A stretch of 37,969 bases of DNA, taken from the NCBI RefSeq assembly GCF_006861775.1, contig NZ_VDGG01000016.1, positions 96,302 to 134,270 on the forward strand. The letters run 5' to 3'. The number at the start of each line of letters is the position of its first letter. Within the stretch, counting starts at the first letter, position 1. Below the pieces are notes generated by a model. That model saw only the letters and a list, made by a program, of their open reading frames with translations, searched no databases and was not told the origin of the DNA. Source of the stretch: Psychrobacillus soli (GTDB lineage Bacteria; Bacillota; Bacilli; Bacillales_A; Planococcaceae). This document shows, piece by piece, positions 1 to 37,969 of the stretch. The translations under genes and the position numbers were made by a program.

Positions 1-1098
1 GTCTACCGCGATGGGAAAACTGAAAAGAGCTATCGACCGGAATCGAAGGCAGTGATGAAAGACTCTACAGCTTATATCGTAACGGATGTATTACGAGATG
101 TGTTAACAAAAGGAACAGCTAAAACAGCAGCTGTTAGTGGTTTAGATATTGCTGGTAAATCGGGAACTTCGAACTATGACTCTAACCAAATGAAAGAATG
201 GAATTTACCAAGCAGTGCATTCCCGGATGTTTGGTTCGCTGGATACACAACCAACTACTCGATTGCCGTTTGGTCTGGTTACCCAGAGATGAAAACACCG
301 ATGACAACAAATGAAGAACGTTATTTACCACAAACTATTTTCAAAAAAGTAATGGCTAATATTTCGGAAGATATGGCAACAGAGAGATTCAGTAAGCCAA
401 ATTCCGTAGTGGAAGCGACGATTGAAAAGGGTACGAACCCGCTCCAATTAGCGAGTGAATACACGCCAGATGAACTAAAAAGAACCGAGTTATTTGTAAA
501 AGGCACAGAACCAACATCCGTGTCCGAGAAATTCGAACAATTAGAGCTAAATGCACCAACCAATTTATCCGTCGAGCTTGACGATCCTACTTTATCTGCA
601 ACACTGATGTGGGACTTCGAACGACCGGAAAAAATAGAAGAAAATGTACAATTTGAAGTATCCGTGGCAATTGATAACGGTCCTTCGGAAATCCTGCAAA
701 CAACTGATCAAACAGGACTGATTGTACAAAGTCTCATACCGGGAAGTACGTATGTATTCTCTGTAACTGCAGTTTCTGGTGAAGTTAGAAGTGAACCAGC
801 TTCCGTTTCACTTACTTTAGAAGGGTTCGTGGAAGAAGAGCTAGAAGAAATGCCTCCTACTGATGAAACTGACGGAAATGAAAACTCCGAAGATTGGAAT
901 AACAGTGGAAATGGTAACGGAAATTGGAATGGTAATGGTAACAATAATGGAAATGGCGACGGAGGAAATAACGGAAATGGCAATGGCAATAACAATGGCA
1001 ATAACAATGGCAATTCCGATGAACAAGTAAACCCTGACGACGATACAGATCCGAGTGGAACTAGCGGTGAGGAAGAAAATTCTGACTCCAATCCATAA
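1..1098 (+). CDS. ponA: Penicillin-binding protein 1A, C-terminal part (cut by window edge)
   Basis: This is the C-terminal part of a class A penicillin-binding protein, the bifunctional transglycosylase/transpeptidase that builds peptidoglycan outside the membrane. The frame is open from base 1, so the start, membrane anchor, transglycosylase domain and active-site SxxK lie outside the window. The third transpeptidase motif, KSGT, is seen at 157-168. After the transpeptidase end (about base 400) comes a fibronectin type III-like domain (about 550-820), then an acidic tail and a long Asn/Gly low-complexity stretch (about 880-1020). B. subtilis PBP1a is remembered to have a similar low-complexity tail. 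The gene converges on ypoC/nth, as expected for ponA. Family assignment is firm; the exact paralogue rests on the neighbourhood. Confidence 0.9.
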   Translation, partial: VYRDGKTEKSYRPESKAVMKDSTAYIVTDVLRDVLTKGTAKTAAVSGLDIAGKSGTSNYDSNQMKEWNLPSSAFPDVWFAGYTTNYSIAVWSGYPEMKTPMTTNEERYLPQTIFKKVMANISEDMATERFSKPNSVVEATIEKGTNPLQLASEYTPDELKRTELFVKGTEPTSVSEKFEQLELNAPTNLSVELDDPTLSATLMWDFERPEKIEENVQFEVSVAIDNGPSEILQTTDQTGLIVQSLIPGSTYVFSVTAVSGEVRSEPASVSLTLEGFVEEELEEMPPTDETDGNENSEDWNNSGNGNGNWNGNGNNNGNGDGGNNGNGNGNNNGNNNGNSDEQVNPDDDTDPSGTSGEEENSDSNP

Positions 1099-1102
1099 GA
1101 TT

Positions 1103-1139
1103 AAAAAAAGAACAATCCTACATGGATTGTTCTTTTTTT
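1103..1139. terminator. Bidirectional intrinsic terminator after ponA
   Basis: A perfect 16-bp stem (1103-1118 with 1124-1139) closes a 5-base loop. The arms begin with A7 and end with T7, so it can end transcription from either side. It starts 5 bases after the ponA stop. Confidence 0.9.
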
Positions 1140-1185
1140 AAAGCGTATAGTGCAATTTCGTGAATCAATCTTGCAGATGTAGGAG

Positions 1186-1311
1186 TTGGTTGCTCTCGCA
1201 TGGAGGTTGGTTGCTTTCATAGGTAAGTTAGTTGCTCTCGCTAGTGGACTGGTTGCTCTCTAGCTATATTTGGTTGCTTTCACTTCGTAATTGATTGTTA
1301 TTTGCCATATA
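1186..1311 (+). repeat. 21-bp tandem array, unit type I, first block
   Basis: Six units start at 1186, 1207, 1228, 1249, 1270 and 1291, exactly 21 bases apart. Each begins with a form of TTGGTTGCTYTC and continues with about 9 variable bases; the last unit is degenerate. All three plus-strand frames hit a stop within four units, so it is not coding. It lies between the convergent ponA and ypoC genes. Confidence 0.85.
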
Positions 1312-1370
1312 TTTACTATTCAACTCGCTATTCTGACTTAGTTTCATTCAGTTAAGTCTCCATTTGAGAA

Positions 1371-1475
1371 ATGGTTGCTTACGCATGGGGATTGGTTGCT
1401 TTCCCTAAAGGACTGGTTGCTCTCTAGCCAAATTTGGTTGCTTTCCCCGCGACACTGGTTGCCCTTAGCCATTTT
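1371..1475 (+). repeat. 21-bp tandem array, unit type I, second block
   Basis: Five more units of the same type start at 1371, 1392, 1413, 1434 and 1455, again exactly 21 bases apart. They are separated from the first block by about 60 bases without a clear unit, and the phase shifts by 4 bases across that gap. Confidence 0.85.
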
Positions 1476-1491
1476 ATTACAAAACAAAAAA

Positions 1492-1516
1492 GAGAATGAG
1501 CGCATCGCTCATTCTC
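1492..1516 (-). terminator. Intrinsic terminator of the nth-ypoC end of the operon
   Basis: An 11-bp stem (1492-1502 with 1506-1516) with a 3-base loop is followed on the minus strand by a T6 run. It lies just past the ypoC stop. Confidence 0.85.
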
Positions 1517-1520
1517 CTTC

Positions 1521-1814
1521 CTATGATTTATAATTCTGTGCTCGTAGTCGAGCAAGTTTCTTTTTCGTTTCTTTGAAAAGCTCGTCCAATTGCTTGAAGG
1601 CGGTATAATTATGTTTATTGTTTCTAATAAATGCAAATCGTTCTGAAAAATTAATAGGAGCTGCCTCCCCCACTTTACCTACAATCACTTCTAACAGCTG
1701 AATTCCTTGCTCCATTAGCTCCACTCTAGTAGTATCTTTTTCTTTAAAAAGTATAGCTAACTGGCCCCTTAAATTATCCCACTTTTCGAATTCGATTAAA
1801 TTACGCTCCGGCAA
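1521..1814 (-). CDS. ypoC: YpoC-family protein of unknown function
   Basis: A 97-residue soluble protein with no signal peptide or membrane segment. It is rich in Glu, Lys and Arg, with a predicted helical middle and a basic C-terminal end (KKKLARLR). The assignment rests mainly on position: B. subtilis has ypoC directly after nth and next to ponA, and the same order is seen here. It is shorter than the roughly 125 residues I remember for B. subtilis YpoC. The start is TTG, overlapping the end of nth by 14 bases, which suggests translational coupling; an AAGGA lies about 11 bases upstream. The function is not known to me. Confidence 0.7.
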   Translation of the reverse strand: MPERNLIEFEKWDNLRGQLAILFKEKDTTRVELMEQGIQLLEVIVGKVGEAAPINFSERFAFIRNNKHNYTAFKQLDELFKETKKKLARLRAQNYKS

Positions 1815-2457
1815 TTTTCTTCATCCTTTTCGTACCTTCTCGACAGACAGATAATAAAGGGCATTCGGGGCAATTCGGATTTTGAGCCTTACAGTGATAA
1901 CGTCCAAAGAAAATAAGTTGGTGATGTGCCTTTGACCATAATTCCATTGGCGTCTTTTTCATTAATGTTTCTTCGACTTGTAGCACGGAGTCTTTCCATC
2001 TGCAAAGGCCTAGGCGTTTCGTCACTCTTTCTACATGTGTATCAACAGCAATGGCAGGAATATCAAATGCAACAGAAACGACCACATTTGCTGTTTTACG
2101 CCCTACTCCTGGGAAAGTAGTTAGTAAGTCTCTATCTGCTGGAACATCCCCATTATATAGTTCAATTAGCTGTTCACTTAACGCCTGAATATTTTTTGCT
2201 TTGTTACGATACAACCCAATCGAACGGATATCATTTTGCAATTCTTCGATTGGGACTGCTAAGTAATCTTCGGGCTTTGTATATTTTTGAAATAAGTTTT
2301 TTGTTACTTTGTTCACTAGTACATCTGTACATTGAGCGGACAATAATGTGGCAACTAATAACTCAAATGGATTTTTATGAACGAGTTCACAATGAGCATC
2401 TGGGAACATTCGCTCCATCTCATCTAGGCAATAATGCCATTGTACTTTCGTAAGCAA
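1801..2457 (-). CDS. nth: Endonuclease III
   Basis: A DNA glycosylase/AP lyase of base excision repair that removes oxidised pyrimidines. The 218 residues match the usual length. The helix-hairpin-helix motif (PGVGRKTA, about 116-123) holds the catalytic Lys121, and the catalytic Asp139 is in VDTH. The C-terminal [4Fe-4S] loop C-x6-C-x2-C-x5-C is complete (Cys189, 196, 199, 205). The start is TTG with GGTGG 7 bases upstream. It follows dnaD by 11 bases and overlaps ypoC, so these are read as one message. Confidence 0.96.
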   Translation of the reverse strand: MLTKVQWHYCLDEMERMFPDAHCELVHKNPFELLVATLLSAQCTDVLVNKVTKNLFQKYTKPEDYLAVPIEELQNDIRSIGLYRNKAKNIQALSEQLIELYNGDVPADRDLLTTFPGVGRKTANVVVSVAFDIPAIAVDTHVERVTKRLGLCRWKDSVLQVEETLMKKTPMELWSKAHHQLIFFGRYHCKAQNPNCPECPLLSVCREGTKRMKKIAGA

Positions 2458-2468
2458 AACGCTTCCAC

Positions 2469-3182
2469 CTACTCTCTCTCTTCTAACCAGTTGTAAAATG
2501 AGACTTTTGCAGAACTTGCTGATGGTTGTTCCACTTGTTTTTGAACTGGAATTTGCTGTCTAAATTGAGCTGTTTGATTTTCTGCTGCTTCTACTGTTTT
2601 AATATTTTTCTTTTTCCATTCAAATAAAATACGATCAATATAGCGCAAGCTAAGTTTTTGTGATAACACTGCTTCTTTTAACGCTAATCGAATTAACGCA
2701 GCGGAATGTTTATCTTGATCAAACCACATGCCAATTGTTTCGTATTCCATTGGAGATAAAAGCCGACCAAATTCTTGTTCAAATAACTTATATATTTCGC
2801 CTTCTTCTTCTTTCACTTGCTCGTCTTCGATATGATTTTCTTCTTGTTCTACGTAATTTAGTAAAAGTTCCCATAAATGATGGAAAGCATAATATTCATA
2901 GTGAACGCCATCCGCGTCCTTATGTTGATCTATTTGGATAAGCCCTTTTTGAACGAGGCGCTGTAAGATAGTAACTACTTTATGTTCATTGAAATGCGTG
3001 CGATCTACAAGGTTTTGTGGTGTCGGAAAATGATTTCCTGCTTCTCCATAAGCAATTAAATGCAATAAAAGAATCGCTTCTTCATCTTTAATATTAATCG
3101 CTTTGTAATGACTAAAAAAAAGCTGGGAAATGGTTACATTTCCCTGCTCAGTCCAAATACGGAGTCGATCTCGCTTTTGCAT
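2469..3182 (-). CDS. dnaD: DnaD, replication initiation/restart protein
   Basis: DnaD works with DnaB and DnaI to load the replicative helicase at oriC and at restarted forks in Firmicutes. The N-terminal third is a winged-helix domain (about 1-110). An acidic linker rich in Glu follows, then the C-terminal DnaD domain ending in YIDRILFEW, the conserved YxxxIxxxW DNA-binding motif. Two in-frame ATG codons lie two codons apart. I chose the second (3182) because the strong GGGAGA site is 8 bases before it and only 2 bases before the first. The gene lies between asnS and nth, as in B. subtilis. Confidence 0.94.
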   Translation of the reverse strand: MQKRDRLRIWTEQGNVTISQLFFSHYKAINIKDEEAILLLHLIAYGEAGNHFPTPQNLVDRTHFNEHKVVTILQRLVQKGLIQIDQHKDADGVHYEYYAFHHLWELLLNYVEQEENHIEDEQVKEEEGEIYKLFEQEFGRLLSPMEYETIGMWFDQDKHSAALIRLALKEAVLSQKLSLRYIDRILFEWKKKNIKTVEAAENQTAQFRQQIPVQKQVEQPSASSAKVSFYNWLEERE

Positions 3183-3230
3183 ACTCATCGTCTCCCTTTT
3201 TTTCTATATTACAATGTGCTTTATAACTTA

Positions 3231-4526
3231 TTACGGATATAAACGGTTTAATAGACGTGGGAATGGGATCGTCTCACGGATATGCTCCACTCCACTTAGC
3301 CATGCTACTGTACGCTCTAAACCTAGTCCAAAACCAGAATGCGGTACAGATCCTTGCTTACGAAGCTCTAAATACCAGGCATAAGCAGATTCATCTAACC
3401 CATGCTCTTGTATACGTTGTTTTAGAAGATCATAGTCCCAAATACGTTCGGAACCACCAATGATTTCACCATATCCTTCTGGTGCGATTAGATCGGCACA
3501 TAATACAACATCATCTCGTGTTGGATGTGGTTTCATATAGAATGGTTTAATCCCTACTGGATAATGCGTGATGAATACTGGTTTATCAAAACTTTCAGCA
3601 ATTGCCGTTTCATGAGGAGCACCGAAGTCATCTCCCCACACAATATCATCAAACCCTTTTTCATGTAAAAGTTTAATTGCATCATCATAAGAAATACGAG
3701 GAAACGGTGCTTGAATATTTTCCAATTTCGATACATCACGACCAAGTCTCTCTAACTCTAATGTACAATTTTTCAAAACAGCTTGAGCGATAAATGCTAC
3801 ATATTGTTCTTGTATTTCTAAGTTTTCTTCCAGTTCACAAAAAGCCATTTCCTGTTCAATCATCCAGAACTCGATTAAATGACGACGTGTTTTCGATTTT
3901 TCTGCACGGAAAGTTGGTCCGAAAGAAAATACTTTTCCAAGTGCCATTGCTGAAGCTTCTAAATATAATTGGCCAGATTGAGAAAGATATGCATCTTCGT
4001 CAAAATATTTAGTATGGAATAATTCAGATGTTCCTTCTGGAGATGACCCTGTTAAAATTGGCGGATCTGCTTTAACATAACCATTATTATTAAAAAACTC
4101 ATACGTTGCACGAATAATTTCGTTACGGACTTTCATAACGGCATGTTGTTTTCTTGAACGTAACCATAAATGACGGTTGTCCATTAAAAATTCAGTTCCA
4201 TGCTCTTTTGGTGTAATTGGGAAATCAACAGCAGCTTGGATAACTTTAATTTCTTTTACTTGTAATTCATATCCGAATGAAGAGCGGTCATCTTTCGTCA
4301 CTTCTCCAATAATATACATAGACGTTTCTTGTGTTAAACCTTTAGCTGTTTGGAAAATTTCTTCGCCAACTTCTTCTTTTACGACAACTCCTTGCACAAA
4401 GCCAGAGCCGTCACGTAATTGTAGAAATGCTATTTTTCCACTTGAGCGTTTATTTGCAAGCCACGCACCAAGTTTAACTGTTTCACCTACATAGTTTTCC
4501 ATATCTTTAATCATTATTTTTTTCAT
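3231..4526 (-). CDS. asnS: Asparaginyl-tRNA synthetase
   Basis: A class IIb aminoacyl-tRNA synthetase that charges tRNA-Asn. It has an N-terminal OB-fold anticodon-binding domain (about 15-95) and a class II catalytic core. Motif 2 is seen around [16 protein letters not shown] and motif 3 near the C-terminus ([13 protein letters not shown]). The ATG at 4526 is chosen because GGAGG lies 5 bases before it; a longer GTG-started frame would place the ribosome site inside the gene. This gives 431 residues, close to the usual 430. In B. subtilis aspB lies just upstream, but here ypmB is adjacent. Confidence 0.96.
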
Positions 4527-4554
4527 AGTTTCCTCCACAAGATCAATAGTTTAG

Positions 4555-5043
4555 TTATAAATTTGAAATTCGCTTCCACCAATCTCCATTGTCAAATAAG
4601 AGATACACATAATTGAGATTGTCTTTCTCGTTTACATAAGTTACTTCCCATACCGGACCTATTTCTTCCACGCCAAGTTTTGCGTGCAACAGCTTACTAT
4701 TTTTTTCATTTGCCATTGCTAGTTCAATTGCTTTCTCTTTTGATATACCGTCTTGTAATTTTACTTCCATAATGGCATCATCTGTTTTCTTATCTGGGAT
4801 GAAAAATGCTTTTTCTTCTCCCTTTGCAGTCTTGCCGATAACGGTATAGAAAGTACTCGTACTATTATATACGTAAGAGTCATCTACTTGAGAGAGTAAA
4901 TTGTTTTTTGTTACATATGCTTCTGCGTTTTCATTCGCTTCTTTAAATGGTATTTTTGCTTGAAAATAAATGAGTAAACTAAGTATCACTGTTAAACTAA
5001 TTGCAAAAATAACGATAAATAAGAGCCATCTTTTAAGTACCAT
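4555..5043 (-). CDS. ypmB: YpmB-like membrane-anchored protein (PepSY/DUF5590 type)
   Basis: A 162-residue protein with one N-terminal membrane anchor (about 5-28) and an extracellular domain. Length, position beside ypmA and the end of the domain (PVWEVTYVNEKDNLNYVYLLFDNGDWW) match the YpmB family, whose fold is related to PepSY modules. No catalytic function is known to me. It lies 28 bases upstream of asnS and 3 bases after ypmA, so it belongs to the dinG-asnS operon. An AGGA site lies 8 bases before the ATG. Confidence 0.82.
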   Translation of the reverse strand: MVLKRWLLFIVIFAISLTVILSLLIYFQAKIPFKEANENAEAYVTKNNLLSQVDDSYVYNSTSTFYTVIGKTAKGEEKAFFIPDKKTDDAIMEVKLQDGISKEKAIELAMANEKNSKLLHAKLGVEEIGPVWEVTYVNEKDNLNYVYLLFDNGDWWKRISNL

Positions 5044-5046
5044 CAG

Positions 5047-5217
5047 TTATGTCCTATAAATTGTAAAAACGCACTTTTCTTGATCTTCTTTATCAAGTGC
5101 TAAGCCAAACATCAAATTTTGTTGTTTTAATGTTCGATTTAATGCATCCACTAGTTTATATAAGTCCGATTGGTAATTGACTGTAACAGTAGATAGCACT
5201 TCTATTTTGTTTTCCAT
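5047..5217 (-). CDS. ypmA: YpmA, small conserved protein (DUF4264 type)
   Basis: A 56-residue protein that begins MENKIEVLSTVTVNYQSDLY and ends FTIYRT. This is nearly the B. subtilis YpmA sequence as I remember it, including the central LMFGLALDKEDQ. It has no membrane segment or signal. The function is unknown. It sits between dinG and ypmB with very small gaps (22 and 3 bases), the same place as in B. subtilis. The ATG is clear and the gene is easy to miss because it is short. Confidence 0.88.
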   Translation of the reverse strand: MENKIEVLSTVTVNYQSDLYKLVDALNRTLKQQNLMFGLALDKEDQEKCVFTIYRT

Positions 5218-5239
5218 ATTTCTACCCGCTTTCTAAAAC

Positions 5240-7996
5240 TCATCCTTCATTAGTATACCAATTTTCAAGCTCTAAGACCATATTTTCGAGCGTCACTTTC
5301 TTAATAGGAATATTAGGAATTGCCTGTAAAAAGTCACTTCCATATGACTTCGTTTCTATTCTTCTATCCAATACGATAAAAACACCTTTGTCATTCGATG
5401 ATCTTATTAAACGACCGAATCCTTGTCTAAATCGTAAAACAGCTTCAGGAAGTGAATACGCAGTAAATGGATTTTGACCGTTTACGCTCAACAATTCTGC
5501 ACGTTTTTTATATAAAGGATCATCTGGTGATGAAAATGGTAGACGAACCATAATGATAACCGACAGTGCATCCCCTGGAACATCTACCCCTTCCCAAAAG
5601 CTGTTCGTTCCAAACAAGACAGATTTGGAAAAGCGTTGAAATGATTTCAATAGACGCATTCTACTACCTGAGGTCATCCCTTGAGCAAATAACATATAGT
5701 CTTCCAGTAAATTCGTATCTTGTATAATCTCCACTGTTTTCCTTAGCATATCTTGCGATGTAAATAAAACAAAGCATCTACCTTCTGTTACTAGTACCGT
5801 CTGGACAATCGCTTCTGCCACCGCTTCAATATAATCACTTTGAGACACTTGCTTAATGTCTGGCATATCCTCCATGATTAATAGTTCAGCTCCGTTATAG
5901 TAATCAGCAGCCGCTCGATATTGGTGAATAGGGATAGTTGTACTTAACCCTAATTGAGACGTAATGAAATGACGATTAGAAGGCACCGTGAGCGTACCCG
6001 AAGTCCAAATGACTGCACCGGATGCCCTCAAAGGGTCTACCGCTTCTTTAATATCTTTTTGATAGTTTAGCGGTCGTTTAATAATGGTTAAACTTCCCGG
6101 AATGCTTCTCGTATCAATTTCTAGCCATTTCGCTTCAACTGCTTCATCAAGTAAAAATATTTCATCCCATTCACTTACTTTAATCTCAAGTTCTCTTATC
6201 CAATATTCCCACTCGTTTAATAATACAGTAGCCTGATCATCCAGCTTATTTTTCGCGTAAGTAGCTAATATAGATTTTGCCGATAAAATATACGTTTGCA
6301 TCGCAGTTGCAACTGCGCGGAAACTGGAGGGGTTCAACCTTAAATCTTCTAATGTTGACATTCTTTTTGTACTTTTCGAATGCCCCTTTATAGATGGAAT
6401 GATATGAGTAATAGACGAAATAGCTTGATCAAAAGACTCGACTACGTCTACATATTGTTTTTCCAGTCGAATTCGTAGCGCTAAAGGTATATGTAGCACC
6501 GCGAGTTTACTGAGCAGTTGGTCCGTATCTAATGTACCAAATTGACCTAATACATACTTCCAAGTCGTATAAGAAAATATGCGTTCTTTTCGAGACATAC
6601 TCGCATGAATGACTTGATGTGCTTCGTCAATGATTGTTGCACAGCCATGTGATAATAATTTTTTCTCTCTCTCTCGATCTGCCATAATCATCGCATGATT
6701 CGTAACTAAAATATCACATTTTTCGCTCTTTCGAAGCGCTCGTTCATAAAAATCTATTTCCCGCTCTTCCAATATTTTCGAAAGCGACGTTTTTCTAATT
6801 TTATCTACGAATAATTGACCCCCGCCTGAAACATTTAGCTCGGTTAGATCCCCTTCATCCGTTATCGTTAGCCAAACTAATATTTGCATAATCGTAAATG
6901 TTTCGTCGTACGATTCATCATCTAACTGCACATGCTGCCAAAATCGATACAAATCAATGTAATGTTGCATTCCTTTAAGCTTAGCCACCCGGATTGGAAG
7001 TCCTAAAATATCATTTAATTTCGGGATTTCCTCTAACACTAACTGGTCGATTAAATGAGTCGTATATGTACTAATAATGACTGGTTTTTGATGACCCATC
7101 CCGAAAATTACGGCAGGTAATAAATAACCTAATGTTTTACCTATTCCAGTCTCTGCTTCACATACCGTTTCCGTCCGTTTTTCTAACGCGTTTTGAATTT
7201 CGTCCATAAACGCAAACTGACCTTGTCTTTCTTCAAAATGGTTAAGTCCTTTTTGAAAAAGCGTCGTTTTTAACTCTTTCGTTCGTGGAAAAGTAATCGA
7301 TATTTGACTAGCAGGTTGCTCTTTTTCCACTTCTTTTAGTGGAATTCCCCGATACATCGGATAGTCTGCTGCATCATATTTTTTTCTTTTGTTCGCTAAT
7401 ACATCAAAAAATAAAATAGATAAATTGGATTTTAACTGAAAGGATCTTTTATGTAATAATTCAATTGTTTTTAAAGGCAAACTTTGTAATTGTTCGATGC
7501 ATTTTAATAATAAATAGGCAGTAGCTAACGCATCGTCATCTGCACGATGGGCTACATTTAACGGAATATGTAATTCTGTTGCGATATCTTGTAATTTATA
7601 ACTATACAGATTCGGAAACATAAGCTTTGTAAATTCTACTGTGTCCATCGTTTTGCATACAAGTTTAGGAAGTCCTACTCGTTTCAATTCTTTTTGCAAA
7701 AAAGGAAGATCGAAGTGAATATTATGCGCCACAAAAATATGATCTTGCAATAGATCTAACACTTTAGATCCGATTGTTTCGAAAAGTGGTGCATGCGCTA
7801 CGTCTACGTCTTTTATTTTCGTTAAGTCTTGTATAAAAAATGGGATTGGTTTTTCGGGATTGATAAATGTTGAAAACGTATCTACAATTTTGCTATTTTC
7901 AATAAAAACAATTGCAAGTTGAATAATACGGTCACCACTCGTCGATGAATGGCCTGTTGTTTCAATATCGACAACTGCATATTTATGATTTTCCAT
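5240..7996 (-). CDS. dinG: DinG-family exonuclease/helicase
   Basis: A 918-residue fusion typical of Firmicutes. The N-terminal DEDDh 3'-5' exonuclease domain has D10-I-E12, the AHNIHFD segment near 90-96 and HRADDD near 150-155. It is followed by an XPD/DinG-type helicase with Walker A AETGIGKT (281-288), DEAH box (457-460) and motif VI QGFGRLIR (858-865). Only two cysteines occur between Walker A and the DEAH box, so the four-cysteine iron-sulfur cluster of E. coli DinG is absent, as is known for this subfamily. It is the first gene of the operon that continues through ypmA, ypmB, asnS and dnaD. GAGGAAT precedes the ATG. B. subtilis DinG is similar in length. Confidence 0.93.
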   Translation of the reverse strand: MENHKYAVVDIETTGHSSTSGDRIIQLAIVFIENSKIVDTFSTFINPEKPIPFFIQDLTKIKDVDVAHAPLFETIGSKVLDLLQDHIFVAHNIHFDLPFLQKELKRVGLPKLVCKTMDTVEFTKLMFPNLYSYKLQDIATELHIPLNVAHRADDDALATAYLLLKCIEQLQSLPLKTIELLHKRSFQLKSNLSILFFDVLANKRKKYDAADYPMYRGIPLKEVEKEQPASQISITFPRTKELKTTLFQKGLNHFEERQGQFAFMDEIQNALEKRTETVCEAETGIGKTLGYLLPAVIFGMGHQKPVIISTYTTHLIDQLVLEEIPKLNDILGLPIRVAKLKGMQHYIDLYRFWQHVQLDDESYDETFTIMQILVWLTITDEGDLTELNVSGGGQLFVDKIRKTSLSKILEEREIDFYERALRKSEKCDILVTNHAMIMADREREKKLLSHGCATIIDEAHQVIHASMSRKERIFSYTTWKYVLGQFGTLDTDQLLSKLAVLHIPLALRIRLEKQYVDVVESFDQAISSITHIIPSIKGHSKSTKRMSTLEDLRLNPSSFRAVATAMQTYILSAKSILATYAKNKLDDQATVLLNEWEYWIRELEIKVSEWDEIFLLDEAVEAKWLEIDTRSIPGSLTIIKRPLNYQKDIKEAVDPLRASGAVIWTSGTLTVPSNRHFITSQLGLSTTIPIHQYRAAADYYNGAELLIMEDMPDIKQVSQSDYIEAVAEAIVQTVLVTEGRCFVLFTSQDMLRKTVEIIQDTNLLEDYMLFAQGMTSGSRMRLLKSFQRFSKSVLFGTNSFWEGVDVPGDALSVIIMVRLPFSSPDDPLYKKRAELLSVNGQNPFTAYSLPEAVLRFRQGFGRLIRSSNDKGVFIVLDRRIETKSYGSDFLQAIPNIPIKKVTLENMVLELENWYTNEG

Positions 7997-8032
7997 TATT
8001 CCTCAACTCGCTATCCATTATGTTCTAAAAAA

Positions 8033-8041
8033 ATTGTACCA
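8033..8041 (-). promoter_or_regulatory. Candidate extended -10 promoter for dinG
   Basis: On the minus strand TGG-TACAAT (5/6 match to TATAAT with a TGn extension) lies about 37 bases before the dinG ATG. No convincing -35 box is seen at the usual distance. Confidence 0.4.
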
Positions 8042-8123
8042 CATTCGGGAATTAGAAACGAAAAATATGCTAAAAAGAAAAGTTGGATTTTTGGGGGTAT
8101 TTCTTACAGGGATGCCTTCAACA

Positions 8124-8224
8124 GAGGAACAAACGCTAAGAGCGCCACATCCTGTGGCAACGCCTTCGTGACCAACATCCTGTTGGCCTCGGTCGGAGTC
8201 ACCGCCTGCAGCGAAAATCAATGG
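8124..8224. repeat. Dispersed twin-hairpin repeat, copy A
   Basis: A 101-base element with two short hairpins, GCCACATCCTGTGGC and CCAACATCCTGTTGG, which share the core ACATCCTGT. It ends with CGAAAATCAATGG. It aligns over its whole length with 37784-37884 and in its first ~65 bases with 35448-35512. No gene is in it. Confidence 0.85.
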
Positions 8225-8259
8225 AAATTGCTTACTTATAAGTATTGACTCGATATATA

Positions 8260-8388
8260 AATCCATAAAATGGCTTAGGGCAACAAACTGGTCATTGAAA
8301 GCAATCAATTCTACTTCGAGAGCAACCAACTCTTAAAATAACAAGTTTACTTGGATTGAGACGATGATGATTACGACGCATTATCCCT
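8260..8388. repeat. Mosaic repeat block containing a type I array and the CAAGTTTACTTG motif
   Basis: The block runs AATCCATAAAATGGCTTAG, then three 21-bp units, then AACAAGTTTACTTGG and a GACGCATTATCCCT tail. Shorter versions with the same order recur at 10898-10958 and 24150-24218. With copy A it fills most of the dinG-panD gap. Confidence 0.8.
8267..8329 (-). repeat. 21-bp tandem array, unit type I (three units, minus orientation)
   Basis: Read on the minus strand, units begin at 8329 (TTGGTTGCTCTC), 8308 (TTGATTGCTTTC) and 8287 (TTTGTTGCCCTA), exactly 21 bases apart. It is the same unit type as near ponA, but reversed. Confidence 0.8.
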
Positions 8389-8442
8389 AAAAAGTGTCTC
8401 ATTATAAAAATAAACAAGGAACTTCCCTTGAAAAAGTGAAAG

Positions 8443-8470
8443 AGCTCCCGAAATTGCATCTTCGGGAGCT
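8443..8470 (-). terminator. Intrinsic terminator after panD
   Basis: A 10-bp stem AGCTCCCGAA (8443-8452 with 8461-8470) has an 8-base loop. A moderately T-rich stretch follows on the minus strand. Stem and most of the loop recur after birA. Confidence 0.75.
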
Positions 8471-8493
8471 TGCATAATGAATAAAATACTATA

Positions 8494-8877
8494 TTACATT
8501 ACAGTCGCTTCTGGTTCGTAATGAATAATTTGATTGATTGTGTTATCTTGATTCATTATGGCAACAGTTGGTTGATGGCTTGCTGCTTCTTCATTCATTA
8601 CATATGCATACGATAAAATAATGACGATATCTCCGCGTTGTACTAGACGAGCGGCCGCTCCGTTTACACATATAACACCGCTGCCTCTTTCTCCAGCAAT
8701 AATATACGTTTCAAAGCGTGCCCCATTATTATTATTTACAATATGCACTTTTTCATTTGGCAGCATGCCTACCGCATCTAAAATGTTTTGGTCAATCGTA
8801 ATACTTCCAACATAATTTAAATCAGCTTCCGTTACGGTCGCACGGTGAATTTTACCATTTAACATCATTCGTAGCAT
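8494..8877 (-). CDS. panD: Aspartate 1-decarboxylase proenzyme
   Basis: This enzyme makes beta-alanine from L-aspartate for pantothenate synthesis. It is a pyruvoyl enzyme made as a proenzyme that cleaves itself between Gly and Ser. The site is seen as YVGSITID, with Gly24-Ser25 in the numbering used here. The length of 127 residues is normal. A GGAAG site lies about 9 bases before the ATG. It is the last gene of panB-panC-panD: its start is 3 bases after the panC stop and a terminator follows. Its product is the second substrate of PanC, so the three genes form one pathway unit. Confidence 0.97.
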
Positions 8878-8880
8878 TTC

Positions 8881-9726
8881 TTACACTTCCTTTACATCTA
8901 CAAGAATATTATCAATCAAACGTGCTTTTTCAAAAAAGACAGCTGTTGCAAATAATAGTTGGCTAGCTTGCTCTGAAACTTGTTGTAAGAGCGGGTATGT
9001 TACGACTTCAAAATAATCTATTTTACCAGCTGTGTTTTCCTCGATATGTGCTTTTCCTATTGCGATTGCTTCATCCACATTGTTCGTTTGCTTCCAGTGT
9101 TCTGTTGCGAGCGTAAGAGCTTTGTGTAAATGAATAGCTTCTGCTCTTTCCACTTCACTTAAAAACACATTTCGAGAGCTTTTTGCAAGTCCATCTCCTT
9201 CACGTACTGTTTGGACACGAACAATTTGTACCGGGAAATTATATGCATGCACAAAAGTTTCAATAATCGCTAGTTGCTGAGCATCTTTTTGTCCAAAGTA
9301 TGCCTTCGTTGGCTGCACAAGGTTAAATAATTTCGTGATAACTTTTAATACACCATCAAAATGGCCCGGTCTACTCTCTCCACATAGTTTGGTAGAAAGC
9401 TCCCCTACTTGTATCGTAATCCCGCTTTCAAATGGATACATTTCTTCTGGCGTAGGGTTGAAGATGAGATCAACTCCAGCTTCTGTAGCGATTTTCAGAT
9501 CGCGCTCTATGTCTCGTGGATATCTGTCTAAATCTTCATTTGGTCCAAATTGAGCAGGATTGACGAAAATGGTCGCCACTACAAAGTCATTTTCTTTTCT
9601 TGCTCTATTTAATAATGCTTGATGGCCTTCATGTAAATACCCCATTGTTGGAACAAGGCCGATTGTTTTATTTTTATTTGCTTCAAGTATATGTTTTAAC
9701 TCATCGATTGTTTGAACTGTTTGCAT
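8881..9726 (-). CDS. panC: Pantothenate synthetase
   Basis: An ATP-dependent ligase that joins pantoate and beta-alanine through a pantoyl-adenylate. The 281 residues match the family. The nucleotide-binding HIGH-like motif is [10 protein letters not shown] (26-35), and the KMSKS-like loop is AKSSRN (181-186). The middle motif [18 protein letters not shown] (about 134-151) is also typical. Its start overlaps the end of panB by 26 bases, which suggests translational coupling, and panD follows after 3 bases. Confidence 0.97.
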
Positions 9727-10561
9727 AAGTAGTGCCTCCGTACAATTGGTTTAGTTGCTCTTCTTTCATTGTAAATGAATGCTCTAAAGCTGGGAAAACT
9801 CCACTTTTTACTTCTTCCACGTATTGCTGGATACCTGCTGTAATAGGCTCGCCAACATTAGCAAACTCCTTTACAAATTTCGGAATATGGTGCTTACCGT
9901 ATTTCACTAAATCGTGGAATACTAATACTTGACCGTCTGCTGTAACTCCTGCTCCAATACCAATTGTCGGAATGATTAACGCTTCCGAGATCTTTGCTGT
10001 TAACTGATGAGGAATACATTCCAATACGATTGCACAAGCACCTGCCTGCTCACATTTTTTCGCGTCTTCGATTAGTTTTTCTGCAGCTTCGGCAGTTTTT
10101 CCTTGTACCTTATATCCTCCAAGCACACCAGCCGATTGAGGAGTTAAACCAAGATGTGCTACAACTGGGATTCCCGCAGAAGTCAACTTTTCAATAACAA
10201 GGAGAACATCGTCCGCCCCTTCTACTTTTACCGCTTGTGCCCCTGTTTGTTGCATAATTTTCACAGCATTCGCAAGTGACTGATCTAGTGAGCCGTGATA
10301 CGTACCAAACGGCATATCCACGACTAAAAACGTATTGGGCGCACCTCTTCTTGTTGCTTTTCCATGATGAATCATATCATCCATCGTAACTAGTACAGTA
10401 GAATCATATCCTAGCACGACCATCCCAAGTGAATCCCCTACTAATAGCATGTCGATTCCCGCATCTTCTGCAAATTTAGCCGTTGGGTAATCATACGCCG
10501 TCATCATTGTAACCTTTTCCTCTTTTTTCTTCATTTCCACAAAATTACTCGTCGTTTTCAA
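9701..10561 (-). CDS. panB: 3-methyl-2-oxobutanoate hydroxymethyltransferase
   Basis: The first committed enzyme of pantothenate synthesis, which transfers a hydroxymethyl group from methylene-tetrahydrofolate to ketoisovalerate. It has 286 residues with a TIM-barrel fold. Metal and substrate-binding segments are VGDSLGMV (41-48) and VVDMPFGTY (80-88), and the glycine-rich end [18 protein letters not shown] is also clear. AGGAGG lies 8 bases before the ATG. It heads the pan operon and has a structured leader with its own terminator, so it is probably controlled by RNA. Confidence 0.97.
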
Positions 10562-10599
10562 TTAAATTCCTCCTCTTTTTAAGTGGAGAGAAAACCAGC

Positions 10600-10635
10600 A
10601 AAAAAGCCCTTCGTTCCAAGAGTGGACAGAAGGGC
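10600..10635 (-). terminator. Leader terminator before panB
   Basis: On the minus strand GCCCTTC (10635-10629) pairs with GAAGGGC (10612-10606), followed by T6 at 10605-10600. It stands about 40 bases before the panB start, within the transcribed leader, so it would stop transcription before panB unless prevented. Confidence 0.8.
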
Positions 10636-10660
10636 AGAAAATGTAAATTCAAAGGTTTTC

Positions 10661-10743
10661 TCCGTCCCTGTCATATGCAGATCAAGGCAGACTATTCAAT
10701 TACTTGCTCATTGAAACAGGTGCAGTTCGTCAAACGATACTGC
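10661..10743 (-). ncRNA. Probable pan-type leader RNA (two hairpins with bulged A)
   Basis: Two consecutive hairpins lie between the promoter and the leader terminator. Hairpin 1 pairs GCAGT with ACTGC and CGT with ACG, leaving unpaired A residues. Hairpin 2 pairs TCTG-CCTTG with CAGGG-A-CGGA, leaving a single bulged A on the 3' side. Known pan-motif RNAs of Firmicutes sit before panB and are hairpins with conserved bulged A residues, often in tandem; this fits. GAGAAAACC just after hairpin 2 can pair with GGTTTTCTC beyond the terminator. The ligand is unknown to me. The call rests on manual folding. Confidence 0.6.
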
Positions 10744-10754
10744 CCAACGCTTAT

Positions 10755-10784
10755 AGAATAACAGAAAATTGTTTGGGCGTCCAA
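10755..10784 (-). promoter_or_regulatory. Candidate sigma-A promoter for panBCD
   Basis: On the minus strand TTGGAC (10784-10779), an 18-base spacer and TATTCT (10760-10755) with a TGn extension. The predicted start is about 10 bases before hairpin 1 of the leader RNA. Confidence 0.5.
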
Positions 10785-10897
10785 ATGATTTTACTTAATG
10801 GGCAAATCAGCAGTACTAGTGTCCCTTTTTAGGAGAGTGCATCGTAAAAGGTGTCGGCTTTGATTTTCGCTACGGTCGTACGTTTTTCGACTGTGTG

Positions 10898-10958
10898 AAT
10901 CCAATAAATGGCTTAGAGCAACCAATTCTAAAATAACAAGTTAACTTGGATTGAGACG
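10898..10958. repeat. Mosaic repeat block, short copy
   Basis: AATCCAATAAATGGCTTAG, one type I unit in minus orientation (GAGCAACCAA on plus), then AACAAGTTAACTTGG and ATTGAGACG. The 12-mer CAAGTTAACTTG is a perfect palindrome here. It matches 8260-8363 with two of the three units missing. Confidence 0.8.
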
Positions 10959-11104
10959 GCGGCGACTGTACTCATAAAAGGTTATGTGGTAGTCACGAAA
11001 GGTTATGTGGCGGTCACAAATGGTTATGTGGTACTCACGAAAGTTATGTGGCGGTCACAATTGGATATGTGGTACTCATAAAAGGTTATGTTGCACTCGT
11101 TATT
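10959..11104 (+). repeat. 21-bp tandem array, unit type II
   Basis: Six clear units (GGTTATGTGGYRSTCAC plus 4 bases) start at 10980, 11001, 11022, 11042, 11063 and 11084. A half-degenerate one precedes them at 10959. All steps are 21 except one of 20. The unit sequence is unrelated to type I. It abuts the short mosaic block on one side and the birA terminator on the other. Confidence 0.85.
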
Positions 11105-11118
11105 TACTTACAGATAAA

Positions 11119-11148
11119 AAGCTCCCGATATTACATTTTCGGGAGCTT
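11119..11148 (-). terminator. Intrinsic terminator after birA
   Basis: A 10-bp stem (11119-11128 with 11139-11148) with a 10-base loop is followed on the minus strand by TTTTTA. It closely resembles the panD terminator. Confidence 0.85.
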
Positions 11149-11155
11149 GGTCTAT

Positions 11156-12142
11156 TTATTTATTCATCAAATGAATATCCGCTGAATATATTCCACGAAT
11201 TTCACCATTATCCAGTTTAAGCTCTAGCACGCCATCATTCGTAATGCCCATTGCCACACCTTCTACCGTTTCGCGTAACATATTGGCACGAATTCGTTTA
11301 CCAATCGTACAATTATAACTTTCCCAAAGTAATTTAATCGGCTCGAAGCCATTTTCTACATACATATCTGCGTATTTTTCCAAATAAAACAATATTTTAG
11401 CTACGAGTTCGGCACGGTTTACTTCTTGTCCAGATTCCATTTTTAAAGATGTAGCAATCGATTGAATGGATTCGTCGAAAGCTTCCAGATCTTGGTTGAC
11501 ATTTACGCCGATTCCGATAATAATCGCTTGTACACGATCCATATCTGCTTGTAGTTCTGTCAAAATGCCCGTCACTTTTTTGCCATTAATCAATAAATCA
11601 TTCGGCCATTTGATCGCTGGAGAACAATCGGTTAAATCCTCAATTGCAAGCGTAATTGCTACTGCGGAAACGAGGGTAAATTGGGCTGCAAATTGAGGAC
11701 TGATTTCTGGGCGAATGATGACACTCATCCAAATTCCTTTATTTGCTGAAGAATCCCAAGGTCGTTCTAGTCTTCCCCGTCCAGCTGTTTGCTGTTCGGT
11801 AATAATCACCGTTCCATGAGGTGCTTGCTCGCTTGCTTTTTCGGATGCAATTGTTTGAGTAGATTCACAAACGGGATAATAAGCTATATTTCTTCCAATA
11901 GACTTCGTTTCTAAATAAGATGTAATTCGTTCTTGTGAGACTATGTCTGGAATGGATTGCAAAATATAACCTTTTTTCTTAATAGCTTCAATCACATATC
12001 CGTCTTCTTCAATACTTTTTAAATGCTTCCAAATCATCGTTCGTGAAATATTCAATTCATTGGCAAGCTTTTGACCTGAGATTGGTTCACCATTTGCATT
12101 AATTAGTTGGGAAAGTATCTTTTCTTTCATTGACATACTCAC
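11156..12142 (-). CDS. birA: Bifunctional biotin-protein ligase / biotin operon repressor
   Basis: BirA attaches biotin to carrier proteins and, as biotinyl-AMP complex, represses biotin genes. An N-terminal winged helix-turn-helix (about 5-60) marks the repressor form. The ligase core has the biotinyl-AMP loop GRGRLERPW (121-129), KWPND (178-182) and GIGVNVN (210-216). Length is 328. Three possible starts occur within five codons: GTG at 12142, ATG at 12136 and ATG at 12130; AAAGGA lies 10 bases before the GTG. The start region is inside a direct repeat shared with the end of cca, so an insertion has rebuilt this 5' end. Confidence 0.95.
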   Translation of the reverse strand: MSMSMKEKILSQLINANGEPISGQKLANELNISRTMIWKHLKSIEEDGYVIEAIKKKGYILQSIPDIVSQERITSYLETKSIGRNIAYYPVCESTQTIASEKASEQAPHGTVIITEQQTAGRGRLERPWDSSANKGIWMSVIIRPEISPQFAAQFTLVSAVAITLAIEDLTDCSPAIKWPNDLLINGKKVTGILTELQADMDRVQAIIIGIGVNVNQDLEAFDESIQSIATSLKMESGQEVNRAELVAKILFYLEKYADMYVENGFEPIKLLWESYNCTIGKRIRANMLRETVEGVAMGITNDGVLELKLDNGEIRGIYSADIHLMNK

Positions 12143-12161
12143 TAAAAACCATTCCTTTATA
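12128..12161. repeat. Direct repeat copy 1 (birA start side)
   Basis: A 34-base segment covering the first birA codons and its ribosome site. It matches 12846-12880 with one substitution and one base missing in an A run. It bounds the insert between birA and cca. Confidence 0.9.
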
Positions 12162-12333
12162 TAAGTATACTGTCATTAAATATCAAGGGACTTAAAAGCC
12201 TTGAATTAATGCTATTTATTAATATCTATACTATCACAAACTGTCATACAGAAAGTACATTGAATATTAAGGTATAGATAATCATACATTTAATCAAAGT
12301 TGTATATCAAAGTATTAAAGAGGGAGTCTAGCT

Positions 12334-12732
12334 ATGAGTATTGAATTTATTTCACTGGCACCAACAATGTTTCAAGTGTTTAAATCAGGAGAGTCAAATC
12401 CCCAAAAAATAAAGCGGATTGTTTATGGACAAGCTACATCAGACGCAAATGGTATAGCTACACTTTATTTTACATACAATGGTTTACCTAATGGCAATCC
12501 ATTATTAACAACTATTGACTATGCCTTGTCAAGCGTATATTCTACAAATCCTTCGATAATTGCAAGACCTAGAGTACAAATGCGAGAGAAGAATGTTGTT
12601 GCAAAATATGTCTCTGCAAATGTTACAAATATTAGTGGTGTAACAGTTCTAGGAATTAATGTATTAGGTTCAGAAAATCCAATGAGTGGAATTCTTGTAG
12701 ATTTTATGATTTTAGGTAGTTTTGATAATTAG
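12334..12732 (+). CDS. Unknown protein, 132 residues, insert-borne
   Basis: I do not recognise this protein. It has 132 residues, no signal peptide or membrane helix, few charged residues and many Ser, Thr, Asn, Val and Ile. This composition suggests a beta-rich domain, as in phage tail or surface accessory proteins; that is only an impression. Segments such as YGQATSDANGIATLYFTYNG look like beta strands joined by turns. AGGGAG lies 7 bases before the ATG, so translation is likely. It is one of the few plus-strand genes here, lies inside the repeat-bounded insert and is AT-rich, all signs of acquisition. An inverted repeat follows its stop. Confidence 0.75.
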   Translation: MSIEFISLAPTMFQVFKSGESNPQKIKRIVYGQATSDANGIATLYFTYNGLPNGNPLLTTIDYALSSVYSTNPSIIARPRVQMREKNVVAKYVSANVTNISGVTVLGINVLGSENPMSGILVDFMILGSFDN

Positions 12733-12740
12733 GTGAAGCA

Positions 12741-12795
12741 AGCAAGTGACCTATTGGACGACTTTTTCTAATTTAATCGCTTTTGGTCACTTGCT
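12741..12795 (+). terminator. Inverted repeat after the unknown gene, possible terminator
   Basis: AGCAAGTGACC (12741-12751) is repeated inverted as GGTCACTTGCT (12785-12795) around a 33-base loop. There is no T run after it, so it may be an element end or a protein site instead. Confidence 0.4.
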
Positions 12796-12828
12796 CGATT
12801 ATCCTAAATGGTTAAAAACGATGTCATA

Positions 12829-14028
12829 TCAAGGTAAAAAGTCGCCATTGACATACTCACGAAAAAACCATTCCTTTATACATATTCTATCGTTCGTTAA
12901 TTTTCCGTTTACGATTTCTATTGTAATTGTTTCGATAACTTCTCTAATCCATGGACCTCTTTTTTTGTCCGCCCATTCCATTAAATCATTGCCATTAACG
13001 ACAATTTCTTTTACAGATGAAATGGGAATAGTAGCTTTTGCTTGCTGAATTTGCTTTGGGGTGTAAGAGGTATCGATTTTCTTCAGCTGCTTTGCATAAC
13101 TTGCAGCGGCTATGAGCACGTCTTCCGTAAACTGAAAAAAATTATAGGGACTCCAATGCCCTTTTTCTAGCTGTTCCACTGCAGCTAACACATGCTTCAC
13201 ATGCGTTTTTTCTGAATTGGAACATTTATAAAAGGAAAGTAAGGTCCCTACATTTTTTGAAGGTTGCATTAGCGCAAAAAATGCCCATCCGTTTGCGGTA
13301 TTACCAAAGCTTGAAAAACGTTCCCAGCTATAGCGATACGTTTCCCAATCCCCTTGGAAATTTCCTGCTAGTTGACTGGAAACAAATAAATTCATGCCAT
13401 TTCCTACAAAGTCACTTTTCCAAATTTTCTCTAACTCCACCTTCACTCGCTCCATCGAAACATGGGCGATTAAATGATGCAGAGATTGAATGGCTTCCAT
13501 CGTATCTGCATGCAAGGAATAGTTCAACTGCGCGGAAAAACGGACTGCTCGTAGCATGCGTAGCGCATCCTCTGCGAAACGTTTAGATGGATCCCCAACG
13601 GCTCTTATTAGTTTTTTCTCGATATCTTCCCTACCACCAAAATAATCGATAAGCTCATCAGTCTTAGTAAGTGCCATTGCATTCATCGTGAAATCTCGTC
13701 TTTGTAAATCTTCCTGAAGGGATCGAACAAATGTAACAGCGTCCGGTCTTCGAAAATCGGAGTATGTAGCTTCCGAACGAAACGTTGTTACTTCTATTGT
13801 TTCTTTTAATACAACTAGCACGGTACCATGTTCAATTCCAACATCAATCGTGTGGGGAAATAACTGTTTGACCTCATTCGGTGTGGCATTCGTTGTCACG
13901 TCCACATCATTTGCATGCATATTTCGAGTAAAATCGCGGACTGCTCCTCCGACAACATATGCTTCAAAACCAGCATTTTCAAGCGTTTCAATTACTTTAT
14001 AAGCTTCTGGCCACCGAGTTTTCATCAT
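12829..14028 (-). CDS. cca: CCA-adding tRNA nucleotidyltransferase
   Basis: A class II enzyme that builds or repairs the 3' CCA end of tRNAs without a template. Nucleotidyltransferase motifs are GGAVRD (27-32) and the metal-binding DVD (41-43). Next come RRDFTMNA (110-117) and the EDALRMLRAVRF neck segment. Length 399 is normal. It starts 1 base after the bshA stop. Its last codons read KEWFFREYVNGDFLP; the part up to YVN is within the direct repeat shared with the birA start, and GDFLP comes from the adjoining insert. So the C-terminus was probably rebuilt by the insertion. Confidence 0.95.
   Translation of the reverse strand: MMKTRWPEAYKVIETLENAGFEAYVVGGAVRDFTRNMHANDVDVTTNATPNEVKQLFPHTIDVGIEHGTVLVVLKETIEVTTFRSEATYSDFRRPDAVTFVRSLQEDLQRRDFTMNAMALTKTDELIDYFGGREDIEKKLIRAVGDPSKRFAEDALRMLRAVRFSAQLNYSLHADTMEAIQSLHHLIAHVSMERVKVELEKIWKSDFVGNGMNLFVSSQLAGNFQGDWETYRYSWERFSSFGNTANGWAFFALMQPSKNVGTLLSFYKCSNSEKTHVKHVLAAVEQLEKGHWSPYNFFQFTEDVLIAAASYAKQLKKIDTSYTPKQIQQAKATIPISSVKEIVVNGNDLMEWADKKRGPWIREVIETITIEIVNGKLTNDRICIKEWFFREYVNGDFLP
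12846..12880. repeat. Direct repeat copy 2 (cca end side)
   Basis: A 35-base segment inside the 3' end of cca that matches 12128-12161 in 33 aligned positions. It is the second boundary of the insert. Confidence 0.9.
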
Positions 14029-14029
14029 T

Positions 14030-15160
14030 TTATTTCTTTGCCACTCTTTCGTACATCGCTTCGTATTGTTCTACTATTTTCTTCGAACTAAATCGTTCTT
14101 CGATAAACATTAACGAAGTTTCGATCATTTGTTTATGTAAAATCGGATCCTGTAATAATTGAACTCCATATTCAGCCACTTTTTGGGTATCCCCAAGTTC
14201 GACTAAATAGCCATTTTCCCCGTGTGTAATAACTTCAGGAATACCACCGACATTAGTGGCAATACACGGTACTTCACACGCCATTGCTTCTAATAATACT
14301 AATCCGAACGATTCTTTTTGGGAAAGTAATAGCATTAAATCAGAAATTGTGTACAGCTCCGACAAATTTTCTTGTTTCCCAAGAAATAGAACATCTTGTT
14401 CAATGGAAGTACCTCTAACATATTCCATAACTGGGTGTTTTTCAGGACCATCTCCTACTAATAGAAGCTTCGCAGGAAGTTCTTTTCGAATTAGTTCAAA
14501 GCTTTTCACGATATCCTGAACACGTTTCACTTTTCGAAAATTAGAAACATGAATCACGACTTTTTCATGCGCTGCAATTCCTAACAATTCTTTTAAGTTA
14601 CCTGGATCTTTTTTATAATATTCTTGTTCATCTACAAAGTTATAGATGGTTTCTATTTCTTGATCTGGCTGGATTAACTCCATTGTCTGACTTACTAATG
14701 AATGCGAAACCGCTGTCACAATATCCGATTTTTCGATTCCATACCGAATAGCACCTGAAAGGGAAGAATCATCCCCTAATACAGTAATATCTGTTCCATG
14801 TAAGGTTGTCACAATGCCTATATCGGATTTTGCCATATCTTTTGCTAGAATTGCACATACAGCATGTGGCATTGCATAATGCACATGCAGTACGTCTAAT
14901 TGTTCATCGATAATTACTTCTGCCATTTTATTTGCTAACGCAATATCATACGGGGCATATTGAAAAACGGAATAACTATTTACTTCTACTTGATGAAATG
15001 TAATGGACGGATACATTTTGTTTAAACGAAAAGGCTGACTTGAAGTGATGAAATGTATTTCATGTCCTTTTTCCGCAAGCATTTTACCAAGTTCCGTGGC
15101 TATTACACCCGATCCACCGATAGATGGATAGCATGTAATGCCTATTTTTAATTTACGCAT
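14030..15160 (-). CDS. bshA: N-acetyl-alpha-D-glucosaminyl L-malate synthase
   Basis: The first enzyme of bacillithiol synthesis, which joins GlcNAc from UDP-GlcNAc to L-malate. It is a GT4-family, GT-B fold glycosyltransferase of 376 residues. The N-terminal [12 protein letters not shown] segment, typical of BshA, is present. The [10 protein letters not shown] motif with the conserved Glu pair lies near residue 290. It is cytoplasmic. It lies between mgsA and cca. In B. subtilis the deacetylase gene bshB1 lies between mgsA and bshA; here only 12 bases separate them, so that gene is absent from this place. Confidence 0.94.
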
Positions 15161-15172
15161 ACGATCACTTCC

Positions 15173-15580
15173 TTAACGAGCCCGTCTTTCTTCCAACAGA
15201 CGCCAATCTAAAAATCCTTCTTCAATACCTTTTAATAAAATCTCCGCTGTTCCCATATTCGTCGCAAGTGGGATTTGGTATACATCGCATAGGCGTATCA
15301 ATGCAGTTACGTCCGGTTCATGTGGCTGTGCAGTTAAGGGATCCCGGAAAAAGATGACCATATCCATTTCATTGTTTGCGATTGCCGAACCAATTTGTTG
15401 ATCCCCACCAAGTGGACCTGATTTATATCGAAATACCGATAATCCTACTTCATTTATTATGCGTGTTCCAGTCGTCCCTGTTGCAAATAATTCATGCTCT
15501 TCTAAAATAGATTTATACGCCATTACAAATTGGACTAAATCTTCTTTTTTCTTGTCATGTGCTACTAATGCAATTCTCAT
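15173..15580 (-). CDS. mgsA: Methylglyoxal synthase
   Basis: It converts dihydroxyacetone phosphate to methylglyoxal and phosphate, a bypass of lower glycolysis under phosphate limitation. The phosphate-binding TGTTG (34-38), [10 protein letters not shown] (55-64) with the catalytic Asp, and QPHEPD are all seen. A longer frame begins at a GTG that overlaps the ribosome site. I chose the ATG at 15580 because GGAGTGA stands the right distance before it and the protein then begins [11 protein letters not shown] like its relatives (135 residues). It lies between dapB and bshA. Confidence 0.95.
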
Positions 15581-15591
15581 GCCCGTCACTC

Positions 15592-16368
15592 CTATAAAAT
15601 AATCTCTTCTAAGCCGTATATAAGTGTATTTTGTTTCATTATTTCATGAATCGACAAAACGATACCTGACATGAACGAAGTACGATCAAACGAGTCATGG
15701 CGAATTGTGAGGAGTTGTCCTTCCCCACCAAGCAAGACTTGTTGGTGGGCGACTAAACCAGGTAACCGGACGCTATGAATATGCATTCCTTCTATATTGG
15801 CACCTCTTGCACCAGCAAATATTTCTTCTTCATCCGGATGTCCTTGTTCAAATGGATTTCTTGTATCTTGAATCATTTGAGCAGTTTTGATAGCAGTGCC
15901 TGATGGAGCATCTACTTTTCGATCGTGATGCATTTCAATTATTTCTACATCCGGTAAATATTTTGCTGCCGTTTGGGCAAATTTCATCATTAGAACTGCT
16001 CCAATTGAGAAGTTTGGAGCGATCAAACAACCGATCTGTTTTTCTTCTACTTTTTGGCGTATTTCATCTAATTGTAAATCAGTAAAGCCCGTAGTACCAA
16101 TAACTGGCCTTACACCATATTGCAGGGCGGTCATCGCATGTCCAAAAACAGCTGTCGGAATGGTTAAATCCACTAATACATCTGGTTCGGTTTGTTCGAT
16201 TAACTCTTCAAGTGACGTGAAAATAGGAATATTATTTCCTACATTTTCTTCCTCTTTTTTATGGTCTAATAACCCTACTAAAAGAAATTCCTCATTTTTA
16301 ATAATGGTTGCTACTGCTTCTTTTCCCATTCTACCTCTTGGTCCTGCTATTGCTACTTTAATAACCAC
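15592..16368 (-). CDS. dapB: 4-hydroxy-tetrahydrodipicolinate reductase
   Basis: A step in the lysine and diaminopimelate pathway, which supplies cell wall and spore dipicolinate. The Rossmann motif GPRGRMG is at 9-15, the catalytic region HHDRK at 147-151 and the substrate loop SGT at 156-158. The start is a GTG at 16368, 2 bases after the ypjD stop, with AGGAGG 7 bases before it; an earlier ATG would put that site inside the gene. The result is 258 residues, a normal length. It is followed by mgsA, as in B. subtilis. Confidence 0.95.
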
Positions 16369-16370
16369 AG

Positions 16371-16703
16371 TTAGTCCTCCTTTTTTGTCCATCGATCTTT
16401 ATCTCGTGTATTGTATTTATGCAATACGTTTTGTAAAGATTGTTGTAGATCTATACCTTCTGCATTTGCCAAACATATTAATACGAAAAAGAAATCTCCG
16501 AGTTCGTCTGCCAGTTCTTTCTCTACTTCTGTATGCTTCTTTTTCTTCGTGCCATACTTATGTTGAACTTCTCGTGAGAGTTCTCCAAGTTCTTCTGTTA
16601 ATCTTGCTAAAAGTTCCATTGGAGGAAAGTATCCTTCTTTAAATTGACTTATGTATGCATCTACTTCAAGTTGAAGTTCAGATAATGTTTTGTTTTCCGA
16701 CAT
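16371..16703 (-). CDS. ypjD: MazG-like nucleotide pyrophosphohydrolase YpjD
   Basis: A 110-residue all-helical protein of the MazG/YpjD family, expected to hydrolyse nucleoside triphosphates to monophosphates. The metal-binding EExxE pattern is seen in LTEELGELSREV, with the second acidic pair in ELADELGDFFF. The end NTRDKDRWT is also typical. The start at ATG 16703 is preferred to an upstream GTG that lies within the ribosome site. It is the first gene of ypjD-dapB-mgsA-bshA-cca and is divergent from ypjC. The natural substrate is not known. Confidence 0.9.
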   Translation of the reverse strand: MSENKTLSELQLEVDAYISQFKEGYFPPMELLARLTEELGELSREVQHKYGTKKKKHTEVEKELADELGDFFFVLICLANAEGIDLQQSLQNVLHKYNTRDKDRWTKKED

Positions 16704-16725
16704 TTTTCTCACTCTCCTCCCTTCA

Positions 16726-16776
16726 TCGTAATAAATTTATACACCAGTTGTCAAAAACAATTAATTAAAAGATAAT
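16726..16776. promoter_or_regulatory. Divergent promoters for ypjC (plus) and ypjD (minus) with overlapping -35 boxes
   Basis: Plus strand: TTGTCA (16748-16753), 17 bases, GATAAT (16771-16776). Minus strand: TTGACA (16755-16750), 18 bases, TACGAT (16731-16726). The two -35 boxes share 4 bases, so polymerase could occupy only one at a time. The plus promoter is the better match. Confidence 0.5.
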
Positions 16777-16810
16777 AACTTTAGTATGAACTATAAAAAG
16801 GGGTGGAACA

Positions 16811-17680
16811 ATGGGGCTTGGCTTAAAATTTAAAAATATCATCATGATTATAATAGGATCCGCTATTTATAGTTTTGGATTTGTTCATTTTAATATGCAA
16901 AATGAGCTTGGTGAAGGCGGCTTTGCCGGTATTACATTAATACTATATTTTGTTTTCAAATGGGATGTAGCGTTAATGAACTTACTATTAAATATTCCAA
17001 TGTTTATCATTGGGTGGAAACTTTTAGGTAGAAAGGTATTTGCATATACAATAATTGGTACCGTAGCAGTCTCTGTATTTTTAAAAATATTTCATCTGTA
17101 CGAAATACAAATCGGGTTACAAGATGACATGTTCCTTGTTTCTTTATTTGCAGGGGTATTCGTTGGTGTTGGTTTAGGTATTATTTTCAGATTTGGTGGA
17201 ACTACTGGTGGCGTTGATATTATCGCGAGGCTCGGTCAAAAGTATCTCGGCTGGAGTATGGGAAAAACGATGTTCATGTTCGATGCGTTTGTCATTTTAC
17301 TTTCCTGGCTTACATTTTTAGATATTAGATCTGTGATGTATACGTTAGTAGCAGTTTTTGTCGGAGCACGTGTCATCGATTTTGTACAAGAAGGTGGTTA
17401 TGCGGCGCGTGGGGCGTTTATCATCTCTGAGTACCAAGATGCGATTGCAAACCGTATAACGAACGAAATGGACCGTGGAGTGACGGTTTTAAAAGGTTAT
17501 GGACATTATACGAAGAAAGAACGTGAAATTTTATATTGTGTTATTGCTAAAAATGAAATAGTTCGCCTAAAATCGATTATTACAGCAGTTGATCCGCATG
17601 CATTTGTTTCTGTTACAGAAACGAATGATGTGATGGGAGAAGGATTCACGCTCGATGAGGAGAAAAGGCCGATTGATTGA
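16811..17680 (+). CDS. ypjC: YitT-family membrane protein YpjC
   Basis: A 289-residue integral membrane protein with about five or six helices in the first 200 residues. A cytoplasmic DUF2179 domain (about 210-285) is marked by the GYGHYTKKEREILYCVI segment. The GEGGFAGI and GGTTGGVDII loops between helices are typical of YitT-family proteins, whose transport role is unproven. It is one of the few plus-strand genes, divergent from ypjD, and followed by a terminator shared with the opposite strand. GGGGTGG precedes the ATG. Confidence 0.9.
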   Translation: MGLGLKFKNIIMIIIGSAIYSFGFVHFNMQNELGEGGFAGITLILYFVFKWDVALMNLLLNIPMFIIGWKLLGRKVFAYTIIGTVAVSVFLKIFHLYEIQIGLQDDMFLVSLFAGVFVGVGLGIIFRFGGTTGGVDIIARLGQKYLGWSMGKTMFMFDAFVILLSWLTFLDIRSVMYTLVAVFVGARVIDFVQEGGYAARGAFIISEYQDAIANRITNEMDRGVTVLKGYGHYTKKEREILYCVIAKNEIVRLKSIITAVDPHAFVSVTETNDVMGEGFTLDEEKRPID

Positions 17681-17815
17681 GAAAACATGCAAGAACCCTC
17701 TAAGTACAAAACTTTTTTTGAATCGTATTCGGAGGTCTTTGGACAGACTTAATGCTATATAATCACCGTTTATTTTTTGGAGAGCGACGGACGAACGAAA
17801 ACCACAGAATTACCG

Positions 17816-17858
17816 AAAAATAGGAGGGATGCGAACTTGTCGCATCCCTCCTATTTTT
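17816..17858. terminator. Bidirectional intrinsic terminator between ypjC and the peptidase gene
   Basis: A perfect 19-bp stem (17816-17834 with 17840-17858) with a 5-base loop, flanked by A5 and T5. It serves the convergent genes on both sides. The 135 bases between the ypjC stop and this stem show nothing else I can name. Confidence 0.92.
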
Positions 17859-17943
17859 GAAATCTTGGTAATGGTGTAGGACTCTCGTTCAGTCCAAAGC
17901 AATCCAAAAGTACATTTACGTTGAACAATGCTTACTTTAAATA

Positions 17944-18627
17944 TTAATCGTCTCTAGACATCCCTGTATAAATTAATACTAAACGTAGTAACTCGAGTAC
18001 AGCGACTGCAGTAGCTGCAACGTATGTTAAAGCAGCGGCATTTAATACTTTCTTTGCATGACGCTCTTCTTCGTTACGAATAATACCATACGATACCATT
18101 TGGTCCATCGCCCGATTAGACGCATTAAACTCCACTGGAAGCGTAACAATTTGGAACACGACACCAGCGGCAAGCAACAAGATACCAAGTAACAACATAC
18201 CACTCATGGAAGCAAATATACCAATCATGACAAAAATCCATGATGCATTGGAAGAAATGTTCGCAATAGGTACTAATTTATGACGTAATGTTAAAAAGGA
18301 ATAAGCTTCTTTATGTTGAATCGCATGCCCAACCTCATGTGCTGCAATAGCAGACCCTGCAACGGAAGCCTCATGATAGTTATGCGAAGACAATGCTACA
18401 ATTTTAGTCATTGGGTTGTAATGATCACTTAAAAAACCACTACTTTCGACAACTTTTACCTCATATAAACCATTTGCATCTAAAATCGTTCTTGCTACTT
18501 GTGCACCTGTCATACCTGAAGTCGAGCGTACTTTAGAATACTTTTTATACGTCCTTTTCACTTTCATCTGTGCATATATAGGCAATAACAAAATTATCGC
18601 AAAATATATGATATAAGAAACCACCAA
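17944..18627 (-). CDS. YugP-type membrane zinc metallopeptidase
   Basis: A 227-residue protein of the neutral zinc metallopeptidase family that includes B. subtilis YugP. The zinc motif HEVGH lies at 97-101 and the following EFNASNRA segment is typical. There is one N-terminal membrane helix (about 3-20) and two or three hydrophobic helices after the motif. The substrate is unknown. The start is either TTG at 18627 or GTG at 18624; GGGGAA favours the GTG slightly. In B. subtilis this place holds ypjB, which is not seen here. It probably has its own promoter. Confidence 0.88.
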   Translation of the reverse strand: MVVSYIIYFAIILLLPIYAQMKVKRTYKKYSKVRSTSGMTGAQVARTILDANGLYEVKVVESSGFLSDHYNPMTKIVALSSHNYHEASVAGSAIAAHEVGHAIQHKEAYSFLTLRHKLVPIANISSNASWIFVMIGIFASMSGMLLLGILLLAAGVVFQIVTLPVEFNASNRAMDQMVSYGIIRNEEERHAKKVLNAAALTYVAATAVAVLELLRLVLIYTGMSRDD

Positions 18628-18656
18628 TCATTTCCCCTTTCTTATCTATACTTATT

Positions 18657-18685
18657 ATTTTAATAGGTTATCCATATTCATTCAA
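18657..18685 (-). promoter_or_regulatory. Candidate promoter for the YugP-type peptidase
   Basis: On the minus strand TTGAAT, a 17-base spacer and TAAAAT, about 30 bases before the start. The -35 box overlaps the ypjA stop codon. Confidence 0.4.
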
Positions 18686-19278
18686 CTAATTCGCTTTGAC
18701 CTTTTTTGATAAACTCCAATTGCAATACTTATACAAGCAATCGATAACCAAAATGTAAAATAGCCAACTTGATTAGAATATTCACTTAAACTACGATATA
18801 CGGGCATTTGGCCGAATACATAGTCAATGACATCGTTATGCAATGTCCAAACAGCTGCAATAAAAATATGTACGAAAGTAAATCTATAGAAAGGTATATA
18901 AAGTATTGCCTGTAATGCCATCGCAAAATGAGAAGCGACAAGCATCCATCCCATCCAACCAATGGAACCAGTCTCGATATATGTCCAAATGTTCATGACC
19001 ACTGCCCATACACCATATTTAACCAATGTAATAAGCGCAAGTGCCTCAATTAACTTCCAGTTTTTCTTTAATAGCCATCCGAGTAATGCAATTGTAAAAA
19101 ACAAACTTGCAGTTGGGCTATCCGGAACAAAAAGAAGAAATTTAGGCTCCGTCACAGAGAGCTGGCTTTCATACCAAATGTAACCGTAAATCGTACCTAA
19201 TAGATTCACTAGGAACAATAACCACATGAATGACTTATTAAAGAGCACTAACTTCCCATACGTTATCATTTCTTTCAT
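18682..19278 (-). CDS. ypjA: DUF1405 membrane protein YpjA
   Basis: A 198-residue membrane protein with about six helices, matching the YpjA/DUF1405 family in length and position next to qcrC. Conserved aromatic and acidic residues lie in the loops (YGYIWYESQL, LHNDVIDYVFG). The function is not known. AAGGAGA lies before the ATG. A strong terminator sits 28 bases upstream, after qcrC, and no separate promoter is visible between them, so expression probably depends on read-through from the qcr genes. Confidence 0.87.
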   Translation of the reverse strand: MKEMITYGKLVLFNKSFMWLLFLVNLLGTIYGYIWYESQLSVTEPKFLLFVPDSPTASLFFTIALLGWLLKKNWKLIEALALITLVKYGVWAVVMNIWTYIETGSIGWMGWMLVASHFAMALQAILYIPFYRFTFVHIFIAAVWTLHNDVIDYVFGQMPVYRSLSEYSNQVGYFTFWLSIACISIAIGVYQKRSKRIS

Positions 19279-19306
19279 AGAAACTCTCCTTCGAAAGGTA
19301 AGTAAA

Positions 19307-19334
19307 AAAGAGAGTCAGTTTCCTGACTCTCTTT
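19307..19334 (-). terminator. Intrinsic terminator after qcrC
   Basis: A 12-bp stem (19307-19318 with 19323-19334), 4-base loop, followed on the minus strand by a T6 run that overlaps the stem end. Confidence 0.88.
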
Positions 19335-19364
19335 ACTTTTATTATGTCTAGCTTACATGTTATC

Positions 19365-20144
19365 TTATTCCGCTGGTTGTAGCGTTGTGATAAACTCCGC
19401 TAGTTTGTGAAGCTCTTCTTCAGTTCCAGTGTAAGTACCACCTGGCATTCCGCCTAAACCTTCATGTGCAATGTTAACGATTTCATCAGCAGTATAGTCT
19501 AAACCGATTAATGGCTTACCTAAACCGCCCTCGAATGCATTACCATGGCAACCGATACAAGACGATGCTTGATACAGTTCATAACCTTCCGAAGTCTCAT
19601 CAAATTCTACTGAAACTTCTTCTTTAATCTTACCGTATTCTGCAGCAGCTTCCCAGTCATGGTTAACTACTGATTCCCAAGTTAAATAAATCATTGAAGC
19701 AAGAGCAAGAAGCATAAAACCAGTTGGTAACGGACGCTTAAATGGAGATCTTTCTTTACTAGTATCTAGGAATGGTACTAATAGAAGTGCACCAAAAGCT
19801 AGACCTGGCATAATGATTGCTCCAATAACGTTAAATGGTCCTGATGCAAATTCATACTTTAATAACTGGTATAAAAATAAGAAATACCAGTCTGGTACTG
19901 GAATATATCCTGTGTCCGCTGGATCAGCTGGACGTTCAAGTGGAGACGGATGTGCAACAGTTAATACTAGATAACCTACTAAGAAAACAGCACCGACTAA
20001 CCATTCCTTCAATAAAAAGTCTGGCCAGAAAGCTTCTGTTTTACCAGGATACTCAGAATAGTCTTTCGGAGTTTTCTTTGGTCTGCTAGATGGATCTGTA
20101 ACACGAGAGTCACCAACAAATTTCATACCTTTACCTTTATGCAT
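19365..20144 (-). CDS. qcrC: Menaquinol:cytochrome c reductase, cytochrome b/c subunit
   Basis: A fusion of a subunit-IV-like membrane part (helices about 48-66, 103-125 and 142-158) to a C-terminal cytochrome c domain. The quinol-site motif is PDWY (84-87). The haem c motif is CIGCH (196-200), with Met233 in GGMPGG as likely axial ligand. In the Bacillales bc complex this fused subunit replaces cytochrome c1 and passes electrons towards cytochrome c oxidase. Length 259 is normal. It is the last of qcrA-qcrB-qcrC and ends at a strong terminator. Confidence 0.96.
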   Translation of the reverse strand: MHKGKGMKFVGDSRVTDPSSRPKKTPKDYSEYPGKTEAFWPDFLLKEWLVGAVFLVGYLVLTVAHPSPLERPADPADTGYIPVPDWYFLFLYQLLKYEFASGPFNVIGAIIMPGLAFGALLLVPFLDTSKERSPFKRPLPTGFMLLALASMIYLTWESVVNHDWEAAAEYGKIKEEVSVEFDETSEGYELYQASSCIGCHGNAFEGGLGKPLIGLDYTADEIVNIAHEGLGGMPGGTYTGTEEELHKLAEFITTLQPAE

Positions 20145-20186
20145 AATGTCCCCTCCTTATTAAGAATTCTCCGTACCACTTACCCA

Positions 20187-20861
20187 TTATAGTGGTCCAG
20201 AAATACCTTGACGGCGAATCATGATAAAGTGTGCCGCAAGTAAACCGAATAATGCAGCTGGTAAGAAGAATACATGAATCGCAAAGAATCTTGTTAATGT
20301 TTGTGCACCGATGATATGCTCATCACCAGCGAGTAACGTTTTAATCATTCCGCCAATAAATGGAACGGATGCAGCAATTTCAATACCTACTTTTGTTGCG
20401 AACAATGCTTTCATGTCCCAAGGTAGTAAGTATCCCGTAAATCCTAAACCTAACATAACAGCGAAGATTAATACTCCAACCATCCAGTTTAGTTCACGAG
20501 GTTTTTTATAAGAACCAGTAAAGAATACACGTAATGTATGTAAGAACATCATAACAATAACAAGTGACGCTCCCCAGTGATGCATCCCACGCACGATTTC
20601 ACCGAATGCTACTTCATTTTGAAGGTAGAAAACAGATTCCCATGCATTTTCAATATCTGGTACGTAATACATAGTTAAGAACATACCGGATAAAATTTGA
20701 ATAACTGTAATGAAGAATGTTAATCCTCCGAAACAATAAACAAATGCAGAGAAATGGTGTGCAGGGTTTACGTGTTCTGGCACTTCATGGTCTGCAATAT
20801 CACGCCATATAGGTGTAATATCTAGACGTTCATCCACCCAATCATAGATTTTATTAAGCAC
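20187..20861 (-). CDS. qcrB: Menaquinol:cytochrome c reductase, cytochrome b subunit
   Basis: A b6-type cytochrome b of 224 residues with four core membrane helices. The two haem b are held by His94/His108 and His196/His211; the 13- and 14-residue spacings are those of b6. Cys43 (FVYCFGG) matches the cysteine that binds an extra haem covalently in b6 and in Bacillus QcrB. It starts with GTG behind GGGGG. It lies 21 bases after qcrA and 42 before qcrC, and forms the membrane core of the complex. Confidence 0.97.
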   Translation of the reverse strand: MLNKIYDWVDERLDITPIWRDIADHEVPEHVNPAHHFSAFVYCFGGLTFFITVIQILSGMFLTMYYVPDIENAWESVFYLQNEVAFGEIVRGMHHWGASLVIVMMFLHTLRVFFTGSYKKPRELNWMVGVLIFAVMLGLGFTGYLLPWDMKALFATKVGIEIAASVPFIGGMIKTLLAGDEHIIGAQTLTRFFAIHVFFLPAALFGLLAAHFIMIRRQGISGPL

Positions 20862-20882
20862 TGATGTCGTACCCCCTTACTT

Positions 20883-21386
20883 TTAAACTAATGTGTTAGG
20901 TATAGCTTTTCCAATTTCTAAGAAACCGTCATTTTCACGAATTTCAAATTGATCCAACGGACCTAGAGGTGGTGTTTTTGGAACGTTCTGTCCGTTTTTC
21001 TCGTAACGACCTGCGTGACATGGACAGAAGAATTGATTTTTGTGAGCTGGGTCACCTTCCCAGTTTACCGTACATCCTAAATGCTTACATACTGGAGAAA
21101 GTGCAATAACTTGATCTCCTTCTTTGTAAACCCATGCAGCATTTGTTATATCAGACTTGTACCATGCATCCACTTGTTCAAAAGTGAAGTCTACACGCTC
21201 GGGAATTTCTGTAATATCGGCAATTTTCTTTTCCGTTAATACGAAATCTCCACCTTCTGATTTTTGCAATACAGGATCAATTGCAAAACGTACCATTGGC
21301 ATAAGCATTCCTGCTGCCATGAAACCGCCAACACCTGTTAATGTATAACTTAGAAATTGACGTCTTGATACTTTATTGTTACTCAT
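20883..21386 (-). CDS. qcrA: Menaquinol:cytochrome c reductase, Rieske iron-sulfur subunit
   Basis: A 167-residue Rieske protein. The N-terminus is Tat-like (SRRQFL) and followed by a membrane anchor (about 14-33). The [2Fe-2S] ligands are in CKHLGC (Cys100, His102, Cys105) and CPCHAG (Cys121, Cys123, His124), with the disulfide cysteines Cys105 and Cys123. It takes electrons from menaquinol and passes them on within the complex outside the membrane. It is the first gene of qcrABC and has a good promoter upstream. Confidence 0.97.
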   Translation of the reverse strand: MSNNKVSRRQFLSYTLTGVGGFMAAGMLMPMVRFAIDPVLQKSEGGDFVLTEKKIADITEIPERVDFTFEQVDAWYKSDITNAAWVYKEGDQVIALSPVCKHLGCTVNWEGDPAHKNQFFCPCHAGRYEKNGQNVPKTPPLGPLDQFEIRENDGFLEIGKAIPNTLV

Positions 21387-21460
21387 CCTTTTCCCCCCTC
21401 TTACTTAAAGGTCAGCCCAATGGACATACTTGCTTGAAATAATAATACTAGGACATATCC

Positions 21461-21489
21461 ATGATATATCAATAAAAAAGGAAGGTCAA
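21461..21489 (-). promoter_or_regulatory. Sigma-A type promoter for qcrABC
   Basis: On the minus strand TTGACC, a 17-base spacer and TATCAT. It lies about 75 bases before the qcrA start, in the gap after ypiF. A TTGTGAACATTT segment further upstream weakly resembles a redox-regulator site, but only one half is good. Confidence 0.65.
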
Positions 21490-21544
21490 TATTCCTTTGA
21501 CATGAATTATGAACTTTGTGAACATTTCTTGCAACAATTTGTCA

Positions 21545-21991
21545 CTAATTCGCCCATTTTTTCGCGAAAATTGGAATGAGTTGTCGTAGTTGATCTTCTA
21601 ATACAGAATTTCTCATTTTTTGATCCATCGAATCTAGTGGAACAGAGGGTGTCCAAATCACGTCATGTTCATCCCCCATTGTACTCCACTCTCTATCAGA
21701 TGTGATGAAGAATATGTATTTAAAATCCGCTTTTGCTAGTTCCTCTTTCCAAATTTCTAGCAATGACTGCTTGTCCTGAGTCTTTGTATAAGAGAAGGAA
21801 GGAAATAAAACTATCCTTCCTTTAAACTGATTTTCAATTATATTCGCCAAAGATAACGTAAAATCCGCTGCGGAGGCAGCAAATGGAAATCCATGCTCCG
21901 AACCGTCTATGACTATTAATGGGATCACTGCTGTATCTATATATTCTTTTTGTGCTTGAAATACTGCACTATCTTTTCCGTTCCAATGCAT
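21545..21991 (-). CDS. ypiF: YpiF, DUF2487 protein
   Basis: A 148-residue soluble protein placed between ypiB and qcrA, as ypiF is in B. subtilis. Its alternating pattern (AVIPLIVIDGSEHG, GRIVLFPSFSY, FKYIFFITSDREW) suggests an alpha/beta fold. No catalytic motif is recognised and the function is unknown. AGGAGA lies about 7 bases before the ATG. It begins 11 bases after ypiB, so both are probably on one message with ypiA. Confidence 0.85.
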   Translation of the reverse strand: MHWNGKDSAVFQAQKEYIDTAVIPLIVIDGSEHGFPFAASAADFTLSLANIIENQFKGRIVLFPSFSYTKTQDKQSLLEIWKEELAKADFKYIFFITSDREWSTMGDEHDVIWTPSVPLDSMDQKMRNSVLEDQLRQLIPIFAKKWAN

Positions 21992-22002
21992 GGTAATCTC
22001 TC

Positions 22003-22554
22003 CTAATTTCCTCTATGTTGTAGTTGTTTCCATAATGCTGAAAGTTCTAGAAACTTATCCTTGTTATTTTCATCGATTGCTTCATCAATTTGTTTTTTTA
22101 ATTGTTCTACTTGAAATGAATGAAGACTTTCCGCTAACATATCCTCTGCGATTCGTTTATCTTTTTCACTAATATGCAAATACTTTGGCATAAAAGGATT
22201 TTCTTCTAGAACCGCTAAGTACTCCGGGCTTGGTGGAAGCATTTGAAAATTCAATTGAATATACATATCTTCTTCAGGATGCAGACGTAGATCATGAAAA
22301 GACTTTTCTGCATCTGCCGTCATCACACTGCCCTTGTAAAAGCGAAAAGGGATACCAGAGGATGTTGTTACCGACATAATCATCGCTCTAGGGCAATAAT
22401 GTGCTTCCTCTACAAAATGGACGTTATTCAACAATGTTTCGTGACTAATTAAGTAATTCAAAATCCAGACGCACTCTCTTCTTTTCATTTGATACTTTTT
22501 TAAAAACCAGCGAACAAATTCTTTTTTCTCCCCAACTGAAACAGAAGCAGTCAC
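22003..22554 (-). CDS. ypiB: YpiB, UPF0302-type protein
   Basis: A 183-residue protein matching YpiB in place and in the segments KKEFVRWFLKKYQMKRRECVWIL and IPFRFYKG. The N-terminal half is alpha/beta. The C-terminal part (about 130-180) is helical, highly charged and partly coiled coil, like the end of other UPF0302 proteins. The molecular function is not known to me. It starts with GTG behind GGAGAGG, 20 bases after ypiA. Confidence 0.88.
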   Translation of the reverse strand: MTASVSVGEKKEFVRWFLKKYQMKRRECVWILNYLISHETLLNNVHFVEEAHYCPRAMIMSVTTSSGIPFRFYKGSVMTADAEKSFHDLRLHPEEDMYIQLNFQMLPPSPEYLAVLEENPFMPKYLHISEKDKRIAEDMLAESLHSFQVEQLKKQIDEAIDENNKDKFLELSALWKQLQHRGN

Positions 22555-22574
22555 GTAACCTCTCCTTCCTTTTT

Positions 22575-23819
22575 TTATTCCACTAAGTCAAACCATGTAC
22601 TATTTTCAGGCTGTAATTTTTGCAATACCGCTACTACTTCTAGTGCTTCGTCTCGTTTTCCTTCTTCAAGCAGGAAATAGACGTATTTTTCTAAAAATGC
22701 AGCATCCTCTTTATGTTCAGTATATGCTAGCTTATAAAATGCATATGCTTCATCGTACAATTCTAAACGCTCATAGCTACTAGCGATAAATGGATACATA
22801 GAAGACCACTCAAAGTGCTGCTCTTTCAACGTTTCATACAGTTCGATTAACTCCTCATCCATCTCTTCTGACGAAAATAATGAAGAAAGAATAAAAATTG
22901 CGTCCATATATTCTGGATCTAATACAATTGCTTCTCGCAAGAATGATTCTGCTTCTTTCACTCTACCCAATTTAAGCGAAATTTTACCTGCAAATAAATA
23001 ATATTCTTTTTCAAATTCATCCCGGGCAATACCATCTGTTATCGCCTTTAATGCCTCTTCATTTTTTTCTAGCATCGCATACGTTTCTGCCAGCAACATA
23101 TAACCCGAGAAATAATCCGGATCGATTTCCAGTAAACTTTCTAAATGCTTCACAGCTGTTTCATAATGCTGTACTTGGAAGGAAGCGTATGACGCGTGGA
23201 ATAAAACATCTGGTGCAACTTCCTTTTGTAATGCTTCTTCATAGTATGGAATCGCTTCTTCATACGCTGCTCCCGCACTATAAATTTCCGCAAGCTTTAA
23301 AGATAAGTCAACTGCTGGAATTGCGTCTTTTACTGGGATTAAGTCTTCCATTATTCTAGCAGCTTCTAAATATCTACCAGTTTCCAGTAAGAGCTCGCCT
23401 TTTGCGTAAAGAAGTAATGGCTCATTTGGCAAAATGCCGATTGCTTCATTAATTTTTTGCTCTGCCACTTCATATAGTCCGATCATTTGATAATAATCAG
23501 CTAATGTAAGTAGTGCTTGAGGATAAGCTTCACTCGATTTGTCAACCGTCGTAAGCAATTCTAGTGCTGCATCTTCTTTATCCATTTCTAAGTAAAGCTG
23601 TGCTTGATCGATTTTCAACTGACTTTCTTCTGGGAACAAATAGTGTAAATGATCTAATACTTGCACTGCTTCTTGTAAAAAACCGTATTGGGCTAATAAA
23701 TCGGCTAGTTCATATTGCTCGTCTGGATTTCCTGCTAATAAAAAAGCTTCTATAAGTGCACCCAGTTTTTCGATATCTCCTTCTTCCATTGCTCGGATAA
23801 AAGGCATCATTTTTTCCAT
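22575..23819 (-). CDS. ypiA: YpiA, tetratricopeptide repeat protein
   Basis: A 414-residue cytoplasmic protein made almost wholly of TPR-type helical pairs. The repeats are seen as recurring A-x-x-L/Y and P-E/D endings, for example LGRVKEAESFLREAIVLDPEYMDA. Such proteins are scaffolds for protein binding; a partner cannot be told from sequence. It is strongly acidic. It is the first gene before ypiB and ypiF and follows a 470-base gap full of repeats. The ribosome site before the ATG is weak. Confidence 0.88.
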   Translation of the reverse strand: MEKMMPFIRAMEEGDIEKLGALIEAFLLAGNPDEQYELADLLAQYGFLQEAVQVLDHLHYLFPEESQLKIDQAQLYLEMDKEDAALELLTTVDKSSEAYPQALLTLADYYQMIGLYEVAEQKINEAIGILPNEPLLLYAKGELLLETGRYLEAARIMEDLIPVKDAIPAVDLSLKLAEIYSAGAAYEEAIPYYEEALQKEVAPDVLFHASYASFQVQHYETAVKHLESLLEIDPDYFSGYMLLAETYAMLEKNEEALKAITDGIARDEFEKEYYLFAGKISLKLGRVKEAESFLREAIVLDPEYMDAIFILSSLFSSEEMDEELIELYETLKEQHFEWSSMYPFIASSYERLELYDEAYAFYKLAYTEHKEDAAFLEKYVYFLLEEGKRDEALEVVAVLQKLQPENSTWFDLVE

Positions 23820-23874
23820 ATCATCACCATACTTTCTCTATGTCTTTATCGTACAAGAACATTCGGTTATGAAC

Positions 23875-23927
23875 AAGAAAAAAACTTGATAGAAAAGACA
23901 CATCTTTCTTTAGATGAAAATATCAAG
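23875..23927 (-). terminator. Hairpin with T-run ahead of ypiA, possible attenuator
   Basis: On the minus strand CTTGATA pairs with TATCAAG around an inner CATCT/AGATG hairpin, followed by TTTTTTTCTT. It lies 55 bases before the ypiA start. Beyond it a weak promoter-like pair (TTGTTC, 17 bases, TACGAT) occurs. It could end leader or read-through transcripts from aroA. Confidence 0.35.
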
Positions 23928-24044
23928 ATGTTCCATATCCTAAGTTTTTCTATGTATTCAAATCATTGTTGACAATTCATCAATATGCTTCCTCGCATTA
24001 TCTTGTGTAGGAGTGCATTAAAATGTGTAGTTACGACCTATTTA

Positions 24045-24093
24045 AGGGATACTGCGTGGTAAAAGACCTATTAGGTGACCGCGCAGTATCCCT
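24045..24093. repeat. 16-bp inverted repeat with nested palindrome
   Basis: Arms AGGGATACTGCGTGGT (24045-24060) and ACCGCGCAGTATCCCT (24078-24093) pair fully with one G-T pair. The loop holds ACCTATTAGGT, itself a 5-bp hairpin. There is no T run, so it does not look like a terminator. It lies in the ypiA-aroA gap. Confidence 0.75.
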
Positions 24094-24149
24094 ATAATGC
24101 GAAATATTAAGCCGCCGCGCTAAATCCAACTTTATGCAGTATTTACTAT

Positions 24150-24218
24150 AAATAGCCGAGAGCAACCAATCCTCATAGTAACAAGTTTACTTGGTGTGAC
24201 TTTTGCGCATTATCCCTC
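24150..24218. repeat. Mosaic repeat block, aroA-side copy
   Basis: AATAGCCGAGAGCAACCAAT, then AACAAGTTTACTTGG and GCGCATTATCCCT in the same order as at 8273-8388. It contains a single type I 21-bp unit in minus orientation. Confidence 0.75.
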
Positions 24219-24240
24219 TAGAACGACAAAATAGCCAAAA

Positions 24241-24277
24241 AACAGACCAAGAGACTTTAACTCGTCCTTGGTCTGTT
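24241..24277 (-). terminator. Intrinsic terminator after aroA
   Basis: An 11-bp stem AACAGACCAAG (24241-24251 with 24267-24277) with a 15-base loop, followed on the minus strand by T4 beyond the stem. It ends the aromatic amino acid operon. Confidence 0.82.
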
Positions 24278-24289
24278 AAGATTTATTTA

Positions 24290-25579
24290 TTAACTGTTTC
24301 GCACGCTATCCAATTGTTCAAAAAAGTTTGGATAGGAAACTGAGATGCATGCTGGATCATCCAATGTAACAGCACTTGAAGTAATCAGAGATGCGATTGC
24401 CCCCATCATGCCAATACGATGATCGCCATACGTCACTAATTCTGCACCATGCAGTGGTGTTGGCCCTTCGATAATCATTCCGTCATCCGTTGCCGTAATA
24501 TTCGCACCGAGCTTCTTTAGTTCATTGACAACGGCATCTATTCGATTGGTTTCTTTTACTTTTAGTTCTTCGGCATTTTTAATGACCGTCTTACCTTCTG
24601 CTTGTGTTGCAAGTAAGGCAATGATCGGAATTTCGTCAATTAGTCTAGGAATTAAATCGCCGCCGATTTCTGTCCCTTTTAGAGAAGATGTCTCGATTTC
24701 GATTGTTCCCATTTCTTCATGGCTCGTATTTTCGGAATCATTGATCGACAAATTTGCACCCATTGCTTGTAGGACATCGATAATTCCCGTTCTCGTCTCG
24801 TTTAAGCCTACGTTCGTTAACGTCAGCTTACTACGAGGGACAATTGCTCCTGCTGCTAAAAAGAATGCTGCAGACGAAATATCACCTGGTACTACGACAT
24901 GTGTTCCAGTAAGTTTTTGTCCACCTTGCAGTCGGATTGTTTTATTTCGGACTTTAATGTCTGCGCCGAAATGTTGCAGCATTTTTTCCGTATGATCACG
25001 AGAAGTTTCCATTTCTTGTACGATTGTTTCTCCTTGTGCATGTAATGCAGCAAGTAGAATAGCGGACTTCACTTGTGCACTTGCAACCGGCATTTGGTAA
25101 TGGATAGACTCTAGGTTAGTTCCTTCTACCGCAATTGGCGTAAACTGCCCATTTTCCCGTCCAATTAACTTCGCTCCCATTTGCTTTAACGGATCCGTCA
25201 CTCGTTTCATCGGTCTCTTTTGAATCGATTCGTCTCCAATTAGAACAGATGAAACATTCGAACCTGCTAGTATTCCGAGCATTAGGCGCGTTGTTGTACC
25301 GGAGTTACCAGTATATAAGATCTCGTTAGGCTCTTTCCACGCTTTGATGCCATTACTCTTGATACGAACGTTTTCCCCGTCTACCTCAATTTCGACACCA
25401 AGCTTTTGGAAGCAGTCGATTGTCGCTAAGCAATCATCACTTAGTAGGAAGCCTTCCACCGTAGTAGTACCTTCAGCCATTGCCCCAAACATGATAGAGC
25501 GATGGGATACAGACTTATCTCCTGGAATTCGCAAGACGCCTTGTAAGGAAGGCTGTGCATAATCTAATATTTTCTCCAT
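24290..25579 (-). CDS. aroA: 3-phosphoshikimate 1-carboxyvinyltransferase (EPSP synthase)
   Basis: The sixth step of the shikimate pathway: it joins shikimate 3-phosphate and phosphoenolpyruvate. The N-terminal GDKSVSHRS (20-28) carries the substrate-binding Lys and Ser, and NSGTTTRL and the LKVKETNR segment are also present. I chose the ATG at 25579, 8 bases after GGAGGG, giving 429 residues as usual. The open frame continues upstream but overlaps tyrA and has no family similarity. It is the last gene of the cheR-aroC-aroB-aroH-hisC-tyrA-aroA operon. The remembered B. subtilis name for this gene is aroE. Confidence 0.96.
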
Positions 25580-25592
25580 AATGATTACCCTC

Positions 25593-26693
25593 CTAAGAAA
25601 TATACGTTTCAAATGTTGTATTTTTTGCAATGCATGCGACTGCTTTTGCACGATCATCCATCGTTTGAAAACTAATGACCAAAATACCAAAAACATCGAC
25701 TCGAGTTTCCACAATTCGCAAATTCGTAATACTAATACGGTCTCTTGCTAAGTAGCCCGTGATTTCCGAAATAACCCCTGGATAATCGGGGATATCGACA
25801 TATAAATCAAATACAGAAAACATCGCACCTTGTGCAGTAATCGGCAGTTCATCTCGTACTTGTTTAGCCGTTTGAAAATATTTTTCAATATCTTCTTCAT
25901 CTGCGTGAAGCAACAAATTTTGCAGTCTAATCATTTCTTCTGTCCACATTTGCAACTGATTACTAAGCTCCCTGCGATTTTGAACCGTAATGTCTCGCCA
26001 CATGATTGGGTTGGACGAGGCGATTCGTGTTAAATCGCGAAACCCCCCTGCTGCAAGTTGTTTCGTGAATGGGAATTTTTCATTTTCCCCTGCGAGCTGG
26101 TGCACAAGCGAAGCGGCAACTAAATGCGGAAAATGACTGACAACTGCTGTCATATGGTCATGTTCTTCTGCTTTCACTTGGACAATTTTCGCTTTTGTTA
26201 CTTGCAGCAAATTCGTAAGGATCGTTACTTCTTCTTTATTTTCATTTGGAAATGGGGTTAGCAAATAATACGCATTTTCAAATAAATGCGCTCTAGCTGC
26301 TTCTACCCCACTTTTATGCGAGCCGGCCATTGGATGACCGCCGATAAACGTAATACCTTGCTCTCTTAAAGATATAGCGGCTTTCATAATTTCATTTTTA
26401 GTGCTACCTGTGTCAGTTACAATGACTTGTTCTTTAAGATCCCACGCCAATATCTCGTTCATCAATCGAATAGTTTCATTTACAGGGGTAGCAAAAACGA
26501 TAATGTCCGCAATTTCAGCGGCCTCTTTCAAATGAACTGCCATTTCATCAATAACACCTATTCTTTTGGCTGTTCGAAGCGACGGTGTATGCGCATCATA
26601 GCCGATTACTGTCACATGCTCGTTCCGCTTTAAACCAAGTGCTAGTGAGCCTCCTATTAGGCCAAGCCCAATAATGAAAATCGTTTGCTTCAT
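25593..26693 (-). CDS. tyrA: Prephenate dehydrogenase with ACT domain
   Basis: It converts prephenate to 4-hydroxyphenylpyruvate for tyrosine synthesis. The NAD-binding [13 protein letters not shown] lies at 9-21 and GGHPMAGS near 118-125. A C-terminal ACT domain (about 295-366, with [14 protein letters not shown]) probably senses tyrosine. The length of 366 is normal for the Bacillus type. The start ATG overlaps the hisC stop as TAATG, so the two are translationally coupled. Confidence 0.95.
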
Positions 26694-27793
26694 TACAAAA
26701 CGCCTTCCTCTTTTAACACTTCATCTAATTTTTGTAGTAACTCAGTATTTTGCTCTTCTGTCCCGATTGTGATTCGAAGGTATCCAGGTTTACCAAGCGC
26801 ATTTCCGCTTCGAACGATAAATCCACGTTTCATCAGACCTTGGAATACTGAATCGCTATCTGCTTTCACTTCCATGAACACAAAGTTTGTGTGTGAAGGA
26901 TACAAATTGAAATTACGTTCAGCACAGTATGCTTCATATTGAGCTTTTCCAGCATTATTTTTTTCCTGACATGATTGGATAAACGCTTGGTCCGCTAATC
27001 CGATAATAGCAACTTCTTGACTTAATACTGTGTTATTAAATGGCTCACGAGTTGGCTCTAATTGGCTTATTACTTCTTCTGAACCAATGGCATAGCCTAC
27101 GCGGAAACTAGCTAAGCCGTATGCTTTAGAAAAAGTACGCATGATTAAAACGTTTGGGTGTTTGTCTAATAAATGAATCGAGTCTTCATATGTTTCATCT
27201 GTTATGTATTCTGTATAAGCTTCATCTAGAACAATTAATACATCATTCGGTACTTTTTCAACGAATGCTTTAATTTTATCGCTAGCAATAAGGGTTCCCG
27301 TTGGATTATTCGGATTACAAATCCATACGATCGCTGTGTTTTCATCGACTGCTTCCACCATTTCATCTAAATCATGTTCCCCGTTTGGAAGTAATGGTAC
27401 GGTACGAACTTCTGCTCCTTCTACGATTGCATTATGCTTGTATTGACCAAATGTTACATCTGCAACTACTGTATTTAAACCTGGTTGTAGAAGTGCTCTT
27501 GAAACGATTAATATATTCTCATCTGAACCATTTCCAAAAAGTAATTGCTTTTCTGAAACATTTACATGTTTTGCTACAGCTGTGCGAAGTTTTGACGCAT
27601 AGCCATCTGGGTAAATAGCATAGTCAATACTTGCAATATCTAAGTATTCTTTTACATTAGGAGATGCTCCGTAAGGATTTTCATTGGATGCAAGTTTAGT
27701 TACGGTTTCTAAGTTGAACATTTTTTTTACTTCGTCTGTTGTTTTTCCTGGTTGGTATGCTTGTAAGCCGGCAATTTGTTTTTTGAATTTCAT
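26693..27793 (-). CDS. hisC: Histidinol-phosphate / aromatic aminotransferase
   Basis: A class I/II PLP aminotransferase of 366 residues. PLP Lys223 is in TFSKAYGL, CNPNNPTG lies at 159-166 and DEAY at 190-193. In B. subtilis the HisC of this cluster serves both histidine and aromatic amino acid synthesis; the position between aroH and tyrA fits the second role. Only 24 bases separate it from aroH, where B. subtilis has the six trp genes. GGGGA precedes the ATG. Confidence 0.94.
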   Translation of the reverse strand: MKFKKQIAGLQAYQPGKTTDEVKKMFNLETVTKLASNENPYGASPNVKEYLDIASIDYAIYPDGYASKLRTAVAKHVNVSEKQLLFGNGSDENILIVSRALLQPGLNTVVADVTFGQYKHNAIVEGAEVRTVPLLPNGEHDLDEMVEAVDENTAIVWICNPNNPTGTLIASDKIKAFVEKVPNDVLIVLDEAYTEYITDETYEDSIHLLDKHPNVLIMRTFSKAYGLASFRVGYAIGSEEVISQLEPTREPFNNTVLSQEVAIIGLADQAFIQSCQEKNNAGKAQYEAYCAERNFNLYPSHTNFVFMEVKADSDSVFQGLMKRGFIVRSGNALGKPGYLRITIGTEEQNTELLQKLDEVLKEEGVL

Positions 27794-27817
27794 CTCAAAA
27801 GTCCCCGTTTCTTTATA

Positions 27818-28180
27818 TTATTTCACTAAGTCAGGTCTTAATATAACCGCATTGTTTAAATAGATATGCTGGATATCCCGCTGCTCTTTATTTGTATTAA
27901 CATGCATTAAAAGCCTTACACACTTTTCTAACGCGTTTGGAACATCCATTTCATGTGTACACATTACAGGTACATATGTCCATCCTTCTAAGCTTCTCAC
28001 TGCTCTTGCAGGGAAAGCGGACGTAATGTCTGTCGTCGTTGAGATGATGACCGATGCAATGTCTTCTGGTTGTACATCATTTGCTTTCGCCATTTCTTGC
28101 ACAAGACGTGCAGTTTCTATCAATACTTCTTCATTTGAATCTGCTGTTACCGTTGTGGCGCCTCTGACTCCTCTGATCAT
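27818..28180 (-). CDS. aroH: Chorismate mutase, AroH type
   Basis: A small trimeric monofunctional chorismate mutase (120 residues) that turns chorismate into prephenate. The N-terminal IRGVRGATTV and the segment FPARAVRSLEGWTYVPVMC match the AroH class, with the active-site Arg residues near 7 and 63 and a Cys near 75. It is unrelated to the all-helical AroQ type. The ATG directly follows the aroB stop and has GGAGGGG before it. It supplies prephenate to TyrA encoded two genes later. Confidence 0.95.
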   Translation of the reverse strand: MIRGVRGATTVTADSNEEVLIETARLVQEMAKANDVQPEDIASVIISTTTDITSAFPARAVRSLEGWTYVPVMCTHEMDVPNALEKCVRLLMHVNTNKEQRDIQHIYLNNAVILRPDLVK

Positions 28181-29269
28181 CTAAATCCCCTCCTTGATCC
28201 ACTTTCTTAATTGCTCGTCACAAGCTTGCACTTCACTCATCGAAATAACTTGGACAATTGGCTCCCCAATTTCTTGAAGTAACGCAAAGTGGAGTTCCCC
28301 ATTCGTTGTTTTCTTGTCTTTTAACATAAATGCAGCTAATTGCTCAAACGAACAGTTAAGTACATGCTGAAAATTGTATCCTAGTCTATTCGCAATTTCA
28401 TATACTTTTTCGGTATAGCCTACTGCTACATTTCCGTTCTTTTCACTTAGCATTAACGCAGGAATCATACCGATCATCACTGCTTCGCCATGCGTTATTT
28501 TCCCATAACCAACAGTAGCCTCGATTGCATGTCCATATGTGTGGCCAAAATTTAAATATTTGCGATACGATTGCTCTTTTTCATCTAGTTCCACGATATG
28601 CGCTTTCACTCGAATTCCTTTTTCAATCCATTTAAGTAGCGTTTCTTTTTCAATAGATTTAATACTAGGAAGTTCGAAAAACTCGTTTACCCATTTAGAG
28701 TCGCTAATGAGCGCATGTTTGATCACTTCCGCTAGACCTGAACGTACTTCTGTTTCAGGTAAAGTAGCTAAAAAATGAAAATCGTAAATAACCGCTTGCG
28801 GCTGATAAAAAGCACCGATCATATTCTTACCATTCGGATGATTGATGGCAGTCTTTCCTCCAACCGCACTATCATGCGCTAAAATGGTCGTAGGTATTTG
28901 ATAAAATGGGATCCCGCGCATAAATGTTGCCGCAACAAATCCGGTCAAATCTCCTACTGCTCCTCCACCTAATGCAAATAGTACCGAATTTCTCGAACAG
29001 CTTTCTTGCAATAAAAATGTTTGGACATCAAAATACGAGTCAAACGTTTTACACGCTTCTCCATTAGGCACGATATAAACTTTAAATGGGAATGAAAAAT
29101 GCTCGCGAACATATTGTTCATGCAAACTCCAAACATGCTCGTCCGTAATTATCACTAACTGATCTGCTTTTTCTAGTAGCGCTTTATACTGTCCACAAAA
29201 ATCATGTAATATATTTTCACCTAAATGCACATCATACGAAGCATCGGTTGTTTTTACTGGGATATTCAC
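28181..29269 (-). CDS. aroB: 3-dehydroquinate synthase
   Basis: The second step of the shikimate pathway, an NAD- and zinc-dependent cyclase. The glycine-rich GGGAVGDLTGF lies at 101-111. Metal-binding residues are in the segments around SGLAEVIKHALI and NFGHTYGHAIE. Length 362 is normal. It starts with GTG behind GGGG, 3 bases after the aroC stop, and ends directly before aroH, so the three genes are tightly packed. Confidence 0.96.
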   Translation of the reverse strand: MNIPVKTTDASYDVHLGENILHDFCGQYKALLEKADQLVIITDEHVWSLHEQYVREHFSFPFKVYIVPNGEACKTFDSYFDVQTFLLQESCSRNSVLFALGGGAVGDLTGFVAATFMRGIPFYQIPTTILAHDSAVGGKTAINHPNGKNMIGAFYQPQAVIYDFHFLATLPETEVRSGLAEVIKHALISDSKWVNEFFELPSIKSIEKETLLKWIEKGIRVKAHIVELDEKEQSYRKYLNFGHTYGHAIEATVGYGKITHGEAVMIGMIPALMLSEKNGNVAVGYTEKVYEIANRLGYNFQHVLNCSFEQLAAFMLKDKKTTNGELHFALLQEIGEPIVQVISMSEVQACDEQLRKWIKEGI

Positions 29270-29272
29270 GAT

Positions 29273-30454
29273 TTAAAACCCCTTTGTATAAGCTCGATGT
29301 CTTTCTATTTCTGCCTTTAATGAATCCATTTTATCGCCATTAAATGTATCTAATACGGCTTGCGCAATTTCCCATGCAATGACCGCTTCAGCAACTACAG
29401 ATGCCGCTGGTACTGCACAGCTATCTGATCGTTCAATACTTGCTTTAAACGGTTCTTTCGTATCAATATCAACACTTTGTAATGGCTTGTAAAGTGTCGG
29501 GATTGGTTTCATAACTCCTCTTACGACGATTGGCATTCCTGTCGACATACCGCCTTCTAGACCGCCTAGGCGATTCGTATCACGTGTATACCCTTCTTCC
29601 TCACTCCAAGAAATTTGGTCGTGTACTTGACTACCAAATAAATTCGCCATTTCAAACCCTAATCCAATTTCTACACCTTTGAATGCATTAATGCTCATCA
29701 TCGCCATTGCAAGTTTCGCATCAAGCTTACGATCGTAATGTACATAGCTACCTACGCCTGCAGGCATCCCTGAAATGATGACTTCCACGACACCACCGAT
29801 TGTATCTCCTGCTTTTTTCGCATAGTCAATCGCTTCGACCATTTTTTCAGAAGCTTCAGAATCCAAACAATAGACTGGGTCCGCTTCGACAATTTCACGA
29901 ATCTCTTCGATTGTTTTGCCGGTAGCTAAATCTAAATTCGCTTCAATTCCACCAATTTTCGTTACATGAGCAACAATGGAGATTCCTAACTCGCTTAATA
30001 ATTGTTTTGCTACTGCTCCTACTGCTACCCGTACAGTCGTTTCACGTGCAGAAGAACGCTCTAATACGTTGCGTAAATCACGATGACCGTATTTCATTCC
30101 TCCGACTAAATCCGCATGCCCTGGACGTGGTCTTGTAATTTGTCGTTTAATATCTTCTGGATCTATTTCTTCTCCAAGTGGTTCAATGCCCATAATATTT
30201 GTCCAATGTTTCCAATCATCATTGTTTACGACAAGACAAACCGGAGAGCCTAAAGATTTTCCGTGGCGGACTCCTGCAGTAATGGCTACTGTATCCTTTT
30301 CAATCTGCATTCTTCTTCCGCGACCATGACCGCCTTGGCGACGTTTCAATTCTTTATTTATCTGTTCACTCGTAATTTCTAATTGTGCTGGTAACCCTTC
30401 AATAATTGCTGTAAGTTGTGGTCCATGTGACTCACCTGCTGTTAAATAACGCAC
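29273..30454 (-). CDS. aroC: Chorismate synthase
   Basis: The last step of the shikimate pathway; it needs reduced FMN and eliminates phosphate from EPSP. The N-terminal [11 protein letters not shown], the [11 protein letters not shown] segment and SSARETT are family signatures. The start is GTG at 30454, with GGGGG before it, so the protein starts [11 protein letters not shown] as in its relatives and has 393 residues. A longer ATG-started frame has this site inside it. B. subtilis calls this gene aroF. It heads the aro genes behind cheR. Confidence 0.96.
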
Positions 30455-30536
30455 AACACTTTCCCCCTTCAACTCGCTAAAGTATTTATATTCCACTATA
30501 ACATAAAATCTCTTTCAAAGTATAGAAAAAAACAGT

Positions 30537-31331
<795 letters not shown>

Positions 31332-31376
31332 CTATATCTAGTATATCGCAATCGGTTCGTTTCGAATATAGAAAAA

Positions 31377-31404
31377 GACAGACAAATGTGAACATTCGTC
31401 TGCC
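31377..31404 (-). terminator. Intrinsic terminator after ndk
   Basis: A 12-bp stem with two G-T pairs (31377-31388 with 31393-31404), 4-base loop, then TTTTT on the minus strand. Confidence 0.82.
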
Positions 31405-31429
31405 TTCAATAAAACTTTTGCTTTTTTTA

Positions 31430-31876
31430 TTAGTTAATCCAGTTGTTAGCGTCTTTAGCGTAAGCTACTAGTTCTTCTTGTTTGAAGAATAGACCGATTT
31501 CGCGTTCAGCGCTTTCTGGTGAGTCAGAACCGTGGATAATGTTTTTACCAACAGTTACTGCGAAGTCTCCGCGGATTGTTCCTGGAGCTGATTCTTTCGG
31601 GTTTGTAGCACCCATCATAAGACGAGCTGTTGAAATAACATTTTCCCCTTCCCAAACCATTGCGAAAACTGGTCCAGAAGTGATGAATTCTACTAATTCA
31701 CCGAAGAATGGGCGTTCTTTATGTTCGCCGTAATGTTGTTCTGCTAATTCAGTTGGGATTTGCATTAATTTTGCTCCAACTAATTGATATCCTTTTTTCT
31801 CAAAACGACTTACGATTTCACCGATTAAGTTACGTTGTACGCCATCAGGTTTTACCATTAAAAATGTTTTTTCCAT
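31430..31876 (-). CDS. ndk: Nucleoside diphosphate kinase
   Basis: It balances nucleoside triphosphate pools by transferring the gamma-phosphate through a phosphohistidine. The active-site His115 is in [12 protein letters not shown], and Lys9 (MVKPDG) binds phosphate. The ATG at 31876 is chosen because GAGGAG lies just before it; this gives 148 residues, exactly the usual length. A GTG three codons earlier would overlap that site. It lies between hepT and cheR, as in B. subtilis, with its own promoter and terminator. Confidence 0.97.
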
Positions 31877-31928
31877 GATTAACACTCCTCAAATATAAAT
31901 AATGGACTAAAATTCTCCACCGTTAAAA

Positions 31929-31957
31929 ATAGTATCACTAAGATCTACTATTTTCAA
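31929..31957 (-). promoter_or_regulatory. Candidate sigma-A promoter for ndk
   Basis: On the minus strand TTGAAA, a 17-base spacer and TACTAT, about 53 bases before the ndk ATG and directly after the hepT stop. The same bases can form an AT-only 9-bp stem, so a weak hepT terminator is the alternative reading. Confidence 0.5.
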
Positions 31958-32932
31958 TCAAAACTTACGTTTACTCATAAATAACGCGATATTTTGCAAT
32001 GATTTTTTAGCAGAATTTGCAGGTAATTGTTTTACTTCGTTTAATGCTTTTTGTAAATATATATTACTTAGTTGTTTGGCTTTCGTCATGCCATCCGAAT
32101 ATCGAATTGCCTTTAATAGATTTTGTTGATCGGTAGCAGAAATCGTTCCTTCCAACATCGCATGAAGTAATGGAGCTACAGCAGGCTCATCTTTTGCATA
32201 TAACACCGGTAATGTAATATTTCCTTGTAGTAAATCACTTCCAGCAGGTTTACCTAATTGTTCATCTGTCGAAACAATGTCTAATATATCATCGATAATT
32301 TGGAAGGACATCCCAACATAATAGCCAAACAGTTTTAAATGCCTTACCGTTTTAGCATCCGTTCCAGATGCAATAGCTCCTAGTTCACAACTAGCAGAGA
32401 TTAAGATGGCGGTTTTTCGCTTTATTCTTCTTAAATAATCTCGCACTGTTTGGTCTAAAAAGCGTTTATCTTCCACTTGAATAATCTCTCCGATGCAAAG
32501 TTCAATCATAGTGTGAGATAACACTTCATGTGCGTATGTATTTTGTACTTCTGTTATGTATTCAATTGCTTTCGCAAAAAGAAAGTCGCCTGTATACATT
32601 GCGACTCGATTATTCCACTGTGCTTTGACCGTTTCCCTACCTCTTCTTGTTTCCGCGTCATCTATAACATCGTCATGCACTAGAGACGCCATATGTATCA
32701 GTTCTATCGGAACAGCAACATTTTTAATGGATTCAATCGAATAATTACCGAACTTCGCTGCAAGTAGAACAAAAACGGGTCGAATTCGTTTTCCTCCAGC
32801 GAGAAGTAAATGAAGAGAGGCTTCATTCAATAAGGGAGAGGAAGAATTCACAGCTACTGCTAGCTCTTTTTCTATGACTTCTAAATCCGATTTTAAATCG
32901 GAATAAAGTAATTTCAACTTCATCTTATCCAC
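31958..32932 (-). CDS. hepT: Heptaprenyl diphosphate synthase component II
   Basis: The catalytic subunit of the two-part prenyltransferase that makes the C35 side chain of menaquinone-7. The first aspartate-rich motif DDVID lies at 87-91 and the second, DDILD, at 214-218; GGKRIRP (46-52) is also conserved. Length 324. It works with HepS, encoded two genes upstream with menG between. The start is GTG at 32932 with AGAAGG 9 bases before it; an ATG three codons on is possible. The older name is gerCC. Confidence 0.95.
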   Translation of the reverse strand: MDKMKLKLLYSDLKSDLEVIEKELAVAVNSSSPLLNEASLHLLLAGGKRIRPVFVLLAAKFGNYSIESIKNVAVPIELIHMASLVHDDVIDDAETRRGRETVKAQWNNRVAMYTGDFLFAKAIEYITEVQNTYAHEVLSHTMIELCIGEIIQVEDKRFLDQTVRDYLRRIKRKTAILISASCELGAIASGTDAKTVRHLKLFGYYVGMSFQIIDDILDIVSTDEQLGKPAGSDLLQGNITLPVLYAKDEPAVAPLLHAMLEGTISATDQQNLLKAIRYSDGMTKAKQLSNIYLQKALNEVKQLPANSAKKSLQNIALFMSKRKF

Positions 32933-32952
32933 AGATCCAAACCTTCTCCCAC

Positions 32953-33657
32953 TTAAATATCTTTTTTGAAACCAATATGTCTTGCTGCTGCGCCACCACT
33001 ATATGGCTTACTCGTTACATGCTTCATACCAACTTGTTCAAATAACTTCGTTAGCTCCGCTCTATTAGGAAAGTCTTTCGCTGACTCTTGTAACCACGAA
33101 TACTCTTTATAACTTTTTGCAAATAGTTTACCGAACATCGGCATAATATAACGGAAATATAGTCGAAATCCGACATTGAAAATTCTCGAATCTGGTTGTG
33201 ATGTTTCTAGACAGACAATCATACCACCAGGTTTTGCCACACGATTCATTTCACTAAGAACTTGTTTGTAATCAGGTACATTTCGAAGTCCAAAACCAAT
33301 CGTGACATAGTCGAATGTGTTGTCTTCAAAAGGTAACTCCATTGCATTGCCTTGCAATAATTCAATTTGAGAAATGTTTTTCACTTTTTCTTTCCCAACA
33401 TTCAACATATTTTGGCTGAAATCTAGCCCTGTTACTTTTCCAGTTGGCCCAGTAGCTTCTGCTAGAGCAATCGTCCAATCAGCGGTTCCACAACATACAT
33501 CTAATGCGGAACTCCCTATTTTCACTTGCATTGCTTTCATCGTGTCACTACGCCAAATTTTATGTTGTTGAAAACTGATCACAGAGTTCATCGAATCATA
33601 GTTATCTGAAATTTTCTCAAATACTTCATGTACATGTTGCTCTTTTGATTTTCCCAC
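32953..33657 (-). CDS. menG: Demethylmenaquinone methyltransferase
   Basis: It performs the final SAM-dependent C-methylation of demethylmenaquinone. The SAM-binding motif LDVCCGTAD lies at 52-60 and the UbiE/MenG-family segment [17 protein letters not shown] at 20-36. The 234 residues match the family. It starts with GTG, 3 bases after the hepS stop, and is followed by hepT after 20 bases. Together with HepS and HepT it supplies menaquinone, the substrate of the QcrABC complex encoded about 12 kb away. Confidence 0.96.
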
Positions 33658-33660
33658 CGT

Positions 33661-34422
33661 TTAACCTTCTCTCAACTGCGTTTCCAGCGAACGTTTAGTT
33701 ACACGTTCTACGATTGCATGTTTGACATGATCTTTTAATAATTCCGAAGAACGGACGTCTTGTATTAAATCGTTTTCTATTTTTTTCATTTCCGCTTGAA
33801 GTAAGTTTATATTCGATTTCAAGACAGAAGATTTATCGATATATAAAGTAGCTTCTAGTCGTTCGTAAGCAGCAATCTCTTTTTTCAATGATGCTAGTAA
33901 TAACGCTTCTTTCATGAAAAATACATATTCATGAAATGAGTAGTATTCCATAAATTGTTCAATCGGTTTACTAACAATCAACTGAATCGACCCGACCAGT
34001 TGTTCAAACGTATAGTTTTGCTGATCGTAAAATCTCGTTTTGTGCTCGGTAATAGTAGTGACACATTCTGACAATTGTCGAATTAAATCTATCTTTTTAT
34101 CTTTTGCTAACAGCTGATAGTATTTTCCGCTGTAATAATCTCCTGCCAACACTTGTAATTGCTGTTCTCTCGACGTTGCATTTTGTTCTTTCACTAAATC
34201 ATGTGCCGCAAGTGCCGAAAAAATAAGAGAGATGGCGAAAACAGAAATTCTTTCTGATTCGTTCCATTCTTCCCCATTGAGTAGTGGTAAAAGTGTAAAA
34301 AACAAACGTTCTTCGTCAATGATAGGAACCCCTGTATAGTTTAACAAAGTACTTTGCCCGATTTGCAAGAGAATATCGCTTTTATATTGTTTTACCTGTT
34401 GTGTGATCATTGCTTCGTTCAT
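33661..34422 (-). CDS. hepS: Heptaprenyl diphosphate synthase component I
   Basis: The small non-catalytic subunit of heptaprenyl diphosphate synthase. It is a helical protein of 253 residues without the aspartate-rich motifs. Sequence in this family is weakly conserved, so the call rests on the order hepS-menG-hepT together with size and the segment NGEEWNESERISVFAISLIFSALAAHDLV. The start at ATG 34422 is chosen for GGAG 8 bases upstream; an earlier TTG has no site. The older name is gerCA. Confidence 0.88.
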   Translation of the reverse strand: MNEAMITQQVKQYKSDILLQIGQSTLLNYTGVPIIDEERLFFTLLPLLNGEEWNESERISVFAISLIFSALAAHDLVKEQNATSREQQLQVLAGDYYSGKYYQLLAKDKKIDLIRQLSECVTTITEHKTRFYDQQNYTFEQLVGSIQLIVSKPIEQFMEYYSFHEYVFFMKEALLLASLKKEIAAYERLEATLYIDKSSVLKSNINLLQAEMKKIENDLIQDVRSSELLKDHVKHAIVERVTKRSLETQLREG

Positions 34423-34474
34423 ACACTTTACTCCATTTCCCAACCGCGCTTACTATATTTTTCGTGTAGGTCTT

Positions 34475-34696
34475 TTATTTTTTGGATTCACTTTGAATAA
34501 CACCGTTTGCTGTGTGAACAGATGCTTTTCCTCTAATTTTCATCGCAGATGTGTGCTCTGTAAATTGGGCGATCATAACTTCACCTGTATCTAGTTTTTC
34601 AGAATGATGGAACTTTGTATCCGTGCCACGGGTAAGCCCAATAACATGCACACCATCTTCTTCTGCTTTTATCACGATAAAATCTGAACTAGACAT
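34475..34696 (-). CDS. mtrB: trp RNA-binding attenuation protein (TRAP)
   Basis: An 11-subunit ring protein that, when loaded with tryptophan, binds (G/U)AG repeats in the leaders of trp genes and stops transcription or translation. The 73 residues match nearly throughout: [33 protein letters not shown] and [15 protein letters not shown]. Residues of the tryptophan pocket (Thr and Gly in GLTRGTDT, and the HTS segment) are present. It follows folE by 68 bases, as in the B. subtilis mtrA-mtrB pair. The trp operon itself is not at its usual nearby place. Confidence 0.97.
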
Positions 34697-34764
34697 TATT
34701 TAATCTCCTTTACGAAAACAGTCTTTTTTCATCATACCATATTCTAAAACTTTCTCCAAAACAG

Positions 34765-35334
34765 TTACTGCATTTGAATAAAAGTTAATATTTCAGAGCG
34801 TTTTACTTCGTCTGTTTCCAAAATCCCTCTAGCTACCGCGGTTACTGTTTTGGCACCTGGTTTTTTAATCCCACGCATCGTCATACACATATGCTCTGCC
34901 TCAATGACAACGTAAACGCCATGTGGATTTAACATTTCCATAATATCTTCAGCAATACTAGATGTAATTCTTTCTTGTAATTGCGGCCGTCTTGCAGTTG
35001 TTTCGACAGCTCTCGCTAACTTGCTTAATCCAGTTACGACTCCATCGCGTGGAATATATGCTACATGTGCTTTCCCGTAAAAAGGAACGAGATGATGTTC
35101 ACACATGGAATGGAATGGAATATCTTTAACTAACACAAGTTCTTCATGATCTTCGTTAAATACAGTTTTAAAATATTCTTTTGGATCTTGATGTAAGCCT
35201 TCAAACATTTCTGCATACATTTTAGAAACACGTTTAGGCGTTTCGAGTAATCCTTCTCTTTCCGGATCTTCTCCGACTGCCTCTAAAATCATTTTTACTG
35301 CTTCTTCTATTTTTTTCAGATCGACATTTGTCAT
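34765..35334 (-). CDS. folE: GTP cyclohydrolase I
   Basis: The first enzyme of folate synthesis, which forms dihydroneopterin triphosphate from GTP. Zinc ligands are Cys78 and the following His pair in SMCEHH, and Cys150 in [29 protein letters not shown] is a family signature. Length 189. It lies directly upstream of mtrB, which is why it is called mtrA in B. subtilis. GGGGG precedes the ATG. A clear promoter was not found in the upstream gap. Confidence 0.97.
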
Positions 35335-35447
35335 CTGTTAACCCCCTAGACCAAAACTATACATACCATTAGCATCTTAGCATACGAATCGAATATAATA
35401 AATATTTTTCACTTGATTTAGCAGGAAGTTTAACTCCCCGCTGAATT

Positions 35448-35512
35448 GAGGAACTCTTGCTAAGATCGCCACGTCCTACAGCAACGCCTGAGTGACCAAC
35501 ATCCTGTATGCC
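35448..35512. repeat. Dispersed twin-hairpin repeat, partial copy B
   Basis: About 65 bases match the first two thirds of 8124-8224, including CCAACATCCTGT, but both hairpin stems are decayed. It lies in the 328-base folE-hup gap, which otherwise shows only AT-rich sequence, an imperfect CAATT-type repeat near 35517-35545 and the hup terminator. Confidence 0.7.
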
Positions 35513-35607
35513 TTAAGCGCAATTCATAATTTGGACGCAATTATGCCAAGGCGAAATTGATTTATGTATCTTGGCCATTTCTTTCTTCGCATTCTGTAAT
35601 TGAAAAG

Positions 35608-35643
35608 AACGGCTACCATGAAGCAAGCTTCATAATAACCGTT
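35608..35643 (-). terminator. Intrinsic terminator after hup
   Basis: A long stem of up to 17 pairs with a few mismatches (35608-35624 with 35627-35643). On the minus strand it is followed by CTTTTC. Confidence 0.75.
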
Positions 35644-35662
35644 CTATGTACTACAACATCAG

Positions 35663-35935
35663 TTATTTAACTGCGTCTTTAAGTGCTTTACCTGGTTTAA
35701 AAGCAGGCACCTTGCTAGCAGCGATGTCGATTTCTTCACCTGTTTGAGGGTTACGTCCTTTACGTGCTGCACGTTCACGAACCTCAAAGTTACCAAAGCC
35801 GATTAATTGAACTTTACCTCCATCTGCAAGAGCAGCTTGAATTGATTCAAATACAGCTTCAACAGCTTTAGAAGCATCCTTTTTAGAAAGTTCTGCAGCT
35901 TCCGCAACAGCGTTTACTAATTCTGTTTTATTCAT
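35663..35935 (-). CDS. hup: DNA-binding protein HU
   Basis: A dimeric histone-like nucleoid protein of 90 residues. The DNA-binding beta-arm contains [20 protein letters not shown], and the end is [14 protein letters not shown]. The ATG at 35935 is chosen because GGAGGTGA lies just before it; a GTG three codons earlier overlaps that site. It lies between spoIVA and folE, like B. subtilis hbs, and has its own promoter and terminator, as expected for an abundant protein. Confidence 0.97.
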
Positions 35936-35980
35936 ACCATTCACCTCCTCTCAAAGGAAGATAGCTTTAATCCTGTAAAA

Positions 35981-36009
35981 AGAGTATCACAACAGAAATC
36001 CCTTCGCAA
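35981..36009 (-). promoter_or_regulatory. Candidate sigma-A promoter for hup
   Basis: On the minus strand TTGCGA, a 17-base spacer and TACTCT with a TGn extension, about 46 bases before the ATG. Confidence 0.5.
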
Positions 36010-36066
36010 CACTATTTGCACGTGTTTAGGGAAGATTCCTTAAAAAAACTCGATTTTCACAAAATA

Positions 36067-36100
36067 ACAGGACTTTTCGCATAGTCGCGAAAAGCCCTGT
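36067..36100 (-). terminator. Intrinsic terminator after spoIVA
   Basis: A 14-bp stem with one G-T pair (36067-36080 with 36087-36100) and a 6-base loop, followed on the minus strand by TATTTT. Confidence 0.78.
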
Positions 36101-36107
36101 ATCATAT

Positions 36108-37586
36108 TTACAGTATGAATGTTACCATTCCTCTATCGCCTTCGTTTACCATTCGTTCGATCGTTTGACGCATTCTGTTCTTCGCAACTGCTGAAACGCT
36201 CTCTGTTTTGTAACGTAAACTTTCTTTCATCACTTCGACTAAGGAAGTACCGAAAACTTGTGTTTGCCATAACGCATCTCGGTCATGCAAATACCCATGT
36301 TTTAAATCTTTTAATAATTGCTGACTATGAAATTCTGAGCCGATGAGCGGTGCAAATTCTGCTTCCATATCGACACGAATAATATGCAACGAAGCCGCTT
36401 TTGCTTTTAGGCTTACCCCATAAAAATTATTTTGTTTAATAATTTCTGGTGCAGAAGGTTGAAAATCTTGAATAGTTGGAAGAGATACGCCGTAGCCGTG
36501 ATTTTTAGCAGCTTCTAATGCTTCTGAAAATTTATTGTATGCTTTTTTCGCTGTAGACGCGTCTTTGACGAATAAAAGCCAATCTTTTTTGGATTGAATC
36601 GGTTCTTCTAACCACTCATCACACACTTCTTGGAACACTTCCGGCTTTAATCCAATTTGAATACAAGCAGACCCCCGACCCGGATTTGCTTCTACAACTT
36701 CTGCTGATTGAATAAATGGCACTTGTTTAAACCTAGCGGCAAGTTCCTTTACATCTTTCATTTTAGATACAATTTGTAACCATTCTTGTAAAGAAGAAGT
36801 GATTGCATTATTCACAAAATGATCCGGTTCCAGTACATCCGTCCAATCTGGCTTTACTACTTCAATATCCGTAATTGGAAATTCATAAAGTGCTTGTTGG
36901 AGTATGTACTGAATTTCCTCCGCAGTCATTCGATCAACTGCCACTGCAATTACAGGCACTTCATGCTTTTTCTGTAGCTCTTCACTCAATTGTATTGTGT
37001 CAATATGACCCGGGGTTTTGCTGTTTAATACAATAACAAATGGTTTGCCAATTTCTTTTAATTGCGAGATGATTTGCTCTTCTGCTTGTTCCGCTGCTTT
37101 TCGCGGAATATTATTTACTGTACCATCCGTTGTAACAACAATCCCAATCGTTGAGTGGTCACGGATTACTTTGTCTGTCCCAATTCGAGCAGCTTCTTCG
37201 AATGGAATTGCTTCACTATGCCAAGGGGTGTGTACTAGTTTCTGTCCGTCTTCCCCAGAACCAGTGTTAATCCCATCGATCATATAGCCAACACAATCCA
37301 CTAACCGAATTTGTAGTCGTAATTGATCTTCTCCAAGATGAATATTCGTTCCATGTGCTGGGACAAATTTTGGTTCTGCGGTCATAATGACGTTACCTGG
37401 AGAACTTTGTGGAAGCTCATCTTGCGCTCGTATTCTTTCCGCTTCATCTTGAATATTCGGAATGACTACGAGCTCCATTACTCGTTTGACAAAAGTAGAT
37501 TTCCCTACCCTGACTGGACCTACAACACCAATATACACATCTCCATTAGTTCTCTCTGCTATTTGTTCATAAAGTTGATTTGACAT
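36108..37586 (-). CDS. spoIVA: Stage IV sporulation protein A
   Basis: The coat-basement ATPase that polymerises on the forespore surface and anchors the spore coat; it marks a spore-forming organism. The N-terminal TRAFAC-like domain has Walker A GPVRVGKST (23-31) and the DCVGY segment; a long C-terminal region ends VTFIL. The ATG at 37586 is chosen because AGGAG lies 7 bases before it, giving 492 residues, the same as B. subtilis SpoIVA. In-frame codons upstream (to 37625) have no site. hup follows. Confidence 0.97.
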   Translation of the reverse strand: MSNQLYEQIAERTNGDVYIGVVGPVRVGKSTFVKRVMELVVIPNIQDEAERIRAQDELPQSSPGNVIMTAEPKFVPAHGTNIHLGEDQLRLQIRLVDCVGYMIDGINTGSGEDGQKLVHTPWHSEAIPFEEAARIGTDKVIRDHSTIGIVVTTDGTVNNIPRKAAEQAEEQIISQLKEIGKPFVIVLNSKTPGHIDTIQLSEELQKKHEVPVIAVAVDRMTAEEIQYILQQALYEFPITDIEVVKPDWTDVLEPDHFVNNAITSSLQEWLQIVSKMKDVKELAARFKQVPFIQSAEVVEANPGRGSACIQIGLKPEVFQEVCDEWLEEPIQSKKDWLLFVKDASTAKKAYNKFSEALEAAKNHGYGVSLPTIQDFQPSAPEIIKQNNFYGVSLKAKAASLHIIRVDMEAEFAPLIGSEFHSQQLLKDLKHGYLHDRDALWQTQVFGTSLVEVMKESLRYKTESVSAVAKNRMRQTIERMVNEGDRGMVTFIL

Positions 37587-37611
37587 GGATAGTCTCCTTT
37601 CTTCGCAATCT

Positions 37612-37640
37612 AATATATGTGCCAAAAAAACGTTTCATGC
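37612..37640 (-). promoter_or_regulatory. Candidate sigma-E promoter for spoIVA
   Basis: On the minus strand CATATATT fits the sigma-E -10 element, with GCATGAA 14 bases further upstream as a poor -35. Its place close before the ribosome site fits. The sigma-E control of spoIVA is known from B. subtilis. Confidence 0.35.
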
Positions 37641-37660
37641 ATAAAGCATAAAACGTTTTT
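37626..37660 (-). terminator. Terminator of the gene beyond the right edge
   Basis: AAAAACGTTT pairs with AAACGTTTTT (37626-37635 with 37651-37660) around an inner ATGC/GCAT pair. On the minus strand a T7 run follows. It overlaps the candidate spoIVA promoter. Confidence 0.7.
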
Positions 37661-37678
37661 CTACGTATGGATTATCAT

Positions 37679-37884
37679 TGCAGTCAAGACAGTGTAGGGG
37701 GCAGGGCGGACGCTTTCCGTGGGGTGAGTGATGAGCCTTCACCGCCGCTTACGCGTACGTTGGAATGGCTCATTAAGCTCAGAGTGGAACAAAGGCTAAG
37801 AGCACCACATCGTGTGGCAACTCCTTCGACGACAACATCCTGTTGGCCACGGCAAGAGTCGCCACCTGCATCGAAAATCTATGG
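37679..37884. repeat. Long dispersed repeat with twin-hairpin copy C
   Basis: The right part (37784-37884) aligns with 8124-8224 over 101 bases. The left part begins with GGGCGGACGCTTTCCG and holds GATGAGCC, inverted as GGCTCATT. From memory, GGCGGACGCTTTCCG openings are frequent in intergenic repeats of Bacillales. A short open frame crosses it, but nothing suggests that it is a gene. Confidence 0.75.
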
Positions 37885-37925
37885 TAAAGACTAACTTATC
37901 AGAATCTAATATTAAAAATAAATGG

Positions 37926-37967
37926 TTGAACGAGACAATATTTCCTTTGAACGCGACAACCCGGTCT
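37926..37967 (+). repeat. 21-bp tandem array, unit type III (cut by window edge)
   Basis: Two units begin TTGAACG(A/C)GACAA at 37926 and 37947, exactly 21 bases apart, at the end of the window. The unit is unrelated to types I and II. The array may continue to the right. Confidence 0.6.
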
Positions 37968-37969
37968 AA

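Follow-up and report, generated by a model that had tools for sequence, protein, structure and literature searches.

RAYT genes and their REP/REPIN sequences form a system in which a vertically kept chromosomal gene is flanked by, and matched to, dispersed intergenic repeats. At TnsB end sites of Tn7-type elements and in plasmid iterons, direct repeats about two helical turns apart lie beside the gene for a DNA-binding protein. A CRISPR array consists of near-identical repeats, at least about 23 bp long, separated by unique spacers of similar size. The array described here lies in a stretch of 37,969 nucleotides of Psychrobacillus soli DNA that was analyzed in full (hereafter, the window), and is likely to be a binding platform for a NERD-domain protein, many such target arrays being dispersed over the genome as parts of one chromosomal protein-and-repeat system.

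By analogy, RAYT/REP is the described system that works most like the NERD arrays, all four full-length family members of our genome being flanked by their own dispersed box family; it fails as a model on protein family and repeat form, as the NERD protein has no Y1 transposase domain (Pfam, six proteins) and the NERD-side boxes are non-palindromic, not self-complementary, 21-bp phased, and present as several families per genome. Like TnsB sites and iterons, the boxes are direct repeats about two turns apart beside the gene for a candidate binder; however, no transposase or replication gene was seen in the NERD family profile, and the arrays are also dispersed in trans. The likeness to CRISPR-Cas is that of a nuclease-type gene beside an array of conserved units with variable spacers, but the boxes are about 12 bp and the spacers 8-9 bp long, spacers recur, the same box is found at many loci, and there is no RNA structure signal. 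BIME/REP clusters and the staphylococcal STAR elements resemble the arrays in lying between genes, at their ends, and in combining conserved cores with variable parts, whereas the NERD arrays keep a strict 21-bp period over unrelated families and have a gene partner where tested. The Bacillaceae-1 RNA (RF01690) shares a composite element with many of the arrays, yet the array lies outside the RNA match and also occurs without the RNA. Searches of the literature, most subscription papers being beyond reach, returned no description of these boxes or of NERD genes with arrays, and within that literature the system looks undescribed.

The features of the window that are used below are as follows (F1 and F2 are box families).

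About 1108..1139, plus strand: terminator-like hairpin and T run of a ponA-like gene, on the opposite side of the array (read from the sequence; absent from the terminator scan list)
1186..1302, minus strand: F1 array block 1, six 21-bp units with the box GARAGCAACCAA on the minus strand, final unit decayed
1371..1475, minus strand: F1 array block 2, five 21-bp units, final unit decayed, a partial copy of block 1
1484..1524, minus strand: intrinsic terminator-like site of a ypoC-like gene, adjoining the array (terminator scan)
8297..8329, plus strand: pair of F1 boxes, 21 bp apart, in a MITE-like composite (right terminal repeat near 8388)
10914..10925, plus strand: lone F1 box with one mismatch, beside the F2 array
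10968..11098, minus strand: F2 array, CCACATAACC on the minus strand, period 21
24158..24169, plus strand: lone exact F1 box in a short stretch bounded by terminal repeats

For the DnaD protein of the window, the ten best relatives (80-93% identity) comprise nine Psychrobacillus records and one from Bacillus sp. FJAT-22090. The array sits between the convergent ponA-like and ypoC-like genes (names assigned by eye from their sequences), inside their two terminators. Its 12-bp boxes define the F1 family, TTGGTTGCTYTC, which reads GARAGCAACCAA on the minus strand. The original prediction placed units at 1186-1291 and 1371-1455 in exact 21-bp steps within each block, and the remapping confirmed this; the step between the blocks is 80 bp, which is no multiple of 21. 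Nine of the 11 units match TTGGTTGCTYTC with up to two mismatches, the decayed ones (at 1291 and 1455) being the last of each block. In the whole window, both strands included, there are 17 matches, whereas 100 shuffles gave 7.2 on average and never more than 13. The further claim that about 12 bases are conserved and the other nine vary freely stood in its first part, the boxes being constrained, and not wholly in its second: positions 1208-1323 and 1372-1487 are 72% alike, so one block is in part a copy of the other, and several spacers are seen again elsewhere in the genome. A scan against Rfam gave no match at the array. The F2 array at 10968-11098 lies directly behind the single F1 box and its tail.

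In the complete genome we counted 594 near-matches to TTGGTTGCTYTC (up to one mismatch), against 52 for the reversed control. Among neighboring exact boxes, with distances of 10-40 bp allowed, 72 of 83 were spaced by 21 bp, nine by 20, one by 22, and one by 27 (control, none). A family-independent lag scan of 54,553 noncoding bases of this genome (sampled stretches and the window) gave 20 arrays at lag 21, 14 at lag 42, and none or one at each other lag between 10 and 60. The spacing scan that the original prediction called for has thus been run and peaks at 21 bp, and neither of the outcomes named there as counting against selection, a lack of such a peak or mostly identical units, was observed. 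Pairs of F1 boxes 21 bp apart occur in eight of 19 genomes of the genus, ours included, and in none of 132 other genomes. The first 60 bases of four contigs of our genome (C5, C19, C20, C24) start inside F1 boxes; since the repeats evidently break the assembly, the copy count may be too low.

The same period is shared by boxes of unrelated sequence. Our genome has the families F2 (CCACATAACC), F3 (TTCCAACTAAA), F4 (AATCGCAAGAT), and F5 (CGCAACATT), and further 21-bp families were found in other species. A few lag-21 matches are AT-rich and probably false (L159:19286, L190). F4 boxes form 21-phased pairs in 16 of the 19 genomes of the genus, F2 boxes in five, and F6 boxes (TTGGACAATC) in four; the corresponding reversed controls matched 0, 3, and 2 times in total. 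Outside the genus, GAGCGGATA pairs were found four times in two of 220 genomes, all at 21 bp with 19-22 bp allowed. The value of 21 bp is not absolute, because two stretches from other genera have period 20 or mixed 20/21; these are phased arrays of other boxes behind ypoC, in Lysinibacillus (L111:5841-6006) and Sporosarcina (L096:5871-5987). No lag-21 array was detected in 18 random stretches from other families of the class. Several families also show higher-order repeats, with about 4-6 boxes and a linker recurring every 100-185 bp (L064, L156, L159, L288).

The first clue to a protein partner came from the few arrays in divergent regions, which pointed to a gene that encodes a NERD-domain protein and is bounded by F1 boxes on either side in two species. 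Among the fetched loci, arrays lay near 13 of 16 match rows for relatives of this protein, a biased sample as these loci had mostly been chosen for their arrays. We therefore drew NERD genes by Pfam score: PF08378 was present in all 19 genomes with 4-10 matches each, and 30 loci were cut out. Family membership was assigned by full-length similarity to the F1 protein, blind to arrays, with 17 genes in and 13 out. At a strict threshold, a lag-21 array was found beside 13 of the 17 family members and none of the 13 other NERD genes (p = 2e-5). Control genes of 280-360 aa had such an array nearby in 16 of 205 cases (12/59 in our genome and 4/146 elsewhere), a proportion well below that of the family (p = 3e-10). 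Of the four family members missed, three (L271, L273, L280) have sub-threshold 21-bp repeats visible by eye, and the fourth (L270), a short locus, has none.

The four full-length family members of our genome are paired with arrays as follows.

C36:75 kb (gene at C36:74975-75946): F1 boxes, the same family as the window array
C36:108 kb: F2 boxes, the NERD gene of the F2 array in the window
C16:37 kb: F3 boxes
C69:105 kb: F4 boxes

A fifth NERD gene of another type (C29:31 kb) has no array. Wherever boxes were counted next to NERD genes (17/17 loci), all of them lay on the gene-sense strand; the reading of each family was set from one locus, and the real test is agreement within families. In other genera, the genome G020 has a single family member, beside GAGCGGATA-type arrays, and the same box recurs at two more of its loci. 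Downstream of four NERD genes from three other genera, picked without knowledge of their arrays, 21 was the top lag in every case, with scores of 50, 41, 47, and 40 of 63 against shuffle maxima of 36, 35, 35, and 37. Because random stretches of other genera held no NERD homologues, the evidence from outside the genus consists of G020 (locus L254) and these four downstream stretches. Of 141 genomes sampled from the bacterial family, 122 contain the NERD family by profile; they represent 16 of 19 genera and have up to 11 members each. The pairing is not obligatory, as in G006 71 F1 pairs persist although the F1 gene is present only in fragments, in G011 there are 20 F1 pairs and no close F1 gene was found, and for F5, with an array at L059:19759-19865, no NERD partner was found in our genome; arrays can therefore outlast the gene or exist without it. 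The original prediction of a bound protein is sharpened by this gene family, whose adjacency to the arrays strongly indicates a cognate protein for the boxes.

The protein combines a NERD domain (PD-(D/E)XK-like nuclease) with a zinc ribbon and, at the C-terminus, one more small domain. In the F1 protein, Pfam places NERD at residues 51-161, and PF08378 scored above its curated cut-off in six of six proteins (57.6-64.4 bits vs 22.1). Invariant in all 27 rows of the alignment (25 distinct genes) are G51, G54, E55, D88, E101, K103, and the cysteines at 238, 241, 255, and 258; D88, E101, and K103 form the catalytic-type D and ExK. Five C-terminal pieces gave no significant match in Pfam, known HTH families included. 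The last 60 residues of the F1 protein presumably resemble a winged helix, and the C-terminal domain is probably DNA-binding. Among solved structures none covers the family, the best match (E 0.17) being to zinc-ribbon stretches only. In PADLOC and NCBIfam, four proteins lacked a full-length match and gave only weak ones, to the NERD portion of the defence proteins PglW or MADS6. A search for plasmid or viral carriage with one F4-type query gave one weak plasmid match and, in a viral scan able to detect close relatives only, no locus.

Protein and box distances are correlated (Mantel r = 0.71 for 25 gene-array pairs and 0.45 for 17 non-redundant ones, p = 2e-4 each; L280 left out). The box of the nearest protein ranked first of 24 in 12 of 25 cases. 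Ranking was poor for L285 (rank 19), L226 (rank 8), L273, L281, and L254. This correlation speaks for joint descent and not for recognition, and shared descent at one locus could suffice to produce it. Because box and protein diverge together, one genome can hold several independent pairs. In the loci inspected, murA-like or spoIID-like genes (names by eye) are the constant neighbors of the F1-type gene, and the box beside the gene at this locus is TTGGTCTCG in G017 (gene 64% identical) and G003 (55%). Phased TTGGTCTCG pairs number 27 in G003, 21 in G015, 10 in G010, and seven in G017, with none in the other 15 genomes, ours included; they were expected in G003 and G017, thought possible in G005, G008, and G014, where none was found, and unforeseen in G010 and G015. 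In G003 the pairs are mostly away from the gene, while six of the seven in G017 are beside it. G015 has TTGGTCTCG near a 54% relative with stop codons in the match.

Orthologous arrays were compared for signs of constraint. At the ponA locus, F1 arrays are present in three of ten named relatives (L061, L062, L064). Between the window and L061, differences fall on 11 of 60 positions in boxes, 23 of 36 in spacers, and 36 of 108 in flanks; pooled over five comparisons, with L062 vs the window left out, the counts are 26/288, 41/169, and 205/1167. For the sister genomes G006 and G016 we used ten of 20 arrays (dropped were one without an anchor, one overlapping its neighbor, three with under three family boxes, and five, by hand, as not homologous, inverted, or not an array) and excluded columns in poorly alignable stretches. 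Here 73 of 716 box, 167 of 598 spacer, and 244 of 2650 flank positions differ (box vs spacer, p = 1e-16), so that boxes change at about a third of the rate of spacers, a ratio to be read with the excess of spacer over flank divergence, which implies that paralogous units were probably aligned in places and inflate the spacer figure. One array had the reverse trend (3/60 boxes vs 1/55 spacers). The boxes thus look constrained, and the original view that the pattern is selected held up, with the period found genome-wide and in the genus and boxes better conserved than spacers. Several changes in array length were of exactly 21 bp and others of about 20. An F4 array in G006 (C12, about 65144-65272) appears inverted in place relative to its G016 counterpart.

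Arrays were found in 19 of 69 convergent, 26 of 264 tandem, and two of 108 divergent intergenic regions, arrays inside predicted ORFs (12, 19, and 7) being excluded; the convergent enrichment is absent in the third genome group taken alone (p = 0.54). Relative to tandem genes, the strand of the boxes was 10/10 one way for F2, 8 vs 19 for F1, 3 vs 4 for F4, and 6 vs 1 for F6, and a general rule of strand polarity was dropped as F1 and F4 are mixed. A replication-based orientation, suggested by the F2 positions in G004, was also dropped, since gene direction explains these positions equally well. Coding repeats were rejected by eye, as in-frame stops are visible (e.g. the TAG in CTCTCTAGC) and 20-bp steps break the frame. 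Structured RNA was rejected as well: the folding of 23 stretches did not surpass that of shuffled sequences (mean z -0.09 and -0.08 per strand, with one and two stretches, respectively, below z -2).

The reading we favor, in which the arrays are targets of a NERD protein, would account for these observations as follows. The NERD gene adjoins boxes of its own kind, and further copies of that family are spread over the genome, for the most part outside divergent promoters. With the boxes two helical turns apart, the protein would occupy them next to one another along a single face of the DNA, and it may have nuclease activity. With less confidence, we suggest that cutting and refilling over two turns could add 21-bp units; such staggered cutting would give one unit length whatever the box sequence. 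A bolder version, in which such systems form a widespread class and each NERD-zinc ribbon protein both reads and writes its own box, giving several orthogonal genome-marking, defence, or architecture systems per genome, is offered tentatively and falls short of even odds. If the target reading is true, a common and little-studied nuclease-like family would gain a candidate DNA target in its own 21-bp-phased boxes, the many natural co-diverged pairs of protein and site could allow a DNA recognition code to be derived, and a testable case of a repeat family and a protein being kept together would be at hand. Many intergenic repeats of these genomes would also be explained by the NERD system.

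The boxes could instead be passenger repeats of a MITE-like element, spread by transposition and gene conversion, multiplied by local slippage, and tolerated where no promoter is near, with NERD adjacency due to chance or tolerance of insertions. In our genome many F1 copies do lie inside an approximately 470-bp composite that has terminal repeats and contains the Bacillaceae-1 RNA, arrays are rare in divergent regions, and units and whole blocks are gained and lost quickly. However, the window array has no terminal repeat or dyad near 1186-1475, and several others likewise have none of the composite ends; the composite is thus a carrier of arrays and not what defines them. Passenger repeats are also made unlikely by the conservation of boxes while spacers drift at the same locus and by the link to a single NERD family, which recurs in other genera and is not shared by the remaining NERD genes or the control genes.

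It is rather improbable that the arrays serve the host at transcription ends or in chromosome folding, with some general protein bound to them and NERD genes as incidental carriers of large ones. Such a role would fit the convergent enrichment, and the two-turn spacing suits side-by-side binding, but one general protein explains neither why there are so many unrelated boxes nor why these match the local NERD lineage, and the third genome group lacks the enrichment. That the arrays act as transcribed RNA, with repeats that guide or occupy the NERD protein, is very improbable despite the uniform gene-sense boxes beside NERD genes, given the fold results on both strands, a spacing that stays at two DNA turns as spacers drift, the lack of a fixed strand relative to tandem genes in dispersed F1 and F4 arrays, and the position of at least the window array and the F3 array behind terminators.

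The composite also bears on the annotation of the RNA that it contains. Since the RNA motif sits inside a dispersed composite with terminal repeats, the Bacillaceae-1 RNA family may be partly a mobile repeat and not a lone RNA gene. The window itself has three matches to RF01690, at 8120-8186, 35444-35510, and 37780-37846.
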